DNA from: Comamonas terrigena NBRC 13299
Lineage (GTDB): Bacteria; Pseudomonadota; Gammaproteobacteria; Burkholderiales; Burkholderiaceae_C
Direction: 5' to 3'
DNA: 64,000 nucleotides
Assembly: GCF_006740045.1 (NCBI RefSeq)
Contig: NZ_AP019749.1
Span: forward strand, 2,747,001 to 2,811,000
The position numbers were made by a program, and so were the translations under genes. The notes beneath the pieces were generated by a model that did no database searches, was not told the origin of the DNA, and saw nothing but the letters and a program-made list of their open reading frames with translations. Positions 1 to 64,000 of this stretch are shown piece by piece (the first letter of the stretch is position 1; each line of letters starts with the position of its first letter).

Positions 1-142
1 TCCATGCGCTCTTTGTCTCAACGATATAGCCATCAGGCAGCGGGGAGAAATCAAAGTCCTCCCCATTTATCTTCAACAAGTCGCCGCTTTTATAAAGCTC
101 CAAAGTGTCGAACCGAAATTGCGGTGTGAATTTGATTTTCAT
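1..142 (-). CDS. Tail-fibre-associated hypothetical phage protein (N-terminal part)
   Basis: An ATG at 142 on the minus strand opens a frame that runs off the left edge of the window; about 47 residues are visible, starting MKIKFTPQFRFDTLELYKSG and containing the segment LLKINGEDFDFSPLPDG. Small proteins of this type are common directly downstream of tail-fibre genes in prophages, where their role is unknown; fibre assembly is a guess from position. The start lies 3 bases after the stop of the tail-fibre gene, so the two are surely co-transcribed. Confidence 0.7.
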   Translation of the reverse strand, partial: MKIKFTPQFRFDTLELYKSGDLLKINGEDFDFSPLPDGYIVETKSAW

Positions 143-144
143 AA

Positions 145-2439
145 TTAGTACCAATAGCCTTGGACAGAATAGGAAGTAAGAGTAATGTTCTGCGCAGTTC
201 CTCCGTTCTTTCCGACAGCAGCAATAGCCTGAGCTCCTGCCATTTGCGCATAACCATACATGAAGTCTGGAGACGTTCCTGGGTTTATCTGTGCAAAAAC
301 TACGGAAGACTTAGAAAGCACTACAGGCGTAGGCGTGGCATACCCTGAATACACAACAGGGGTGTTTGCAGCAACGCTCGTAACAGTAGCATTTGGGGTT
401 GCCAATATGGTTAGCGACCCATCGTTACGCAAGATAAATGTGCCGTTCGCGTTGCTACCATACTGCACTTGGCGGTCAACAACCCAGTTGGTTCCGTTGT
501 ATGTAGCAACAGTGTCAACATCTGTGCGAATATATCCGGCAGGCAAAGCCACCCCAGTAACTGTAACTGCCCCCACCGCACCAAGGCCATCAACATTGAT
601 TGTTGTGGCCCCGGTATTTGCAGCAGTTGCACGAAATGTCTTTATTTGCCCTCGCACCAATGAAGTCTGCGGATATACAGACGACAAGGTTATTGCGTTT
701 GCAGTGCCACCGTAGGTTCCAAACGCCCACGCCATGTGTCGGATGGTTATTTTTGCAGCATCCGACAAACCGAGGTCACCGCCGACAACAAGATTCTTCG
801 CCACACCCAGGCCGCCGGCGATACGCAATGCCCCCGTTGTCGCAGACGTAGATTCTGTGGTGTCGGTAACGTTAAGCCATCCGTCAATTTGGTTCTGTGT
901 GGAACCCGCAAGATGGATACCCCACTTAATCCCATAGGTACCAGACCCTGCGTAAACACCACGGAACAAGTACGCCGTGTTGATAGTGCCGGCATTTGTT
1001 ATTGAGGTGTAGCTACCCAACGCACGAACCAACGTGCTATTGGTATTAGTGTTGTTTATATAACTAGCAACGCCATATGAGTCATTAGTTTGCTTTGCAG
1101 TCGTCCCTACGTGCTGACTAATGAACCATCCTGCATAAGCGTTTGCCAGATTCTGAGTCCGCGCAGCATTATCTGTAGCATACCCACGCGCACCCGCAAT
1201 AACAGTGGCTTCGCCCACACCGTCGGCTGCAGCAGAAACTTCTGCCACTGCTTCAGAACCAACAAGTGAAATTGTAGACCCCGCTAGTTGGGCCACCGTA
1301 TTGTTGCCTCGCATTCGGAGGTATGCAGCACGATGTGTGCGCCCAGCAGTCAACGTAGTTGAGTCGGTGGAAATATCAAAATTTACACCTGATATATTTC
1401 CGTTAGCTGGGAATGTGGTATCTGTGCAGTAGACCCCCACGCCAGTATTCCAGGTGGTGCTGCCAATACCGATACGACTGGCATTAAATCCACCATAAAA
1501 AGACTGCACAGCCGTCCACGTCTGCGCCGTTGCAGTCAGAACAAACTGCTTCCATGTGCTAGTCGGAATATCCTCAAACCGCCCAGCGTAGAACACAGGT
1601 TTTGCAGTGTCCCACCGCAGCGACATAAAAGACCATGTATCGAGGGTCTTGCTGAAGAAGCCAGGGCTATACCGCATTTCGATTGGTATGGTTTCACCAT
1701 CCGCCCGGTAGAACCCCGACCCTTTAGCCAAACACTGCGCGAAAAAGTCCTGCAAGCTAGTTGCAGATATACGCGTGGCTTCGACCTTGGTTGCCCCAGC
1801 CTCAACGCCATCCAGCTTCAGCCGCTCTGCTGGCGTCAGCAGGCGCGCAGGATCAATGGACACCGCCGACTGCGCAGCACTCTGCGCCGCCGCATTCGCC
1901 TGCTGGGCGGCCGCATTCGCCGTGGACGATGCGGCTTGCGCATCGCCCTTGGCCAGTTCTGCTGCGCTCTTGGCACTCTCTGCCGCCAGCTTGGCTTCGG
2001 CGGATGCCAGCGAAGCGCCGCGTGCTTCCTGCAATGCCTGGTTGGAATCGATCACCGCGTTCTGTGCTGCAGCAACCATGTCCGGGATGCCGGATGAATC
2101 CACCACATCCTGCGCCTGACGCGCCGCCGCCTGGGCCGCGGCAACCGCCTCGGCAATGGGGCCTGCCACCGTGATTTCCTCGGGGTCCTGCAGCAGCACC
2201 ACATCGTCGTCGGTGATCGTGACACCCTCCACGGTAGTGCGCAGGCTATAGCGCCCGTTCACCGCGTAGAAATAGAAATTGCCCGAGCTGTCGGTGACCA
2301 GCGGATTCGGCGCGGCAATGGCGCCGGCGCGGTCCAGAAACAGGCTCGCCAGCTCGCCGGCCTCGTTCAGCACCGTCACGGGCACATTGCGGATCGCCGC
2401 GCCCGTGGTGCTGGTGATATTGGATTTGTACTTTTGCAT
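145..2439 (-). CDS. Phage tail fibre protein
   Basis: 764 residues. The first 95 or so form a compact head (VTVLNEAGELASLFLD, GNFYFYAVNGRYSL) typical of proteins that attach a fibre to a short tail. Residues about 95-195 are an alanine-rich heptad region (AAAQAAARQAQDV, AAQQANAAAQSAAQSA), expected to be a trimeric coiled coil. The rest is glycine-, threonine- and asparagine-rich, as in beta-structured fibre shafts and tips, and probably binds the host receptor. It is the last large late gene visible and has lower GC in its C-terminal half than the operon upstream, as often seen in exchanged receptor-binding modules. The function is inferred from composition and position; no enzymatic motif is seen. 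Confidence 0.8.
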   Translation of the reverse strand: MQKYKSNITSTTGAAIRNVPVTVLNEAGELASLFLDRAGAIAAPNPLVTDSSGNFYFYAVNGRYSLRTTVEGVTITDDDVVLLQDPEEITVAGPIAEAVAAAQAAARQAQDVVDSSGIPDMVAAAQNAVIDSNQALQEARGASLASAEAKLAAESAKSAAELAKGDAQAASSTANAAAQQANAAAQSAAQSAVSIDPARLLTPAERLKLDGVEAGATKVEATRISATSLQDFFAQCLAKGSGFYRADGETIPIEMRYSPGFFSKTLDTWSFMSLRWDTAKPVFYAGRFEDIPTSTWKQFVLTATAQTWTAVQSFYGGFNASRIGIGSTTWNTGVGVYCTDTTFPANGNISGVNFDISTDSTTLTAGRTHRAAYLRMRGNNTVAQLAGSTISLVGSEAVAEVSAAADGVGEATVIAGARGYATDNAARTQNLANAYAGWFISQHVGTTAKQTNDSYGVASYINNTNTNSTLVRALGSYTSITNAGTINTAYLFRGVYAGSGTYGIKWGIHLAGSTQNQIDGWLNVTDTTESTSATTGALRIAGGLGVAKNLVVGGDLGLSDAAKITIRHMAWAFGTYGGTANAITLSSVYPQTSLVRGQIKTFRATAANTGATTINVDGLGAVGAVTVTGVALPAGYIRTDVDTVATYNGTNWVVDRQVQYGSNANGTFILRNDGSLTILATPNATVTSVAANTPVVYSGYATPTPVVLSKSSVVFAQINPGTSPDFMYGYAQMAGAQAIAAVGKNGGTAQNITLTSYSVQGYWY

Positions 2440-2449
2440 CTGCCCTTCC

Positions 2450-3268
2450 TTATTTCACGCGCATCACATGGCAGCCGGTGGTGGCAATACCGCGCGCTTC
2501 GGTGCCGCCCTGCTTGGTCACCGACACCTCGTGCGTGTGCGATCCCGCTGCCGCCGCCGTACCGCTCACGTCGTGCGCATGTGCGCCTGCGTCCTGTAGC
2601 TTGGAATAGCGCACATAGCTGCGGTTGGTGCCAATGGCGCCATAGGTGTCGGTGGCCCCATCCGGGTTGCCTTGCCCCTCGTTGCCGGTATAGCCATGGT
2701 TGTGGCTGCCCGCCTGGCCGGTGCTGCCACTGACGGTGTGCGAATGCGCACCCGCCTGGGTGACCGCCGCCGCGTGGTCGTGCTCCTTGTTCTGGCTGTC
2801 CTGGATCAGCCCCGGCGCACCCGCAGACAAAGCCCCGTCACCGCGTTTGACGGCAGCGCCAAAGCTGTCCTTCTGCTTACCGTTGTTGTCCGGCAGGCGG
2901 AACGTGGTGGCCCCGTCCCCGCTGGAAAAGCTGGCACGCTTGGCCTTGTCCGCCCACCAGTCCGCTTCCGCAACCAGCGGATAGCCACCGGTCGACACAA
3001 ACTGCCACAGCGCCGGGTAGTCCGCGCGCAGCAGCAGATCCCCATCCTCCGGCTTGAAATTGGCTTTGATCCTGGAACGCGCCCCGCCCCACCACATCGA
3101 TCCGCCAAGGGGCATGCCAGCGGCGGCCACCTCATCGCGCAACTGCGCAATGCAGGCCGCGTGGAACCGGATGTAGTTGTCCAGGTTCGGAAAAACCGGC
3201 TCCGTGCCGGCGGGATAGTTCTCCGCCGAATTCGGCGAAAGCTCGTCTATGCTGTTGGGTACTGGCAT
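2450..3268 (-). CDS. Tail tip/collar-like protein with histidine repeats
   Basis: 272 residues. The middle part (about 50-130) has the look of a phage tail-collar domain (PLGGSMWWGG, ALWQFVSTGG, TTFRLPDNNGKQ). The C-terminal half carries five His-x-His motifs: HDH, HSHTVSG, HNHGYTG, HAHDVSG and HTHEVSV, evenly spaced by about 20-35 residues. In T4-type long-tail fibres such HxH repeats bind iron and build a needle-like tip; by analogy this protein may form a metal-stabilised distal tip. It lies 10 bases upstream of the fibre gene. The start at 3268 is only 12 bases after a terminator hairpin, and no good ribosome binding site is visible. Confidence 0.7.
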   Translation of the reverse strand: MPVPNSIDELSPNSAENYPAGTEPVFPNLDNYIRFHAACIAQLRDEVAAAGMPLGGSMWWGGARSRIKANFKPEDGDLLLRADYPALWQFVSTGGYPLVAEADWWADKAKRASFSSGDGATTFRLPDNNGKQKDSFGAAVKRGDGALSAGAPGLIQDSQNKEHDHAAAVTQAGAHSHTVSGSTGQAGSHNHGYTGNEGQGNPDGATDTYGAIGTNRSYVRYSKLQDAGAHAHDVSGTAAAAGSHTHEVSVTKQGGTEARGIATTGCHVMRVK

Positions 3269-3279
3269 GGATTGCCCAT

Positions 3280-3304
3280 AAAAAAAGCCTCCACAAGGGA
3301 GGCT
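3280..3304 (-). terminator. Hairpin terminator before the tail-tip gene
   Basis: On the minus strand AGCCTCC and GGAGGCT flank a 5-base loop and are followed by a run of seven U. It ends the transcript coming from the gene at 6087-4447, or allows partial read-through into the tail genes. Confidence 0.75.
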
Positions 3305-3344
3305 GGTGAATAAAAACCCGCTGCAGGCGGTTCAAGGAAGAAGC

Positions 3345-3896
3345 ATGAAGGGCTGGAGAAAATTCTTTTACATCGTGGACAAAGGTTCCGATCTGCTTCT
3401 GATGTTCGCAGCTGTATTTATCTACTATGCTCTTGGAATTGGCCTTTTGATCAGTGGGTTTTTTCTTTTTTTCAGATGGGTTATCAGACCCACAGGTCTT
3501 CGCAGTGACTTCCCCCGCCTCATAGCCAAAATTTCTGATCTGACCATCCAGTCCATCGACAAGATTACTGACTTATTCCATCAGTTCATTGAAACCATCG
3601 CCGGAATTCCGGATACCTTGCGCCAACTCAGCCTTGAAACCTTCACCCAATTCATCAGCGGGTGGCTGACCCAATCAGGATTCGCTCCCTCAACCCATGT
3701 CTTTATCATTGCCATGGCGGGCCTGGCGATAATTTTCTTGATCGTGCTGCAATATTGGCCCCTAGTGCTCCGACAGGCACGCCACCCACTCACACCCCGG
3801 TGGCTTGACGCAGCCTGGGCCCGTACCGGCGGCCCACCCGTCCTTGACGTTCGCTGCCATGAGAAAAGCCTTTATCGTCGGAATTTGTTACGATAA
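3345..3896 (+). CDS. Membrane protein of unknown function, opposite to the late operon
   Basis: The ATG at 3345 is preceded by AAGGAAGAAG and is preferred over the upstream in-frame start. 183 residues: a hydrophobic stretch at about 12-50 (LLLMFAAVFIYYALGIGLLI, probably two helices), an amphipathic middle with repeated isoleucine/leucine (IDKITDLFHQFIETIAGI), and a second hydrophobic segment near 122-140. The tail is arginine-rich. It sits on the plus strand inside a minus-strand late operon, so it is probably expressed in the lysogen (lysogenic conversion, superinfection exclusion or similar); this is inference. A second small membrane gene follows after 34 bases. Confidence 0.6.
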   Translation: MKGWRKFFYIVDKGSDLLLMFAAVFIYYALGIGLLISGFFLFFRWVIRPTGLRSDFPRLIAKISDLTIQSIDKITDLFHQFIETIAGIPDTLRQLSLETFTQFISGWLTQSGFAPSTHVFIIAMAGLAIIFLIVLQYWPLVLRQARHPLTPRWLDAAWARTGGPPVLDVRCHEKSLYRRNLLR

Positions 3897-3930
3897 CGAT
3901 ACAAACACCACCTCAAGGGAGAACACTGCA

Positions 3931-4134
3931 ATGGGAAGCTTCAGCATCTGGCACTGGTTCACTATGTTCATATTCGGACTCGTTGTCTGGCTTGCAGTGG
4001 CATGGCCCATTGCACGAATCCTGACAAGAACCGGCCATTCGAAATGGCTGGCCGTGCTGGCGCTGATCCCGGGTGTGAACTGGATTTCTCTCTGGATCTT
4101 TGCCTACAAGCCCTGGCCTCGCGAAGGCGAATAA
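3931..4134 (+). CDS. Small two-helix membrane protein
   Basis: 67 residues from an ATG at 3931 with AAGGGAG ten bases upstream; longer in-frame starts upstream have no ribosome binding site. Hydrophobic segments at about 8-27 and 40-58 are joined by a polar loop (ARILTRTGHSKW). The pattern IARILTRTGHSKW followed by LIPGVNWISLWIFAYKPWP resembles a common family of uncharacterised small inner-membrane proteins. It forms a two-gene unit with the membrane protein ending at 3896. Confidence 0.6.
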   Translation: MGSFSIWHWFTMFIFGLVVWLAVAWPIARILTRTGHSKWLAVLALIPGVNWISLWIFAYKPWPREGE

Positions 4135-4446
4135 CGGTTCAAGCCGCCGTGCCAATCCAGGCTTGGCGGCGTTGAACCAATGCACCTGGCCCGGCAAAGC
4201 AGGCGGTACATCCAAACAACATCCGCCCGCCGCCCATATTGCTTGGAGCGACCAACACCGCAGCCTAAAAAACCTGCTCCAGCCGGTTTTGGGCAACGGT
4301 GCTCACGGAGGGAATCGCGTCAATACGGCCACAAAGGCGCGACAAGACAGTTTCCTCCGTTATTTGCAACGTCACTTCTGCGCTCAATGGCCTGACAGCT
4401 GAAGCCATTGCCTGAGCCTGCAATCAGGTCTGAGCGCCTCGTCTTT
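4135..4446. other. Intergenic, with a long inverted repeat
   Basis: No gene is seen. At 4136-4178 an imperfect inverted repeat (GGTTCAAGCCGCCGTGCCAA against CTTGGCGGCGTTGAACC) could fold into a long hairpin. It lies between convergent genes and may act as a bidirectional terminator, although no T-run follows it. Confidence 0.4.
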
Positions 4447-6087
4447 CTACTGATGCCTGCCGCCTTGGGGACGACCTGTATATTTCGGACTCGTAAGCAG
4501 CCCTCCCATAAATTCCCCTTTTGGGGTATTGGAGAGTAATACCTCCTCCAGTACCTGCTGTGACAGCAGTCCCTTCCGGGCTTTCTGGGCATCATTGGTG
4601 AACCAGACATTCCTCTCCGGAATCTTGAACCCGCTCTTATTATGGGTTGCACCCTTTACCAAATCGACTGCCGCAAGAGGGTAGTTATTCCCAGCGACGG
4701 CCGTTTTTGCCGATGGGGCAGAAGGATGGCTGGCAACCCGTCCAATTCTCTCCAACAGCTGGATATCCTCAGGCGAAAAAGACGATCCCCTTTTTTCCAG
4801 ACCCACACGGCTGACAGCCGAATTCAACGCCTGCGAAGGAGATCTATCGAGTGCATCGGCACTGTGCAATCCACCGCGCTTGCGTGTAGCCTCGTGGGCC
4901 AGCTCGCGTCCTGCGGCCACCACATCGCCTTCGGTGCGAACCTCCAGGTCTTCCCGCCTCGGTGTCACTTGCCTGTGGTTGGTATCCCTCACATCTACGA
5001 CGCGCGGATTAGCCATTGCACTGCTGCGCTCGCCATCCTTGGTCAGTGTCTTTTCGCTTGCAACTTGCGTGGAAATCTCCGGGGTATCACCATGTGGTGG
5101 CATCATCACCGGCGCACCCCCTCGATGGCGTTGTGCTACACGCTCAAAGGCTTTGCCGGCAGCACCTATGGCCGCCTTGGCTCCAGAGCTCGCCACTGCC
5201 CCCCCAAGAAAACCCGATATCTTCTGGCCCAAGTCAGTCGCGCCCACTTCCCGCGCAATACCAGTGGCAAAGCCGTCCCCTGCTGCACCTACTAGTTGCA
5301 TTGCAGGTTCGTCTGCAAAGTGGCGAACCGCAGCGTTGACAATCGGGTCCTTAGCAAACTGCAGCAGCTTTCGAGCCGCAGCCGTCTGCACACCGCCACC
5401 AATGACAGCCCCTACGACATCGCCAGTGAGGCGCTCCATCCTGGTCTCAGGCTTGGCAAGCCCAAGCCGGTCGGCAAGTTGGGCCGCCATAACAGATTCA
5501 GGAGTAGTCGGGAGGCCTGCGAGCTGGAGTGCCAAGCGGACTGGCGATGTAAACAACTCCACGGTCTGCGCTGGCCCCACAATTGCATGTCTGGCGAACA
5601 AACTGGCTTGTCTGCCCAACGAATCCCATACGGAACGCTGCGGCGCGGGCGTTGTCTGTACTGGCTGCGCAAGTCGCGTACTCTCTGATTGAGGCACACC
5701 AACGTCGTCTGCGAAGTTGCGTGCCACGACAGAAGGGGTTTGGCGGCCTGCGGTCCACGGCCCCGAGCGGCGAAATGGGTCGGCCGGCGCCTCCATCGCA
5801 CCGCCGGCCGCCTCGACACCACGGCGCGTCAGAAGGCCGATTTCATGGCCAGTTCCCGGCGCAAGACGCTGAGGCGCATCCGACTGGCCTGCCTTGACGC
5901 TGGGGGTCTTCAAGTAGGAACGCAGATCTTCTGTAACAGCGTAGGGGGCCAGCACGTCATAGTCCGCGCCATCTGGCGCTGCAATGCGTAAAGTCGGCGG
6001 GCCTGCCTGGGCGTAACTGGCCTTGAGATAGTCACGCAGCTCTTCTTGTGTAATACCCTCCGGCGCTGTGATGCGTAAGGTTGCCAT
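4447..6087 (-). CDS. Putative internal virion / DNA ejection protein
   Basis: 546 residues. The start MATLRITAPEGITQEELRDY is repeated as an internal variant (TLRIAAPDGADYDVLAPYAV), a pattern seen at the N-terminus of ejected internal proteins of short-tailed phages. Residues 160-330 are hydrophobic and alanine/glycine-rich (FTSPVRLALQLAGL, GAVIGGGVQTAAARKLL, GFLGGAVASSGAKAAIGAAG), fitting membrane insertion during ejection. No transglycosylase motif was found. In related phages the corresponding protein is often far longer, so this copy may be shortened; its last 50 residues (VWFTNDAQKARKGLLSQQV) are unlike the rest. Start and preceding stop are separated by one base. Confidence 0.5.
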   Translation of the reverse strand: MATLRITAPEGITQEELRDYLKASYAQAGPPTLRIAAPDGADYDVLAPYAVTEDLRSYLKTPSVKAGQSDAPQRLAPGTGHEIGLLTRRGVEAAGGAMEAPADPFRRSGPWTAGRQTPSVVARNFADDVGVPQSESTRLAQPVQTTPAPQRSVWDSLGRQASLFARHAIVGPAQTVELFTSPVRLALQLAGLPTTPESVMAAQLADRLGLAKPETRMERLTGDVVGAVIGGGVQTAAARKLLQFAKDPIVNAAVRHFADEPAMQLVGAAGDGFATGIAREVGATDLGQKISGFLGGAVASSGAKAAIGAAGKAFERVAQRHRGGAPVMMPPHGDTPEISTQVASEKTLTKDGERSSAMANPRVVDVRDTNHRQVTPRREDLEVRTEGDVVAAGRELAHEATRKRGGLHSADALDRSPSQALNSAVSRVGLEKRGSSFSPEDIQLLERIGRVASHPSAPSAKTAVAGNNYPLAAVDLVKGATHNKSGFKIPERNVWFTNDAQKARKGLLSQQVLEEVLLSNTPKGEFMGGLLTSPKYTGRPQGGRHQ

Positions 6088-6088
6088 C

Positions 6089-6799
6089 TCAATTCACTTT
6101 CTGAATATTCCAGCCTGAGCTGGCGGTGGGGCGGAGCTGCGGGAACGACAGCCCGCGCTGCTGAAATTGCGGTTGCGGTTGCGGTTGCGGTTGCGGTTGC
6201 GGCTGAGCTTGTGGTTGCGGCAGTGATTGGGGTCGAGGTTGCGTCTTGTCAGCGGACCATGCCTGCTGGCCCGTATATGCATTCAAGCCCACCACCCGGC
6301 CACCCAGGTCCTGCTTCGTAATCTCCGGCGCGTGCATCAGCCCCGTATCCCGGGAGTCGCCGTAGTCGTCGATCGCCAAGATGCGCTTGGAGCCATCGGG
6401 CTGGGTCAACTCCTGCATCTGGTGGAGCTTGTTGCGGCCCAGGTTGAAGGTGGACTGCACTTGGTCGGGCGTCATAAACCTCAGCAGCTTCGAGATATCT
6501 CCCGTATAGCCGCCACCCTCGCGGGGGCTCAGGCTCGCCAACGCCTCCTCCCGCATCTTGGCCTGGGCCATCTGCAGCAGCCGGTTTTCCTGCTTGTCCT
6601 GGGCCTGCGAAAAGGCAGACAGGCCCATCAGCCCGCCGCGGCCGATGGCCTGCGCCGTAGAGCCCGAGCTGGACAGCGCGCCCAGTCCCGCCCCCAGCAG
6701 GGCCTGGCCCATGGGTGAATTCAGCAGCCCCATCAGGCCGCTCGGTTCTTGTTGCCCCCAGGCCTGTTGCATGGCCTCGTAGCTTGCTTGGTTGTCCAT
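6089..6799 (-). CDS. Late-operon protein with PQ-repeat tail
   Basis: 236 residues. The N-terminus (NSPMGQALLGAGLGALSSSG, GGLMGLSAFSQAQDKQENRL) is a glycine-rich hydrophobic segment followed by a helix. Residues about 197-215 are a (Pro-Gln)n run encoded by a hexanucleotide repeat. It lies between two other glycine/alanine-rich genes, a place normally occupied by proteins ejected with the DNA; that role is inferred only from position and composition. Confidence 0.5.
   Translation of the reverse strand: MDNQASYEAMQQAWGQQEPSGLMGLLNSPMGQALLGAGLGALSSSGSTAQAIGRGGLMGLSAFSQAQDKQENRLLQMAQAKMREEALASLSPREGGGYTGDISKLLRFMTPDQVQSTFNLGRNKLHQMQELTQPDGSKRILAIDDYGDSRDTGLMHAPEITKQDLGGRVVGLNAYTGQQAWSADKTQPRPQSLPQPQAQPQPQPQPQPQPQFQQRGLSFPQLRPTASSGWNIQKVN
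6169..6198. repeat. Hexanucleotide repeat (GCGGTT)5 inside a phage gene
   Basis: Five perfect 6-base units, with degenerate copies on either side, encode the Pro-Gln run of the gene at 6799-6089. Because the unit is a multiple of three, slippage would change the length of the run without breaking the frame. Confidence 0.85.
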
Positions 6800-6802
6800 T
6801 GC

Positions 6803-7432
6803 TTACCCCCGTCGTGCCGCGCGCTGTGCCATCAGCTTTTCAGCGCCGGAAAGTTGATTGGTGCGGCCTGCCGACAGCAGGCCCGTGAAATCCGCCTGCC
6901 GCGCAGGAATGCCGGCAGACTGGGCCTGGGGCGGCGCCGGGTTGCTGCCCAGCACCCCGGTTGTCTGCGCCAGCATGGCCAGGTCGTTCGCCGTTCTCAG
7001 GTTCGATGCGGACAGCAAGCCGCTCCCGGCCCCGCTGGCGTAACCAGCCCCCACACCGCCGGCCAGCAGGCCCTGGCCGCCCCCCATGCCGGATGCCGCC
7101 AGCCCCTGGCTGGCCAGCAGACCCTGCCCACCGCCCATGGCGGCCAGGTTGGAAGACCCGGCCCCCGCCATGGACAGCCCCAGGCCGGAACCCGACCCCG
7201 CAGCCGCACCCGATATCGCGCCGCTGACCGTCGTGGTGCCAGCCACCGTCGGCGCTGCCGCGCTGGTGATGGCAGTACTGGCACTGGCCCCCCCCAGGCC
7301 GCCAGCCGCCGCCCCGCCCAAACCACCGGTGACCGCCCCCAGGGTGCCGCCAATGGCCGCGCCCTTCAGCGGGTTGTCCTTGTTCGACAGGGCCCCGGCC
7401 ACCGCCCCGATTGCCATCGGTATCCAGAACAT
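6803..7432 (-). CDS. Glycine/alanine-rich putative ejection protein
   Basis: 209 residues from ATG at 7432 (a GTG one codon upstream is less likely because ATG overlaps the TGA of the preceding gene as ATGA). Residues 1-90 are a long glycine zipper (MAIGAVAGALSNK, AAIGGTLGAVTGGLGGAAAG), typical of membrane-active phage ejection proteins and gp14/gp7-type injection proteins. The C-terminus is polar (LSAGRTNQLSGAEKLMAQRA). No catalytic motif is seen. Confidence 0.5.
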   Translation of the reverse strand: MFWIPMAIGAVAGALSNKDNPLKGAAIGGTLGAVTGGLGGAAAGGLGGASASTAITSAAAPTVAGTTTVSGAISGAAAGSGSGLGLSMAGAGSSNLAAMGGGQGLLASQGLAASGMGGGQGLLAGGVGAGYASGAGSGLLSASNLRTANDLAMLAQTTGVLGSNPAPPQAQSAGIPARQADFTGLLSAGRTNQLSGAEKLMAQRAARRG

Positions 7433-8205
7433 CACTTGCCCCCGCCGCTTTGCTTGGTGGTGGTGCTGCTGCCCGCGGTGCCGCTCATCACCCCCGTCAT
7501 GGCCTGCAGCTTCTTGTAGGGGTCATCCTGCTGCTGCTGCCACTGCTCGTAGTTGAAGTCGGCGTTGTTCTGCGCCTGGTCCTGGTAGGCATTGCCGGCG
7601 TTCAGCATCTGGTTCAGGTCGGTGTAGTCCTGGTTGGCAAAGCCCTGCGCCATGCCTAACGCCGCCAGCTTGTTGGACTGGTTGGTGTTGTAGGCGTTGC
7701 CGTACATCTCGCTCGCCACATTGCCCAGGTTCTGCTGCAGCTGGCTCTGGCTTTGCTGCTGCATCTGCTGCAGGCCCGAATTGCCGAACGACCCCGACCC
7801 CACCATGGCCGACTCCATCTGCGGCTTGGCCGTCAGGTTGTAGCTGTCCACCACGCTTTTTTGCGCATTGGCCACCTGCTGGTCCAGGTACGGGTTGTGC
7901 TGGTCGCCCATCATCTGCTGCAGCCCGGACTGGGCCTGCTTCCACAACTCCGATCCGCCGCCCGCGCGCTCCTGCATGCCCTGCAGCGCCTGCTGCTGGG
8001 TGTCGTTCAACTCGCTGTAGCGCTGGCCGTCATAACCCTGCCAGCCCTTGTTGTAGATGTCCGTGCTCAGCTGCGCCACGTTGGACAGCAGGGGCTTGAT
8101 CTCGTCGGGGTACTGAATGCTGGAGTTCGATGTGCTGCTGCCGCCGCCCCCCTTGGCGGGCCGCAGCCGGCCCTGGGCACGGGCTTTCTCATGAAACGGG
8201 TTCAT
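7432..8205 (-). CDS. Glutamine-rich late virion protein
   Basis: 257 residues. The N-terminus is basic (MNPFHEKARAQGRLRP), followed by a Q/N-rich helical body (LNDTQQQALQGMQERAGGGS, MQQQSQSQLQQNLGNVASEM, YNTNQSNKLAALGMAQGF) with strong coiled-coil character. It overlaps both neighbours by ATGA. Such proteins usually lie between the tail-attachment and ejection genes of short-tailed phages. The exact function is unknown. Confidence 0.5.
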   Translation of the reverse strand: MNPFHEKARAQGRLRPAKGGGGSSTSNSSIQYPDEIKPLLSNVAQLSTDIYNKGWQGYDGQRYSELNDTQQQALQGMQERAGGGSELWKQAQSGLQQMMGDQHNPYLDQQVANAQKSVVDSYNLTAKPQMESAMVGSGSFGNSGLQQMQQQSQSQLQQNLGNVASEMYGNAYNTNQSNKLAALGMAQGFANQDYTDLNQMLNAGNAYQDQAQNNADFNYEQWQQQQDDPYKKLQAMTGVMSGTAGSSTTTKQSGGGK

Positions 8206-8615
8206 AAAGGCATCCTCATGGTTGTGTAAATCGGTTCCCAGGGCAGATGCCGCTGGTACAGGCGTTGTTGGGCGGGCCCGGCGCTGCAGCGCAGCTCCGT
8301 GCAACCGTTGGCCCGCGCCATGGCGGCCAGTTGCGCGCTGCAGGCCAGCCAGTGGCCGCCCGGTGCGTACAGCTCGCACACATGCAGCGCGCGCACGTTG
8401 GGCAGCTGGTCAATGCGGGTCACGGCCCAGCCCACGGCCTGGCCGTCCAGGTCAATGCGGATCAGGTCGCGCTCGCCGCGTGACAGCAGCAGCTTCAGCT
8501 GCTCGCCCGTGATCTCCCCGCCCGATGTAGCGCAGGCCCGCCCCAGCTGGTGGGCACCATCGGCCCAGGCCCGGCCCACAAAGGCCGCCGGCACAATGTG
8601 CAGTTGGTAGTTCAT
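8202..8615 (-). CDS. GNAT-like acetyltransferase in the late operon
   Basis: 137 residues. The arrangement of a helix, a strand with acidic loop (DLIRIDLDGQAVGWAVTRI), a strand (RALHVCELYAPGG) and a helix (HWLACSAQLAAMARANGCTE) resembles a small GNAT fold, although the acetyl-CoA loop R/Q-x-x-G-x-G/A is not clear. Genes of this type occur in structural operons of P22- and SU10-like phages; the substrate is unknown. Overlaps the next gene by ATGA and follows the previous one after 7 bases. Confidence 0.45.
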   Translation of the reverse strand: MNYQLHIVPAAFVGRAWADGAHQLGRACATSGGEITGEQLKLLLSRGERDLIRIDLDGQAVGWAVTRIDQLPNVRALHVCELYAPGGHWLACSAQLAAMARANGCTELRCSAGPAQQRLYQRHLPWEPIYTTMRMPL

Positions 8616-8622
8616 GTGCCCC

Positions 8623-8931
8623 TCACTCCCCGGTCAGGCCGCGGTCTTCCACCCAGGTCCCGGGTTCGCCGCTGTGCACACAGATCCAACCCTTGGTCAC
8701 ATAGCGCCCGCCGGCCGCCCCCTGCACCGCCGGCGCGCTGTTGCGCAGGTAGTCGCCCGCCTGGTACAGCCCGGCGGCCGGCGGCGCCTCGGCCGCGTTG
8801 TGGCTGCCGCAGATGCGCCCTTCGGACAGGTGGTTCAGCTGCACCGCAAAGCGCGGAAAGATCTGCGCCAGCGTCTTCACCAGGGCCGGCAGATCGCTGC
8901 CAAAACGGTAGTTATCGGTCTGCAATCTCAT
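8623..8931 (-). CDS. Hypothetical late phage protein
   Basis: 102 residues from the ATG at 8931, which overlaps the stop of the preceding gene (ATGA). An N-terminal part (MRLQTDNYRFGSDLPALVKT, IFPRFAVQLNHLSEGR) is followed by a glycine-rich C-terminus (GDYLRNSAPAVQGAAGG, YVTKGWICVHSGEPGTWVED) that looks like the short beta structure of a surface or tail protein. I do not recognise the family. Confidence 0.55.
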   Translation of the reverse strand: MRLQTDNYRFGSDLPALVKTLAQIFPRFAVQLNHLSEGRICGSHNAAEAPPAAGLYQAGDYLRNSAPAVQGAAGGRYVTKGWICVHSGEPGTWVEDRGLTGE

Positions 8932-10379
8932 CGGAACCCCGCTGGTTTGAGCCGTGGCGCAAAGCCGATCAGCGCATAGTCGCCCTGGCAATCCACACGG
9001 AACGCATGCCAGCGCCCGCGCTGGCGCAAGTCGAAAGCCGCATCGTCACGGATCGCCGCAGACGCCTGCCGCGCCTCCTGGCCGCCGTCGTCCTTGGTGA
9101 ACCCGGTCGCGGCCGCGGCCGCCGGCGCCTTCTTGAAGCGCAGCACCAGCCGGTCGCACAGGGTCATCTGGTCGTCATCGCCCACATCGCCGGTGGTCAG
9201 GCTGCTGGCGTCCGGCGCACCGGCAAACGTCACCAGCCGGTTGCGGGTGTCAAACCCCGCCATCAGCTCCTGGGCCTCCACCCAGAACGGGCTGTCAAAG
9301 TCGATCGCCGGCCCGCTGTCGTAGCTGGTGACCAGCTCCGATCCGCCGTCGTAGGTGGCCGCCGGCGATGCATACCGCACCAGTGCACGGATGGCATGGT
9401 TGGCGCGGCCCCACTTGTTGGTGCCCGGGTGGTAGACCAGGCCGTAATCCAGCTCCCCCCCGCCTTTGACCGAGGGGAAGAAAAACCAGGCCAGCTGGTT
9501 CTGCTTGTCCCAGAACGCCTGCGACTTGTGCATCTGCTTGGGGTCGCGCACCTCCACAAACCAGTCGCGCAGCATGCCCCGGCCAATCGGCTGCACCTGC
9601 ACGCCGTCAAAGACATACAGGTCATCGTCGCCAATGAAGTAATGCGCCTTGCCGGTATCGCACACGGCATCCATGCCCACGCAGCCCACATCCGAATCCA
9701 CCTGGGTGAAGTTCCACACCTCGGCCGGGCCGGTGAAGCGCCCCACAAACGTGCTGCGGCGCTTGTAGACAATGATGTCGTCGCCCAGCCGGTGCGCGGC
9801 CGTGATCTCGCCTCCGGACTCCACCAGGCGCCCCGTGGTGCACAGGGTCGCCACGTTGGGCACCCAGTCCTGGGCATTCAGTGAAGCCGAACACCACCAC
9901 CGGTCCGGGCTGTCGCCGTAGGTGGCATCCTGGGTGTTGAAGGCCATCACAAAGCCCTTCAGGCTGGCCAGAATCTTGGCCTTGGGTGCGCCCGCAATGG
10001 GCGCAAACGGGCCGCCCGTGGCCATGCGCATGCCCATGGACCGGCAGCTCGCCACCGTGCTGTTGGCAAACTGCGCCAGGCTCCAGCGCTCGTCCTGGCC
10101 CAGCGCAAATGGCGCACCGTCGCCGGACACATCGACCCAGGCACTGCCCGCCAGGCTGTACAGCCGCGCCGTCGTGCCGCAGATGGCCAGGCGGTTGCCG
10201 CTCAGGTCAATGGCCGCCAGCGCGCCGCGCACATCCTCGGTCAGCGCGGCCACACCCACCGGCGCCACGGCCGGCCCGGGGCGCATGCCCAGCTCGGACG
10301 GCAGCAGGTTCTCGCAATCCAGCAGCAGGCCCGGTGTGGTCGGATCGGCATCCGGGGCAAAACCCAGCACTTTGTTCAT
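8928..10379 (-). CDS. Head-to-tail joining / tail hub protein
   Basis: 483 residues from ATG at 10379. The protein is built of repeated beta strands with motifs such as RLAICGTTARLYSLAGSAWV, FVMAFNTQDATYGDSPDRWW, IIVYKRRSTFVGRFTGP and DDDLYVFDGVQVQPIGRGML, resembling the beta-propeller packaged-DNA stabilisation proteins (P22 gp10-like) that close the portal channel and hold the tail. Position after the adaptor gene agrees. ATGA overlaps on both sides suggest a fixed ratio of products. Confidence 0.6.
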   Translation of the reverse strand: MNKVLGFAPDADPTTPGLLLDCENLLPSELGMRPGPAVAPVGVAALTEDVRGALAAIDLSGNRLAICGTTARLYSLAGSAWVDVSGDGAPFALGQDERWSLAQFANSTVASCRSMGMRMATGGPFAPIAGAPKAKILASLKGFVMAFNTQDATYGDSPDRWWCSASLNAQDWVPNVATLCTTGRLVESGGEITAAHRLGDDIIVYKRRSTFVGRFTGPAEVWNFTQVDSDVGCVGMDAVCDTGKAHYFIGDDDLYVFDGVQVQPIGRGMLRDWFVEVRDPKQMHKSQAFWDKQNQLAWFFFPSVKGGGELDYGLVYHPGTNKWGRANHAIRALVRYASPAATYDGGSELVTSYDSGPAIDFDSPFWVEAQELMAGFDTRNRLVTFAGAPDASSLTTGDVGDDDQMTLCDRLVLRFKKAPAAAAATGFTKDDGGQEARQASAAIRDDAAFDLRQRGRWHAFRVDCQGDYALIGFAPRLKPAGFR

Positions 10380-11005
10380 ACCACCCCCGGGGCCATCACG
10401 GCCACTGATGCACCGGCCCAGCGGTGCGCGTTGTTGGCCGACAGCAGCTGCTGCACGGCCCCCTCGTACTTGGCGCTGTAGCTGGCCACCGCCTCCGGGT
10501 CGCGCATCCAGGCGCTGCCCATCTCGCAGCACTTCCACAGGTACACGTCGTAGTGCTCGCGCAGCAGCCAGTTGCTGTCGGACTGGAACACCAGCGCCGG
10601 CAGCTTCTGCAGGTACTTCAGGCCATAGGCCGTGGCCGGCTTGCCCGTGAGGTGCGCCACCTCGCCCACCCGGGCAAAGTACGGGCCGTCGCTGCGCTGG
10701 CGCCAGTCCTCATAGGGCAGCTCGCGCAGCACCGTTCCTGCTGCGCTCAGCTCGCGCAGCTCCAGCATGTCCACCGGCAGCGGAATCTCCCCGGCCGGCG
10801 TGTAGCCGCTGGTGTCCACCAGCTGGAATGACGAACGCAGCCGCGTGTCGCGGGAGAACTCGGCCTCGGCCATGCGCACAAAGTCCGGAATCACGCCCCC
10901 CAGGTCCGTGCGGTTGAGCCAGCGCGCCACCGAGGCAGACAGGCCAGCGAAGTTGGCGACCGCCGCCGCACTGGGCGAAGCCGCAACAGGAACCACCAGC
11001 GTCAT
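10376..11005 (-). CDS. Head-tail adaptor protein
   Basis: 209 residues. Helical motifs (SVARWLNRTDLGGVIPDFVR, AEAEFSRDTRLRSSFQL) followed by PLPVDMLELREL and a C-terminal helical pair (LLREHYDVYLWKCCEMGSAW, AVASYSAKYEGAVQQLLSAN) match the phage adaptor family found with SU10-type capsids and P22 gp4-like connectors. Such adaptors form a ring below the portal. Order portal-scaffold-capsid-adaptor supports the call. Confidence 0.65.
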   Translation of the reverse strand: MTLVVPVAASPSAAAVANFAGLSASVARWLNRTDLGGVIPDFVRMAEAEFSRDTRLRSSFQLVDTSGYTPAGEIPLPVDMLELRELSAAGTVLRELPYEDWRQRSDGPYFARVGEVAHLTGKPATAYGLKYLQKLPALVFQSDSNWLLREHYDVYLWKCCEMGSAWMRDPEAVASYSAKYEGAVQQLLSANNAHRWAGASVAVMAPGVV

Positions 11006-11319
11006 AGCGCCCCCTTCCAGATCCGGAACACCCGGTTGTCCGGGTCCTGCAGAAACTGCTTGAGCAGTGCGTCATCCTGCATGCAGTCGGCAAAGGTCTT
11101 GCCGCGCTGCGCCGCCCACTGCGTCAGCACCGGAATCGGGATGGACGCCGCATGCTTGTCCCCCATGCCCGTGGTGTGCGCGCCCTGGCGGTCCAGCGCC
11201 TGGGCGCGCTCCACGGCATCGCTCACGTCGTCCACCTTCTGCAGGGTGGCGGAGCCGTCGCCATGGCAGTGCAGCACCGTGCGCGAACCCGCTGCGGCCT
11301 GAAGAATTCGAGAATGCAT
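11002..11319 (-). CDS. Small protein next to the major capsid gene
   Basis: 105 residues from ATG at 11319, 20 bases after a terminator-like hairpin. The N-terminus is short beta (MHSRILQAAAGSRTVLHCHG), and the C-terminus (LTQWAAQRGKTFADCMQDDA, LLKQFLQDPDNRVFRIWKG) is helical and resembles small proteins found between capsid and adaptor genes in similar phages. Function unknown. Confidence 0.55.
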   Translation of the reverse strand: MHSRILQAAAGSRTVLHCHGDGSATLQKVDDVSDAVERAQALDRQGAHTTGMGDKHAASIPIPVLTQWAAQRGKTFADCMQDDALLKQFLQDPDNRVFRIWKGAL

Positions 11320-11322
11320 AAA

Positions 11323-11346
11323 CAAAAAACCGCCCCGAAGGGCGGT
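11323..11346 (-). terminator. Hairpin terminator after the major capsid gene
   Basis: On the minus strand CCGCCC-TTCG-GGGCGG is followed by six U. The hairpin, with its very stable UUCG loop, lies 20 bases after the capsid stop codon and would give extra capsid mRNA relative to downstream genes. Confidence 0.85.
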
Positions 11347-11365
11347 GTGTGAAGGTTGACGGTGC

Positions 11366-12307
11366 TCAGGTGGCCTGCAGGTCGCGCAGCGCAAAGTTCG
11401 CCGCTTCCTGCTCGCACTTGAGCGTCCATTCGGTGTTGACCATGTAGTTCTCGGCATCACCGGTCTTGGCCAGCGGCGTGGTCTTCACCCCGCGCAGGCG
11501 CAGCAGCTTGAAGCGTTCCGGCTCGATCCCGAACACATCGCGTGCGCGGTTGTAGCGGCTGTTCACAATCTTCAGGCGGCCAAAGTCGCCCACATACACC
11601 TCCACCGTCGCCGTGGTGGTCTTGCTCTCCACCTTCTCGAACTTGGTGGCCGCGCCGGTAAAGGCCGACACCGTGGCCCGCAGCGCCGAAGGCACAAACA
11701 GCAGACTGGGGTTGCCGCCCTCTTCCCAGGCCTTTTGCATGGCCTGCTTCAGCAGCGCCTCGGTGAAGGTGCGCAGCGTGCCGTCGGTGGGCGCGGTGTT
11801 GGCAATGGGGTCCGGCGCCACGCCGGTCGCACCCTGCAGGCTGTTGGTCTTGAGCCAGCCCGACAGGCCGCGCGCCTGGGGCGCCACACCTTCGGCGGCG
11901 GCCACCGCCGTGCCGTTGTTGATGGCGGCGAACTCGATGTCGCGCTTGAGCTCCAGGATCTTCTTGGCCTCCTGGTAGGCCTTCTCGGACTTGCGGCCCG
12001 CCTTGTCCACCACCTCCTGGGTGCCCGTCACGCCGAAGGTCTTTTCGGAGATCTGGGTGCGGTTGCCCACGCGCACCGAAGGCGTGATCGCCTTCACCGC
12101 AGCGTTGTTGCCCTGCTCCACCTTGTTGTTCACGGCGGCAGACAGCGCATCGGTCTGCCACTCCGGGCTGACCGAGCTGCACTTGTCCTTGCCGATGGAG
12201 GACACGAACGGGGTTTCTTCGGGCGAGATGCGGTAGATCGCATCCGCCAGTTCCTCGCGGTTGCCCACGGCATTGAAAGTGGCAAAGGTATTCGTTTGTT
12301 GAGCCAT
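11366..12307 (-). CDS. Major capsid protein (SU10 / DUF5309 family)
   Basis: 313 residues. The N-terminus (NTFATFNAVGNREELADAIY, RISPEETPFVSSIG) and the middle (VRVGNRTQISEKTFGVTGTQ, AGRKSEKAYQEAKKILELKR) are characteristic of the DUF5309 / SU10 major capsid family, an HK97-fold shell protein. The E-loop/P-domain helix is AYQEAKKILELKRDIEFAA. The gene follows a scaffold-like gene after 2 bases and is followed by its own terminator, as expected for the most abundant structural protein. Confidence 0.85.
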   Translation of the reverse strand: MAQQTNTFATFNAVGNREELADAIYRISPEETPFVSSIGKDKCSSVSPEWQTDALSAAVNNKVEQGNNAAVKAITPSVRVGNRTQISEKTFGVTGTQEVVDKAGRKSEKAYQEAKKILELKRDIEFAAINNGTAVAAAEGVAPQARGLSGWLKTNSLQGATGVAPDPIANTAPTDGTLRTFTEALLKQAMQKAWEEGGNPSLLFVPSALRATVSAFTGAATKFEKVESKTTTATVEVYVGDFGRLKIVNSRYNRARDVFGIEPERFKLLRLRGVKTTPLAKTGDAENYMVNTEWTLKCEQEAANFALRDLQAT

Positions 12308-12309
12308 AT

Positions 12310-13263
12310 TTACTCCTGCGCCGCCAGCAAGGCGGCCAATGAATTCACGTCGCGGCGGGCATTGAGCTGCTTCCAGGCCGCGTCGATCTTGGAGGGAGGA
12401 ACGCCGGCAGCACCAGGCTTGGAAGCCTTGGGCGGTGCTGCCCGCACTTGTTGCTGGACGCCGGGCCTGCGCGCCTGCAGCGCGCGCCACTGGGCGGCCT
12501 CAAGCAGCACCTTCAGGGTGCGTGCGTCGGACACCTGGGACAGCTCGGCCTCGGTGAACCCGTGGGCCAGGCCGGTGTGGCGCATGGCCATCAGGTGGTC
12601 CCGGCCAAAGCCGGGCACCGCCGCCTGCAAGGCCACCAGGGCCTGCTGCGATGCCTGCTCGTGCCGCTGCACCGCCATCTGCTCCTGCTGCTGCACCGCC
12701 GCCTGCAGGCTGTGGGCCAGCTGCGTGGCCTGGGCCTCGGTCTGGCGCCACTGGGCCTGCAGGCGGCTGGCCTCCGTCGGGTCGCGCTGGTACAGCGCAT
12801 CCCAATCGGCCTTCTGGTACAGCTCCAGCTGCTCCGCCATCTGCATCAGCCACGCGTGTTCACGCGTGAGCTGCTGCGCCTGCTGGAACTGCTGGGACAC
12901 CTGCTCGGCCGCCTGCCGGCGCTCCTCGCCCAGCTGCTGCGCCTTCTGCGTGTAGTCCGCATGGCGCAGGTAGCCGGCCTTGAGCTCGGCAATCGGGGCC
13001 TCGATGGCGCTACCGTCGGGGGCGCTCCACCGCACCACCAGGTCATCGTCTGGGGCTTGTGCAGCTTGTCCAGCGTCCTGCGTGGCGGCGTCCGCGTCGC
13101 CATCGGCCTGCTCGGCCTCCAGCTCGGCATACGCCAGGGGATCGCCGTCGTTCTGGTAAGCGGCTGCTTGCAGCTCGGCATCGGGGGCTTCCGGGGCTTG
13201 TCCCTCGCCGGCATCCAGCGCCGCCGCCAGATCGTCTACGGTCGTGATGTGATCGTCGTCCAT
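12310..13263 (-). CDS. Putative capsid scaffolding protein
   Basis: 317 residues. An acidic disordered N-terminus (DDDHITTVDDLAAALDAGEG, ELEAEQADGDADAATQDAG) is followed by long glutamine/alanine-rich coiled coil (AQQLGEERRQAAEQVSQQFQ, MAVQRHEQASQQALVALQAA) and a basic helical C-terminus (AAWKQLNARRDVNSLAALLA). This acidic-coil-basic layout and its place directly before the capsid gene are those of scaffolding proteins. No protease motif is seen. Confidence 0.65.
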   Translation of the reverse strand: MDDDHITTVDDLAAALDAGEGQAPEAPDAELQAAAYQNDGDPLAYAELEAEQADGDADAATQDAGQAAQAPDDDLVVRWSAPDGSAIEAPIAELKAGYLRHADYTQKAQQLGEERRQAAEQVSQQFQQAQQLTREHAWLMQMAEQLELYQKADWDALYQRDPTEASRLQAQWRQTEAQATQLAHSLQAAVQQQEQMAVQRHEQASQQALVALQAAVPGFGRDHLMAMRHTGLAHGFTEAELSQVSDARTLKVLLEAAQWRALQARRPGVQQQVRAAPPKASKPGAAGVPPSKIDAAWKQLNARRDVNSLAALLAAQE

Positions 13264-13302
13264 GGTTGTTGCTGTGTGGTTCCGGCCAGGTGTGAGTCCA
13301 CG

Positions 13303-13335
13303 CAAAAAAGGGCCGCATGCCGTCGCATGCAGCCC
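13303..13335 (-). terminator. Hairpin terminator before the scaffold gene
   Basis: On the minus strand GGGGC-TGCATGC pairs with GCATGC-GGCCC and is followed by six U. It lies between the gene ending at 13455 and the scaffold start at 13263. The 120 bases between that gene and the hairpin hold no further gene. Confidence 0.75.
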
Positions 13336-13454
13336 CTCGCTGGGTTGTTCCTAGACTGGTCGGTCGGGCATACCGTGCCCGGGCGGGTTGAAGAAAAGGT
13401 GAAAAAGGTGAATGAAAAAGGCGAAAGGCAGAACGAAAGAAAGCCGAAAGCCGC

Positions 13455-13847
13455 CTACGCCGTGCTGCCGTCGCTGTAGGTCACGGACAGCGGCCCCACC
13501 TCCAGGCGGATACCGCCATAGGTGCCGGGCCACACCCGCTGCGTCGCGTGCGGGTGGGTGGCCGCCGTGGCCACCACATCACGTGCAATGTGCAGGCGCT
13601 CCACGCGGCGCAGAAAAGCCTCCAGCGGTTCGGGCTCCGGCTCAAGCTCGGGGTCCTGAACCGCCACCGGCACTGCGGCCATGGCCGGCGCATCCGCACC
13701 GGCCTGGTCTGTCGGCACAGGCCCCTGGGCCTGCACCGGTGGCACCTGCTTCTGCGGGGCCTGCTGGTCTTGCGGCTCCTGCTGCAGCTCCTGTGGATAG
13801 GGTTCGGCCGCTTTCTGCTCTGCCGGGGATTTACGGGGTCTAGCCAT
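13455..13847 (-). CDS. Proline/glutamine-rich late phage protein
   Basis: 130 residues from ATG at 13847, which overlaps the TAG stop of the preceding gene by 8 bases. Residues 1-85 are low-complexity (KAAEPYPQELQQEPQDQQAP, QDPELEPEPEPLEAFLRRVE); the last 45 are ordered (RVWPGTYGGIRLEVGPLSVT). The family is not recognised. An accessory virion or assembly role is plausible from position. Confidence 0.5.
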   Translation of the reverse strand: MARPRKSPAEQKAAEPYPQELQQEPQDQQAPQKQVPPVQAQGPVPTDQAGADAPAMAAVPVAVQDPELEPEPEPLEAFLRRVERLHIARDVVATAATHPHATQRVWPGTYGGIRLEVGPLSVTYSDGSTA

Positions 13848-14133
13848 TGCGCATGCGCTCCTCGATTGCGTGGTGACGGGCCTGGATCTGTGCCGCATTG
13901 GTCAACTCGGCACGTTCGAGCTTGTAGCCGTCCATCACCAGCTCGAACACCCGGAAAAACTGCTCCGCCCCCTTCAGCATGGCCACGGCCGCCTCGCGGC
14001 GTTCGCGCTCGCCCAGGGGCAGGGACAGCACTTCGCTCTGCAGCGCCTGGATCACCGTCTGCCGGGCCTCCTGCAGCAGCGGGTCCTCCAGCAGGCGCTG
14101 GGCGCGCTCGGCGCGGTACTGGGCTGCACTCAT
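13840..14133 (-). CDS. Small helical protein after the portal gene
   Basis: 97 residues, almost fully helical and charged (MSAAQYRAERAQRLLEDPLL, GERERREAAVAMLKGAEQFF, IQARHHAIEERMRNG). The start overlaps the portal stop as ATGA. Small helical proteins at this spot in related phages are of unknown function. Confidence 0.55.
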   Translation of the reverse strand: MSAAQYRAERAQRLLEDPLLQEARQTVIQALQSEVLSLPLGERERREAAVAMLKGAEQFFRVFELVMDGYKLERAELTNAAQIQARHHAIEERMRNG

Positions 14134-16250
14134 GCTTGTCCTTCCTGAAACTGCCGGGCCATGCCCTCAATGCTCTGGGCCGCCTGCTGCAGGTCCTCGG
14201 CGGTGACGCCGGGCACCTGGATGTTCTGGTCCAGCATGGAGCCGGCAATGATGTTGGTGGGCTGGCCCATGGTGCCGGCCTCCCGGGCATTGGCCGCCAG
14301 GTAGCCGGCGGCCAGCTCCAGCAGCCGGTCCCTGTCGCGCTGCTGCAGCTCCATGTGCTTGATCTGCAAGTCCGCCGCACGCTTCTTGTCGCCCTCGGCC
14401 GCCTCGGCCTGCAGCCGCATGGCCTGCAACTGCTGCTGGCCCTGCAGCTTCATCTGCTCCAGCCGGGACTGGATCTGTGCCTGCATCTGCGCCTGCACCT
14501 GCACCGGGTCCGGCTGCGGCGGCTTGGGCGGAATCTGGTCCGGCGCCAGCATGAACTTCTCCCCCGCCCCCTTGAGCTTGGCGTGCTTGGCCAACGCCTT
14601 GCCATATTCATAGATTTGCGGCGGCCCCACCAGCCCGGCCTGCGCGGCCTGCTGCATGAACTGGCCGAACTGCTGCAGCAGCATCAGGGTCTCGGCCTTG
14701 TCGCCCGTGCCCAGGCCCACATCGGTACTCACATCCATGTCGGGCGACCACATGCGCAGATCAAACTGCACAAACCGGCCGCGCAGGCGCACCGTGGTCG
14801 GAATGTCCTGGTACTGGGTCAGCAGCCGCAGCACCAGCTTGAACAGCTGCTTGACGCCCGTCTCCGCAAAGGTACGCAGGATCAGCAGCATGCGCTTGTC
14901 TGCCATGTTGGAAATCTTGGCAATGCCCGTGGCCGTCTTGTTCAGGCTGTCCGCATCCAGGCCCTGGTTGTAGCGGGTCACCCCGGTGCGGCGCTCGCGC
15001 ATGCCCTGCACCATCTCGATGCCGGCCAGGCTCTCGGTCGCCACCAACGCGGTCTTGATCGGCACCACGGCATCCGCCGCCGCACCCTCGCCGCGGATGA
15101 TGCCGCCAATGCGGTTGCTGATCACGTCCTCGATGTTGACGCGCGCCGCCAGGTTCACATAGGTGCGCGGGTTGTTGGCCAGGTACAGGCTGTCCACATA
15201 CTGGCGCGTCAGCCCGCTGTTCAGCCGCTGCAGCTCCACCACCGGGTCGGCCAGCGCCATGCCGATCACGCGGTGCGGCAGCTTGATGGGTGTCAGCACC
15301 GCATATTCATGCCCCTGCACCTCTTCGTTCTCCAGCTCGCCGTTGCCCGACACCAGCACCCGGCGCCACTCGGCCACACCGTCGCCGTTGTAGTCGCAGC
15401 GGACAAAGCCCTCGAACAGCCGCACCTCCTCCAGCGACCGGTCCGCGCTCTCCGCCAGCTGGTCCCGCAGATCGTCCGGCTCCTGGGCACCGCTGCCCTC
15501 AAAGCTCTGGATCGCGGCCACATCGGCAAAGCCCATCTCCGTCAGCTGCGAGCGGGTGTAGGTCACCCACTCCCCCACCAGACGGGCGTCTTCCAGGCGC
15601 TTGGCCGAGCGGTTGACCAGAAAGTCCCCCGGCGCCACATTGCGCAGCTCCACCTTGCCGCGCTGGCGGCGCTGCAGCGTCACATCCCACAGCAGGGGCT
15701 GCTGCAGCCCGGCGGCCTGGGCCACTTCGGGCTGCAGCAGCTCGCTCGGCGAGGCTTCCAGCACGCGCACGGCTGGATCCTGGGTCAGCAGCACCAGCTG
15801 CTCCTCGCTCAGGCCCTTGAACTCTTCGCGCACCGGGTCCGGCTGCACCCACTTGGCACGCACCACCCCCAGCTTGGACAGCAGCGCATCCTTGAACCAG
15901 TCGCTGAACAGCAGAAACCCGGGGTTGTCGTCCCGGATCACATAGTTCACCAGCTCGGTGGCCTGCTCGGCATAGGCCGCATCCTCCGGCCCGCGCGGCA
16001 GAAACTCGCCGATGTGGTCCCCGCTGAAAAACGGCTCCAGAAAATTCGGCAGCGCGCCCTCAATGGTCTCGAACACATCCCAGCTCACCACCTGGGAGCG
16101 GCCGTCCACCTCATTGCCCAACGGCAGGCCCAGGTAGTACTGCAGATTGCGCTGCTGCTCACCCCGGATGCCGCTGGCCAGCCAGCTGTGCGCATCCTCG
16201 ATCTCACGCTCCAGCACATTGCGGAACGTGTCACTGTTCATTGTTGCCAT
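14130..16250 (-). CDS. Portal protein
   Basis: 706 residues from ATG at 16250, whose TGATG overlap with the terminase stop fixes the start; a longer frame upstream only reads through terminase in another frame. The body has portal-like motifs (YYLGLPLGNEVDGRSQVVSW, FFSGDHIGEFLPRGPEDAAY, FYNGDGV-type EEVRLFEGFVRCDYNGDGVA, and RTYVNLAARVNIEDVISNRI). The C-terminal 150 residues are a glutamine-rich coiled coil (QVQAQMQAQIQSRLEQMKLQ), as in the long barrel of P22-type portals. Dodecameric DNA gate of the capsid vertex. Confidence 0.85.
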   Translation of the reverse strand: MATMNSDTFRNVLEREIEDAHSWLASGIRGEQQRNLQYYLGLPLGNEVDGRSQVVSWDVFETIEGALPNFLEPFFSGDHIGEFLPRGPEDAAYAEQATELVNYVIRDDNPGFLLFSDWFKDALLSKLGVVRAKWVQPDPVREEFKGLSEEQLVLLTQDPAVRVLEASPSELLQPEVAQAAGLQQPLLWDVTLQRRQRGKVELRNVAPGDFLVNRSAKRLEDARLVGEWVTYTRSQLTEMGFADVAAIQSFEGSGAQEPDDLRDQLAESADRSLEEVRLFEGFVRCDYNGDGVAEWRRVLVSGNGELENEEVQGHEYAVLTPIKLPHRVIGMALADPVVELQRLNSGLTRQYVDSLYLANNPRTYVNLAARVNIEDVISNRIGGIIRGEGAAADAVVPIKTALVATESLAGIEMVQGMRERRTGVTRYNQGLDADSLNKTATGIAKISNMADKRMLLILRTFAETGVKQLFKLVLRLLTQYQDIPTTVRLRGRFVQFDLRMWSPDMDVSTDVGLGTGDKAETLMLLQQFGQFMQQAAQAGLVGPPQIYEYGKALAKHAKLKGAGEKFMLAPDQIPPKPPQPDPVQVQAQMQAQIQSRLEQMKLQGQQQLQAMRLQAEAAEGDKKRAADLQIKHMELQQRDRDRLLELAAGYLAANAREAGTMGQPTNIIAGSMLDQNIQVPGVTAEDLQQAAQSIEGMARQFQEGQA

Positions 16251-17554
16251 CACACAATCCCTATGTTGGGCAGTTGAAGGGGCTGCCCCTGCCGGGGCGG
16301 CTCCCACACGCAGCACATCAGCCCGAAGGCGTCCGCACCGTGGCTGGCCCAGTCGTGCGCCGGCCCCAGGCCAATGCCCCGGGCCTCGTCGCGCTTCTCG
16401 TGGTACCAGCCCAGGGCGGCGCGGCCGCCTTCCGTGCTCGTCTCGTTGAACCAGATGCTGGGGAACAGCCGGCGCGCGGCTTCCACCCGCTTCATCGCCG
16501 CCCCCTTGCCCTGGTTGGGCACCACCGTCACCCGGTAGCCCAGCGACTGCAGCGCGCTCTTGGGCGTCACCGCATGCACCGTGTCGGCCTTCTCGCCGTC
16601 GTGCGGCAGCCAGATCTGCAGCCGCTCCGGCGTATAGCCCTGGTCGCGCAGCCACTGCACATGGGCCGCCATGGGCTGGCCCTGGGCCTCGTAGTAGTCC
16701 AGCACCCGCACCTGCATGCCCACAAACTGCACGATCCACATCGCAAAGCTGTCCGCGTTCTGGCCGGTGCCGCCAATGTCCACAAAGGCCCGCAAGGCCA
16801 TCAGCGGGTCCGCCGCCACCACGCCAATGCGCCCCTGGGCCCGGGTATCGGCCAGCTGGCGCGCAAAGTACGCGCCCTCGTTCACCGTCTCGTAGCCGCC
16901 CTCCCAGATATGGTCGTACTTGTCGGGCTGCAGGCGCAGACAGTCCTGGCGCTCCTGCTCCAGCTCGGCCGTGAACCAGGGGTTGTCGCGCCAGTTGGCC
17001 TGCACCACCCGGGCACCGGTGGGCAAGCCTTCGGCGCGCAGCATGCGGTCCACCGGATCCTTGGCAAAGCGCGGGTTCCAGCCAAACCACAGCTGCGACC
17101 CCGCCGCGCGCATCGTCGGCTTCAGCAGGTCCAGGCTGCGCTGGGTCGCCGTCTGCGCCTCTTCCCACCAGGCACGCTTGAAGCCCTCCAGCGATTTCAC
17201 GCTGTCGGCCGTGTAGTCGTTCATGCCTTTGAAGATGACCAGGCCATCCCCCGGCGTAGTGATCACATCCTTGTAGACCCGAAACCCATCCGCCTGGCCC
17301 AGCCCCAGCGCGGACAGCTTGGACTCCAGCAAAGCCTTGCTCGACTGGCTCAGGTCCTTCTGCACCTCGCGGATACACACCGCACGCAGGCCCTCGCCGC
17401 CCATGGCGCCGGGCTCGTACAGGCAGTCCTCCAGCAGCATCTCGGCAAAGAAATGGCTCTTGCCAGACCCCCGCCCCCCATGCGCGCCCTTGTAGCGCGC
17501 AGGCTCCAGCAGCGGCGCAAACACGCGCGCCGTCTTCAGATTCAGCGTTCTCAT
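16250..17554 (-). CDS. Terminase large subunit
   Basis: 434 residues. Walker A GGRGSGKS at 26-33, Walker B-like WWEEAQ near 130, and the RNase H-like nuclease acidic residues in AFVDIGGTGQNADSF (about 255), LPHDGEKAD (about 310) and HDWASHGADAF near the end. This is the PBSX/Terminase_3 type of packaging motor: ATPase translocates DNA into the procapsid and the nuclease cuts the concatemer. It overlaps the small subunit stop (ATGA) and the portal start (TGATG). Confidence 0.92.
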   Translation of the reverse strand: MRTLNLKTARVFAPLLEPARYKGAHGGRGSGKSHFFAEMLLEDCLYEPGAMGGEGLRAVCIREVQKDLSQSSKALLESKLSALGLGQADGFRVYKDVITTPGDGLVIFKGMNDYTADSVKSLEGFKRAWWEEAQTATQRSLDLLKPTMRAAGSQLWFGWNPRFAKDPVDRMLRAEGLPTGARVVQANWRDNPWFTAELEQERQDCLRLQPDKYDHIWEGGYETVNEGAYFARQLADTRAQGRIGVVAADPLMALRAFVDIGGTGQNADSFAMWIVQFVGMQVRVLDYYEAQGQPMAAHVQWLRDQGYTPERLQIWLPHDGEKADTVHAVTPKSALQSLGYRVTVVPNQGKGAAMKRVEAARRLFPSIWFNETSTEGGRAALGWYHEKRDEARGIGLGPAHDWASHGADAFGLMCCVWEPPRQGQPLQLPNIGIV

Positions 17555-18177
17555 GCCTGGGGATCGATGATGGTGCGCGTCACATGCGCCACCGTTTCAA
17601 TGGGGCCGCCGCCAGGGGCAGACAGGCCCAGCTTGTCGTTCAGCATGCCCAGGTGGCGCATCGCCAGCTGCAGCGTGGCCACCTTGTCGAACACCCGGGT
17701 CTTGATGGTGTAGCCCGCCACCTGCTTGCGCCGCGGCGCACCGCCGTGGGCGGCAGAGCCTGCTGCAGAGACAGTTGCAGAGGCGGCTGCAGAGGCCGAC
17801 GGCTCGTGCAGTGCATCCTCCCCGCCACCGCGCTCCAGCTCTTCCTTCACCTCAATGCTGGCCAGCGCTGCCGCCGTGTCGGCATCCAGCTCGCAGGGGT
17901 CCTTCATGCTCCCGTCCGCGCGGTACAGCCTGCGGATGTCAAAGAAGGCAATCCGCGCCAGCTCCTGCAGCACCCTGTCCTGGGTGATCTCGGTGCGTAC
18001 CGCCCGCGCCTGCTGCGCGGCCTGGACGGCCCGCGCCACCCCGCCCTGCTTCAAAAGCCGCGCCCCCTGGGACGCGGCGGTCTTGGCGCTGTAGCCGGTC
18101 CTGATCGCGGCCTGAGTCGCGTTCAGGTCAATCAGGTACTCGGCCACAAAGCGCTCCTGCTTTGGGGTCAGTTCCAT
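17551..18177 (-). CDS. Terminase small subunit
   Basis: 208 residues from ATG at 18177. LTPKQERFVAEYLIDLNATQ and AAIRTGYSAKTAASQGARLL form the DNA-binding helix-turn-helix of the Terminase_2 family (about residues 3-50), followed by helices (AVQAAQQARAVRTEITQDRV) that build the ring. Residues 130-155 are an alanine/serine linker. Recognises the packaging site and hands DNA to the large subunit. The start follows a terminator hairpin by 15 bases. First gene of the late operon. Confidence 0.88.
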   Translation of the reverse strand: MELTPKQERFVAEYLIDLNATQAAIRTGYSAKTAASQGARLLKQGGVARAVQAAQQARAVRTEITQDRVLQELARIAFFDIRRLYRADGSMKDPCELDADTAAALASIEVKEELERGGGEDALHEPSASAAASATVSAAGSAAHGGAPRRKQVAGYTIKTRVFDKVATLQLAMRHLGMLNDKLGLSAPGGGPIETVAHVTRTIIDPQA

Positions 18178-18191
18178 GTGTTTTTTCCAAT

Positions 18192-18214
18192 AAAAAAGCC
18201 ACCCGAAGGTGGCT
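18192..18214 (-). terminator. Hairpin terminator just before the small terminase gene
   Basis: On the minus strand AGCCACC-TTCG-GGTGGCT is followed by six U, 15 bases upstream of the terminase start. Placed here it could be the target of the putative Q antiterminator, blocking late transcription until antitermination; that is inference. Confidence 0.75.
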
Positions 18215-18518
18215 GTGGTGGTGGGGTGGCAGCGCCCATGGGCGCTGTCGTCTGTGAACGTGCGCGATAAGCAACGTAGGGACACAATCTCAAAAATCGG
18301 CACGCCAAAGCTGTCATTCGGAGTGGGCAATTTAACCGCTATCCTCCTTTGCAGCATTTAGAACCTAGATTTTGATAGCCACAGAAAACATTGCATTAAG
18401 AAATTTGATGAATAAATATCTGTAGTCACACAGCAAGCAGAACTACACCGAACCCAGAGTTTCTCAGCTATTTGCTGATTTAACGATTCCCATTAAGAGA
18501 AAGCATGAGTTATTACTG
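18215..18518. promoter_or_regulatory. Control region between late operon and HEPN gene, with an 18-bp palindrome
   Basis: A perfect palindrome CAGCGCCCATGGGCGCTG lies at 18230-18247, possibly an operator or packaging-site element. From about 18340 the sequence becomes AT-rich, marking the start of the foreign-looking cargo. No promoter stood out clearly, and no gene is seen. Confidence 0.45.
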
Positions 18519-19082
18519 ATGACTAAGGCGCAAAAAATCGCTAGCACCTTGATAGAAGAAGGAAACAAGGCTAGAGCACATTTTCAGGTATGGTGGGCAC
18601 TTCGAAATAAGTCCTTACCAAAATACTACGAAACCATGAATGATTCTAGTTATGTCGATTTCTTCCACGTATCAAATTCTGGCCACTACACGCTTTTCTT
18701 ACTTTCTCTAGCAAAAATTTTTGATCGTGACAGTCGTGTGGCCGGTATTCAGAAATTTAAACAGGCGCTCTGCACAGAAGGTATGAACGAACTGGCCGAA
18801 AGCCTTTCGCAGGCTCTCGCACCATACCAGGATACAGTTGAAAATGTAATGAGAATCCGAAATAAATCTGTTGCGCATAATGAACACAGTATCACACGCG
18901 AAGACGTTTACAGACTAAATGGCGTTACACCCAACGAACTCCAAATGTTGATCGACGCAGCCTGTCAAGCGATTAACGAAACTAGCAGAGAACTGGGCAT
19001 CAACAACCTTATATTCGACGGAAACAGAGCAGAAAAAGCGACTTTCAATATGCTAAAAGCTTTATCAAAAGGACGGAAATAA
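18519..19082 (+). CDS. HEPN-domain protein, AbiU2-like
   Basis: 187 residues, AT-rich compared with its surroundings. The N-terminal helices (LIEEGNKARAHFQVWWALRN) and HYTLFLLSLAKIFDRDSR are followed by the HEPN signature RNKSVAH (Arg, five residues, His at about 112-118), the catalytic motif of HEPN ribonucleases. The overall layout is that of AbiU2-type abortive-infection proteins, so it may be a phage-carried defence or toxin component; that is inference. No clear ribosome binding site precedes ATG 18519. A second HEPN-like gene follows after 54 bases in the same direction. Confidence 0.6.
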   Translation: MTKAQKIASTLIEEGNKARAHFQVWWALRNKSLPKYYETMNDSSYVDFFHVSNSGHYTLFLLSLAKIFDRDSRVAGIQKFKQALCTEGMNELAESLSQALAPYQDTVENVMRIRNKSVAHNEHSITREDVYRLNGVTPNELQMLIDAACQAINETSRELGINNLIFDGNRAEKATFNMLKALSKGRK

Positions 19083-19136
19083 ATTAATCGAACTCAGACT
19101 TCAATCCCCACAAACATCAACTTCTACAGTCTTTCC

Positions 19137-19753
19137 ATGGAATCAAAAGAATCAGCCATTTGGCCTCCATTTGAGGCGTTTTATATCCAAAGCATGCTAT
19201 TCAACAGCGTTTCAGCGACTCAATCAATAGCTCGCCTAGAAAATATATTCAGCACGCTGCCAATACAGGTAACACAGGAAGATATTACGAAACTTCCTGT
19301 TAAGTCGGTGCTAAACGAACTACAAAACATTGTGCTTCAAAGCGCTTCACTGTCACGATATTTTTGGCCTATCCGTAAGGGACACGAGGCACGTGGCAAG
19401 CGCCTTAGAGATTCATTCTCAATGACAGAGCCAGCCCACTGTTCAACAGGGATCTTCGTAATGCTTTAGAACATTTCGATGAGAGACTGGATAAATATTT
19501 ATCTGGTGGAGTCGTTGGCTACGTCCGCCCTGAATTCGTCGGCACTAAGCCAGAAATTGATGGAATTCCTGGGCATTTCTTCCGAGCCTATTTTTTGGAT
19601 ACCGGAGAATTTCGTTTGTTAGATGAAGAATTCAATATTAAGCCTCTTGCTGATGAACTCTTATTTGTTCATCGCCACCTGTCCATTCTTGATAAAAACG
19701 GAGGTATGTTGCGAGATGCAGTCCGTCATATTGAAGAATTTGGAGATAATTGA
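19137..19753 (+). pseudogene. Second HEPN-like gene, broken by a one-base deletion
   Basis: The frame from ATG 19137 runs through helices (FEAFYIQSMLFNSVSATQSI, LNELQNIVLQSASLSRYFWP) and RGKRLRDSFS, then reads nonsense to a stop at 19469. From 19424 another frame continues without a stop for 109 residues to TGA 19753, beginning DRASPLFNRDLRNALEHFDE and ending DAVRHIEEFGDN. Adding one A near 19421-19422 would join them into about 205 residues with the motif RNALEH (Arg-x4-His), a HEPN signature, in a family of uncharacterised proteins. The gene is AT-rich and follows the AbiU2-like gene. Either a true mutation or a sequencing error. Confidence 0.65.
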
Positions 19754-19990
19754 TTGCGTATCATGCAATATCTCAACCGAACAAAAATTCTCTTCTCTGA
19801 TATTAACTTCTAGCCGCTAGTATCCAGCGATCGAGGATTACGCATAACCACAGCGATTACGTCACATCCGTTGAGCACCAACCCGCGACACGTCCTACTA
19901 CGCCCAATCAGCTCCCAGCACGCATGCCCCGTCACCCAACCACCTGCTTCTCCACCACCCGCCGCCCTTCCCAGCACGCGAAAGCCACCC

Positions 19991-20383
19991 ATGCGCATCG
20001 GTGAACTCGCAGCCCTGACAGGCTGTACCCCCAAGGCGCTGCGGCTGTACGAAGCGCACGGCCTGCTCGGCACCGTGGCGCGCCAAGGCAGCTACCGCCA
20101 CTACGGCCCGGAAGATGTCCAGCGCGTGCAGTGGATACGCCAGGCCTTGGCGCTGGGTTTCCGCCTGGCCGCGCTGCAACCGCTGCGCACCATGGACACC
20201 CCGGCCGGCGCCGCCGCCGTCCTGGCCTTGCTGCAAACCCGGCGGCGCGCCATCGCGGATGAGCTGCAGCGTCTGCAAGCCGCCGACACCGCGCTGGCCG
20301 CTTTGGCGCTGGAACTAAGCACTTGCGAGACAGCCACCGAGTGTCCTGCGCCAGATCAACTCGGCATCCGACGCAGCGCTTGA
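19991..20383 (+). CDS. MerR-family transcriptional regulator
   Basis: 130 residues from ATG 19991, chosen because MRIGELAALTGCTPKALRLY is the exact start of the MerR winged helix (residues 1-70, with YEAHGLL and YRHYGPEDVQRVQWIRQALA). The C-terminal dimerisation helix spans about 75-115. No conserved metal-binding cysteine set is visible, so the effector is probably an organic compound or redox signal. The quinone reductase gene starts about 60 bases downstream, and MerR regulators commonly control such neighbours. Confidence 0.85.
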   Translation: MRIGELAALTGCTPKALRLYEAHGLLGTVARQGSYRHYGPEDVQRVQWIRQALALGFRLAALQPLRTMDTPAGAAAVLALLQTRRRAIADELQRLQAADTALAALALELSTCETATECPAPDQLGIRRSA

Positions 20384-20444
20384 CTCTGCCCCACGGGACA
20401 AGGTGATGCTGGCGGCTTGTCTACTCAGCCAGCTTCCACCCTCC

Positions 20445-21032
20445 ATGTCCCGCCGCATCCTCATCATCCTCGGACAACCCTCTTCCAGCAGCCTGTGTGC
20501 GGCCTTGGCCCACGCCTATGCCGATGCGGCACGCCAATCGGGCGCCGAAGTGCGCCTGCTGCAACTGGGTGACATGGCTTTCGATCCCATCCTGCACCAC
20601 GGTTACCAGCGCGTCCAGCCGCTGGAGCCCGACCTGCAGGCCGCACAGGCCGACATCACCTGGGCACAGCACCTGGTGTGGGTCTACCCCATCTGGTGGG
20701 GAGGCCTGCCTGCCCTGCTCAAGGGATTTCTGGACCGCACCTTCCTGCCCGGCTTCGCCTTCAAATACCGCCCCAACTCTGCGCTGTGGGACCGCCTGCT
20801 GGCGGGCCGCAGTGCAGAGCTGCTGGTGACCATGGACTCCCCGCCCTGGTACTACCGCTGGGTGCAGCGCCAACCGGGCCACCGGCAAATGAAGCAGACC
20901 ATTCTGGAATTCAGCGGTATCAAGCCCGTGCGCGTGCACAGCTTTGGCCCGGTGATCCGTTCCAGCGACGCCACGCGTGCCCGCTGGATCCAGCGGGCCC
21001 ACACCCTGGGTGCCCGTGCCGGCGCACGCTGA
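20445..21032 (+). CDS. NAD(P)H quinone reductase (flavodoxin-like)
   Basis: 195 residues from ATG 20445; upstream GTG and ATG at 20403/20406 would add 13 or 14 residues not expected in the family. Motifs are typical of the NQO1/MdaB/KefF-type flavodoxin fold: GQPSSSSLCAAL (FMN/FAD phosphate loop), HLVWVYPIWWGGLPALLKGF, DRTFLPGFAFKY and the nucleotide-binding MDSPPWYYRW. It reduces quinones by two electrons and protects against redox stress. Paired with the MerR gene; together they look like cargo inside the prophage. A strong terminator follows. Confidence 0.85.
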   Translation: MSRRILIILGQPSSSSLCAALAHAYADAARQSGAEVRLLQLGDMAFDPILHHGYQRVQPLEPDLQAAQADITWAQHLVWVYPIWWGGLPALLKGFLDRTFLPGFAFKYRPNSALWDRLLAGRSAELLVTMDSPPWYYRWVQRQPGHRQMKQTILEFSGIKPVRVHSFGPVIRSSDATRARWIQRAHTLGARAGAR

Positions 21033-21088
21033 GCCAACCCGCCGGAATATGCCGCGCGACTTGCCGGACCAGGCGGCAGCCAGAAACA

Positions 21089-21119
21089 GAAAAGCCCTGG
21101 CGCATGAGGCCAGGGCTTT
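21089..21119 (+). terminator. Bidirectional terminator after the quinone reductase gene
   Basis: AAAGCCCTGG and CCAGGGCTTT flank a 9-base loop; 57 bases after the reductase stop. Confidence 0.8.
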
Positions 21120-21222
21120 GGAATTAGCGCCAGGGGCAAAGCAGCGTTTCAGCGGCCCGACCTGTTCCCAGCCACTGCATCTTGCCGCCTCTGTGTGACA
21201 ACTTCATGGCAGTGTCGGTAAG

Positions 21223-21255
21223 AAAAAAGCCCCGACGATCGCTGGTCAGGGCTTT
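21223..21255 (-). terminator. Terminator of the tRNA-Tyr transcript
   Basis: On the minus strand AAAGCCCTGACC pairs imperfectly with GTCGGGGCTTTTTT, ending in six U. It begins 7 bases after the CCA end of the tRNA. Confidence 0.75.
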
Positions 21256-21261
21256 GTATGC

Positions 21262-21347
21262 TGGTGGATTGCCTGGGAATCGAACCTAGTTGCCTTGCGG
21301 GCGGCGGATTTACAGTCCGCTGCAGTCACCAATGCTGCTCGCAATCC
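21262..21347 (-). tRNA. tRNA-Tyr (anticodon GTA), prophage-encoded
   Basis: All arms can be folded by eye: acceptor GGATTGC/GCAATCC, D stem GCAG/CTGC with GG in the loop, anticodon stem GCGGA/TCCGC around CTGTAAA (anticodon GTA at 21311-21313), a class II variable arm GCC/GGC, T stem CTAGG/CCCAG with one A-C mismatch around TTCGATT, discriminator A and an encoded CCA. G1-C72 and A73 agree with bacterial tyrosine identity. It is clearly different from the usual chromosomal tRNA-Tyr of this group and lies among phage genes, so it is taken as phage-borne. A TAGAAT box at 21356-21361 is a plausible -10. Confidence 0.88.
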
Positions 21348-21390
21348 ATGCCGTGATTCTATCATTTGAATAGCACCACATCCGTAAACA

Positions 21391-21503
21391 ACAAAGCCCG
21401 CAGGCGAACCTTGCGGGCTTGGTGGCATCAGCGAATCCGGTCGCAGCCAACCCGGCGCAAACCGGGTTCGTTCTGCGCTGTTGCTAACGATGGACGTACG
21501 TTA
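21391..21503. repeat. Duplicated structured element, copy 1
   Basis: Shares with copy 2 (22155-22270) a hairpin AAGCCCGCA...TTGCGGGCTT, a perfectly identical 35-base block at 21439-21473 that itself folds (AACCCGG-CGCAAA-CCGGGTT), and a common end TGCTAACGATG..CGTACGTTA. Spacing is nearly equal in both copies. It has no convincing gene on either strand and lies upstream of tRNA-Tyr on the minus strand. Probably an RNA or control element; see findings. Confidence 0.75.
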
Positions 21504-21674
21504 CCACAGTTTTTCTGGCTTCGCAAGCCATTGCAAACAGAATTCGCACGGACTGCCCGCAACCGCCTCCACGCAAGCTGCAGCAGGACAAATGCACGCC
21601 CCCTGCCCGCCGTGGCGGCGGCAGCCCCAAGCGCAGCACAGGTGCCATGGCCCGCCGACGCTGGCAGCGCCGAC

Positions 21675-21705
21675 AAAAAAGCCCCGGCAGACCCGCCAGG
21701 GCTTT
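21675..21705 (-). terminator. Terminator after the 65-residue membrane protein
   Basis: On the minus strand AAAGCCCtGGC pairs with GCCgGGGCTTTTTT around a 6-base loop; similar in sequence to the terminator behind tRNA-Tyr. Confidence 0.75.
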
Positions 21706-21764
21706 GGTATGAGGAGCGGGCAATGGCTGCAGCACACCCGCTTGCACGGGAGGGCTACACAGCA

Positions 21765-21962
21765 CTACACAAACCGCAGAAAAGACTTCAGCACCGTGGT
21801 CAGCAGACAGGCCACCCCGGAAAAATAAACCACCACCACCAGGCAGATCAGAAATACATGGCGGTGCGTGGAAACCGTCCAATGCCAGTCGTTGCGCTCC
21901 AGCCAGCCCCAGCTGACGGCGTACACACACAGAACGATGCTGGCGCCAATGGCAAACAACAT
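21765..21962 (-). CDS. Small membrane protein, possible holin-like
   Basis: 65 residues from ATG 21962 with AGAGGGG eight bases upstream; a longer frame to 22034 lacks such a site. Two transmembrane segments: about 2-19 (LFAIGASIVLCVYAVSWG) and 36-56 (VFLICLVVVVYFSGVACLL), with a polar loop ERNDWHWTVSTHRH and a basic tail KSFLRFV. It is transcribed in the late direction between the antiterminator and terminase, the usual place of lysis genes, but no endolysin is next to it, so holin is only a possibility. Confidence 0.55.
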   Translation of the reverse strand: MLFAIGASIVLCVYAVSWGWLERNDWHWTVSTHRHVFLICLVVVVYFSGVACLLTTVLKSFLRFV

Positions 21963-22154
21963 GGTGACCCCTCTTGCAGCGGGCACCCCGGTCCAGAGGT
22001 GCAAGGCCGCCGCGCCCATTGATTTCTGGGGCAAGCTTCACACACCGTCTCCGACAGCGTCATCAGCGCATTGCCCGTGGGGGACAAGCGGTCGGCAACA
22101 CCCACCTCAACAGCTTCACCACGGCACCAGAGCCACTGGACCACACCCCAAAAC

Positions 22155-22270
22155 ACAAAAGCCCGCAGGCACACCTGGCGGGCTTTTTGTTTGGTTGGAA
22201 CCGGGGGTCGCAGCCAACCCGGCGCAAACCGGGTTCGTTCCGTGCTGGTGCTAACGATGCGCGTACGTTA
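22155..22270. repeat. Duplicated structured element, copy 2
   Basis: Contains the hairpin AAAAGCCCGCAGG...CTGGCGGGCTTTTT (a good bidirectional terminator at 22157-22188), the 35-base block identical to copy 1 at 22206-22240, and the shared CGTACGTTA end. It begins at the stop codon of the Q-like gene, whose transcript would enter it directly. An overlapping open frame (22293-22063, minus) encodes NEPGLRRVGC, also read from copy 1; I think this reflects the repeat rather than a protein. Confidence 0.75.
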
Positions 22271-22675
22271 TCTGAAATCCTCCCTGCCGTCAACCGCCCG
22301 CAGGCGGTTGCACAGCATGGCGCGGCCTTCTTTCACCAGCTCGGCCAGGCGCGCCTTGCTTACCGCCGCCTGGCGGGCCGCTTTCGCTGGATTGCCGCTG
22401 TACACATACCACCAGCGGATTGCAAAGCGGTGCCGCTCCGGCAGCGCATACACCGCTTTCTCCATCAGGTGCCCGTCAATGGCATCCACCGCCAGGGTGA
22501 TGGTGCCGCGCTCGCGCTCCTCTTTTTCCTTCAGGTACCGCCACATGGGGTGCGCGGTCCAGGATGCGCCTTTGCCGGACACCCAGCGGCGCCAGTTCTG
22601 CAGCCGCTCATGGATGGCAGCGTGTTCGGGTGCAATGTGCTGGTAGTCCACATAGCCTTGGTTTGTTGTCTGCAT
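22268..22675 (-). CDS. Putative Q-type late antiterminator
   Basis: 135 residues from ATG 22675 (a start 36 bases upstream is possible). An N-terminal helical part (ERLQNWRRWVSGKGASWTAH) precedes LPERHRFAIRWWYVYSGNP and AKAARQAAVSKARLAELVKE, a helix-turn-helix in the style of sigma-70 region 4, as in the Q-like antiterminators of betaproteobacterial phages. Located between the replication genes and the late operon and transcribed towards it, exactly where Q is expected. The structured repeat copy 2 begins at its stop codon. Confidence 0.5.
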   Translation of the reverse strand: MQTTNQGYVDYQHIAPEHAAIHERLQNWRRWVSGKGASWTAHPMWRYLKEKEERERGTITLAVDAIDGHLMEKAVYALPERHRFAIRWWYVYSGNPAKAARQAAVSKARLAELVKEGRAMLCNRLRAVDGREDFR

Positions 22676-22809
22676 GGGCTGTCTTCTCTTTCTTTCAGTC
22701 GCTTGAACCATCGGGTTGGATTGGCTTGGATTTGGTTGGGGGAATCAGGGTGGGTCGGGTTGGGTAGGCTTCCTGGGGGCGGGCAGCGTGCACGGTGCGC
22801 GTCGCCGGC

Positions 22810-23223
22810 TCATCCGCCCTCCCACAGGTCGTAAAACGTCACGCCCAGCTCGGATGCGGCATAGGCCTCCACCCGGGCGCAGAACGCGGCAAATTCGGCG
22901 GGACTCAGGCGCCTGGAGCTGGCGCCCACCACGGCGCCATCGGGCAGCTCCACCACGCCGATGAAGCGCCGCTTCAGCAGCTCGTGCCAGGTCTGCGCGT
23001 CGTACTGGCGGCCGTTGACCACCGCCTGCTGCGCAATCTGCGCCAGCACACCCTGGCCCCAGTAACGCCGGTTCTGGGCCCGACTGCGCTTGCGCCGCGC
23101 CACCGTCAGCACCCAGCGGCCGGAACCCTGGAACGCCTGGGCCAGAAACGGGAACAGCTGCGCCCGTATGGCCACCCAGGCCTGCCGGCGGCTGAACAGA
23201 TCGATCTCCAGTTGCTCAGACAT
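22810..23223 (-). CDS. NinB-like recombination protein
   Basis: 137 residues from ATG 23223. The motif KRSRAQNRRYWGQGVLAQIA with DAQTWHELLKRRFIGVVEL matches the NinB (Orf) family, phage proteins that replace RecFOR and load RecA onto single-stranded DNA. Overlaps the preceding gene by 8 bases. Belongs to the minus-strand nin-like cluster. Confidence 0.75.
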   Translation of the reverse strand: MSEQLEIDLFSRRQAWVAIRAQLFPFLAQAFQGSGRWVLTVARRKRSRAQNRRYWGQGVLAQIAQQAVVNGRQYDAQTWHELLKRRFIGVVELPDGAVVGASSRRLSPAEFAAFCARVEAYAASELGVTFYDLWEGG

Positions 23224-23548
23224 GGGCCGCCCTCCACAGCAAAGGCGCCCAGGGGTTGCCCTGCAGGGCCTGCAGAAAAGCCGCCTGCACCCGCGGTGCC
23301 TCCAGCTGCTGGTGCGCCGGTGCACAGCACAGCGGGTTGCCGCAGCGCTGGGTGATGCGGGCTTGCGCAGGCACCACCGTGCCTGTCAGCTCCAGCACCT
23401 GCTTTTGCACACGGCGGTTGAAGCGCACCCCGCCCTCGTGCACGCTCAGGTACGGCCGCTGGCGAATCAGCGCCCCCTGCCAGATCCAGCAGCCGCCATC
23501 GGCACGGCAGCGCGCATGGATCTGCGCCAAGGTCACAGCGCCGCTCAT
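23216..23548 (-). CDS. HNH-type small nuclease-like protein
   Basis: 110 residues. GGCWIWQGALIRQRPYLSVH at the start and ITQRCGNPLCCAPAHQQLEA near 65-85 have the spacing of the Cys-x-x-Trp / Cys-x-Asn-Pro-x-Cys...Pro-x-His pattern of HNH homing-type nucleases, but the strand-histidine that does catalysis is not obvious, so it may only be a zinc-binding relative. Coupled by overlap to both neighbours (ATGA and an 8-base overlap). Confidence 0.45.
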   Translation of the reverse strand: MSGAVTLAQIHARCRADGGCWIWQGALIRQRPYLSVHEGGVRFNRRVQKQVLELTGTVVPAQARITQRCGNPLCCAPAHQQLEAPRVQAAFLQALQGNPWAPLLWRAAHV

Positions 23549-24201
23549 GCCCGCACCTCTTGCAGGGAAGCGCCGGCCAGCAGGCGCATGGCCTGCGCAG
23601 GCAAAGTGGAAATCCGTGTCTTGCCCGCCATGCTGCCGTGCTGGATCACCGCCATGGCCCGCTGCGGGTCACCCACCAGCGCCGGGCGCGGCAGCGGGAT
23701 GCCCCGGCTGCTGTACTCATGGTCGGGCGAGCGGTCGCCCGCCAGGCGGCGCTGGTAGTCGCACTGCCCGCGCGCGGTGTAGGCGCGGTGGGCTTCCTGA
23801 AAGCGGTGCTGCAGATAGGACAGCTCCCTGATGTCGGTACGGCACACCTTGGGCCAGCCGCCCAGGTCTTCCACCACGGCGTGAATGGCCGGGTCGTCAA
23901 ACACCACATCGCGGTAGGCGCCCACGGCGCTCATGGCCTCGTGTACCTTGCCCCAGGCCAGCGCGGCCCGGTCGGTGCTGGTGCCCTGCAGCACCCGCAC
24001 CAGGTCGGCCACCTTGGGGGCAAACTGGCCGCGCTCGGGGTCCATGGCATGGCGCTGCAGCGCGGTGGCCACCTGTTCCAGCTCGCAGCCCTGCAACGCC
24101 CCCCACCACACAGTCAGCGTGAACGCGCTGCAGTCCTTGCCGTAGTACGCCATGGCGTCCGTCAGCAGGTCCTTGAACGCTGGCATTTCGTCAGCGCGCA
24201 T
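23545..24201 (-). CDS. Phage replication-region protein (DUF6475-like)
   Basis: 218 residues from ATG 24201. The N-terminal segment (MPAFKDLLTDAMAYYGKDCS, WWGALQGCELEQVATALQRH and FAPKVADLVRVLQG) is a small helical domain seen in many prophages next to replication initiator genes. The C-terminal part (FQEAHRAYTARGQCDYQRRL) is conserved with it. A helicase-loading or primosome role is possible but not shown. Overlaps the YdaU-like gene by 11 bases. Confidence 0.5.
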   Translation of the reverse strand: MRADEMPAFKDLLTDAMAYYGKDCSAFTLTVWWGALQGCELEQVATALQRHAMDPERGQFAPKVADLVRVLQGTSTDRAALAWGKVHEAMSAVGAYRDVVFDDPAIHAVVEDLGGWPKVCRTDIRELSYLQHRFQEAHRAYTARGQCDYQRRLAGDRSPDHEYSSRGIPLPRPALVGDPQRAMAVIQHGSMAGKTRISTLPAQAMRLLAGASLQEVRA

Positions 24202-25174
24202 GGCCGGCCCCCTGCGTCTGCATTTGCGTCTGCGTCGGTGTTTGCACCTGCGCCTGGGCCTGCATCTTCTGCAGCCACGCATCCCCCACGGCGCGGTTGC
24301 GCGCCTCCAGCGCCTCCTGCCGGTTTACCGGCTGCGCCGCCACCCGGGGCTTTTGCAGCTGGGCGCCCAGCGCCCGCGCCTCCCGCTCCTCGCGCTCCAC
24401 AATCCCCAGCGCATAGCTGAAGCTCTTGCCCGCCGCCAGGGCCTTGTGCGCCGCGTCCTCGAACTGGCCCACCCCCACCCCGGCGTTCAGCAGGGCGTTG
24501 AGCTTGGCATTGCCCGGGTTGACCAGCCCCACGCCCAGGCGCTTCATCAGCTGGCACACCGTGCCGGCCAGCGGGTGGCTGTTGTCGCCCGTGGGGCGCG
24601 GCAGTGCATGCGGTGCGGGCAGATCGGCCGGGTCGGCACGTCCGCTCGGATGGTCCGCATGGGCAGGATGGACAGGATGGCGCGGGGCCGCAGCAGGCGT
24701 CTTGGGCGGGGTGCCCCCACCCGCCGCCCCGTCGGGGGCCAGGGGGTGTTCTGGTTCCTGGTTTCTGGTTCTTGGTTCCTGGTTGCCTTGGGGCTGGGTT
24801 GCCGCCGCCACCCCGGCGCCCACCGGCCGCCAACCCACCGGTTGGGGGTCGGTTTCCACGGCCTTCTTGGGCCGCCCGCCCTTGGCACCGTTGGCGCGGT
24901 TCTTGGCCAGCATCTGCTGGAACTGCGCAATCTCCTGGCCGCAACGTTCATGCACCCAGCCTTCGCCCGTGCGCACAAAAAAGTCCTGCAGCACGGTGTC
25001 CAGATCCCGGGCCTCCACGCGCAGGCGCCGGGCCACCCACTGGGTGTCCAGCGGCAGGGGTTGTTCGGTGTCGTAGTACCAGTCCAGCACACGGCGGTAG
25101 GCCAGGTCCTCCGCATTGCTCAGGTGCATGGTCGCGCTGCGGTAGTCACCTATATGGAAGGGGTAGTAATTCAT
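24191..25174 (-). CDS. YdaU-like replication initiator (DUF1376)
   Basis: 327 residues. Residues 1-85 (MNYYPFHIGDYRSATMHLSN, AEDLAYRRVLDWYYDTEQPL) form the DUF1376/YdaU winged-helix domain found in prophage replication modules. A linker of about 100 residues is low-complexity, with the tandem NQEPRTRNQEPE encoded by a degenerate GGTTCCTGGTTTCT repeat. A second domain follows (LVNPGNAKLNALLNAGVGVG, YALGIVEREEREARALG), and the end is a Q/T run. Probably initiates phage replication together with the neighbours. Overlaps the Cro-like gene by ATGA. Confidence 0.65.
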   Translation of the reverse strand: MNYYPFHIGDYRSATMHLSNAEDLAYRRVLDWYYDTEQPLPLDTQWVARRLRVEARDLDTVLQDFFVRTGEGWVHERCGQEIAQFQQMLAKNRANGAKGGRPKKAVETDPQPVGWRPVGAGVAAATQPQGNQEPRTRNQEPEHPLAPDGAAGGGTPPKTPAAAPRHPVHPAHADHPSGRADPADLPAPHALPRPTGDNSHPLAGTVCQLMKRLGVGLVNPGNAKLNALLNAGVGVGQFEDAAHKALAAGKSFSYALGIVEREEREARALGAQLQKPRVAAQPVNRQEALEARNRAVGDAWLQKMQAQAQVQTPTQTQMQTQGAGHAR

Positions 25175-25542
25175 GGCCGTCCTCCTTGCGCCGCAGTGCT
25201 GCGCGCCGGTTCTGCGGCGGGGCAATCTGCCGGTGGCATGGCCGCCCCCTGCCCCGCCGATCCCGGGACCAGGCTTGCGGCCTGGCTGGTGGCCGACCCG
25301 CTGGCGGGCACGCTGCCGGGCTCGGCCAACTCCGGCCAGATCGCCTGCCAGTCATCCGGCCGCAACTCACGGCGTGTGACGGCATGGCCGCACAGCCGCT
25401 CGATCGCCGCGCAATGCTCGATCGGCGTTCTGCGCCCAGGCTGCTTCCATTGCCAGACCGCGGCCTTGGTCACGCCCAGGCGGTCTGCCAGGGCTTTTTC
25501 TGAACCGGCGACTTCCGCCGCCTTCTCGATGGGATGCTTCAT
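25171..25542 (-). CDS. Cro-like repressor (YdaS family)
   Basis: 123 residues from ATG 25542. AAEVAGSEKALADRLGVTKA followed by AVWQWKQPGRRTPIEHCAAI and ERLCGHAVTRRELRPDDW is the YdaS/Cro helix-turn-helix (residues 6-60). The remainder is a proline/alanine-rich tail of unknown role. Divergent from the CI-like gene across an 80-base operator region, so it is the lytic repressor of the switch and the first gene of the early replication operon. Confidence 0.75.
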   Translation of the reverse strand: MKHPIEKAAEVAGSEKALADRLGVTKAAVWQWKQPGRRTPIEHCAAIERLCGHAVTRRELRPDDWQAIWPELAEPGSVPASGSATSQAASLVPGSAGQGAAMPPADCPAAEPARSTAAQGGRP

Positions 25543-25622
25543 GCACGCAAGGCTAGCATTACTAGCCAACAAAGACAAGCATTACTAGCCCATGAAGTAT
25601 AGAAAATCTTTACTATCGTGCC
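25543..25622. promoter_or_regulatory. CI/Cro operator-promoter region
   Basis: Two operators: a 17-base inverted repeat GGCTAG-CATTA-CTAGCC at 25551-25567, and a copy with one degenerate half, GACAAGCATTACTAGCC, at 25574-25590; their centres are 23 bases apart. A -10 TATACT for cro lies at 25601-25596 on the minus strand, so operator 2 covers the cro start of transcription. On the plus strand TACTAT at 25611-25616 would start cI at or next to its ATG (25623), suggesting a leaderless cI message. No consensus -35 is visible for either. Confidence 0.75.
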
Positions 25623-26240
25623 ATGGATATCAAAGACTGGATCAAGGCTGCCCGTAGCCACAAGGGCTGGACGCAGCAGCAGCTGGGTGAGGCCGTGGGC
25701 CGCACCAAGGCCAACGTCGGCCATTGGGAAACCGGCAAGCACGAGCCCAAGCTCGACCTGATTGAGGCCATATCCAGGGAAACCGGCTTCCCGCCCCCCG
25801 CCCTGGGGGGTGTGGAATCGAACGTGGAGCCGGCTCTAGAACTAAAAAAATCAAGGATGGTGCCGGTGACAGGGAGTGTGAAAGGTGGAGACGACGGGTA
25901 TCTGGTGCAGGACCCGGTGCCGGATGGCTTTGTGGAATATTGGACGGGCGACCCCCAGGCGTACGCGCTGCGCATCAAGGGCGACTCCATGCACCCGCGC
26001 TACCGCGCCGGGGAATTTGTGGTGGTCACGCCCAGCATCGAAGCCCAGCCAGGCCGCGACGTGGTGGTCAAGCTCACCAACGGCAAATGCCTGCTCAAGC
26101 AGCTCAACTGGATGCGCGGCGACGAGGTGCAGCTGCTGAGCATCAACAACGGCTATGCCCCCATGACCATCTCCCGCGAAGAGGTGGAATGCATCTGCCG
26201 CGTCGCCGGTTCGGTGGGACCGGACTCCATGGTGTTTTAA
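25623..26240 (+). CDS. CI-like phage repressor (XRE plus S24 domain)
   Basis: 205 residues. Helix-turn-helix at about 5-60 (GWTQQQLGEAVGRTKANVGH); S24/LexA domain from about 80 with the catalytic serine in GDSMHPR and the lysine in KCLLKQLN. The usual cleavage dipeptide Ala-Gly lies in a context such as VPVxGxAxAGD; here the matching place reads VPVTGSVKGGD, with Gly-Gly instead, so SOS-type self-cleavage may be weak or lost. Keeps the prophage silent by binding the operators between it and cro. A terminator follows at 26394. Confidence 0.88.
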   Translation: MDIKDWIKAARSHKGWTQQQLGEAVGRTKANVGHWETGKHEPKLDLIEAISRETGFPPPALGGVESNVEPALELKKSRMVPVTGSVKGGDDGYLVQDPVPDGFVEYWTGDPQAYALRIKGDSMHPRYRAGEFVVVTPSIEAQPGRDVVVKLTNGKCLLKQLNWMRGDEVQLLSINNGYAPMTISREEVECICRVAGSVGPDSMVF

Positions 26241-26393
26241 AGGGGATTGCACGCCGAGTGGATGGGCGCCAAGTGGGAGGGCGCCGAATGGATGGCCCGT
26301 GCGCAGCACCCACAGTCGGGCCCCTCTGCCGTGCGTGCGGCAGCCCTGTGCCACCCCAGGCCCGGCGGCCACACAAGCCTTGCCGGCCCGCAC

Positions 26394-26416
26394 AGCCCGC
26401 CTTGCGCGGGCTTTTT
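26394..26416 (+). terminator. Terminator behind the repressor gene
   Basis: AGCCCGC-CTTGC-GCGGGCT followed by four further T. The 150 bases between the repressor stop and this hairpin and the 280 bases beyond hold no recognisable gene. Confidence 0.8.
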
Positions 26417-26700
26417 CATGTCCACAGCACCGCCCGCACCTGCCGGCGTCCTGGCAGGTGGATGCGCCGCCCTGTTGCAGCGCAGCGCGGTGCGATGCCA
26501 CGCCCTCGCCCCGCCCATGGCACGTCAATGTGCAGGCAAGCGCTTCAGGCCAGCCAATGCGTGGCCGCAGCACGGCCATCCGGACACAGGCGGTCAGGCC
26601 GGCTTCCCAGCCAGGCAGAACGGCCACCAGTCTCCCTGCCTTGCCGACAGCCGCGCAGGGCGGTCACCACCGCGCGGGCACTGCAGCCCGCTGCGCGCAG
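26417..26700. other. Probable right edge of the prophage; no gene seen
   Basis: The last clear phage gene (repressor) ends at 26240 and the next genes (RRM protein, IF-1) are chromosomal in type. No attachment core, tRNA or integrase was found here, so the boundary is only bracketed. Confidence 0.3.
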
Positions 26701-26886
26701 TCACTCGGTCTTGGTCCGGCCGCGGTAATCCAGGTCCTTGGCGGAATAGGTCTCACGCACGCGCCAGTCCATCTGGATCGGCCCCGCATACCCGGGTGGA
26801 TAGGTGATGCGTTCTTGCGCGCGCTTGAGCTCCCATTCCTTCGGCGCCACGATGCGAGCGACGGTGCTATCTTTTTTTTTGCCCAT
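26701..26886 (-). CDS. Small hypothetical protein
   Basis: 61 residues, basic at the start (MGKKKDSTVARIVAPKEWEL) and rich in aromatic and proline residues later (ITYPPGYAGPIQMDWRVRET). A run of nine A directly after the start codon (26872-26882) encodes the lysines and could slip. No strong ribosome binding site. Family unknown. Confidence 0.5.
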   Translation of the reverse strand: MGKKKDSTVARIVAPKEWELKRAQERITYPPGYAGPIQMDWRVRETYSAKDLDYRGRTKTE

Positions 26887-27040
26887 AAGAATATCGCTTT
26901 CACTCAGATTGAAGGTCCGCGCATGCCTTGCATGCCTTCAGCGCGTTGCCGCAAGAAGGCAGTGCGGGCACCAAGGCAGCCCCTCGGCTGGCCAGTCGGC
27001 GGGCTGCGTGGCTGCATCCCAGGGGATGTGCATACGTGCA

Positions 27041-27073
27041 AAAGGCTCGCCCCCTTGCGGTGTGCGAGCCTTT
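27041..27073. terminator. Bidirectional terminator after the RRM gene
   Basis: AAAGGCTCGC and GCGAGCCTTT are perfectly complementary across a 13-base loop, 17 bases from the stop of the minus-strand RRM gene. Confidence 0.75.
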
Positions 27074-27089
27074 GAGAAGACAGCCGGGC

Positions 27090-27341
27090 TTACTTGCGGG
27101 CGCGGGCAAGCGCCACGCCGATCATGCGCCCACCCAGGGGCTGCTCATGGAGCTTCTGGATGGCTTCTTGCGCTTCGGAGTCGGAGCCCATTTCGACAAA
27201 GCCAAAGCCGCGTGCGCGACCGGTATCCCGCTCGACAATGACCTGTGCCGAATTGACATGCCCGCAGCTTTCAAAGTGCGCGCGCAGTGCGTCGTCGGTG
27301 ATGGTGTAGGCCAGATTGGTAACGTACAGATTGGATTGCAT
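27090..27341 (-). CDS. RRM RNA-binding protein
   Basis: 83 residues, a single RNA recognition motif with RNP2 LYVTNL (5-10) and RNP1 RGFGFVEM (about 44-51). These small glycine-poor RRM proteins are common in proteobacteria and cyanobacteria, where several are cold-inducible and bind mRNA. The neighbouring IF-1 gene, 57 bases upstream in the same direction, suggests a role in translation or cold adaptation; this is inferred. Confidence 0.85.
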   Translation of the reverse strand: MQSNLYVTNLAYTITDDALRAHFESCGHVNSAQVIVERDTGRARGFGFVEMGSDSEAQEAIQKLHEQPLGGRMIGVALARARK

Positions 27342-27398
27342 GGTGTTCTTTCAGTGACGGTCTGCATGGAAGCAGACCTGTAAAAATTCGACAAAAAT

Positions 27399-27668
27399 CT
27401 ATCGACGGGGTTTCTGTGGAGGGCGTGGGCCATTGGAGCCCGAGCGCGTCTCGATATGGCGGAACGTCACCCGCCCCTTGTTCAGGTCGTAGGGAGACAT
27501 CTCCAGCGTGACCTTGTCGCCGGCCAGGACGCGGATGCGGAACTTGCGCATCTTTCCGCCGGTGTAGGCAATCAGTTGGTGACCGTTTTCCAGCGTGACA
27601 CGGAAACGCGAGTCGGGCAGCACTTCGACCACACGGCCCAGCATTTCGATCAGTTCTTCTTTGGCCAT
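27399..27668 (-). CDS. infA: Translation initiation factor IF-1 (second-copy type)
   Basis: 89 residues, one OB fold: [60 protein letters not shown] and [10 protein letters not shown]-1 proper is about 72 residues; the basic extension [13 protein letters not shown] is typical of the second IF-1 of Burkholderiales. The ribosomal-protein-operon infA is not in this window, so this is probably the paralogue. Binds the A site of the 30S subunit during initiation. Confidence 0.85.
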
Positions 27669-27701
27669 GTATCTCCTTTGGATGTGGCGTAGCGGAGGGT
27701 C

Positions 27702-27920
27702 CTAATTCAGCCGATGGCTCTGCACCATGCTCCGTCCTTCGGACAGCGCGTAACTGGAGGCAAGCGATTCAGTGGCGAACTGGGGAATAAAGCGGAAAAC
27801 GCGGTCGTATTTGCCGCGGCGTATGGAAACCGCGCCCACAAAGCCACCGCCTTCGGTGGCAATGGGAAACGGGGTGACCAGGTAGTGGCCAATCTGCTCT
27901 TTGGTTTTTTTATGCAGCAT
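27702..27920 (-). CDS. Conserved hypothetical protein
   Basis: 72 residues from ATG 27920, first in line before infA and the RRM gene. MLHKKTKEQIGHYLVTPFPI and YDRVFRFIPQFATESLASSY form a short mixed alpha/beta protein. I believe similar proteins occur in other Comamonadaceae, but its function is unknown. Longer frames upstream read through low-complexity sequence. Confidence 0.55.
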   Translation of the reverse strand: MLHKKTKEQIGHYLVTPFPIATEGGGFVGAVSIRRGKYDRVFRFIPQFATESLASSYALSEGRSMVQSHRLN

Positions 27921-28743
27921 GCAGGGGATGGCACGCGAACGGGCGCATGCCACCAGCAAAAGGGGAAGAGATGCCCGGCAAGGGGCACACGAGGGGGGCA
28001 GATCCAAAACAGGGTGCGGGATCTGCGGGGGATTCGCCAGAGGGAGCGTGACCACCGCGGGCTTCATCAATGAAGGGGCGGATTCCAGCGGCCAGTGGGC
28101 GGCGTGGATGTCAGACAGGCGCTGCTGGGGCGAAAGACAGGACAGCGAGTGGGACCAGTGTACACGGCCGGGGGATCCATGCGCCAATGTCAGCACACTG
28201 GGCGCCCGCCCCATGGCGCAATCGGCCTGTGGTTCGCACGTCCAGCGCGCCAACACACCCACACACCCACACACCAACGCACCAGGCCACCACTGCGCCA
28301 CCATCCCACCGCGAACCTGTGTCACTGCCCCACCCTGGTGTGCGGCGCATGCCCACTGCACACCCACTGCACACCCACTGCACACCCGGCGACGGTGCCC
28401 GCTGCGCTGGCTGCCGCACCGCAGGCCCGCCCACCGAACGCCCACTCAAGGCCACAGACAAACGCCACAGACAAACACATCACACAAGCACCGCAGCCCG
28501 GCGCTTGCCCATGGCCTGGGCTGCCGCATGCGGGCCCGCCACCTCCACCGCGCCAGTGGTCTGCCCCACCGGCGCGCACATGCACAAGGCCCCATGGCAG
28601 CGCCCGCGCCGCTCCATCCCGGCCCCGTGCCATGCGGACGCAGCCCCCCCCTGCCCTACACGGCACTGCACCGCCCTGTATCGCCCTGTATCGCCCTTGA
28701 TCGCTCGGGACGGCGCCTGCGCACCACAGCGCGCGGTGGGCGT
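27921..28743. other. Intergenic, low-complexity, no gene recognised
   Basis: CA-rich repeats dominate: three perfect copies of the 11-base unit CCCACTGCACA at 28352-28384, a CACACCCA-type stretch near 28250-28290 and a CACAGACAAA pair near 28450-28470. Open frames on all strands here have repetitive, unlikely translations. Confidence 0.6.
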
Positions 28744-28866
28744 CTACACGTTCGGCTTGTCCATGGGATCGCCCGGCAGCTCCACCGGTGGGGCATCGTC
28801 CGGCGGATCAATTGGCTCGGGCTTCGGGTCCTGGTCTTTGCTGGGGTCTTTGGGTGTTGTGGCCAT
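28744..28866 (-). CDS. Tiny acidic proline-rich protein
   Basis: 40 residues starting at ATG 28866, which has a perfect AGGAGG eight bases upstream. The protein is disordered and acidic (MATTPKDPSKDQDPKPEPID, PPDDAPPVELPGDPMDKPNV). The strong ribosome binding site argues that it is real. It reads away from the operator-like promoter at 28974, and its own promoter would overlap that region. Function unknown. Confidence 0.6.
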   Translation of the reverse strand: MATTPKDPSKDQDPKPEPIDPPDDAPPVELPGDPMDKPNV

Positions 28867-28973
28867 GGGGTGTACCTCCTGCCGCAGGTATAGCGCCACC
28901 TCGGTTGTTCTGGCGTCAGCCTGGGCCTCAAAACGCAAAGGATAGAAATATTTTACTTTGAGGCTATTTTTAC

Positions 28974-29003
28974 TTGACACTAAAAGACTAGCATTTCTAT
29001 ACT
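28974..29003 (+). promoter_or_regulatory. Strong sigma-70 promoter with an operator-like site
   Basis: TTGACA, an 18-base spacer and TATACT, in an AT-rich patch. The spacer and -10 contain GACTAGCATTTCTATAC (28986-29002), which agrees with the prophage operator GGCTAGCATTACTAGCC at 12 of 17 positions, including the block CTAGCATT. The surrounding TTTCTATACTTCAT is identical to the cro promoter region (25606-25593, minus). Downstream lies the gene at 29446. Confidence 0.7.
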
Positions 29004-29445
29004 TCATCCATCGCAGCAACGCACTGCACCACACCCCAGGCCCGGTGATACACGGCCGCAGCCGACAGAACACCAAGGCGGGGGCAGCTACCAAGGGAGC
29101 GCAGCAGGGGTTGCAGACGCGATCAAGCCAATGACGAGAGCAGCGAAGGAATCCCGGAGCTGAGCAGCCGCCGAGGTCTGCGCCCTCTCCAGGCCGGGGG
29201 TGGAGGCCTGCAGCGGCCGGGAGAACCTGCAGTGCCAGCCGTCACGCGATACGGCCAAACCAGAGCGCTTTCCCCCGAGAGCGCTGTGGTTTAAGACCCT
29301 GCCCTCCCCGTGCACTGGGGCCGATGACAGTGCAGGCCACGGCGCCAATGTAAGAGTTTCCTGCAGAACGGTTTTCGGGCGGGAAAGAGAGTACCGTACA
29401 GGGATGCAATTGATCCCGATTGCTTCTGCAGGACCGGAGGTGCAT
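29004..29445. other. Long leader without gene; contains a strong hairpin
   Basis: At 29257-29292 AAACCA-G-AGCGCT and AGCGCT-G-TGGTTT form a 12-base-pair stem with one mismatch and a 10-base loop, not followed by a T-run. It lies between the 28974 promoter and the first gene and could be a leader RNA structure. Confidence 0.5.
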
Positions 29446-29658
29446 ATGTCGATCCTCAACAGAATCGTTGCCTTCCTAGGCAACCCCAGCACACAGCGCC
29501 CAGACACGGAAGACGACAGGTACACGGGCGATCATTTCACCTACCGTCCTGACAAAGAGGCATCGCTGGAGCCCCCGGAGTTCAGCCGGCACCCCCAGGA
29601 ACTGGTGCAGGACGCCAGGGTTCCCCACCGGCGCAGAACGGCAGAGGAAGACTATTGA
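29446..29658 (+). CDS. Small hydrophilic protein
   Basis: 70 residues from ATG 29446 with GGAGG five bases upstream. The start MSILNRIVAFLGNPSTQRPD is a short amphipathic helix; the rest is acidic and arginine-rich (DTEDDRYTGDHFTYRPDKEA, VPHRRRTAEEDY). First gene after the promoter at 28974. Unknown family. Confidence 0.6.
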   Translation: MSILNRIVAFLGNPSTQRPDTEDDRYTGDHFTYRPDKEASLEPPEFSRHPQELVQDARVPHRRRTAEEDY

Positions 29659-29696
29659 CCGCTGCTGGCCGCGCAGGCCAGCAAGGAGTCAGCGCC

Positions 29697-29867
29697 ATGA
29701 CTGCCGCAACCGAAACGGCGTGGCCGCCGCCACTGGCCACGCCCCAAACGCAGCCGCATCCATCGCTTCCGCCACGCCCTGGCTACCCCGTCAACGACCA
29801 AGAGCCCGAACGGCAACAGGGCGACAGAGAACAAGAACCCGGAGTGAGAGAGAAGCAACAAAGCTAG
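29697..29867 (+). CDS. Small proline/glutamine-rich protein
   Basis: 56 residues from ATG 29697, with AAGGAG nine bases upstream. Disordered composition (WPPPLATPQTQPHPSLPPRP, EPERQQGDREQEPGVREKQQ). Follows the 70-residue gene by 38 bases and is closed by a terminator 20 bases later, so the two form a small operon. Confidence 0.5.
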   Translation: MTAATETAWPPPLATPQTQPHPSLPPRPGYPVNDQEPERQQGDREQEPGVREKQQS

Positions 29868-29886
29868 TGCCTCAGCCAAGAAACCC

Positions 29887-29911
29887 ATGCCCGCCCTGTG
29901 CGGGCATTTTT
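29887..29911 (+). terminator. Terminator closing the 29446-29867 operon
   Basis: ATGCCCGC-CCTGT-GCGGGCAT followed by TTTT. The following 370 bases up to 30280 contain no gene that I can support. Confidence 0.85.
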
Positions 29912-30280
29912 GTGGCCGCACAAGACGCCTCTTCCTGCGCGCGCCCCGTGCCACCGCTACCGCCATGGCAATGGCCGTGGTCAACAGCCAGCCACCGCGC
30001 AGCCAGCGCAGGGAATACACAGCCCCTGGGCACCCCACCCGGCAAACAGGCTCGGATCCGCACGCCCGGCGCCCCATGTCCCACGCCCAACGACGCGGGC
30101 CCCTCTTTCCACGGAGATTTCAAAATGACCGCTACCGGCTAGCGTGCTGCCTGCGCACGCACCTGCTCCCGCAGGGTAAAGCGGGGCCATGAAGCAAGCC
30201 CCGAGGCTTTCTTGATGGTGCGGCTCTCCAGGTGGCCTGCACGGTCCGCCTGCATGGCCAGCAGCCAGCCGGCTCACCCT

Positions 30281-30838
30281 TCAGCGGCGGTCGTTCTGCT
30301 CGGCCAAGACGGTCAGCAGGCGCAGTTGCTCACGCTGCAGGCCGATCAGCTCGCTCCACTGCTTTTGCTGCAGATCGTCCAGTTTTTCATGCAGCAGCAT
30401 GATCTCCAGCTCCGCCTTCAGGTTGACCTCATAGTCGTGCTCGCCCCGGATGCGGTCCTTCTCGGACTGCCGGTTCTGCGACATCAGAATGATGGGCGCC
30501 TGGATGGCCGCCAGCATCGACAGCACCAGGTTCAGCAGAATGTAGGGGTAGGGATCGAACGTGTGCCCGCGCAAGACAAGCAACGCGGTGTTCAGCCCCA
30601 TCCACACCAGCATCGTCAGAAAGAACAGCAGCACAAACGTCCAGGACCCGCCAAACGCCGCCACCGCATCCGCAGCGCGCTGACCCAGGCTGGGCGATGG
30701 AAGCTCCAGCTCCCGCGCCACATTGCGCGAGATGTGCTTTCTGTGGGCGATGTGCTCCGTGACCTTCCTGGCACTGGCGTCCAGCGCCCCCACGGCGCCC
30801 ATGTCCAGCCGGGTCCGCAAATGCTCTTTGCTTGGCAT
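30281..30838 (-). CDS. DUF1003 membrane protein
   Basis: 185 residues from ATG 30838 with AGGAG nine bases upstream. Helical N-terminus (DASARKVTEHIAHRKHISRN), two transmembrane segments at about 62-82 (GSWTFVLLFFLTMLVWMGLN) and 98-116 (ILLNLVLSMLAAIQAPIILM), the conserved DUF1003 motif MSQNRQSEKDRIRGEHDYEV directly after, and a C-terminal coiled coil (LHEKLDDLQQKQWSELIGLQ). Family function is unknown. Confidence 0.85.
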   Translation of the reverse strand: MPSKEHLRTRLDMGAVGALDASARKVTEHIAHRKHISRNVARELELPSPSLGQRAADAVAAFGGSWTFVLLFFLTMLVWMGLNTALLVLRGHTFDPYPYILLNLVLSMLAAIQAPIILMSQNRQSEKDRIRGEHDYEVNLKAELEIMLLHEKLDDLQQKQWSELIGLQREQLRLLTVLAEQNDRR

Positions 30839-31007
30839 CCTGGATGCTCCTTTATTGAAACAGCTGCAATCCGGCATCAAAGATAGACGGCTGCTGCCAG
30901 CTTGCCTAGTGGCAGTCCACACCGGCATTGGCTGCGCTACAACACCGGACACGCCCATGCTCTGGACACCTGAACACTCTCCCTCCTTGCTTCATCCGAA
31001 GTAAGTT

Positions 31008-31040
31008 AGCCCGCCCCGCTTCGGCCCGGCGGGCTTTTTT
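31008..31040 (+). terminator. Plus-strand terminator
   Basis: AGCCCGCC and GGCGGGCT around a 12-base loop, then six T. The only frame directly upstream is a 15-codon one ending in TAA at 31002-31004. Confidence 0.8.
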
Positions 31041-31124
31041 ATGTCCATGGTGTGTGGATACGGGTCTGGATTCTGCCGGCCGCGGTGCGCACGCACAAAC
31101 CGTTGTAGACGATCTGCCCGAATG

Positions 31125-31163
<39 letters not shown>

Positions 31164-31601
31164 GGACCGGCTCTGACCCCCAGGCCTGCACCCAGGCAAT
31201 GCCCAGCTGGATTCCATCACTCCTTTCGCACCCCGTATCGCGGCGCCTGGAACGGTCCGGCATCGCCGATGCGCTGCGATTGCGCCCCCACCGGGCAGGC
31301 AGCGGTGGCATTGCACGCCAAATCCCAGTCACTGAGGCTGCGGCACGGCACCGCGTTCGGTCGCGTCACATGGCGTGACGCCATGCGATGCAATCGCCGT
31401 CCCAACCCTGCACGGGCCCTACCCAGCCAACCCTACAGTCTGGCCGGTGCCGGGGACAGAGCATGTAACAAATACGCTCTTACATGCAGACGCATCTTCA
31501 GAAGATGTGTGGCGCGCAGCCCCTTCATGCGGCGCGCCACCAAGACCATAAAAAAGGATTGATCGCCCGCACAGCCAGTGCTGTGACCTGGACTCCCTGT
31601 C

Positions 31602-31790
31602 TCAACGGCGTGGCCCTTCGCTACCCGGACGGCTCTCCAGCCAGTCCCAACCCCGGTCCACGGGCCGATCGCTCATGGAGACCAGGGTGGCATTGCCATC
31701 CTGGCTTCCCGTTGGGGGCGACATGCACCCCGTCAATGCCAGCACCGCCGCCGCGATCCCGGCGCGCGCCCATAAGCAGTAGTTACACAT
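31602..31790 (-). CDS. Small putative lipoprotein
   Basis: 62 residues from ATG 31790, with AAGGA about nine bases upstream. Signal sequence with lipobox (AAVLALTGC, Cys22) after MCNYCLWARAG, then a short polar mature part (SQDGNATLVSMSDRPVDRGW). Upstream at 31837-31865 lies an inverted repeat TTGCAAGCA / TGCTGCTTGTAA in an AT-rich segment that may be its promoter or operator. Confidence 0.6.
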   Translation of the reverse strand: MCNYCLWARAGIAAAVLALTGCMSPPTGSQDGNATLVSMSDRPVDRGWDWLESRPGSEGPRR

Positions 31791-32167
31791 CTGACAGTCC
31801 TTTCACATGAGAGGGGGCGGTCAGCTTCTGCTTCACTTGCAAGCACGTAAATATGCTGCTTGTAAATCATGTAAACCCGGTGATTAAGGGCCGCTCAGCG
31901 AAATCCATCGCTCGCCCGCTCCATCACACCGGCACGGCAAGCTGGCGCAGCAACCTGGGACAGACGCAGGCGACTGCAACAGCAACCGCCCCCCTGCCGG
32001 GGACACATCCAGCCCTTGCCTTCCGCATCCGTCTGCATGCCGCAAGGCAAGGCACTCTTGCGCACACGGCCGCTGCATGTGACCGGCCTACACCTACCCG
32101 TACCCACCCATACCCGCCCCGCCCCGCGCACGCCGGGCGGTTTTTTATCTTCACCACAGGAGCCCCC
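31791..32167. promoter_or_regulatory. Control region with inverted repeat and terminator
   Basis: AT-rich patch at 31820-31890 with an inverted repeat (31837-31865); further right a plus-strand terminator CCGCCC...GGGCGG with six T at 32119-32146, only 21 bases before the next start codon. No gene seen. Confidence 0.5.
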
Positions 32168-32461
32168 ATGCACGCACGACTGCCGCTGCGCGCCATCCCC
32201 GCCGCTGCAGATGCCCTGCCGCCCTATGAACCCGACACGGTGCGCTTTCGGGTCACGGTCGAAGGCGTCACGTTGGACACCCTGGTCCACTACAGTGACG
32301 ACTTTGACCTCTCGGTCCCCGCCATCTGGCACCGCGGCGTGAACATCGCCCCGCTGCTGGAGCCCGGCATCGACGAGGCCATCCTCAACGCCTACGACGT
32401 GCACCGCCAGGCCCTGCGCCAGGATGCCCTGGTGGAACGCCATGCCGGCTTCAGCGACTGA
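32168..32461 (+). CDS. Hypothetical protein
   Basis: 97 residues from ATG 32168, preceded by AGGAG. The central part reads TVRFRVTVEGVTLDTLVHYS and DDFDLSVPAIWHRGVNIAPL, then a C-terminal helix (GIDEAILNAYDVHRQALRQD). It is an ordered small alpha/beta protein with normal codon use. Family not recognised. Confidence 0.6.
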   Translation: MHARLPLRAIPAAADALPPYEPDTVRFRVTVEGVTLDTLVHYSDDFDLSVPAIWHRGVNIAPLLEPGIDEAILNAYDVHRQALRQDALVERHAGFSD

Positions 32462-32734
32462 GCAAGCCCCACCCACACAGCTCGCCCGCCCATTCCCTCT
32501 CTCACGCAACGGCCTTCTTGCCCGCTGACTCCCGCTGGCTGCACCGCCATATGAAACCCAGCCACACCATGCCGCCCCCCCACCCACGCCCATGCGCGCA
32601 GGAGCGATCAGACATACGGCTGTCAAGCGGTGCCGGCCAGCACCGCCGATCGGGTCCGCCCGTGTCCACGCCGAACGGCAAGCAGACTGCAGCGCAGCAG
32701 CGCGCAAAATTTCATGCCCGACAGGAGGTTGACC

Positions 32735-33262
32735 ATGACGAACGCCACTACCGCGAACGATGCGCTTCAGACCTATACCAATATCCTGAAGGCGGACGGG
32801 CCTGCCGGCCTGGCCTTCCTCAACAAGCGTGTGCCCCACCGCTACACGGGCGTGTACCAGCTCAAGGACGGCATGCTGCGCAACCTCTACCTGTTTGACA
32901 AACAGGGCCAGCACATCCCGGCCGACATCATCGAAGTGCCGCTGCAAGACAGCTTCTGCCAGTTCGTGCTGCGCGAAAACGGCTTCTCCACCGCCAACAC
33001 CTTGCGTGACCGCCGCCTCGACGGCCTGCGCTTCCAGGGGGCCCTGGGCTCCTACCACGGCCTGCCTATCCTGGACAATTACGGCGAGCTGTTCGGCACC
33101 CTCTGCCACTTCGACGTCCAGTGCCTGGCCCTGGACGATTCGGAATACGAATTCCTGCGCCAGGCCGCCCGCCTGCTGCCGCGCTACATCAACACCCGCG
33201 CCCTGCGCGACGGCACCGCCAAGGTGGAACACCAGGCCAGCAGCGCCGCCCTGGTGGCCTGA
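32735..33262 (+). CDS. GAF-domain protein
   Basis: 175 residues from ATG 32735 with ACAGGAGGTT upstream. LNKRVPHRYTGVYQLKDGML, LQDSFCQFVLRENGFSTANT, GALGSYHGLPILDNYGELFG and TLCHFDVQCLAL follow the GAF fold over the whole length (about 15-150). No output domain is fused, so it may sense a small ligand or redox state and act through a partner. No neighbour gives a clue. Confidence 0.75.
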   Translation: MTNATTANDALQTYTNILKADGPAGLAFLNKRVPHRYTGVYQLKDGMLRNLYLFDKQGQHIPADIIEVPLQDSFCQFVLRENGFSTANTLRDRRLDGLRFQGALGSYHGLPILDNYGELFGTLCHFDVQCLALDDSEYEFLRQAARLLPRYINTRALRDGTAKVEHQASSAALVA

Positions 33263-34055
33263 GCCGCAACACGGCGACGGCGACTGGGGCTGCGGCCACA
33301 CCGCAGCGTTGCTGCGCTGTGCGGCCTCCCCGGCCTCTACCGCAGGTGGTCTGCAGACACCGGCCACACGCCACGGCGCAATGCGCAATCCAGCACCCGT
33401 GCTGCCTGCGCGGCGGCGCCCCTGGCGGGCCGCGCGGGATAGGACGGGCGGCATGGCCCACGCACTGCTGCCCGGCCACTTGCTCGCATCCGGATAAGCC
33501 GCACCCTGGCCACCCGGCACCCTGCGCTTGTGGGCCTCGGCCCAACCCGGCGCAGGGCACCAAGCTCCGAACGCCAAGGCCGCGGCAGCATGGCGCATCA
33601 GGTTTTGGGGCATGGGAAGCGGGGGGGCCGCGGCGCCATCCGCCACAGCGACGCCACACAGGACACCGCTTCACGGCACGCGCCAGGAATCGGCCAGTCC
33701 ACCACCCAAAGGCCTCCGGTGTGGAATGTGTGTGGTGTGAGGCGATGTGTGCTGCGACGTTTGCGGAGCTGTGCGCACAGCGTGCCACGCACCTCATGCA
33801 CTACCAACCGCAGCACTGCACCAACATCCCCTGGTGCAAGCCCACACCACATGCAGCCACAGGCAACTGGCACTCGGCCAGCACTGGGCAAGGCCCGGGC
33901 CGCTGCGGACCTCGCCGATTTCACCGCCCGGCCGTCGGCAAAAGTAACTCTTCGTTAACTGTCATGGTTCGTTCAAATAACTCGTCAACCATATGCGGAC
34001 CGGAGACGTTCGATAAACACGACCCAGATATTGATACCAACCTTAGGAGCCCAGC
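33263..34055. other. Intergenic, no gene recognised; AT-rich control region at its end
   Basis: 33263-33900 is GC-rich with only implausible frames. From 33935 it becomes AT-rich (GTTAACTGTCATGG, TTCAAATAACTCG), probably the promoter of the small genes that follow. Confidence 0.5.
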
Positions 34056-34202
34056 ATGACGCATTTTTCCGCCGCCCTCTACGAGCACCTCCAGCCCCAA
34101 CAGGTCATCCCCGAGATGCCTGAACCGCGCTCCCCGGAAGAAGTCATGAGCCTGTTGGCAGAGGAATTGCCCTTCGGCGAATACAGCGTTGACGCCTTCT
34201 GA
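34056..34202 (+). CDS. 48-residue acidic protein
   Basis: ATG 34056 with TTAGGAG nine bases upstream. MTHFSAALYEHLQPQQVIPE, then MPEPRSPEEVMSLLAEELPF and GEYSVDAF. Predicted helical and acidic. A terminator follows 18 bases after the stop. It heads a row of tiny genes up to 34921. Function unknown. Confidence 0.6.
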   Translation: MTHFSAALYEHLQPQQVIPEMPEPRSPEEVMSLLAEELPFGEYSVDAF

Positions 34203-34220
34203 GCACTCCCCCGCACCACG

Positions 34221-34243
34221 AACCGCCCACCGAGGCGGTTTTT
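34221..34243 (+). terminator. Terminator after the 48-residue gene
   Basis: AACCGCC-CACCGA-GGCGGTT followed by TTT, directly before the next ribosome binding site. Confidence 0.75.
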
Positions 34244-34256
34244 ATGGGAGACCGCC

Positions 34257-34376
34257 ATGGCACCCCCCATCCAGCTCCAGCGCCTGCCGCGCCGCAAGAA
34301 GAAGCCCGCCCTCAAGCGGGCTTTGCTGTTTCTGGCCCTGCTCATCGCCGCGGTGCTGGCCGCCACCCAGCTATAA
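34257..34376 (+). CDS. 39-residue single-helix membrane peptide
   Basis: ATG 34257 with GGGAG upstream. Basic head (MAPPIQLQRLPRRKKKPALK) and one transmembrane helix (RALLFLALLIAAVLAATQL). The codons for KPALKRA form a terminator-like hairpin AGCCCGC...GCGGGCT inside the coding sequence. A paralogue with the same helix start (FLALL) and hairpin lies at 34766. Confidence 0.6.
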   Translation: MAPPIQLQRLPRRKKKPALKRALLFLALLIAAVLAATQL

Positions 34377-34583
34377 AGCCCCCCTCTCTAGCCCCTGCCA
34401 CCCACACCACCCGGCAGCCACCGATTTGCCATCGCAACCAGGTGTTGCCGCCACAGGCAGCGCGTTCAGGACATGCCGCACATCCTCATCCCGTACGGCC
34501 AGGCAGCGCAGCAGCGCAACAACGTATCGACGGCGGTATCAGCGGCTTGTTGGCGGCTTATCGGCTGCCCCCAGGAGCACCCC

Positions 34584-34769
34584 ATGCACTCCATGCACTC
34601 CATGCACCCCATACGCTTCATTTACATCCTCAACGGCCAGCCCAGCCCCAGCACCTTCAGCACCCGCAACGCGGCCTACACCGCCGCCCTGCTGCACGCC
34701 GGCAGCGTCATCGCAAGCATCACCACCGTCGGCATACAAGCCATGGACAGTATCAAAGGTATTGCGTGA
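34584..34769 (+). CDS. Small hypothetical protein with triple start repeat
   Basis: 61 residues from ATG 34584, AGGAG eight bases upstream. The first 27 bases are three copies of ATGCACTCC (third copy ATGCACCCC), giving MHSMHSMHP with three possible start codons in frame. The body (IRFIYILNGQPSPSTFSTRN, AAYTAALLHAGSVIASITTV) resembles a short beta-alpha unit. Its stop overlaps the start of the next gene (GTGA). Confidence 0.55.
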   Translation: MHSMHSMHPIRFIYILNGQPSPSTFSTRNAAYTAALLHAGSVIASITTVGIQAMDSIKGIA

Positions 34770-34921
34770 GCACCACCCCGTCACCACCCCACACCGCACC
34801 TCGCCCCCACCACCAGCCCGCTGCCTTGCGGGCTTCTCTTTTTCTGGCCCTGCTGCTGTGGCTGGCCATCAGCGCCTTCGCGCTGGCCGCGGCCGCCGCC
34901 ATCGTCTTGGGCCAGAGCTGA
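34766..34921 (+). CDS. 51-residue single-helix membrane peptide (GTG start)
   Basis: GTG at 34766 overlaps the TGA of the gene before it. Proline/histidine-rich head, then QPAALRASLFLALLLWLAIS and AFALAAAAAIVLGQS as transmembrane helix. Like the 39-residue peptide at 34257 it carries a hairpin AGCCCGC...GCGGGCTT over the codons before the helix and the shared bases TTTCTGGCCCTGCT. Confidence 0.55.
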   Translation: MSTTPSPPHTAPRPHHQPAALRASLFLALLLWLAISAFALAAAAAIVLGQS

Positions 34922-35313
34922 TCGGCACAGACACCACCGCACAACAACGCCACCAGCCACGCAGAGGCAGGCACCGCCCGGGCTGTTGCTGCGTTGCTGG
35001 CGGCTGTTTGTTGCTGGGTGACCACAGGCACCGCATCGCCAACCACTCCCAGGCCAAGCAACGGCGCTGCGCCCCATAGTCCAGCAAAGGCTGGGCAGCC
35101 GTGTCTCGACGCGGAGCCACATGGTCGGAGTGGGCACCACCGCGGCACCCGTACAACATGCCAGAAAAAAGCCACGGCATGGCTGCAGTGGCTTGTATTC
35201 TTTCGAGAGTTCTGAGGCATGTGAACACGCGCCCAACAGATTCCAGGCGGCGCGCTCGCAGATCGCCGATCTGCGCACCACGGTTTCTCGCCAGCCGCTC
35301 TTGTACCTTTTTC
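34922..35313. other. Intergenic, carrying a copy of the tRNA-Lys terminator
   Basis: No gene. The 39 bases at 35163-35201 match the terminator behind tRNA-Lys (37918-37956) at all but four or five positions, including AGAAAAAAGCCAC and CAGTGGCTTGTATTCT. Confidence 0.7.
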
Positions 35314-35334
35314 ATGACCAATAAAAGAAACACG

Positions 35335-35655
35335 ATGCGCCCCATCCCACCATTGCCCTGGCAATTGCTGCTGACGCTAATCCCCTCCTTGCTGCTGGCG
35401 CCGCTGTCGGCACAGGCGTCCTGCTACAAGCCATCGATGAGCTCCTATTCAGAGCCCTCCCTGCCTTCCAGGCCCTTCAAACCGTACTGCGCCGCCATCA
35501 AGACCTGCCTGCCATGGGAGGTCGACAAATACCAGCGCGAGATGGAGAACTACGTGGAAGAGCTCAAGCGCTACGTGCAGCAAGCGCACAAGGCCGCCCA
35601 CGCCTACGCGGAGGACGCGGTCAAATACGCCAAGTGCGAATTGAACGAAGAGTGA
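35335..35655 (+). CDS. Small exported coiled-coil protein
   Basis: 106 residues from ATG 35335 (an in-frame ATG at 35314 is possible; neither has a strong ribosome binding site). Signal peptide at 1-29 (LLLTLIPSLLLAPLSAQA), a cysteine- and proline-containing segment (SCYKPSMSSYSEPSLPSRPF, CAAIKTCLPWEV) and a C-terminal helix (DKYQREMENYVEELKRYVQQ, AHAYAEDAVKYAKCELNEE). Four cysteines could form disulphides in the periplasm. Function unknown. Confidence 0.6.
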   Translation: MRPIPPLPWQLLLTLIPSLLLAPLSAQASCYKPSMSSYSEPSLPSRPFKPYCAAIKTCLPWEVDKYQREMENYVEELKRYVQQAHKAAHAYAEDAVKYAKCELNEE

Positions 35656-36275
35656 CGACGCCCTGCCCTGCAGCCCCCCTCCCCTCCTCGTCGGCACCTG
35701 TGTGATGGGAAGCGGCAGGGCCTGTTGCGGCGCCTGAAGGCGCCACGGACGGGACTGTCCCAGCCTGGCCTGGGCGGGAATGGCCTGCCCCGCACACAGC
35801 CGCCCTGCATAGCACGGCTGCACAGGCAGGCAAAACCTCCGCACCGAACTGCCTCGATCTTGCATGCTTGCGGGCAAGGAGGCTTTACTGTCCTGTCATG
35901 GTATGTCCTAGCGGGCCTGCCGTCAGAGACGTGGAGGTACGCCGCACACCCGGGGTGAGGCTCCTGCACTGCCCGTCTGGGCCACATGGCTGCGTGCAAT
36001 GCAATGGCCGCCCCCATGCCCCCCACGCTCCCCCCATGCAAGGCAATTTGCTTAAAGAGCAGTTCACGCAATCCGCACATGCGCCAGATCTGCTTGCGCC
36101 CCTGTGCCCTTCCCTTACCCCCTCCCCACCAGCCCGCCCGGCACATGCCGCGCGGGCTTTGTCTTTTGGCGCCCTAGGCCTACCCCAGCATGTCTACAGC
36201 GCAACCAAAATGGCTTGACCTGCTTGCCAGCACCTTGCTTCAAGGTCGCTTGTGCGCCCATCCAAGGACCCATCC
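35656..36275. other. Intergenic, no gene recognised; one plus-strand hairpin
   Basis: A hairpin AGCCCGC...GCGGGCT followed by TTGTCTTTT at 36131-36165 is terminator-like. Frames in this interval have unlikely compositions. Confidence 0.5.
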
Positions 36276-36794
36276 ATGAATGACACGCTCCACGCCATCA
36301 CCAGCACCATTGCCAGTGAGTTTTCCGATGTACCAGACGCTGCCCAGGCCACCAGAATCGTGGTTCGCCTGTTCCTGGCCGCCGTCTTGGGCGGGCTGCT
36401 TGGCTGGCAACGGGAGGCCAACGGCAAAGCCGCCGGATTGCGCACCCATATGCTGGTGGCCATGGGATCGGCATTGATCGTGCTGGTATCGCTGCAATCC
36501 GGGGTGGATACCGCGAATGCGGCACGCGTCGTACAAGGGGTCATCACCGGCGTCGGCTTTCTTGGTGCCGGAGCGATCCTGAAATCCGATGGCGAGAACG
36601 CAGCCCCCCATGTCAAAGGCCTGACCACTGCCGCCGGACTGTGGCTCACCGCCGCTATCGGTGTCTGTGCAGGACTCGGTGAAGAAGCCACCGCAGTCAT
36701 CAGCACCATCTTTGCGCTCCTGATCCTGAGCGTGATTCCCATGCTGACCAAAAGCGGCCCATCCAGACAGACACCGAAATCAGACCAGCCCTGA
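36276..36794 (+). CDS. MgtC/SapB-family membrane protein
   Basis: 172 residues from ATG 36276, AAGGA upstream. The MgtC signature is clear: RLFLAAVLGGLLGWQREANG, KAAGLRTHMLVAMGSALIVL, ARVVQGVITGVGFLGAGAIL and VKGLTTAAGLWLTAAIGVCA. Four to five membrane helices; the soluble C-terminal domain of longer members is absent. MgtC proteins are linked to growth at low magnesium and to inhibition of F-type ATPase. No Mg2+ riboswitch was recognised upstream. Confidence 0.88.
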   Translation: MNDTLHAITSTIASEFSDVPDAAQATRIVVRLFLAAVLGGLLGWQREANGKAAGLRTHMLVAMGSALIVLVSLQSGVDTANAARVVQGVITGVGFLGAGAILKSDGENAAPHVKGLTTAAGLWLTAAIGVCAGLGEEATAVISTIFALLILSVIPMLTKSGPSRQTPKSDQP

Positions 36795-36925
36795 GCAAAG
36801 GAGCAGGTCACACATCGGTCTCGCTAACAACCGAGATCACACAACCCCGACCAATCACTCCACAGACACTTTATTAAAAGGAAACCCATACTGGGATTTA
36901 ACGGCCTGCATGCGAGCGTCGTTGC

Positions 36926-37177
36926 ATGACCGGACACACGCCTCACAACGTCCACGCCGACTCGGCCGACTTCATACGCGCCTTGGGCCCCGTAACCAAA
37001 CAGGGACTGGCTTTGAGCCAGTTGGATGCGTCCAAAATTCGCGAAGGCATCGCGGCCGCAATCGGAATGAGTGATGCGGAGCTGGCCCACCAGCTGTCCA
37101 AGGCCCAACGGGCAAAAAGCCAGGCAGACATAGACGCAGAGACGACCAGGCTGATACAGGCCATGCAGTCTCACTGA
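36926..37177 (+). CDS. Small helical hypothetical protein
   Basis: 83 residues from ATG 36926, with no clear ribosome binding site. Helical throughout (ADFIRALGPVTKQGLALSQL, AAAIGMSDAELAHQLSKAQR, IDAETTRLIQAMQSH). A hairpin CCCGC-CACCGT-GCGGG plus TTTT at 37216-37236 follows. Family unknown. Confidence 0.5.
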   Translation: MTGHTPHNVHADSADFIRALGPVTKQGLALSQLDASKIREGIAAAIGMSDAELAHQLSKAQRAKSQADIDAETTRLIQAMQSH

Positions 37178-37335
37178 ACAAGCCCCCACACCACCCGCCC
37201 CGCCAGTCCCGCCAGCCCGCCACCGTGCGGGGTTTTCTGTTTCTGCCCCGTGGCCACGCCACGCCCCAACAACCCCAGCAGCCACATCCATCCAGTGCTG
37301 CAGCGTGCTATCGGGTCTGGCGACCCGTGCGTCTG

Positions 37336-37659
37336 TTAACGCCCCACCAAGCCGCCATACAGCACCAGTGACGCCACCAGCAGCGCGGTCACAACCACCG
37401 CGGTCTTTGCGCTTCGCTGCCATACCACCGGACCCGCGTATCGGTCGGCAGACTTCCAGGTCGCAGCCCACCATGCGAACATGAAGACGAAGAAATACAC
37501 CCAGAGCATGGCTTTGAGAAACGGAACCATGGTGGCCGCGATGTACATGGCAGCAAGCCAGACGGCGAAACCACCCACACCGCCCCAGAACACGGTCCCC
37601 AGCGAATGGCTGCCAAAAAGATAGCCCGGAAGCAAACGTGAAGGACTTTGTGTGCGCAT
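37336..37659 (-). CDS. Three-helix membrane protein
   Basis: 107 residues from ATG 37659 (another ATG three codons upstream). Hydrophobic segments at about 22-42 (FWGGVGGFAVWLAAMYIAAT), 48-66 (AMLWVYFFVFMFAWWAATW) and 84-104 (TAVVVTALLVASLVLYGGL). Tryptophan-rich loop KSADRYAGPVVW. Unknown family. Confidence 0.55.
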   Translation of the reverse strand: MRTQSPSRLLPGYLFGSHSLGTVFWGGVGGFAVWLAAMYIAATMVPFLKAMLWVYFFVFMFAWWAATWKSADRYAGPVVWQRSAKTAVVVTALLVASLVLYGGLVGR

Positions 37660-37732
37660 GGTGCTCATTGGGTGGATGACGCAACCGAGCATACACAAGT
37701 CACGCCGTTCACCGCATTCGCGCCTTCCCAAG

Positions 37733-37752
37733 CCCCGCCACTGCGGGGTTTT
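37733..37752 (+). terminator. Plus-strand hairpin with T-run and no gene in front
   Basis: CCCCGC-CACT-GCGGGG then TTTT. The plus strand upstream of it carries only the 5' end of a minus-strand gene. Confidence 0.7.
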
Positions 37753-37917
37753 GCTTGTGAATGCCCGCATGACCACACCACGCTGCGACGCCGGCCGTGC
37801 CGCGCCCCAGCCGCCCCCAAACTGAGCGGCACCGGTCTCAGAAAACCGCAAGTACGCTACATCGAGCGGGGTGCGCATGGAGGTTTGCACATGGCACTTG
37901 CGCATGAAACATGGGCA

Positions 37918-37956
37918 AGAAAAAAGCCACTGTATTGCTACAGTGGCTTGTATTCT
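37918..37956 (-). terminator. Terminator of tRNA-Lys
   Basis: GCCACTGTA-TTGC-TACAGTGGC, a perfect 9-base stem, with six U on the minus strand, starting one base after the CCA end. A near copy lies at 35163-35201. Confidence 0.85.
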
Positions 37957-37957
37957 G

Positions 37958-38033
37958 TGGTGGGTCCTGCGAGATTCGAACTCGCGACCAACGGATTAAA
38001 AGTCCGCTGCTCTACCGACTGAGCTAAAGACCC
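37958..38033 (-). tRNA. tRNA-Lys (anticodon TTT)
   Basis: 76 bases with all arms: acceptor GGGTCTT/AGGACCC, anticodon loop CTTTTAA (anticodon TTT), T loop TTCGAAT, discriminator A and encoded CCA. It lies next to the Tol-Pal genes, an arrangement found in many proteobacteria including E. coli, so it is a chromosomal landmark. Confidence 0.97.
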
Positions 38034-38095
38034 ACACGCCTTGCAAATCAAGAAGTTGTCTTAATCAGCGAAGAATTCGATTGTAGCATGAAGAT

Positions 38096-38929
38096 TTAGG
38101 TGGTCTTGGAAGATCCGGCAGAAAGTTGCTCCAGCACCCAGCCCGCCGCACACTGGCCGAACGTGGCGGTCACGGCCACCACGGAACCATAGCCATGGCA
38201 GTTCAGGCTGCCGTCACCCTGCGACAGCTGGCACGATGCATCGGGCGGTGCCACGGCCTCGCGGCTGAACACGCAGGTCACGCCCATCTTCTTGCCGTCA
38301 CGCGGCGCGCCATATTCCTTGCGCAGGCGGTAGCGCAGTTGCGCCAGCAGGGGGTCGTGCGTGGTGGCAGACACATCGTCCACATCCACCTTGTGCGCCA
38401 GGCGCTTGCCGCCGGCGGCCCCCACCGCAATAAAGGGGTAGCGGCGCTTGCGTGCATGCACCGCCATGGCCAGCTTGGCCTTGACCTGGTCGCAGGCATC
38501 GATCACGGCATGGGCGCCTGCGGGCAGCAGCTCCAGCCAGTTCTCGGGCGTCACGAAATCTTCCACACAGTGCACCACGCAGTGCGGGTTGATCTGCGCA
38601 ATCCGCTGGCGCATGGCGTCCACCTTGGCCATGCCCACGGTGGAGGTCAGCGCATGGATCTGGCGGTTGATGTTCGACTCCGCCACATTGTCCAGGTCGA
38701 TCAGCGTCAAGGTGCCCACGCCGCTGCGGGCCAGCGCTTCGGCCGTCCAGGAGCCCACGCCGCCGATGCCCACCACCACCACATGCGCTGCGCGGATGCG
38801 CGCAGCGCCCTCTACCCCGTACAGCCGCTCCAGCCCGCCAAAGCGGCGCTGGAGATCGGCATCCTCCGGGGTCTCGGAAAAAGAAAGCGCCGCCGAAGAC
38901 GGCAGCGCTTGTGCGAGGTTGTCGCCCAT
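38096..38929 (-). CDS. tcdA: tRNA threonylcarbamoyladenosine dehydratase
   Basis: 277 residues, an E1-like ThiF/MoeB fold. The nucleotide loop VVGIGGVGSWTAEALARSGV (about 53-72), the Asp for ribose binding in LIDLDNVAESNINRQIHAL, the NRQ/H motif, and the C-terminal GYGSVVAVTATFGQCAAGWV are typical of TcdA (CsdL). It dehydrates t6A37 of tRNA to the cyclic form ct6A in an ATP-dependent reaction, helped by a CsdA/CsdE sulfur relay. Start overlaps the cpoB stop by one base (TAATG). Confidence 0.9.
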   Translation of the reverse strand: MGDNLAQALPSSAALSFSETPEDADLQRRFGGLERLYGVEGAARIRAAHVVVVGIGGVGSWTAEALARSGVGTLTLIDLDNVAESNINRQIHALTSTVGMAKVDAMRQRIAQINPHCVVHCVEDFVTPENWLELLPAGAHAVIDACDQVKAKLAMAVHARKRRYPFIAVGAAGGKRLAHKVDVDDVSATTHDPLLAQLRYRLRKEYGAPRDGKKMGVTCVFSREAVAPPDASCQLSQGDGSLNCHGYGSVVAVTATFGQCAAGWVLEQLSAGSSKTT

Positions 38930-39699
38930 TACTTCAGTCGCGCCAGACGGTCTTTGGCCGCCACGGCGGCTTCCGAATTCGGATAGGCCTTCAGCAGGTC
39001 TTCCAGTGTCTTGCGCGCGGCCTTGGTGTCCTTCATCTCGATCTGGCAGTTCGCAATCGACAGCGTGGCTTCGGGCGCACGCTCGTGATTGGGAACCGCT
39101 GCCAGCATGGAGCGGAAGTTGGCAATCGCCTCCTTGTAGTCACGCCCGGCGTACTGCGTGTTCCCCAGCCAGAAACGGGCCGAGGGCACGTAGCCGCTCT
39201 TGGGGTAGGCGTTCACGAAAGCGGCAAAAGCCTTGCGCGCTTCAGGAAACTGGCCGCCACGGAACTGCGCCAGTGCGGCGTCGAAGTCCCGTTTCTCGGC
39301 CGGGTCGGCAGTGAACTGCTGACCATCCACCGTCACCTGAACCGGCTCGAACTGGCGCAGGCGTTCATCCACGCCTTGTGCAATGTCCTTTTGCTTGCGC
39401 TGCAGCTCCGACGCCTCACGCACCAACTGCTCGTTCTGACCGGTCAGACGTGCGACGTCCGAGCGCAAGGACTCGATCTGCTGCTGCAGATCCAGCACGC
39501 TGCGGCGCACCTGCGACATTTCGTCGTTGTGGCGCTGCTGCATGGCATCCACGCGCTGGCGCACCTCCAGGATGGCACGGCGCGCTTCGTCATCGGAAAA
39601 AAGGGCAGCCTGGGATGCGGTTGCAGTGATCGCCAGCAAAGCGGCGGCACACACACCACGCAGGCGCGGCAGACGGAGTTCGGAGCTAGCAGACATCAT
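38929..39699 (-). CDS. cpoB: Cell division coordinator CpoB (YbgF)
   Basis: 256 residues. Signal peptide about 1-31 (GVCAAALLAITATASQA), N-terminal trimeric coiled coil (about 35-105: ILEVRQRVDAMQQRHNDEMS, RSVLDLQQQIESLRSDVARL) that binds TolA, and TPR repeats from about 135 (DFDAALAQFRGGQFPEARKA, ARFWLGNTQYAGRDYKEAIA). Periplasmic; links peptidoglycan synthesis to outer-membrane constriction. Translationally coupled to pal (TGATG). Confidence 0.92.
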   Translation of the reverse strand: MMSASSELRLPRLRGVCAAALLAITATASQAALFSDDEARRAILEVRQRVDAMQQRHNDEMSQVRRSVLDLQQQIESLRSDVARLTGQNEQLVREASELQRKQKDIAQGVDERLRQFEPVQVTVDGQQFTADPAEKRDFDAALAQFRGGQFPEARKAFAAFVNAYPKSGYVPSARFWLGNTQYAGRDYKEAIANFRSMLAAVPNHERAPEATLSIANCQIEMKDTKAARKTLEDLLKAYPNSEAAVAAKDRLARLK

Positions 39700-40229
39700 C
39701 AGCGGTAGGACAGCTCAGCGCGGCGGTTTTGGGCGAAAGCGTCTTCGGTGTTGCCGGTGGCAGCAGGCTTTTCCTTACCGAAGCTCACAGCTTCCATCTG
39801 GCTGTCGTTCACACCCAGCACGCCCAGTGCACGGCGCACGGCTTCGGCACGCTTTTGGCCCAGGGCCAGGTTGTATTCACGGCCGCCGCGTTCGTCGGTG
39901 TGACCTTCGATCACGACCTTGCGGTTGCCGCTTTCCTTCATGAAGCGTGCGTGGGCTTCGATCTGGGCTTGTGCGTCCGACTTGATGCTGTAGCTGTCAA
40001 AGTCGAAGTACACGATGCGGCTCACGCCCACGGGGCCTTGGCCGTTGGCGGCGGAACCGGACAGGTCCACACCAGCCACGCTGCTTTGGCCGGTGCCAGC
40101 ACCGTTGGCGCCGCCGGAGGCCAGCGTACCGTTCTTGTTGGCCGAGTCATCCAGCTTCACGCCGGAGCTGCAACCAGCCATCAGGGCCACGACGGCCATT
40201 GCGAGGGAAAGACGTTTGAAATCGATCAT
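39699..40229 (-). CDS. pal: Peptidoglycan-associated lipoprotein Pal
   Basis: 176 residues from ATG 40229 with AAAT-spaced GAG upstream; lipobox VALMAGC gives a lipidated cysteine near residue 21. Glycine/serine linker to about 65, then the OmpA-type peptidoglycan-binding domain (VYFDFDSYSIKSDAQAQIEA, VVIEGHTDERGGREYNLALG, QKRAEAVRRALG, FGKEKPAATGNTEDA). Anchors the outer membrane to the wall within the Tol-Pal machine. Confidence 0.95.
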   Translation of the reverse strand: MIDFKRLSLAMAVVALMAGCSSGVKLDDSANKNGTLASGGANGAGTGQSSVAGVDLSGSAANGQGPVGVSRIVYFDFDSYSIKSDAQAQIEAHARFMKESGNRKVVIEGHTDERGGREYNLALGQKRAEAVRRALGVLGVNDSQMEAVSFGKEKPAATGNTEDAFAQNRRAELSYR

Positions 40230-40282
40230 TGGATTTTCTCCAAATATGGTTTGTTTTGAGGTTGCGAAAAAAGGTACTGATC

Positions 40283-41605
40283 TCAGTATTTTTGGTACGG
40301 GCCCCAATCGGGCTCTCGTATGTCTCCACTCTGACCCGCCAGTCGCGCCTTGATCTTTCCGTCGAGCGTTGTAGTCATGAGTGCTTCACGACCGCCCTGC
40401 TTGGTGGCGTAGACAATGAGTCGGCTATTCGGGGCAAAACTTGGGCTTTCATCTTCCGACGTATCGGTCACTGCCGTCACGGACCCGGATGCCAGATCCA
40501 TCACATGCAGCTTGAAGCCTCCTCCCACACGCGAAATGTAGGCCAGCCATTTGCCGTCTGCGCTGACACTGGGAGAGATGTTGTAGTTGCCGCTGAAGGT
40601 CACGCGCTGCGCGCTGCCTCCGGATGCGGACACCTTGTAGACCTGGGGCGCACCGCCCCGGTCGCTGACAAAGTAAATCGTGCGGCCGTCGCTGGAGAAA
40701 GCGGGCTCGGTGTCGATGCCGCTGCTTTGCATCAGGCGGCGGGGTTCTCCGCCCTGGGCGGAGATGGTGTAGAGCTGCGACGAGCCATCGCGCGTCAAGG
40801 TCACCGCCAGCGAGCTGCCGTCGGGCGACCAGGCAGGCGCACTGTTGGAGCCGCGGAAGTTGGCAATCAGCCGACGGCGGCCGGAAGCGATCTCATGCAC
40901 ATAGACCACCGGCTTGCGCGACTCGAACGACACATAGGCCAGTTGGCTGCCGTTGGGCGACCAGGCGGGCGAGATGATGGGCTCGTTGCTCGACAGCGCC
41001 GACTGCGCGTTTTCGCCATCGGCATCTGCCACCCACAGCACATAGCGCTTGCCGGCCTTGGTCACATAGGCGATGCGGGTCGAGAAAACGCCCTTCTCGC
41101 CGGTCAGCTTTTCATAGATGTAGTCGGCAATGCGGTGGGCCACCAGGCGCAGATCGGCCTGCGTCACGGCATAGCCCTGGCCGCCCAGGTCCTGGCCCTT
41201 GACCACATCCCACAGGCGGAAACGCACGTCATAACGGCCATCGGCCAGGCGGGTGATAGAGCCACCGGCCAGCGAATCTGCGCCCTTCTGGCGCCACACG
41301 CCCACGTCCGGGCGGGTGGTTTCATCCAGCTGCACGCCCGATGCATCCACGCTGCGGAACAGGCCGCTGCGCTCCAGGTCCGCCTTGATGATGGCGGCAA
41401 TCTTTTGGGGCGCAGTGTCTTCGCCGCGGAACGCGGGCAGCGCAATAGGCAGTTGGGTCAGGCCCACCCCGGTCACTTCCACGCGGAATTGGGCGAATGC
41501 TGGCAGTGCAGAAACAGAAGCCATGGCAGCCAGAACGCTGCGGCGTGACGCCAGCGGCACCGCCGCTGTCAAAGAGGGGGTGGTTGGTGTACGTTCAATA
41601 GTCAT
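40283..41605 (-). CDS. tolB: Tol-Pal system protein TolB
   Basis: 440 residues. Signal peptide about 1-38, with RRSVLAAMASVSALPAFA; the twin arginine is present but a Tat motif is incomplete. TolB_N domain (PIALPAFRGEDTAPQKIAAI, RSGLFRSVDASG) followed by a six-bladed beta-propeller from about 195 with repeated PAWSPDGSSLAVTL, PAFSSDGRTIYFVS and PSVSADGKWLAYIS. Periplasmic partner of Pal and TolA. First of the genes tolB-pal-cpoB-tcdA; tolQRA are not in the window. Confidence 0.95.
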   Translation of the reverse strand: MTIERTPTTPSLTAAVPLASRRSVLAAMASVSALPAFAQFRVEVTGVGLTQLPIALPAFRGEDTAPQKIAAIIKADLERSGLFRSVDASGVQLDETTRPDVGVWRQKGADSLAGGSITRLADGRYDVRFRLWDVVKGQDLGGQGYAVTQADLRLVAHRIADYIYEKLTGEKGVFSTRIAYVTKAGKRYVLWVADADGENAQSALSSNEPIISPAWSPNGSQLAYVSFESRKPVVYVHEIASGRRRLIANFRGSNSAPAWSPDGSSLAVTLTRDGSSQLYTISAQGGEPRRLMQSSGIDTEPAFSSDGRTIYFVSDRGGAPQVYKVSASGGSAQRVTFSGNYNISPSVSADGKWLAYISRVGGGFKLHVMDLASGSVTAVTDTSEDESPSFAPNSRLIVYATKQGGREALMTTTLDGKIKARLAGQSGDIREPDWGPYQKY

Positions 41606-41743
41606 TGTCAGCCATCAAGTGCCAGGGTTATCCCGGCCATCCAGATTGTGATGTTACACACAGAGCATGGAAGTGAAGACGGAAATGCCTGTGTCCATGT
41701 GTATCCCGCCATCATAGTACGGCCCCGTAGAATCCGCCCTCAC

Positions 41744-43540
41744 ATGCAGACACCCGACCACACCAAAATGTCAGTCCCCACCGATTTGACGCTCACCCAG
41801 CGGCTTCGCCGCATCGCACCTTATTTTGGAAACCAACGTCTTGCATGGGTTTTGGCCATTCTGGCCACCCTCGTGGGCGCGGGCACCGAGCCGCTGATTC
41901 CGGCCCTGCTCAAACCCCTGCTGGACAATGGGTTTACCGACGGCACCTTGTCGCTGTGGATGGTGCCCGTGGCCATCATCGGCGTGTTCCTGATCCGCGG
42001 CATCGCCCAGTTCGTGGGCCAGTACGCGCTGTCGCAGATTGCCAATGACGGCATGCTGCGCCTGCGCGAAGTGCTGTTCCAGCGCGTGCAGTCGGCCGAT
42101 ATGTCGCTTTTCGCGCGCCAGTCGTCCAGCGCGCTGTCCAACACCGTGGTGTATGAGGTGCAGACCGGCGCCACCCAGTTGGTGAACGCCTTCCTCAGCA
42201 TCTCGCGCGACGGCTTCACCTTGATCGCCCTGCTGGGCTATCTGCTGTACCTGAACTGGCAGCTCACCCTGGCCGTAGCCTTTGTCGTGCCCGGCGTGGC
42301 CTGGATCATGAAGACCCTGTCCAAGCGCCTGTACCGCATCACCAAAAACAGCCAGGAAGCCACCGATTCCCTGGCCTATGTGGTGGAAGAAAACGTGCTG
42401 GCCCACCGCATGGTGCGCCTGCACGGCGCCCAGACCGCGCAGTTCAACCGCTTCTTCGACCTCAGCCGCCGGCTGCGCGGCATGGCCATCAAGTCCACCA
42501 TCGCCTCGGCCGCCATGACGCCGCTGACCCAGCTGCTGGCCGCGTTTGCGCTGTCCGCCGTGATCTGCATTGCGCTGTGGCAGGGCCGCACCGGCGGCGC
42601 CGGCAGCCAGGACGTGACCGTGGGCAGCTTTGTGGCCTTCATCAGCGCCATGCTGATGCTCATCGCCCCGCTGCGCCGCATGGCCAACGTGGCCAACCCC
42701 ATCACCCGCGGCGTGGCCGCGCTGGAACGCGGCCTGGGCCTGCTGGACCAGAGCCAGCCCGAAAGCGGCGGCACCTTGCGCCCGGCCCCCGTCACCGGCC
42801 ATTTCGAGCTGCAGAACGTGGGCGTCAGCTTCGGCCCGGACAAGGCGCCTGCGCTGGACGGTGTCAACCTCACCGTGCAGCCCGGCGAAATCGTCGCGCT
42901 GGTTGGCCCCTCCGGCGCCGGCAAGACCACGCTGGTCAATCTGCTGCCGCGTTTTCTGCAGCCTACGCAGGGCCAGATCCTGCTGGACGGCCAGCCCATC
43001 CAGGACTGGGACCTGGCCTATCTGCGCAGCCAGTTCGCCATGGTCAGCCAGGATGTGGTGATGTTCAACGACAGCGTCGCCGCCAACGTGGCCCTGGGCG
43101 CCGAAGTGGATGAAGCCCGCGTCTGGGCCAGCCTGGAAGCCGCCAACCTGGGCGACCATGTGCGCGCCATGCCCGAAGGCATCCACACCAATGTGGGCCA
43201 CAACGCGGTCCAGCTGTCCGGCGGCCAGCGCCAGCGCCTGGCGATTGCACGCGCGCTGTACAAGAACGCGCCCATCCTGATCCTGGACGAAGCCACCTCG
43301 GCGCTGGACACCGAGTCCGAACGCCTGGTCCAGCAGGCCCTGCAGAACCTGATGCAAGGCCGCACCACCCTGGTCATTGCCCACCGCCTGTCCACCATCG
43401 AACACGCCGACCGCGTGGTGGTGATGGAACGCGGCCGCGTGGCCGAACAAGGCACCCACGCCGAACTGCTGGCCGCTGGCGGCCTGTATGCGCGCCTGCA
43501 GGCCCTGTCCGGCCACACGGGCCATACCAGCGGCAATTGA
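41744..43540 (+). CDS. msbA: Lipid A / lipid ABC exporter MsbA-like
   Basis: 598 residues from ATG 41744 (ATG 41768 gives 590; neither has a strong ribosome binding site). Six-helix ABC exporter domain to about residue 320 (ILATLVGAGTEPLIPALLKP, GFTLIALLGYLLYLNWQLTL), then nucleotide-binding domain with Walker A GPSGAGKT, signature LSGGQRQR and Walker B ILILDEATSALD. Homodimeric flippase for lipid A core or a related lipid. Divergent from tolB; alone in its unit. Confidence 0.85.
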   Translation: MQTPDHTKMSVPTDLTLTQRLRRIAPYFGNQRLAWVLAILATLVGAGTEPLIPALLKPLLDNGFTDGTLSLWMVPVAIIGVFLIRGIAQFVGQYALSQIANDGMLRLREVLFQRVQSADMSLFARQSSSALSNTVVYEVQTGATQLVNAFLSISRDGFTLIALLGYLLYLNWQLTLAVAFVVPGVAWIMKTLSKRLYRITKNSQEATDSLAYVVEENVLAHRMVRLHGAQTAQFNRFFDLSRRLRGMAIKSTIASAAMTPLTQLLAAFALSAVICIALWQGRTGGAGSQDVTVGSFVAFISAMLMLIAPLRRMANVANPITRGVAALERGLGLLDQSQPESGGTLRPAPVTGHFELQNVGVSFGPDKAPALDGVNLTVQPGEIVALVGPSGAGKTTLVNLLPRFLQPTQGQILLDGQPIQDWDLAYLRSQFAMVSQDVVMFNDSVAANVALGAEVDEARVWASLEAANLGDHVRAMPEGIHTNVGHNAVQLSGGQRQRLAIARALYKNAPILILDEATSALDTESERLVQQALQNLMQGRTTLVIAHRLSTIEHADRVVVMERGRVAEQGTHAELLAAGGLYARLQALSGHTGHTSGN

Positions 43541-43618
43541 CAGCAATTGACGGAAATTGACGGCCACTGAGGGCAGCTGACGGCAACTTGGGCCACGGCG
43601 GCAACCCAAGCCTCCATC

Positions 43619-43679
43619 GGATACGCCCTGCGCAGGCGTATCCCGCGCCCAAGAAAAAAGGCCCCTCGGGGCCTTTTTC
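43619..43679. terminator. Two hairpins after msbA, the second a bidirectional terminator
   Basis: GGATACGCC/GGCGTATCC at 43619-43643 is a perfect 9-base stem; AAAAAAGGCCCC-TC-GGGGCCTTTTT at 43654-43678 is a strong bidirectional terminator. Between msbA and these, 43533-43580 holds imperfect repeats of GGCAATTGAC. The 270 bases that follow carry no gene. Confidence 0.85.
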
Positions 43680-43950
43680 TATTCCGTCAGCACACAGCTG
43701 GTGCGGCATGCCATGGCGGCAGCGCCACCACACCCGTCTGCGCGCCCTGCACCTGACTTTCAGATACAAAAACAGCGGCCATCCGTTGTGCATGTGCCAC
43801 AGCTGCTCCTGGTTTGGGAGTGCGCAGGCAGGGGGTACCGGCAGCCCCCTGCCTTGTTCGCCCACCCACCCTCTGCCAGCAAGCCCGCCTGCGAGCCCGC
43901 CCGCAAGCAGGGATGCAGGCGGCCAGCAGAGCTGGCTGCCAGGTCGGCTG

Positions 43951-44187
43951 TCAGTAATGCGGCGGCAGCTCGTCGCGCAGATTGGCCATGTGCGTGGCGC
44001 CTTCGGCCGGGGCGGTCTGGCGGCGCAGATTGCGCACCTCTTCCACCAGCACATCGATCGCCTGCTGCTGGCGGTAGACGCTCACATTCAGCTGCTCCAC
44101 CAGGTCTTCCATGTAGCTGAGCTTGATCTCCAGCTCCATCAGGCGCCCGTCCTGGGCCTCCTGGGCGTTGTGGTCCTGCTCAGGCAT
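43951..44187 (-). CDS. slyX: SlyX-family protein
   Basis: 78 residues from ATG 44187, a short coiled coil: RLMELEIKLSYMEDLVEQLN, YRQQQAIDVLVEEVRNLRRQ, and ending LRDELPPHY, the common SlyX C-terminus. Function unknown. Overlaps the stop of the aminotransferase gene by 8 bases. Confidence 0.85.
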   Translation of the reverse strand: MPEQDHNAQEAQDGRLMELEIKLSYMEDLVEQLNVSVYRQQQAIDVLVEEVRNLRRQTAPAEGATHMANLRDELPPHY

Positions 44188-45376
44188 GCACGGCCTCCAG
44201 CGCGCGCTTGAGGCGCTGCACGCCTTCGCGGATACGGGCTTCATCCGCCGTCGCAAACGACAGGCGCAGCGTGGCCGTATCCGGGTTCTGGCTGAAGAAC
44301 GGCGCACCGGGCACAAAGGCCACGCCCTGCTCGATCGCCTGCTTGGCCAGCGCACCGGCGTCCGCGCCCTCGCCGGTCAGGCGCAGCCACAGGAACAGGC
44401 CGCCTGCGGGCGGCGTGAATTCCACCGCATCGCCCAGCTCGCTGCGAAGCGCATCCATCATCGCCTGGGCGCGGGCCGCATACACCTTGCGCACCTTGGC
44501 CAGCGCCGCCGGCATGTGGCCGGCCTTCAGGTACTGGGCCGCCGTGGCCTGGGCAAACGTGCTGGTGTGCGCATCGCTGAACTGCTTGCACATCACGGCG
44601 CGGGACAGCAGCTCGGGGTTGGCAATCAGCCAGCCAATGCGCAGGCCGGGGCTCAGCACCTTGGACAGCGAACCGCAATGCGCCAGCCATTCGCGGCTGC
44701 CCGGCACATCCTTGGACAGGGCCAGCAGGCTGGGGGGCGGCGCCGCATCAAAGTACAGATCGCCGTAGGGATCGTCTTCCACCACCAGCACCTGGTACTG
44801 GGCCGCCAGCTCCAGCACGCGCTTGCGGCGCTCCAGGCTCAGGGTGGCACCGCTGGGGTTGCCGAAGGTGGGGATCAGGTACACCAGCTTGGGGCGGTGC
44901 TCCACGATCAGGCGTTCCAGCACATCCACCTGCACGCCTTGGGCATCCACCGGCGCGCTGATGACTTCCGCGCCATACAGGCGGAAGCACTGGATGGTAG
45001 CCAGGAAGGTGGGGCCTTCCACAATCACCTTGTCGCCCGGGGAAATCATGGTCTTGCCCAGCAGGTCCAGCGCCTGCTGGCTGCCGGTGGTGACGATCAG
45101 CTGGTCGGCCGCCACATCGGCCACGCCCTTGCCGTGCATGAACCCGGCCAGCTGTTCACGCAGCGGCTGGTAGCCTTCGGTGGCACCGTACTGCAAGGCA
45201 GCGCCGGGCTCTTCGGTCAGCGCGGCCTGGGCGGCGGCCTTCATGCCCTCCACATCGAACAGCGCCGCATCGGGAAAGCCACCGGCAAAGCTGACAATGC
45301 CCGGCTTGCCCAACAGCTTGAACAGCTCGCGGATGGCAGAGGTTTCGACGTTATTCAGACGCTCGGCGAATTGCAT
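44180..45376 (-). CDS. PLP-dependent aminotransferase (fold type I, LysN/ARO8 type)
   Basis: 398 residues from ATG 45376. GKPGIVSFAGGFPDAALFDV, LQYGATEGYQPLREQLAGFM, VTTGSQQALDLLGKTMISPG, YLIPTFGNPSGATLSLERRK, VVEDDPYGDLYFD and the PLP lysine in CGSLSKVLSPGLRIGW are the class I/II motifs of the 2-aminoadipate and aromatic aminotransferase group. The exact substrate (aromatic amino acids, 2-aminoadipate or branched-chain) cannot be told. No GntR domain is fused, unlike MocR. Confidence 0.85.
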   Translation of the reverse strand: MQFAERLNNVETSAIRELFKLLGKPGIVSFAGGFPDAALFDVEGMKAAAQAALTEEPGAALQYGATEGYQPLREQLAGFMHGKGVADVAADQLIVTTGSQQALDLLGKTMISPGDKVIVEGPTFLATIQCFRLYGAEVISAPVDAQGVQVDVLERLIVEHRPKLVYLIPTFGNPSGATLSLERRKRVLELAAQYQVLVVEDDPYGDLYFDAAPPPSLLALSKDVPGSREWLAHCGSLSKVLSPGLRIGWLIANPELLSRAVMCKQFSDAHTSTFAQATAAQYLKAGHMPAALAKVRKVYAARAQAMMDALRSELGDAVEFTPPAGGLFLWLRLTGEGADAGALAKQAIEQGVAFVPGAPFFSQNPDTATLRLSFATADEARIREGVQRLKRALEAVHA

Positions 45377-45640
45377 GGGGACAGACTTCCAGTCAAAAGA
45401 GGGTCGGTAAGGGGAAAAGAATCGGGGCGCACTGCGCAGCGGGCACGCCCCGCCACCACAGGCAACGGACACCATTGTCGGCCTTTCTGCCGCCGCTGCG
45501 CGCAGAGCGGCGACATATCCACGCCCACCCGTGCCCGCTGTTCAGCACCCCGCGCGTCGCCAGTGGCGATGCGGCGGCTGCCCGTAGCGTTCCGTGCAGG
45601 CCCACGCCCCGCACACGCCCATCCCCCGCCACGCCCCGGC

Positions 45641-46855
45641 TCAGGCCGTGGGCAATGCCGCCGCAGGGCCAGGCGCGCGCCCATGGCTCTTGCCGTTCAA
45701 CAGCAGGCCCACAGCGGTGGTGCGCACCAGCCAGTGGTAGCTGGCCAGGCTCAGCGCCGTGGTGGCCGCAATATTCAGCAGCATCTTCACGCCGGCCGGC
45801 CACGGCAGGCCGAACAGCAACGCCCCGAAACCGATGGTCATGGGCATGTGCACCAGGTACACCCAGTAGGAACTGTCGGCCAGGTAGCGCATGGCGGGGC
45901 TGTGCCGCCCCAGATGGGCTGTGAACAGGCCGATGAGCGCAAAACTCCAGCACCATGCCGCAGCGTTGTACGCCCAGGAAAACGCCCAGCGCACGCCCAT
46001 GGGCAGGGTCTGGCGGGCATCGGCAGGCACCTGCTCCAGCACCCCGCCGGACGCCAGAAAACACAGCACCCCGGCCACGCCATACCAGGGCCAGCGCCGC
46101 ACATAGTGCGCCAGCAGCACCTGCCAGTGGGCGTACAGCGCCAGGCCGAACACATAGAACAGGCCGTTGTGCGCCCACTCCATCCAGGGCGGCACAAACG
46201 CATTGCCGGGGCTGACCAGCCCCGCGCCATACTGCACGCCTATGCCCGCCAGCAGCGTGGTCAGCACGGCCACACCCCAGGGCGTGCACCCCATGGCAGC
46301 CAGCCACCGCCCCAGCGCGGGGGCCACCGCAGGCGCCCAGCGCTGCAGCGCCTTCTGCACCAGCGGTGTGAGCACACTCAGCCAGAACAGCAGCCACAGA
46401 AACCACAGGTGCAAGGTATTGAGCCCGGTGTGCGCCGCCATGCCCTCGGCAGCGGGTGCCAGGCCAGGGTCCAGCCCCCAGGTGCCGCGCGCCATGCGGT
46501 GCATGAACAGCATGGCCAGCACCGCACAGGCGGCAAACAGCGGCGGCCAGAACAGCGCAAACGGCAAGGCCAGCCGGCGCAGCCGGTGCCGCACGGTGGC
46601 AGCCGCCCCACGCTGGGTCAGCAGCAGGGCCACAAAGAAGCCGGCCAGAATAAAGAACACCGGCATGCGGAACGCATGGATAAAGGCCACCAGCAGATCG
46701 GCCGCCGGCGTGGTCTGGTTGTCGCGCCAGGGCAGCAGCTGCGCCCCGGCCATGTGGATCACCGCCACATGCAGCACGATGCCCAGCCACATCATCGCGG
46801 CACGCAGGTTGTCGAGTGCATACAGCCGGTCCTGGCTGCCGTCTGCCTGGGTCAT
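45641..46855 (-). CDS. Acyltransferase 3 / OpgC-like membrane protein
   Basis: 404 residues, about ten membrane helices. RLYALDNLRAAMMWLGIVLH with His about 29, HAFRMPVFFILAGFFVALLL, and RRLALPFALFWPPLFA match the acyltransferase_3 family (PF01757) of O-acyl and O-succinyl transferases, which includes MdoC/OpgC. It may modify a periplasmic glucan or surface sugar; no partner gene (mdoGH) lies nearby. The 264 bases before the aminotransferase start hold no gene. Confidence 0.8.
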   Translation of the reverse strand: MTQADGSQDRLYALDNLRAAMMWLGIVLHVAVIHMAGAQLLPWRDNQTTPAADLLVAFIHAFRMPVFFILAGFFVALLLTQRGAAATVRHRLRRLALPFALFWPPLFAACAVLAMLFMHRMARGTWGLDPGLAPAAEGMAAHTGLNTLHLWFLWLLFWLSVLTPLVQKALQRWAPAVAPALGRWLAAMGCTPWGVAVLTTLLAGIGVQYGAGLVSPGNAFVPPWMEWAHNGLFYVFGLALYAHWQVLLAHYVRRWPWYGVAGVLCFLASGGVLEQVPADARQTLPMGVRWAFSWAYNAAAWCWSFALIGLFTAHLGRHSPAMRYLADSSYWVYLVHMPMTIGFGALLFGLPWPAGVKMLLNIAATTALSLASYHWLVRTTAVGLLLNGKSHGRAPGPAAALPTA

Positions 46856-47070
46856 GTGCCTGCCTCCCTGTCCTTGTAATGCGGCCCACTCTAGCAGGCA
46901 GCCCCAGGCACGCGGCCACCGCCCTCCTCCGGCCACGACCTGGATCAAAAATCCCAGCCCCGGCAACCCGCGAAGGCCCCACCCAGGCCAGCCGCGCCGG
47001 ACAGACCGGGAAAGCCGGCCCACATCGCTTGTAAGATTTGCGCCTTCAACACGCATGGGAGAGCGTTCTG

Positions 47071-47628
47071 GTGAGACTGATGGACCACTATCTCGGCAGC
47101 TACCAGTTCAGCGAACGGCACGCCCTGGACATACCCGCCCCGCCCCATGCAGTGATGCCCGCCGTGCGCAGCTACGACGCTGGCAGCGACCCGTTTTTCC
47201 GCCAGATGATTGCCCTGCGCGAGTTGCCCATGCGCGCGCTGGGCGCACTGTCCGGCAAGAAGGTCAACCCGAGCAGCTTTGGCATGCAGAACTTCACCGT
47301 GCTGGAACAGCAAGGCGACGAGGAACTGGTGTTCGGCCTGATCGGCAAATTCTGGCAACTGGACTACGGCCAGCACCTCTTCACCACCGCCGCCGAGTTC
47401 CTGGCGTTTGACCAACCCGACTTCGCCAAATTGACCGTCGGCTTCCATCTGGAACAGCTGGGCGACGACCGCACCCGGCTCACCACCGAAACCCGGGTCC
47501 ACTGCCTGAGCGGTGCCGCGCACAAGAAATTCGCACCCTACTGGTATCTGATACGGCCTGTCAGCGGGCTGATCCGCCAAAGAATCCTGTCGTCCATCCG
47601 GCGCAGTGTTTTGACAGCGGTGGGTTGA
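47071..47628 (+). CDS. DUF2867-like protein
   Basis: 185 residues from GTG 47071 with GGGAGAG upstream; ATG 47080 or TTG 47038 are alternatives. Motifs: YQFSERHALDIPAPPHAVMP, RQMIALRELPMRALGALSGK, LVFGLIGKFWQLDYGQHLFT, FLAFDQPDFAKLTVGFHLEQ, RLTTETRVHCLSGAAHKKFA, YWYLIRPVSGLIRQRIL. This resembles the DUF2867 / SRPBCC-type fold that may bind a hydrophobic ligand. A broken second copy lies at 49386-50419. Confidence 0.7.
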   Translation: MRLMDHYLGSYQFSERHALDIPAPPHAVMPAVRSYDAGSDPFFRQMIALRELPMRALGALSGKKVNPSSFGMQNFTVLEQQGDEELVFGLIGKFWQLDYGQHLFTTAAEFLAFDQPDFAKLTVGFHLEQLGDDRTRLTTETRVHCLSGAAHKKFAPYWYLIRPVSGLIRQRILSSIRRSVLTAVG

Positions 47629-47779
47629 GCCATGGCGGGGTGGCACACCGCCTGAGGTGCTGCCTACCCCTCCCGCCCACACCGACTTGTTCTCGGCTTG
47701 GTGACCGACTGCGTTCGGCCATGGGGCGCCATATCTGCATGTGTGGGTCTGCCGGCCCCGGCATTGCGGAGGGCGTTGG

Positions 47780-48703
47780 TCACGCCATGTGCCTCAGCCA
47801 TTCCAGCAGCGACGCCTGGGGGCTGTGCGCATCCAGAGCATGCGGCGAAAGCAGGCAGTAGTGCGAACCGTCTTCTACAAAGCCCAGTGGCGCAGCCAGC
47901 AAGCCGTTGTCGATATCGTCCCGCACCATGTGCCAGGAACCGATGGCAACCCCAAGGCCTGCGACCGCGGCCTGCAGGCTGAAGTAGAAGTGCTCAAAGC
48001 TTGGTCCCGTTCCAGCGGCCAAGGTCCGCCCGGTGGCAGCAGCCCAGTCCTGCCATGCATCCGGCCGTGTACGCGTGTGCAGCAGATGTGCGGTGGGGCC
48101 CAGTGCTACTTTTTTGCCCTTGATAGTGCACCACGTCGCCACCTTGTCGGGGCGGCAGACCGGGCCGACCCGTTCCGCAAATAGCGGGGCCGCGTGATAG
48201 CTCGCAGGCCAGGCGAAATCGTCACGGCGTATCGCAAGGTCAATACCGCTGGCAAACGAGACCGGCCCCCCGCCCGCCACCAGATGGACGTCGATGCCCG
48301 GATGGCGTGATTGGAAGTCCGGCCAACGTGGAATAAGCCAGCGCATCAGCAGCGTCGGCTCGCAAGAAAGCACCCAGCGTCTTTCCTGCCGTGCGCTGGC
48401 GCGCAGTTCGCCCACCGCATTCCGCATGAGGTTGAAGCCACCGCTGACCGCTTGCGCGAGGGTACGCCCCGCGCCCGTCAAATACACCCGCCGGGCACGC
48501 CGTTCAAACAGCGCCACGCCCAGTTCATCTTCCAGCAGGCGCACGGCACGGCTGACCGCCCCGTGGGTCAGATGCAGTTCATCGGCAGCACGGCTGAAAT
48601 GCTCCAGGCGTGCCGCAGCTTCAAAGCAGCGCAGTGCCAGCAGCGAAGGCAGCCGCGCACCATCCAATGGTGAGTCATGCTCACCATCTTTGTCAGAAAA
48701 CAT
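47780..48703 (-). CDS. LysR-type regulator (GcvA-like)
   Basis: 307 residues. Winged helix at about 18-78 (LLALRCFEAAARLEHFSRAA, LHLTHGAVSRAVRLLEDELG, ALFERRARRVYLTGAGRTL), with substrate domain from about 105 (IDLAIRRDDFAW, FSLQAAVAGLGVAIGSWHMV). GcvA-like members activate divergent genes; here a LysE-type exporter starts 66 bases away in the opposite direction and is the likely target. Confidence 0.88.
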   Translation of the reverse strand: MFSDKDGEHDSPLDGARLPSLLALRCFEAAARLEHFSRAADELHLTHGAVSRAVRLLEDELGVALFERRARRVYLTGAGRTLAQAVSGGFNLMRNAVGELRASARQERRWVLSCEPTLLMRWLIPRWPDFQSRHPGIDVHLVAGGGPVSFASGIDLAIRRDDFAWPASYHAAPLFAERVGPVCRPDKVATWCTIKGKKVALGPTAHLLHTRTRPDAWQDWAAATGRTLAAGTGPSFEHFYFSLQAAVAGLGVAIGSWHMVRDDIDNGLLAAPLGFVEDGSHYCLLSPHALDAHSPQASLLEWLRHMA

Positions 48704-48769
48704 CGTTATTCATCCGGCGCAAGCATCCATAGCATTGGTTATATCTTTAATTCTGCGGATATCTCTGGA

Positions 48770-49387
48770 ATGACTGAACTGATAGCGGTGATCACCATCA
48801 CCTTGCTCGCCGTGGTGAGCCCTGGACCCGACTTTGCGATGGTCACCCGCAACAGCCTGCTGCTGTCCCGGCGTGCCGGTGTGCTGACGGCCCTGGGAAT
48901 CGGGCTGGGCGTGCTGGTCCATGTCACCTACACCCTGGTGGGCGTGGGCCTGCTGATCCTGCAGTCTCTGTGGCTGTTCAACGCCATCAAGTTGGCGGGC
49001 GCGGCCTATCTGGTCTACCTTGGCGTCAAGATGCTCAGATCCAGCCCTGCAGGCGAGCTGAACGGTCCGCAAGGGGTGCCCCTGTCCGACCTTGCGGCCT
49101 TGCGCACCGGCTTTCTGACCAATGCCTTGAACCCCAAGACCACGGTGTTCATCGTGAGTCTTTTCCTGCAGGTGGTGCGGCCCGACACGCCGATGGGCGT
49201 GCAAATGGGCTACGGGCTTTTCATCTCGATGGCGCACATCGCGTGGTTTGCATTGCTGGCGCTGTGCTTCTCGGCCGGTTCCATGCGCGCCCGTCTGCTG
49301 AGCGTGCGCCACTGGATTGACCGGGCATTTGGCGGACTCTTGATCGTTTTTGGCGCCCTGCTGGGACTGGCCAGTGGCTCGCGCTGA
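48770..49387 (+). CDS. LysE/RhtB-family amino-acid exporter
   Basis: 205 residues from ATG 48770; the frame is open further upstream into the divergent promoter. Motifs: ITLLAVVSPGPDFAMVTRNS, GLGVLVHVTYTLVGVGLLI, AAYLVYLGVKMLRSS, GFLTNALNPKTTVFIVSLFL and the last helix FGGLLIVFGALLGLASG. Six membrane helices. Exports amino acids or homoserine lactone-type compounds; substrate unknown. The divergent LysR gene probably controls it. Confidence 0.88.
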   Translation: MTELIAVITITLLAVVSPGPDFAMVTRNSLLLSRRAGVLTALGIGLGVLVHVTYTLVGVGLLILQSLWLFNAIKLAGAAYLVYLGVKMLRSSPAGELNGPQGVPLSDLAALRTGFLTNALNPKTTVFIVSLFLQVVRPDTPMGVQMGYGLFISMAHIAWFALLALCFSAGSMRARLLSVRHWIDRAFGGLLIVFGALLGLASGSR

Positions 49388-50419
49388 TGCCCGCCGTGCG
49401 CAGCAAGGACGCGGCCAGCGACCCGCAGGTTTTGGGTGGAGACGAGGCAAGCCCCCCGGCAGCGCCTCGTGCGCAAAGACGGTGCAACCACAGCCAACGT
49501 GTCGGCGGCGGCACTGGGGTATGGGCGGCACTCAGCAACCCAGTAGCATGCCAATCTCACAGCGTGGCCACGCCCATCACCTGGGTCCACCCGGCGTTTT
49601 CGGGACACTATTTTCAGGGTCGATAGCGGTATGAAAACTGACTGGCATTTAATCCGCTCGATGATGGAGACTGCCATCGGAGCATGCGAGCAAATGGAGG
49701 CCATGGGCTACAACGAATCCCATCGCCATCTGTCCATCGAAACCAGTCAGGGCCCTGTGACGGTGTTCGATTTGATGGTGAGCAGCTTCACCTATCCCGA
49801 AAGCATCCGCTATCAAATCATTCGTGAACGACACGATGCGGGTGCAGACCAACCCTATGTGCACGAATTCTCCCGCCTCCTCGTCGCCATGGCCCAAGCT
49901 TCAGCCGAGCTGGTCGGGGGGAAAGATGCCGCGCCGGCTTCGGCAAGCCTTGAGCAAATGCTTGCCTGGTACAAAGACCTGGCACTGCCGAACTTGCGTA
50001 AGGCTATCGAACAGGCGGAGATAGCTCCCCCAGGCAAGACCCCGGTGTGAAGTCATCGGCAGATGATTGCCCTGCGCGAGTTGCCCATGTTCGGGCCAGG
50101 CGTGCTGTCTATCGGGCAAGAAGGTCAACCGAAGCCCCTTTCCCTTTGCCTGCAGAACTTCTGCCGTGCAGGCATAGCAAGGCGGCAAGCGACTGGTATT
50201 CGGCCTGATCGGAAAATCTGGCAGCTGGATTGCGGACAGCGCCCCTTCACCACCACCGCAGAGTTCCTGGCATTTGACCAGCCCGATGTCGCCAAATTGA
50301 CCGTCGGGTTCCAGCTGGAGCAACTGGGTGACCACCGCACACGGCTCGTCACCGAAAGCCGGGCCCGCCAAAGAATCCTGTCGTCCATCCGGCGCAGTAT
50401 GTCGATGGCGGCGAGCTGA
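49386..50419 (+). pseudogene. Broken copy of the DUF2867-like gene, split by a 634-base insertion
   Basis: The 40 bases at 49386-49425 match 47154-47193 of the intact gene (GATGCCCGCCGTGCGCAGC... to ...CAGCGACCCG). The match resumes at 50060 (CAGATGATTGCCCTGCGCGA, equal to 47203 onwards) and continues to 50419, with frameshifts and a deletion of the ETRVHCLSG...PVSG segment. Only 9 bases of the intact gene are replaced by 634 bases, which contain the gene at 49631. Confidence 0.8.
49631..50050 (+). CDS. Hypothetical protein inside the broken gene
   Basis: 139 residues: IRSMMETAIGACEQMEAMGY, VTVFDLMVSSFTYPESIRYQ, RHDAGADQPYVHEFSRLLVA, MAQASAELVGGKDAAPAS and MLAWYKDLALPNLRKAIEQA. Helical; reminiscent of DinB-like four-helix proteins but with no metal histidine set that I can identify. 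It sits within the insertion that splits the DUF2867-like pseudogene. Confidence 0.6.
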   Translation: MKTDWHLIRSMMETAIGACEQMEAMGYNESHRHLSIETSQGPVTVFDLMVSSFTYPESIRYQIIRERHDAGADQPYVHEFSRLLVAMAQASAELVGGKDAAPASASLEQMLAWYKDLALPNLRKAIEQAEIAPPGKTPV

Positions 50420-50677
50420 GCACTATCGGGGCCCGCATGGCCGGATGTACCGGAGGGGCAGAGTACGTACCAGTGATGCCAGACCTGCCGTCTGATCTGC
50501 TGAGAGACTGACTGCGTTCGGCCAGAAGCCGACATTCGATGATCGATTTTCTGTCGAAATCACAGACTGCATGGGGTTGCCTAAACCCTATCGCTCGCTA
50601 CTATTTCAACAATTTGGCTCTATTTAGCCAAGAAACTTCTACGATCGATTTGTCTTCTCGATCCAGGTTCCCTTCAC

Positions 50678-51103
50678 ATGAGCGTCTTGAAATTTGACAA
50701 CTCTGGCTCTTACTTCGAGATGTCTGTGGCTATTGCAGACGATCCGCTAGTCCAGAACTGCGGCGATGCATACATCACGATTGACGCTCTTTCTGATGGC
50801 TTTAAGGGGCACAACGATCTTTGGGTGCTTGGTGAGGCGTTTTCAGCCTTTTGCGCGGCTCTCATCTCGCTAGAGCACTCGCTCAAAGGTGAGGCCACAC
50901 TAGAGTCCATCTCACCGAATGAACTAAAGCTCCGTATTTTTTCTGTGAATAATCGCGGGCACTTAGCGGTCGAGGGCAGCACCGGATACTGGTCCCAAAG
51001 CCAAGAAGGCTCTTTTTGGCACTCCGTGTCATTTGGCTTTTCGTTTGAGCCTCAGCAGCTCACGAAAGCCATCTCTGCTCCGTGGATGCGAATTAAGGAC
51101 TAA
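50678..51103 (+). CDS. WapI-like immunity-type protein
   Basis: 141 residues, lower GC than neighbours. VLKFDNSGSYFEMSVAIADD, KGHNDLWVLGEAFSAFCAAL, ISLEHSLKGEATLESISPNE, LKLRIFSVNNRGHLAVEGST and FGFSFEPQQLTKAISA match the layout of the WapI family of contact-toxin immunity proteins. No toxin gene is next to it, so it may be an orphan immunity gene or belong to a wider fold family. Confidence 0.6.
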   Translation: MSVLKFDNSGSYFEMSVAIADDPLVQNCGDAYITIDALSDGFKGHNDLWVLGEAFSAFCAALISLEHSLKGEATLESISPNELKLRIFSVNNRGHLAVEGSTGYWSQSQEGSFWHSVSFGFSFEPQQLTKAISAPWMRIKD

Positions 51104-51529
51104 CAATTCATTCACGCCGAACTTGCTTTGCAAGTCGGCTTAACTGAGGCATTGGTAACGGTCTGCTCTGGGACGGCAGCCGACTTTCGCGAAGATCTGT
51201 TCTCGGCAGAAGCTGCTATGTGCAATTGGGTCCATGAGCGAAGATCTCCCTGTCGATTGGTATCCATCTGACACTGCAGAGCGACTCATGAAGACTCCGG
51301 AGTAACGTCACGCAACTGCACTCTGACACCCCATATTATTCGGTCGTAGCCGCAAGTCACGCCAAGGCGCTTCCAGTGCCATCAAGCGTCGCGGTACCGA
51401 TGCCTCCTGCTATTAGCGCAGCCATCCTCTGTGCAAATAGGAATTTTCCGCGTCCCGATCGCTCAAGGAATGTCTCTTGGCGTGCGACCGCCACAACGCG
51501 ATGAGAAACAGCCCAAAGATGGCACCCAA
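51104..51529 (-). pseudogene. Gene-free stretch with a decayed exporter-like fragment
   Basis: Minus-strand frames at 51540-51357 read GAIFGLFLIALWRSHAKRHS and, in another frame, LERSGRGKFLFAQRMAALIA-GGIG, which look like the end of a LysE/RhtB exporter interrupted by a frameshift. The evidence is thin. The rest of the interval (51104-51356) shows nothing. Confidence 0.3.
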
Positions 51530-52063
51530 TCAAATGTCTATCGGAGGCAGCGGAGGATTCTTCAAAACCTGCTCGTACTGCAACAGGTCCTCTGGGGAAA
51601 AGCAGCAGAAGATCACCTCTGCGATCGTTGAATGCTCCGACAGGCTTTCCTGGACAGTGCTGACCGCGATGCGTGCAGCCAGATCGATTGCGTAGCCATA
51701 TATGCCTGTGCTGATGCTGGGAAAAGCGATAGAGACAACAGACCGCTCCTCCGCCAGCGCGATGCACCGGCGATAGCAATCCGCCAGCAATGCGGGTTCG
51801 CCACTTTTTCCGCCTTGCCACACAGGCCCTACGGTGTGGATGATGTAGTCGGCAGAAAGGCGATAGGCCTTGGTCACCTTGGCATGCCCCGTTTTGCAAC
51901 CGCCAAGCAGCCGGCATTCATGGACCAGCTCTGGGCCCGCAGCACGGTGGATCGCGCCATCCACCCCACCGCCGCCCAGCAGCGATGAATTTGCTGCGTT
52001 GACGATCGCGCCCACATGGAGCTTGGTGATGTCAGAGCAAATGGCGTGCAGTTGTGTGGGCAT
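51530..52063 (-). CDS. Macro-domain ADP-ribose hydrolase (YmdB type)
   Basis: 177 residues. [20 protein letters not shown] (about 19-38) and [17 protein letters not shown] (about 114-130) are the ADP-ribose-binding loops, with NAANS and [14 protein letters not shown] containing the catalytic Asn and Asp. [15 protein letters not shown] and [15 protein letters not shown] complete the O-acetyl-ADP-ribose deacetylase signature. It removes ADP-ribose from acetyl or protein adducts. It stands beside WapI-like and DUF2199 genes. Confidence 0.92.
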
Positions 52064-52103
52064 ATGCGTACGGCTTTAAAAGGTGACGGCAGCTTAGCTG
52101 CCT

Positions 52104-52604
52104 TTATCCATGCAATGCACGCTCCACGATTTCCTGGGCCCTTGCCATGGAGATGCCGTGGACCTGCTCCAGCGCCAGTTGGTGCCCTTCCGATTGGATT
52201 TCAATCGCAGGCCGCTCGCCCAGCGGCATGGTGTGCACGGCGGTTTTCAAGCTGAGGGTGGACTCGTCGTAGGGCAACGCACTTTGAAGCCAGCCAAAGT
52301 ACGGCGGCTCGGATTCACGTCCCTCTGTTTCCCACAGCTCACCCATTCTCTGGAAGTTGGCCGCGCTCAGCGACACCCACACCAGCCAGACAAAGGAATC
52401 CGCACCGCCGTCGACGGGAAGCACCACGCGACCGCGCACAAAGAAATGTTCATCGTCGATGACGCATTCATCAGAGGACAGAAAGGCGCGTGAAGCACGT
52501 TCAGCTTCAGGCAGCGCGTACCACAAGGCCGGCGCGTCTGCGCCCAGGCACATCGGCATTTCGGCGTGGTGTTGCCCACAGGTTCGACAATCAAATCCGC
52601 TCAT
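52104..52604 (-). CDS. DUF2199 protein
   Basis: 166 residues. Zinc-ribbon start CRTCGQHH (Cys6, Cys9), then APALWYALPEAERASRAFLS, SDECVIDDEHFFVRGRVVLP, FVWLVWVSLSAANFQRMGEL, YFGWLQSALPYDESTLSLKT and VHGISMARAQEIVERAL, the order of the DUF2199 family. Function unknown; often found as a stand-alone gene. Confidence 0.85.
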   Translation of the reverse strand: MSGFDCRTCGQHHAEMPMCLGADAPALWYALPEAERASRAFLSSDECVIDDEHFFVRGRVVLPVDGGADSFVWLVWVSLSAANFQRMGELWETEGRESEPPYFGWLQSALPYDESTLSLKTAVHTMPLGERPAIEIQSEGHQLALEQVHGISMARAQEIVERALHG

Positions 52605-52807
52605 GCATCAGGCCCCAGCGCTATATATCCCGCCGATCTTACGGGACCGGCAGGACGGTGCGGGACACGTTGCGCATGCTTCTGCATGAAACTACCCCGG
52701 GGCGCATGCCGTGCCTTGGCTACCGCCTCCGCACCAGGAAGGCCTGCATGGCAGGGACCGGGACCGCCCAGGCCGTCAGGAGCGCCGACGGAAAAGTAGA
52801 GGGACGT

Positions 52808-53143
52808 TCACAGCCCCTCCAATTGGCACAACTTGTCGGAGAGGCCGCCCACACTGTGAACCAGGTAGTGGGGCCTCATCTCGTCAATGATGACCGTTCC
52901 CACAAATCGCTCGAAGTCCGCATAGCTGCCGTAGCTGTTTTTTACGCTGACACTGCCACACATGGTCCATTCGCCGGGCTCCCGGCCGCGCTTGTACGTC
53001 ACCTCTTCGAATTTGGCACTCGACGGGTTCTTCACCAAGAACTCCATCGCCTCCCGCAGCAAGGGCTGATTCAACATGGGCGCCTGTTGCGCCAGAGACA
53101 GAGACGAGATCGTGAGCCACACAGCCCCCACCAGCATTCGCAT
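52808..53143 (-). CDS. Small exported protein
   Basis: 111 residues from ATG 53143. Signal peptide about 1-18 (MRMLVGAVWLTISSLSLA), then LREAMEFLVKNPSSAKFEEV, TMCGSVSVKNSYGSYADFER and FVGTVIIDEMRPHYLVHSVG. Contains two cysteines. Similar small periplasmic proteins exist in many proteobacteria; role unknown. Confidence 0.65.
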   Translation of the reverse strand: MRMLVGAVWLTISSLSLAQQAPMLNQPLLREAMEFLVKNPSSAKFEEVTYKRGREPGEWTMCGSVSVKNSYGSYADFERFVGTVIIDEMRPHYLVHSVGGLSDKLCQLEGL

Positions 53144-53391
53144 CGACAAGCCCCCTCAAAGTAATCCGGCGTATTAGACACGAACCACCTTTGCAGCCTG
53201 TTCTGGCGGGGGGCATCGAACTCGGCCGGTCCACACAGCGTGCGCAGAGGATGGCGGCCGCCCCCTCCCGCAGCGCTGTGTGGACACCTGACCGTCGTTC
53301 ACCGCGGATGCGCAGCGTGAGCGTGCCAAAGCCGCAAGCCAGCAGCCCCTCCCATGCCCCTCTGCGTAACTCCGCGGTGCCGGCCCCCAGC

Positions 53392-54852
53392 TCACACCGC
53401 GCCCAGCACCTTGTAGAGGGTGACCCGGTTGACCAGATCGCTGAGCTGCAGGCTGATCAGCGACTGGCGTGCGCTGTAGAGCGAACGCTGGGCATCCAGC
53501 GCCTGCAGGTAGCTGTTGACCCCGTTGCGCCAGCGCGCGTCGGACAGGTCGTAGTTGGTCTGCGCGGCCTGCACCAGGGCCTGCTGGGCATCCAGCTGCT
53601 CGGCCATGTGGCGGCGAGCGCTCAGCGCGTCGGCCACTTCGCCGAAGGCGCCCTGGATGCTTTTCTCGTACTGCGCCACATAGATGTTCTTCTGGATCTG
53701 CGCCACATCCAGCGAGGCCTTGAGCGATCCCGCATTGAAGATGGGCAAAGAGATGCTGGGCACGAACGACCAGGTGCGCGTGCCGGCATCGAACAGATTG
53801 CCCAGGGTGTCACTGCCATAGCCCGCCGATGCCGACAGCGACACCTTGGGGAAGAAGGCCGCGCGCGCCGCGCCGATGTCGGCGTTGGCGGCTTTCAGTG
53901 CATGTTCGGCCGCCATCACATCCGGGCGCTGCAGCAGCACCTCAGACGACAGCGCATCGGGCAGGCGCGCCAGCGCCACATCGCCGGTGCTGGTGGTGCG
54001 CGGCAGCAGCGCATCGGCCACGTGCGAGCCCACGGCCAGGTCCAGCGCATGGCGCGCCTGCTCCAGCGCCGTGGTGTAGCTGGCCACGTCGGCGCGGGCG
54101 CTTTCCACGCTGGTCTGCACCTGGCTCACATCCACGGCGGAGGCCACGCCGAACTGGTGCTTGGCCTGCGTCAGCTCCAGCGTCTTGCGCTGGCTGGCCA
54201 GGGTCTCGCGGGCCAGCTCCAGCCGCTGGCCGTAGGCGCCCACATTCAGCCAGTTGCTCGCCACCTGGGCGATCAGGCTGATGCGGGTGCTGCGCCCGGT
54301 CTGGGCCAGGGACAGGTAGTTCTCCAGCGCCTCGTCCTTCAGGTTGCGCACGCGGCCGAACAGGTCCAGCTCCCAGCTGGTAAAGCCCACGCTCAGACCG
54401 CCGCTGCGGCTGGTCTGGGCCTGCGCCTCACCGCCGGCCACCACCGCGCTGCGCGCATTGGTCTGGCTGGCGCTGGCCGCCACGCTGGGGAACAGGCTGG
54501 CCGACTGGATGCGGTACTGGGCCTGGGCCTTTTCCACATTCAGCAGGCTCACCCGCAGGTCCCGGCTGTTGGCCAGCGCGGCATCGATCACCTGCTGCAG
54601 CCGCTGGTCGGTAAAGACCTGCTGCCACTGCAGTGCGGCCAGTGCGGCGGCCTGCTCCTGTGCCTGGGCACCACCCGCAGCACCACGGTTAGTAACGCCG
54701 CCTCCGACCTCGCCGCCTACGCTGGGCTGCACCGGCAAGGCCGGGCGTTCATAGACCGGCGCCATGCTGGCGCAACCGGCCAGGGCCAGCAGCGCGGCGC
54801 AGGCCACGGCCTGCAGTGCACGCCGGGGCATGGGGTTTGCATTCACTTTCAT
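53392..54852 (-). CDS. RND efflux outer-membrane channel (OprM/NodT family)
   Basis: 486 residues. Lipoprotein signal LLALAGC (Cys about 27). Two OEP repeats: VTNRG... QQVFTDQRLQQVIDAALANS, RDLRVSLLNVEKAQAQYRIQ, SWELDLFGRVRNLKDEALEN, YTTALEQARHALDLAVGSHV, and in the second half LLQRPDVMAAEHALKAANAD, AARAAFFPKVSLSASAGYGS. TolC-type trimeric channel. Start overlaps the RND pump stop (ATGA), so it is the last gene of the efflux operon. Confidence 0.92.
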   Translation of the reverse strand: MKVNANPMPRRALQAVACAALLALAGCASMAPVYERPALPVQPSVGGEVGGGVTNRGAAGGAQAQEQAAALAALQWQQVFTDQRLQQVIDAALANSRDLRVSLLNVEKAQAQYRIQSASLFPSVAASASQTNARSAVVAGGEAQAQTSRSGGLSVGFTSWELDLFGRVRNLKDEALENYLSLAQTGRSTRISLIAQVASNWLNVGAYGQRLELARETLASQRKTLELTQAKHQFGVASAVDVSQVQTSVESARADVASYTTALEQARHALDLAVGSHVADALLPRTTSTGDVALARLPDALSSEVLLQRPDVMAAEHALKAANADIGAARAAFFPKVSLSASAGYGSDTLGNLFDAGTRTWSFVPSISLPIFNAGSLKASLDVAQIQKNIYVAQYEKSIQGAFGEVADALSARRHMAEQLDAQQALVQAAQTNYDLSDARWRNGVNSYLQALDAQRSLYSARQSLISLQLSDLVNRVTLYKVLGAV

Positions 54853-57800
54853 GGGTTCACTCCCGTCTGCGTGCCGTCAGCTTGCTGCCCGGCCGCCTTG
54901 CGCTGGCCCGGCATCAGGCTGCGCACAATCACATAGAACAGCGGCACAAAGAAGATGCCGAACAGGGTCGAGGCCAAGGTGCCGCCCAGCACGCCCGTGC
55001 CCAGCGAATGGCGCCCGCCCGAGCCCGCACCCGAGCTGACCACCAGGGGCAGCACCCCCAGCATGAAGGCCAGCGAGGTCATCACAATCGGGCGCAGTCG
55101 CTGCTGCGCCGCCTGCAGCGTGGCCTGCACCAGGGGCATGCCATGCTTGTCCTGCAGCTCCTTGGCAAACTCCACAATCAGGATGCCGTTCTTGGCCGCC
55201 AGGCCGATGGTGGCCAGCAGCCCCACCTGGAAGTACACGTCGTTGGACAGCCCGCGCACCGCCGTGAACAGCAAGGCCCCGACCACGCCGATGGGCACCG
55301 CCAGCATCACCGAGAACGGGATGGACCAGCTCTCATACAAGGCAGCCAGGCACAGGAAGACGAACAGCAGCGAGATGGCATACAGCAGCGGCGCCTGCGA
55401 ACCCGATTGCTGTTCCTGGTAGGACAGGCCGGACCACGCCAGGCCAAAGCCGCCCGGCACTTCCTGCACCAGGCGCGCCATCTCCAGCATGGCCTCGCCC
55501 GAACTCACGCCCGGGGCGGCCTGGCCGCTGATTTCCATGGCCGATGTGCCGTTGAAGCGCGCCAGCGCGGCCGGGGCACTGCTCCAGCTGGTGGTGGAGA
55601 AGGCCGAGAACGGCACCATGTCCCCGTTGTTGTTGCGAACCGACCAGCGCCCCAGGTCGCCGGGCAGCATGCGGGCGTCCGCCTCGCCCTGCACATAGAC
55701 CTTCTTGATGCGGCCCCGGTTCACAAAGTCGTTCACATAGGTGCTGCCCAGCGCCGTGGCCAAGGTGCTGTTGATATTGCTTTGCGACAGGCTCAGCGCA
55801 CCGGCCTTGGCGTCGTCAATCTGCACATCGAAGGTGGGCGCGTCTTCCAGGCTGCCGTAGCGCACCGATTGCACCTTGTCGCTCTTGGTGGCCAGCGCCA
55901 GCAGCTGCTGGCGTGCGGCCACCAGGGCCTCGTGGCCGGGACCGCCCTGGTCCAGCAGCTGCAGGGTGAAGCCCGCGCTCTGCCCCAGCCCCGGAATGCC
56001 CGAAGGCGCCATGGCAAAGATCTGCGCGTCGCTGTACTTCTGCATCATGGCCATGGTGATGCGGTTGCCGATGGATGTGGCATCGGCCTGGCGCTGGCTC
56101 CAGTCCTTCAGGCGCACAAAGGCCATGCCCGCGTTCTGCCCGGCGCCGCTGAAGCTGAAGCCGGACACCGCCATGGTGGAATCCACCTCGGGCTGCTGGC
56201 GCACATAGGCGGACACCTCGTCCATCACCTTCAGCGTCTGCTGCTGGGTGGATCCGGAAGGCAGCTTCACCTGCACAAACAGCGCGCCCTGGTCTTCTTC
56301 CGGCAGAAAGGATGTGGGCAGGCGCATGAACAGTACCGCCATCACGCCCAGCACCACGGCAAACACCGCCACCCCGGCCCAGCGGCGCCGGGTCAGCACG
56401 GCCACGCCGCGCGCATAGCTGTGCGACAGGCCGTCAAAGCGGGTGTTGAACCAGGCAAAGAAACGCCCCAGCGGGCCGCGCTGCGTGACATGGCCGCCTT
56501 TTTCAATCGGCTTGAGCATGCTGGCGCACAGCGCCGGGGTCAGCGTCATCGCCACCAGCACCGACAGCAGCATGGCCGAGGCGATGGTGATGGAGAACTG
56601 GCGGTAGATGGCCCCGGTGGAGCCGCCAAAGAACGCCATGGGCAGGAACACCGCCGTCAGCACCAGCGCAATGCCCACCAGCGCGCCCGTGATCTGCCCC
56701 ATGGACTTGCGCGTGGCCTCATAGGGGGACAGGCCCTCCTCGCTCATCACCCGCTCCACGTTCTCCACCACCACAATCGCATCGTCCACCAGCAGGCCGA
56801 TGGCCAGCACCATGGCGAACATGGACAGGGTGTTGATCGAATACCCCAGGCTGGCCAGCACGCCGAAGGTGCCCATCAGCACCACCGGCACGGCGATGGA
56901 GGGGATCAGCGTCACGCGCCAGTTCTGCAGGAACAGGTACATGATGGCCACCACCAGCACAATGGCTTCCACCAGCGTCTGCACCACTTCCTGGATGGAG
57001 ATCTTCACAAACGGCGTGGTGCTGTGCGCCACCTCGTAGTGCAGGCCGCTGGGGAAGTACGGCTGCAGTTCCTTGAGCTTGGCGTCCACCAGTTCCGACA
57101 CCTTCATGGCGTTGGCGCCCGATGCCAGCTCCACCCCCAGGGCGGCGGCGGGCTTGCCGTTGAACTTGCCCACCGTGGCATAGGACTGGCTGCCCAGCTC
57201 CACCCGCGCCACGTCCGACAGGCGCACCACGGCGCCCCGGCTGTCGGACTTGACCACAATGTTCTTGAACTCCTCGGGCGTCTGCAGGCGGTTGCGCGAC
57301 TTGACCGTGGCGTTCAGCGCCTGGCCGTCCACCGCAGGCACTTCGCCCAGCGAACCGGAAGACACATCGGCGTTCTGCGCCTGCAGCGCGGCGGTCACAT
57401 CCGACGGCATCAGCGCATAGGTGCGCATCTTCTCGGGGTCCAGCCAGATGCGCATCGCATACTCGGCCCCCATGATCTGCACATTGCCCACGCCGTTGAG
57501 GCGGCTGATGGGGTCCTTGATGGAGGACGACATGTAGTCGGCAATGTCGGTGCCATCCATGCTGCCGTCTTCGGAGTAGAAGGCCAGCACCATGGAGATG
57601 CTGCCCGAGGACTTGGTCACGGTCACCCCGGTGGACTGCACCGTGTCCGGCAGCTTGGACTGGGCCTGCTGCAGCTTGTTCTGTACCTGCACCTGGGCAA
57701 TGTCCGGGTCGGTGCCGGAGGCAAAGGTCAGCGTGACCTGGGCCGAGCCCGAGGACGTGCTGCTGGAGTTCATGTACAGCAGGTTGTCCAGCCCGGTCAT

Positions 57801-58004
57801 GTTCTGCTCGATCACCTGCGTGACCGAGTTTTCCGTGGTCTGCGCCGACGCACCGGTGTAGGTGGCGCGGATGGTGACCGAAGGCGGGGCGATGTCGGGG
57901 TATTGCTCCACCGGCAAGGTGGTAATGGACAGCAGACCCGACAGCGTGATGACAATGGCAATCACCCAGGCAAAAATCGGCCTGTCGATGAAGAAGCGTG
58001 ACAT
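54849..58004 (-). CDS. RND efflux pump, HAE1 family (AcrB/MexB type)
   Basis: 1051 residues. MSRFFIDRPIFAWVIAIVIT, LPVEQYPDIAPPSVTIRATY, ASAQTTENSVTQVIEQNM, the proton-relay aspartates in AIGLLVDDAIVVVENVERVM (about 404-409), GALVGIALVLTAVFLPMAFF, and the second-half GVVGALLFTAVRGLSNDVYF are all typical. Twelve membrane helices and two large porter loops. Trimeric proton/drug antiporter with the adaptor and channel encoded on either side. Confidence 0.95.
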   Translation of the reverse strand: MSRFFIDRPIFAWVIAIVITLSGLLSITTLPVEQYPDIAPPSVTIRATYTGASAQTTENSVTQVIEQNMTGLDNLLYMNSSSTSSGSAQVTLTFASGTDPDIAQVQVQNKLQQAQSKLPDTVQSTGVTVTKSSGSISMVLAFYSEDGSMDGTDIADYMSSSIKDPISRLNGVGNVQIMGAEYAMRIWLDPEKMRTYALMPSDVTAALQAQNADVSSGSLGEVPAVDGQALNATVKSRNRLQTPEEFKNIVVKSDSRGAVVRLSDVARVELGSQSYATVGKFNGKPAAALGVELASGANAMKVSELVDAKLKELQPYFPSGLHYEVAHSTTPFVKISIQEVVQTLVEAIVLVVAIMYLFLQNWRVTLIPSIAVPVVLMGTFGVLASLGYSINTLSMFAMVLAIGLLVDDAIVVVENVERVMSEEGLSPYEATRKSMGQITGALVGIALVLTAVFLPMAFFGGSTGAIYRQFSITIASAMLLSVLVAMTLTPALCASMLKPIEKGGHVTQRGPLGRFFAWFNTRFDGLSHSYARGVAVLTRRRWAGVAVFAVVLGVMAVLFMRLPTSFLPEEDQGALFVQVKLPSGSTQQQTLKVMDEVSAYVRQQPEVDSTMAVSGFSFSGAGQNAGMAFVRLKDWSQRQADATSIGNRITMAMMQKYSDAQIFAMAPSGIPGLGQSAGFTLQLLDQGGPGHEALVAARQQLLALATKSDKVQSVRYGSLEDAPTFDVQIDDAKAGALSLSQSNINSTLATALGSTYVNDFVNRGRIKKVYVQGEADARMLPGDLGRWSVRNNNGDMVPFSAFSTTSWSSAPAALARFNGTSAMEISGQAAPGVSSGEAMLEMARLVQEVPGGFGLAWSGLSYQEQQSGSQAPLLYAISLLFVFLCLAALYESWSIPFSVMLAVPIGVVGALLFTAVRGLSNDVYFQVGLLATIGLAAKNGILIVEFAKELQDKHGMPLVQATLQAAQQRLRPIVMTSLAFMLGVLPLVVSSGAGSGGRHSLGTGVLGGTLASTLFGIFFVPLFYVIVRSLMPGQRKAAGQQADGTQTGVNP

Positions 58005-58016
58005 GGAAGCTCCTTC

Positions 58017-59282
58017 TTATTGCGGCGTGCCGGTGGATGCGGCGGGTGCTGCAGCTGCCGTGGGCGCGGCGGCCTGCGCTGCCTGCGGTGCCTTGGCATC
58101 CGTGGATACCTGTGGCTCCTGCTCCGCCGGCGCGGTCTTCACCTGCTGCCCGCCGCGCACCTTGGTGGCGCCGCGGGTGATCAGTTGCTCACCTGCCTTC
58201 AGCCCGGTGGTAACCACCCACTGGTCCTTGATCGCATCGCCGGTTTCAATCCGGCGCTCTTCCACCTTGCCGTCCTGGCCTACCAGCTTGACCACCGGCT
58301 CGCCCTTGGTATTGCGGGTCACCGCGCTTTGCGACACCAGAATGGCCTGCTCGTTCACCGCGGCGGGCACCACGGCCTTCACATAGGTGCCGGGCAGCAG
58401 CAGGCCGTCGGGGTTGGGCACCACGGCGCGCAGCGACACATTGCCGGTGCCGGTGTCGACCGAAGTGCCCACAAACTCCAGCGTACCGCTGTCGGCCAGT
58501 TCGCTGCCGTCTTCCAGAATGATGCGCACCGCCACCTTGCCGTTGACGGCTTTGAGCGCCCCGCTGGCAATCTGCTTGCGCAGCGCCAGCAGCTGGGCGC
58601 TGGTCTGGGTCACATCCACATAGATCGGGTTCAGTTGCTGGATGGTGGTCAGCGCGGCCGTCTGGCCGGCCGTCACCAGGGCGCCGGGGGTGTAGGTGGA
58701 GGTGCCGATGCGCCCGCTGATGGGCGCGGTGACCTTGGTGTAGTCCAGATTGATCTGCGCCGTCTTCACCGCCGCGCGCGCCGCCACCACGGCGGCCTCG
58801 TTCTGGCGCAGCGTGGCCAGGGCATCGTCACCATCCTGCTTGCTGATGGCGTCTATGCCCACCAGGTTCTGGTAGCGCTCGGCCTTGGGCTTGGCCGCCA
58901 GCACGGCGGCCTCGGCCTGGGCCAACTGGGCCTTGGCATTTTCCAGGCTGGCTTCATAGGTGCGCGGGTCGATCTGGTAGAGCACCTGCCCGGCCTTGAC
59001 CTGCTGGCCCTCGTCGAACAGGCGCTTGAGGATGATGCCCCCCACCTGCGGGCGCACCTCGGAGACCATGTGCGCGGCGGAACGCCCTGCCAGCGACTGC
59101 TCCATCACCAGCGACTGCGCCTGGATGAGCTGCACCCCGACCACGGCCTCGCCCAGGGGCGGCAGACCCTGCTGCTGGGGCTGGCAGCCGGACAGCCAGC
59201 CCGCGCTGGCCAGCGCAATGGAAACAACAGACAGGCGGCACCAGGACCGCTGGGGCGAAAAAGTGGATGCAGACAAAGCCAT
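58017..59282 (-). CDS. RND efflux periplasmic adaptor (AcrA/MexA type)
   Basis: 421 residues from ATG 59282. Lipobox WLSGC (Cys about 33), lipoyl/barrel-sandwich halves (AAHMVSEVRPQVGGIILKRL, FDEGQQVKAGQVLYQIDPRT, and LDYTKVTAPISGRIGTSTYT), helical hairpin (AKAQLAQAEAAVLAAKPKAE), beta-barrel (LRAVVPNPDGLLLPGTYVKA) and a low-complexity alanine/proline tail of about 45 residues. First gene of the three-gene operon; 12 bases before the pump. Confidence 0.93.
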   Translation of the reverse strand: MALSASTFSPQRSWCRLSVVSIALASAGWLSGCQPQQQGLPPLGEAVVGVQLIQAQSLVMEQSLAGRSAAHMVSEVRPQVGGIILKRLFDEGQQVKAGQVLYQIDPRTYEASLENAKAQLAQAEAAVLAAKPKAERYQNLVGIDAISKQDGDDALATLRQNEAAVVAARAAVKTAQINLDYTKVTAPISGRIGTSTYTPGALVTAGQTAALTTIQQLNPIYVDVTQTSAQLLALRKQIASGALKAVNGKVAVRIILEDGSELADSGTLEFVGTSVDTGTGNVSLRAVVPNPDGLLLPGTYVKAVVPAAVNEQAILVSQSAVTRNTKGEPVVKLVGQDGKVEERRIETGDAIKDQWVVTTGLKAGEQLITRGATKVRGGQQVKTAPAEQEPQVSTDAKAPQAAQAAAPTAAAAPAASTGTPQ

Positions 59283-59475
59283 GGGAGATAAGACATCAAT
59301 GCAGATGCCCCATGCTGGCCCGCAAATGTGCAGGAAATATGGAAGACCTGGCGCCGCTGCCCGCACCGGTCACGCCGGTTGACGCTGCCCCGGCGATGGC
59401 GCCCAATGGCGATCCCGGCTCCTACACCCACCGCCATCGCCCTGCCCCACCACCTTCCGCGTCCTTATTTGTCCC
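59283..59475. promoter_or_regulatory. Divergent promoter region of efflux operon and sensor kinase
   Basis: 193 bases between the starts of the adaptor and the kinase. It must hold both promoters and, by inference, the response-regulator binding site; no repeat of a BaeR-like box could be picked out by eye. Confidence 0.5.
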
Positions 59476-60912
59476 ATGCGCATCAAGCTCAGGCTGTCCT
59501 TCAAGCTGTTTCTGGCCATTCTGGCGGCCTGCGTGCTGGTGCTGGTGGTCAACGCCGCCTTTGTGCGCATCTCCTTTGTGCGCGACTTCATGGGCTACCT
59601 CAACGAGCAAGGCGTGGCCCGCATGCAAGAGGTAATCCCCCGCATCAATGCCGCCTACGCCAGCAACGGCAACAGCTGGGAATTCGCCCGCCAGAACCCG
59701 GAGTCCTGGTTCTCGCTGATGCGCCCGCCCGCCATGGGCCAGGAATTCACCGCCATCGTGCCCCCGGTGTCCGACCAGACCGGCGCCATCCTGCGCTTTG
59801 CCCTGCTGGACGGGGATGGCCACATCGTCATCGGCAATGCCAACGCCGCGGCGGCCGACGCCATACGCCTGCCGCTGCAGACCGCCCAGGGCGAGCGGGT
59901 CGGCTGGCTGGCCATGGTGCCGTTCGAGAACGCCATTGCGGCCGGCGATGTGCGCTTTTACGAAGCGCAGCTGCGCGCCCGCTGGCTCAATGGCGCGGCC
60001 TCGGTCGTGGTGGCGGCGCTGCTGGCCTGGCTGCTGACCGGCACGCTGCTGCGGCGGCTGAAGGTGATTGCCCAGTTTGTGCACCGCCTGGCCCTGGGTG
60101 ACTATTCCCAGCGCCTGCCCATGCGCGACCGGGACGAGCTGGACCAGCTGGCCAGCGACATCTCGCAGCTGGCCGGCAAGCTGGAGAACATCGAACACAA
60201 CCGCCGCGCCTTCATGGCCGATATCTCGCACGAGCTGCGCACGCCCCTGGCCGTGCTCAAGGCCGAGCTGGAAGCCATACAGGACGGCATACGCCCGCTA
60301 CGCCTGGACACACTGGCGCCGCTGCAAAGCGAAGTGACCCAGCTGAACAAGCTGGTGGACGACCTGCATGAGCTGGCCGTCACCCAGACCGGCGAATTCC
60401 GCTACACCTTTGAAGCGCTGGACCTGCACCGCATCGCCCAGCACTGCGCCATGACCATGCAGGCCCGCGCAAGAGACAGCGGCCTGACCCTGAGCTTCTC
60501 CAGCAACGGCCAGCCCCTGTTCATCCAGGGGGACGAATCGCGCCTGCAGCAGCTGCTGTCCAACCTGCTGGAAAATTCCATACGCTACACCCACCCGGGC
60601 GGGAAGATCCGGCTGGCGCTGGCCAGCACGGGCGGCCATACCTGCACCGCAGGTATGGCCGGTATGGCCGGTATGGCCGAGCTCAGCATCGAAGACTCCG
60701 CCCCCGGCGTGGACGAAGCCGCGCGCCCGCACCTGTTCGAGCGTTTCTACCGCGTGGATGCCTCGCGCAACCGCAGCAGCGGCGGCAGCGGGCTGGGCCT
60801 GTCCATCTGCCGCAACATCGTCGAATCCCATGGCGGAGAGATTGCGGCCCACCCTTCCCCGCTGGGCGGTCTGCGCATCGTGGTCCGCCTGCCTGCCCTG
60901 GTGTCGCCATGA
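59476..60912 (+). CDS. Sensor histidine kinase (BaeS-like)
   Basis: 478 residues. Membrane helices at about 10-30 (LFLAILAACVLVLVVNAAFV) and 172-195 (AASVVVAALLAWLLTGTLL); HAMP 195-245; H-box FMADISHELRTPLAVLKAEL (His about 250); N-box LLSNLLENSIRYTHPGGKI; G-boxes EDSAPGVDEAA and GGSGLGLSICRNIVESHGG. Between N-box and first G-box is an insert TCTAGMAGMAGMAEL coded by three 9-base repeats. Divergent from the efflux operon and coupled (ATGA) to the regulator; probably senses envelope damage or drugs. Confidence 0.9.
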   Translation: MRIKLRLSFKLFLAILAACVLVLVVNAAFVRISFVRDFMGYLNEQGVARMQEVIPRINAAYASNGNSWEFARQNPESWFSLMRPPAMGQEFTAIVPPVSDQTGAILRFALLDGDGHIVIGNANAAAADAIRLPLQTAQGERVGWLAMVPFENAIAAGDVRFYEAQLRARWLNGAASVVVAALLAWLLTGTLLRRLKVIAQFVHRLALGDYSQRLPMRDRDELDQLASDISQLAGKLENIEHNRRAFMADISHELRTPLAVLKAELEAIQDGIRPLRLDTLAPLQSEVTQLNKLVDDLHELAVTQTGEFRYTFEALDLHRIAQHCAMTMQARARDSGLTLSFSSNGQPLFIQGDESRLQQLLSNLLENSIRYTHPGGKIRLALASTGGHTCTAGMAGMAGMAELSIEDSAPGVDEAARPHLFERFYRVDASRNRSSGGSGLGLSICRNIVESHGGEIAAHPSPLGGLRIVVRLPALVSP

Positions 60913-61616
60913 ATACCCCCGCCTCCCCTGCTCCGGCCGCCACCGACGCCCTGGTCCTGGTCGTGGAAGACGAACCCCGGCTGGCCGCCGTGCTCTGCGA
61001 CTACCTGCGCGCCAGCGGCTACCGCTGCGAATGGATTGCCGACGGCGCCCAGGTCATGTCCGCCTATGCCCAGCGCCAGCACGACCTCATCCTGCTGGAC
61101 GTGATGCTGCCCCACCGCGACGGCATCAGCCTGTGCCAGGAGCTGCGGGCGCACAGCCAGGTCCCCATCATCATGGTCACGGCGCGTGTCGACGAGGTGG
61201 ACCGCCTGCTGGGCCTGCAGATCGGTGCCGACGACTATGTGTGCAAGCCCTTCAGCCCCCGGGAGGTCATTGCCCGCGTGGGCACCGTGCTACGCCGCTA
61301 CCGCCAGACCCCGGCACCCCGGGCGCAGCCGCTGCAGATCGACGAACCCAACTTCCGCGCCCAGCTGCACGGGCGGGAGCTGGACCTCACGCCGGTGGAG
61401 TTCCGCCTGCTCTGCGCCCTGGCCTCCAGCCCGGTGCGCATCTGGCCGCGCGAACAGCTGCTGAACCACCTGTACCCCGACCACCGCGTCGTCATCGACC
61501 GCACCGTCGACAGCCACATCAAGAACCTGCGGCGCAAGCTGACGGAAACCGGCGGCCAGGAAGACCCCATCCGCTCGGTCTACGGCGTGGGCTACCGGCT
61601 GGACCTGGCGGTCTGA
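60909..61616 (+). CDS. OmpR-family response regulator (BaeR-like)
   Basis: 235 residues. Receiver domain with acidic pair VVEDEPRLAAVL, phospho-Asp in LILLDVMLPHRDGISLC (about 62) and Lys in DDYVCKPFSPREVIARV (about 111). Winged-helix output domain (LDLTPVEFRLLCALASSPVR, VIDRTVDSHIKNLRRKL, IRSVYGVGYRLDLA). Start overlaps the kinase stop as ATGA. Likely activates the adjacent RND operon. Confidence 0.92.
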   Translation: MNTPASPAPAATDALVLVVEDEPRLAAVLCDYLRASGYRCEWIADGAQVMSAYAQRQHDLILLDVMLPHRDGISLCQELRAHSQVPIIMVTARVDEVDRLLGLQIGADDYVCKPFSPREVIARVGTVLRRYRQTPAPRAQPLQIDEPNFRAQLHGRELDLTPVEFRLLCALASSPVRIWPREQLLNHLYPDHRVVIDRTVDSHIKNLRRKLTETGGQEDPIRSVYGVGYRLDLAV

Positions 61617-61782
61617 TACGGTCGCATGGCTCCGGTTCAAGCGCGCACCACTGCCAGCCCGGCCATCCAAGCGCCCTGGAAGACAAAATCTTGTGCAGAT
61701 GTTGCTGCCCACAGGTGCGCAGCCGCCTGACAATGCGCGCCATGGCAACAAGCAACCAAATCTGTAGGAGCGGGGGCACACA

Positions 61783-62250
61783 ATGGAGGTGACCCCATGG
61801 AGACCACCCCAGCACGTCAAGGTCAAGGCACTGGGACTGCACTGGCGCGACGGCAAGCTGCTGGCGGCGGAAGTGTTTGACGACCAGGGCCACCTGGTCG
61901 GCGTGCGCCCACTGGGCGGCGGCGTAGAGTTTGGCGAGCGCTGGCAGGCCGCGCTGGTGCGCGAATTCAAGGAAGAGCTGGGCGTGGACGTGCAGCTCAC
62001 CGGCGCGCCGCTGGTGATGGAGAACATCTACACCCACCATGGCGCAACCGGCCACGAGGTGCTGTTCATTGGTGAAGTGCAGTTCAGCACGGACTGTTTT
62101 GCCCACCTCACCCGCATTGAGTTCCACGAAGACAACGGCACACCCTGCACCGCACGCTGGTTTGCGCTGTCAGAGCTGGACCTGCCCGGCGGCCCGGCGC
62201 TCTTTCCGGCCGGGCTCAAGCACACCCTGCTCCAGGCTGCTGACACCTGA
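61783..62250 (+). CDS. Nudix hydrolase
   Basis: 155 residues. Nudix box GGGVEFGERWQAALVREFKE-ELGV (about 45-67) has all the conserved Gly, Glu, Arg-Glu-x2-Glu-Glu positions. The surrounding sequence (VKVKALGLHWRDGKLLAAEV, CTARWFALSELDLPGG) is that of small house-cleaning or nucleotide-sugar Nudix enzymes; substrate unknown. A GTAGGAG site lies 12 bases before ATG 61783. Confidence 0.9.
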   Translation: MEVTPWRPPQHVKVKALGLHWRDGKLLAAEVFDDQGHLVGVRPLGGGVEFGERWQAALVREFKEELGVDVQLTGAPLVMENIYTHHGATGHEVLFIGEVQFSTDCFAHLTRIEFHEDNGTPCTARWFALSELDLPGGPALFPAGLKHTLLQAADT

Positions 62251-62569
62251 GCAGCGGGGCAACCGGGTCACCGGGTAACGGGGTAACGGGGTGGCTGGAT
62301 AACTGGGACAGCCCTATCGCCGGGACATGGCCCGCCATAGCAGCCCTTGCGGACATGGGCGGACATGGGCGGACATGGATGTGCGCCGGCCAGGAGCTGG
62401 GACTCGCTGAAGCAGGCCACGGCCAGGACCAGCCCAGCCCAGCCCAGCCCAGCCCAGCCCAGCCCAGCCCAGCCCAGCCCAGCCCAGCATTAGCATCAGC
62501 CAAAGCAAAGGCAGCCCGGTGCCCCACCCCGTGCGCCGCCTGCCATGCTGCGCGACAATGCGCACCAGC
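62251..62569. repeat. Repeat-rich interval with (AGCCC)11
   Basis: Three tandem arrays in 320 bases: GGGTAACG-type 8-9 base units at 62255-62295; three perfect GCGGACATGG at 62349-62378; and eleven perfect AGCCC units at 62431-62485. No gene. The last array ends 84 bases before the nth start codon and so lies in its promoter or leader. Confidence 0.9.
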
Positions 62570-63229
62570 ATGAAAACCACGCAGATCGTCCCCTTCTTCC
62601 AAACCCTGCAAGCGGCCAACCCGCACCCGGAAACCGAGCTGGAATACAGCAGCGATTTCGAGCTGCTGGCCGCCGTGCTGCTGTCCGCCCAGGCCACCGA
62701 TGTGGGCGTGAACAAGGCCACTCGCAAGCTCTTTCCCGTGGCCAACACCCCGCAGGCCATTCTGGATCTGGGCCTGGAAGGGCTGGAGAGCTATATCAAG
62801 ACCATCGGCCTGTACCGCAGCAAGGCCAAGCACCTGATGGAGGCCTGCCAGATTCTGGTGGAGCGCTTCGGCGGCCAGGTGCCCCAGACGCGCGAAGAGC
62901 TGGAATCCCTGCCCGGCGTGGGCCGCAAGACCGCCAATGTGGTGCTGAACGTGGCCTTCGGCCAGCCCACGATGGCGGTGGACACGCACATCTTCCGCGT
63001 CAGCAACCGCACCGGCCTGGCGCCGGGCAAGAACCCGCTGGAAGTGGAAAAGCAGTTGCTCAAGCGCGTTCCCGCGGAATTCGCGGTCGACTCCCACCAC
63101 TGGCTGATCCTGCTGGGCCGCTATGTCTGCCAGGCCCGCACGCCCAAATGCTGGGAATGCCTGGTCACGCCCTACTGCGACTTCAAGCCCAAGACGCCCA
63201 TGCCTGCGGCGAAGAAGCGCAGCAGCTGA
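62570..63229 (+). CDS. nth: Endonuclease III
   Basis: 219 residues from ATG 62570. Helix-hairpin-helix LPGVGRKTANVVLNVAFG with the catalytic Lys, catalytic Asp in AVDTHIFRVSNRTGL, and the [4Fe-4S] ligands in CQARTPKCWECLVTPYC. Length and motifs match Nth, the DNA glycosylase/AP lyase for oxidised pyrimidines. ATG at 62570 is preferred because MKTTQIVPFFQTLQ is the normal start region. Confidence 0.95.
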   Translation: MKTTQIVPFFQTLQAANPHPETELEYSSDFELLAAVLLSAQATDVGVNKATRKLFPVANTPQAILDLGLEGLESYIKTIGLYRSKAKHLMEACQILVERFGGQVPQTREELESLPGVGRKTANVVLNVAFGQPTMAVDTHIFRVSNRTGLAPGKNPLEVEKQLLKRVPAEFAVDSHHWLILLGRYVCQARTPKCWECLVTPYCDFKPKTPMPAAKKRSS

Positions 63230-63491
63230 AGGCCTGTCGCACGCGGGTTCCGTGGACTGCCCAGGCTCCAGCCACCGCCGGCGTGGCTGCTGCGGTGCCG
63301 GTCTGCGCTGGATCTGCTTTCCGGCCCAAGCAGGCCTCATGTCAGCAGTCCGTCAGGTGTTCGCCTAACGCACAGCGCCCCATCCAATCTGCTTGTGCAT
63401 CAGCAAAAAAATCTTGCAAAAACGCACTGCGCAGGGACTTGGCGCTGACTGGTGACCACAGAATGTATTTTTCAGTGCAAGGGGCTCAAGA

Positions 63492-64000
63492 ATGAAAATT
63501 TCAACGCGATTGATATTGCTGGTGGGCGTCATGTCCATGCTGCTCCTGGGAGTCGGTCTGCTCGGCCTGCGTGGAATGGGGGGCAGCAATGACGGGCTGA
63601 GAACCGTGTACGAAGACCGGACCGTGGCCTTGGGGAAGCTGGGGCAGATCCAGAGTCTGATGATGACCAATGCCTATTTGGTCAGTGCGGCCACACTGGA
63701 TGCGAGTCCGGAGGTGGTGACCCAGCTCACCGCTTCGGTCGATGCCAATATCGGCAGGATCACCAAGGGGTGGGAGGAGTACATGGCCACCTACCTCACG
63801 CCGGAAGAGGCAGGCATTGCCAAGAAGTTTGCCGAAGCCCGTGGTAAATATGTCAAGGAGGGATTGAGGCCCGCTCTGGCGGCGCTGCGCTCCGCCGATA
63901 TGCAGGAAAGCCATCGCCTGTCTACCAAGGTGCTGCCGACGTTGTATGCGCCTGCCAAAGAGCAAGTGGATGCGCTGATCCAGCTGCAGCTTGATGTCGC
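63492..64000 (+). CDS. Methyl-accepting chemotaxis protein (N-terminal part)
   Basis: ATG 63492 opens a frame that runs off the right edge (169 codons visible). MKISTRLILLVGVMSMLLLG, VGLLGLRGMGGSNDGLRTVY and EDRTVALGKLGQIQSLMMTN are the first membrane helix and start of a 4HB_MCP ligand domain; further on KGWEEYMATYLTPEEAGIAK and LPTLYAPAKEQVDALIQLQL fit the four-helix bundle. Signalling domain lies outside the window. The 260 bases before it hold no gene. Confidence 0.85.
   Translation, partial: MKISTRLILLVGVMSMLLLGVGLLGLRGMGGSNDGLRTVYEDRTVALGKLGQIQSLMMTNAYLVSAATLDASPEVVTQLTASVDANIGRITKGWEEYMATYLTPEEAGIAKKFAEARGKYVKEGLRPALAALRSADMQESHRLSTKVLPTLYAPAKEQVDALIQLQLDV

Follow-up and report, generated by a model that had tools for sequence, protein, structure and literature searches.

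An exchangeable prophage cargo cassette of Comamonas terrigena with an AbiU2-type HEPN gene and a frame-broken gene of an unnamed, likely HEPN-type family

The window analyzed herein is a stretch of 64,000 nucleotides from Comamonas terrigena NBRC 13299 (contig NZ_AP019749.1, positions 2,747,001 to 2,811,000), which contains a lambda-like prophage. Adjoining the small terminase gene of this prophage lies a variable slot, filled by a short cassette with two neighboring genes, named gene 1 and gene 2 in this article (Table 1). Both exhibit a GC content of 42%, compared with 67% in the adjoining prophage DNA. Rfam at gathering scores revealed no structured RNA in the cassette, the sole match in the window being a tRNA at 37961–38033, and scanning the cassette region for promoters and terminators gave no excess over shuffled sequences.

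Table 1. Features of the slot, its cargo and its borders in window coordinates, and Flavobacterium loci with relatives of gene 2
Feature	Position	Strand	Basis
Small terminase subunit, left border of slot	17551..18180	-	Pfam PF03592, E 3.9e-35
Low-GC cargo cassette (42% GC) in variable prophage slot	18266..19900	.	Ends of flank matches, GC, identity to L109
Gene 1, 187 aa, HEPN_AbiU2 protein with motif R114-x5-H120	18519..19082	+	Pfam PF18734, alignment, model
Gene 1 motif RNKSVAH, residues 114–120	18858..18878	+	Translation, alignment
Gene 2, whole	19137..19753	+	
Gene 2, upstream piece, 110 aa from ATG; follows the family frame until about residue 98 and leaves it thereafter	19137..19469	+	
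Gene 2, downstream piece in the other frame, 114 aa from stop to stop, with RNALEH	19409..19753	+	
MerR-family regulator, right border of slot	19991..20383	+	Pfam PF13411, E 8.2e-16
Flavodoxin-fold/FMN reductase-like protein, partner of the MerR gene	20403..21032	+	Pfam PF02525, E 3.4e-36
Flavobacterium RNA-repair loci with a gene 2 relative: L049, L050, L052, L056, L058, L062, L063, L068, L070			

Judged by its profile match, gene 1 encodes a member of the HEPN_AbiU2 family, which is named after AbiU2 of Lactococcus. It scores 55.9 bits (E 4.9e-15) against PF18734 with a curated cut-off of 26.8, and the resemblance to AbiU2 that an earlier, sequence-only reading of this DNA had proposed is thereby confirmed. 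The same holds for its HEPN signature RNKSVAH: R114 and H120 are invariant among 67 aligned sequences, and R[NDH]x4H is found in 104 of 120 gene 1 relatives among the matches listed. With R114–N115 and H120, gene 1 contains the Rx4-6H arrangement with a polar residue after the arginine, and its predicted model is all-helical (pLDDT 91); the profile match, the motif and the helical model are shared with HEPN_AbiU2. Gene 1 differs in that it occupies a slot of a lambda-like prophage in a GC-rich host and adjoins a gene from another family. Assignments to Csm6 or JetB were rejected, as these matches are weak and, where a cut-off is given, lie below it. Plasmid records contain no gene 1 match at E 1e-5, and a PDB sequence search with the profiles of both genes gave no meaningful match. 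A 65% identical gene 1 lies at the end of the contig IMGVR_UViG_2523533611_000003, where an ORF of 2746 aa precedes it by about 1.3 kb; relatives of gene 1 are hence also carried by another type of viral contig.

Gene 2 is broken. Its two pieces lie in different frames and correspond to the N- and C-terminal halves of proteins of about 200 aa that form a single family, whereas the copy in the sister contig IMGVR_UViG_3300010965_000480 (L086/L109) is open in a single frame. Over gene 2, the two copies differ by one mismatch and one gap column (99.8% identity). The earlier claims of two frames that are joined by one base, and of recent decay or sequencing error as the cause, are therefore borne out by the family alignment and the intact sister copy; the 109 stop-free codons that had been called strong evidence have a chance of about 0.0013 at the local composition. 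Programmed frameshifting instead of decay was rejected, as the sister copy is in one frame and, by inspection, the break contains no slippery run. Broken copies of gene 2 are not rare, since two-frame copies were found in 4 of 77 other genome loci (L016, L020, L045, and L057).

A sequencing or assembly error, with gene 2 being functional in the window, appears improbable. It would agree with the retained motif region and with the open frame of the sister copy, one substitution away. However, the 50 bases around the break contain no homopolymer of more than three bases, so that the break is not readily put down to a read error in a homopolymer. In addition, an identical 110-aa product (P0121) is present in the protein database on two contigs, the longest of 1548 bases, in a listing that does not give their origin, and this suggests the same break in other assemblies. 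Both observations speak for a real mutation, beside which some chance of a sequencing error remains.

The family of gene 2 is large, with at least 1309 matches, and carries no name. Neither piece gave a match beyond chance level in Pfam, NCBIfam, PADLOC or PHROGs, and the search of 99 relatives against Pfam revealed no family; the second gene is indeed uncharacterized, as it had been called. The best Pfam candidates, Pik1 and PI_PP_C, were found at E 0.0026 or worse and were judged to be chance. The motif, on the other hand, is nearly invariant across the sequences aligned. In 99 aligned rows, R108, E112, and H113 do not vary and N109 is kept in at least 90%. R[ND]xxEH occurs in 75 of 77 genome loci and in all 22 viral loci, the exceptions being L023, where H replaces R, and the broken L045. 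A slightly wider pattern is present in 172 of 177 relatives among the matches listed, and the five others are short (102–141 aa). Gene 2 thus contains the HEPN arrangement Rx4-6H with N, D or H after the arginine. More than 1000 unnamed proteins thus form a family with a nearly invariant RNase-type motif, and the defense and domain libraries used here miss this family.

For the fold, the predicted model of the relative P0122 (mean pLDDT 89.7) was used. It is helical with four β-strands before the last helix. By the order of the elements, without superposition, a helix at 84–94, a short helix at 105–110 and a loop at 111–113 were assigned, and the strands begin 16 residues past the motif histidine, behind the short helix. 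The earlier description of both proteins as HEPN-type and all-helical hence holds for both motifs and for the model of gene 1; it does not hold for the strands in the gene 2 relative. Structural similarity to known HEPN domains is faint, and Foldseek against viral models gave one clear match, an uncharacterized protein of Gordonia phage Madeline (E 2.4e-5). By profile comparison, no homology of gene 2 to gene 1 and no link to AbiU2 were found. The HEPN claim for gene 2 accordingly stands on a weaker footing than first stated: the nearly invariant motif and the faint structural similarity support it, and a profile link to AbiU2 was not found. Taken together, motif and structural similarity make it likely that gene 2 belongs to the HEPN superfamily, and the family most likely comprises HEPN-type metal-independent RNases with a β-insert shortly after R[ND]xxEH. 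A β-insert after the motif is also described for the Csx1-type HEPN proteins of CRISPR systems (PMC3710099). In contrast to Csx1, gene 2 has about 200 aa without a CARF-like domain and lies outside a CRISPR context. Nine plasmid records contain a relative of gene 2, and phage records contain one distant relative.

The slot was delimited by comparing 51 loci with a small-terminase relative with the window. Four sister phages (L143, L145, L146, and L147) are 91–98% identical to the window on both flanks, and their matches stop at window positions 18258–18270 and 19876–19905. Between these borders, each of the four holds different cargo, the slot measuring about 1.5–4.5 kb in them and 1.6 kb in the window. 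A fifth sister, L144, is the contig with the intact gene 2; its slot is filled by the cassette of the window. The slot thus turns over its cargo, and the cargo unit proposed from the sequence finds support in the other contents of the same slot in four sister phages. The cargo of L143 (5869–9207) comprises an IrrE/HTH protein, a thymidylate synthase, and an aGPT-Pplase3/ADDT protein, the latter two suggesting thymine hypermodification. Its IrrE/HTH protein matches PD-Lambda-2_B, a single gene of that system and the one PADLOC match among the four alternative cargos; the remaining components were not recognized there. L145 contains a cytidine-deaminase protein with an additional C-terminal part (7258–8094) and L147 a 604-aa protein without family match (7305–9119); the slot ORFs of L146 and L147 gave no family match.

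Over 18181–19900, the window and the sister contig are 99.8% identical; the roughly 1,720 bases compared show four mismatches and a single gap column, which falls inside gene 2. Segment by segment, the cassette is 99.5–100% identical. The flanking genes are less similar (small terminase 96.4%, MerR 92.4%, flavodoxin gene 96.8%), and the 82 bases immediately outside the cassette show 83% identity. As the cassette is more alike than its flanking genes (92–97%), it was exchanged as a block. A search of IMG/VR for further copies of the cassette gave this sister contig as the sole match, and DNA matches in 19 phage records are all confined to the small-terminase stretch.

Such an architecture resembles the anti-phage hotspots of P2 and P4, which are described as loci of about 1–5 kb that lie between two conserved phage genes and show a high turnover (PMC9122126). 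The slot shows the same size, turnover and position, with swapped cargo in a small variable locus. It differs in phage type and host. The P2/P4 hotspots adjoin cos (PMC9122126); the slot adjoins the small terminase gene. A swap slot with differing cargo in each sister offers a ready set of candidate defense systems.

Whether the two genes belong together was assessed on 103 loci retrieved for gene 2, of which 80 come from genomes and 23 from viruses, and some end near gene 2. A profile built from close relatives of gene 1 places it next to gene 2 in the window and at a single one of the 103 loci, that of the sister phage. Of 79 other genomes with gene 2, the broader Pfam profile finds AbiU2 in three; in two of them it lies no more than 1.4 kb from gene 2, and never in tandem. 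All three belong to the first set of 50 genomes, for which control genomes gave no match; the 29 further genomes, like their control, gave none. In Halomonas ventosae (L014), AbiU2 shares the strand of gene 2 and lies 1.3 kb downstream of it; Pandoraea communis (L022) has it on the opposite strand at a distance of 0.4 kb, and in Methylophilus rhizosphaerae it is about 23 kb distant, on a contig of equal length. For four AbiU2 genes, a chance placement of at least two within 1.4 kb of gene 2 has a probability of about 2e-6, the distance having been picked after the data were seen. Among 369 genomes of the class, AbiU2 occurs in 9 and gene 2 in 2, and both occur together only in the window's own genome. 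AbiU2 and gene 2 share islands at times and are no fixed pair; among the loci searched, the tandem is confined to the window and the sister phage.

Other HEPN-like neighbors were sought by motif. A tight pattern is present in 6 of 147 ORFs near gene 2 compared with 1 of 186 distal ORFs; of these neighbors, only that in L022 is a HEPN protein by Pfam, and those in L026 and L037 are plausible by eye without a Pfam match. A loose pattern gave no clear excess (36/147 near versus 39/186 distal). A second HEPN gene adjoining AbiU2 has already been noted before: Table 1 of Anantharaman et al. 2013 (PMC3710099) lists a Bxe_C0808 family with a conserved motif as "In operon with AbiU2", an arrangement like that of the window and L109. 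Gene 2 may be a member of the Bxe_C0808 family.

The neighborhood of gene 2 was surveyed with a simple ORF caller on 146 predicted ORFs adjoining it in 77 loci. Among the best 25 of 116 neighbor families, RtcB (six), HEPN_AbiV (five), and NAD synthase (three) are the most common; SMODS, HerA, phage integrase, and transposase are among the families represented twice, along with housekeeping families. RtcB, AbiV, SMODS, HerA, integrase, and transposase are absent from the best 25 of 181 families of 134 distal ORFs of the same loci. Four of the five AbiV neighbors were traced to loci, and these and the RtcB cases all come from one genus, Flavobacterium, meaning related genomes rather than independent events. 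In 9 of 12 Flavobacterium loci (Table 1), gene 2 lies near RtcB or a T4-type RNA ligase; several of these clusters include genes for polynucleotide kinase, PNKP ligase, RlaP, TROVE, and WYL proteins, with the family names checked on representatives. No RNA-repair cluster was seen at the fetched loci L051, L053, and L054. Five of the nine clusters also encode a conserved protein of 746 aa that could not be convincingly assigned to a family. RNA damage and RNA repair systems are reportedly the subject of a 2016 paper by Burroughs and Aravind.

HEPN_AbiV (PF18728) directly precedes the gene 2 relatives in L052, L056, L063, and L070. It is absent from the window and described as lacking the canonical motif (PMC3710099). 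HEPN RNases cleave metal-independently and leave 2′,3′-cyclic phosphate ends (PMC3710099), and RtcB acts on such ends according to titles cited in PMC4012209; gene 2 is therefore taken as a putative RNase whose cuts could be mended in some hosts. The Flavobacterium loci, in which RtcB or a kinase/ligase set adjoins an RNase-like gene, provide a testable link between RNA-cutting defense and RNA repair. A wider model would see the large unnamed family as HEPN-type RNases that form the second half of two-HEPN modules, the first half being AbiU2 in phages and Proteobacteria and AbiV in Flavobacterium, where the cuts would be reversed by the adjacent RtcB, T4-type RNA ligase, and polynucleotide kinase. 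This generalization is doubtful at present; if true, the mended cuts would turn the response in Flavobacterium into arrest with recovery, not suicide.

With a probability of about 0.6, the cassette is exchangeable anti-phage cargo, namely an abortive-infection module of an AbiU2 HEPN RNase and a likely HEPN-type RNase encoded by gene 2, which is broken here. In an intact module, superinfection would trigger the product of gene 1, of gene 2, or of both. The triggered proteins, perhaps cooperating or in a complex, would cut cellular or phage RNA, and cell growth would halt before the invading phage matures; cuts by gene 2 might be mendable in some hosts. With gene 2 broken in this genome, the module has probably lost its function or depends on gene 1 alone. 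New herein are the unnamed gene 2 family, its HEPN and RNA-repair neighbors, and the slot of the sister phages, whereas the AbiU2 gene is of a known kind.

Instead of defense, the slot might accept general cargo, with genes 1 and 2 as unrelated passengers that came to lie together by chance and encode solitary HEPN-like proteins with roles in RNA turnover or in the stress response of the host. The restriction of the tandem pair to the window and one sister phage, the mostly mixed and nonrecurrent neighbors of gene 2, the three of four alternative slots without a PADLOC match, and the MerR/flavodoxin pair with chromosomal relatives next to the slot agree with this. We nevertheless consider it unlikely, given two further genomes in which AbiU2 lies no more than 1.4 kb from gene 2, a distance chosen post hoc, and given AbiV directly before gene 2 in four Flavobacterium loci. 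A toxin–antitoxin pair, in which one product restrains the other RNase and the broken gene 2 is a costly toxin that was lost, is quite improbable: two small adjoining genes on one strand and the two-frame copies in 4 of 77 other loci would suit it, but both proteins carry an RNase-type motif, gene 2 has no fixed partner, and an MNT nucleotidyltransferase, the HEPN antitoxin partner known from PMC3710099, was not found in the cassette, where neither gene matches an MNT family and, by inspection, no other ORF resembles one. The toxin pair that the sequence-only reading had offered beside defense is, as a toxin–antitoxin system, not favored for lack of an antitoxin-like partner and for the motif in both genes.

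Outside the abortive-infection candidate, the window contains further features. The MerR and flavodoxin/FMN-reductase genes at 19991–21032 lie within the prophage and recur at 78–80% DNA identity in six genomes of the same genus (L132–L136 and L142). Apart from one 90-base match in L142, these six loci contain no other matching prophage DNA, and the phage thus seems to have acquired the pair. The stretches at 21375–21503 and 22140–22270 form a direct repeat, each copy being about 130 bases long and the two 79% alike; window positions of about 21988–22147 do not align with the sister contig L109. Before the small terminase gene, a short terminator-like stretch at 18187–18228 shows matches of 24–37 bases in many genomes of the genus.
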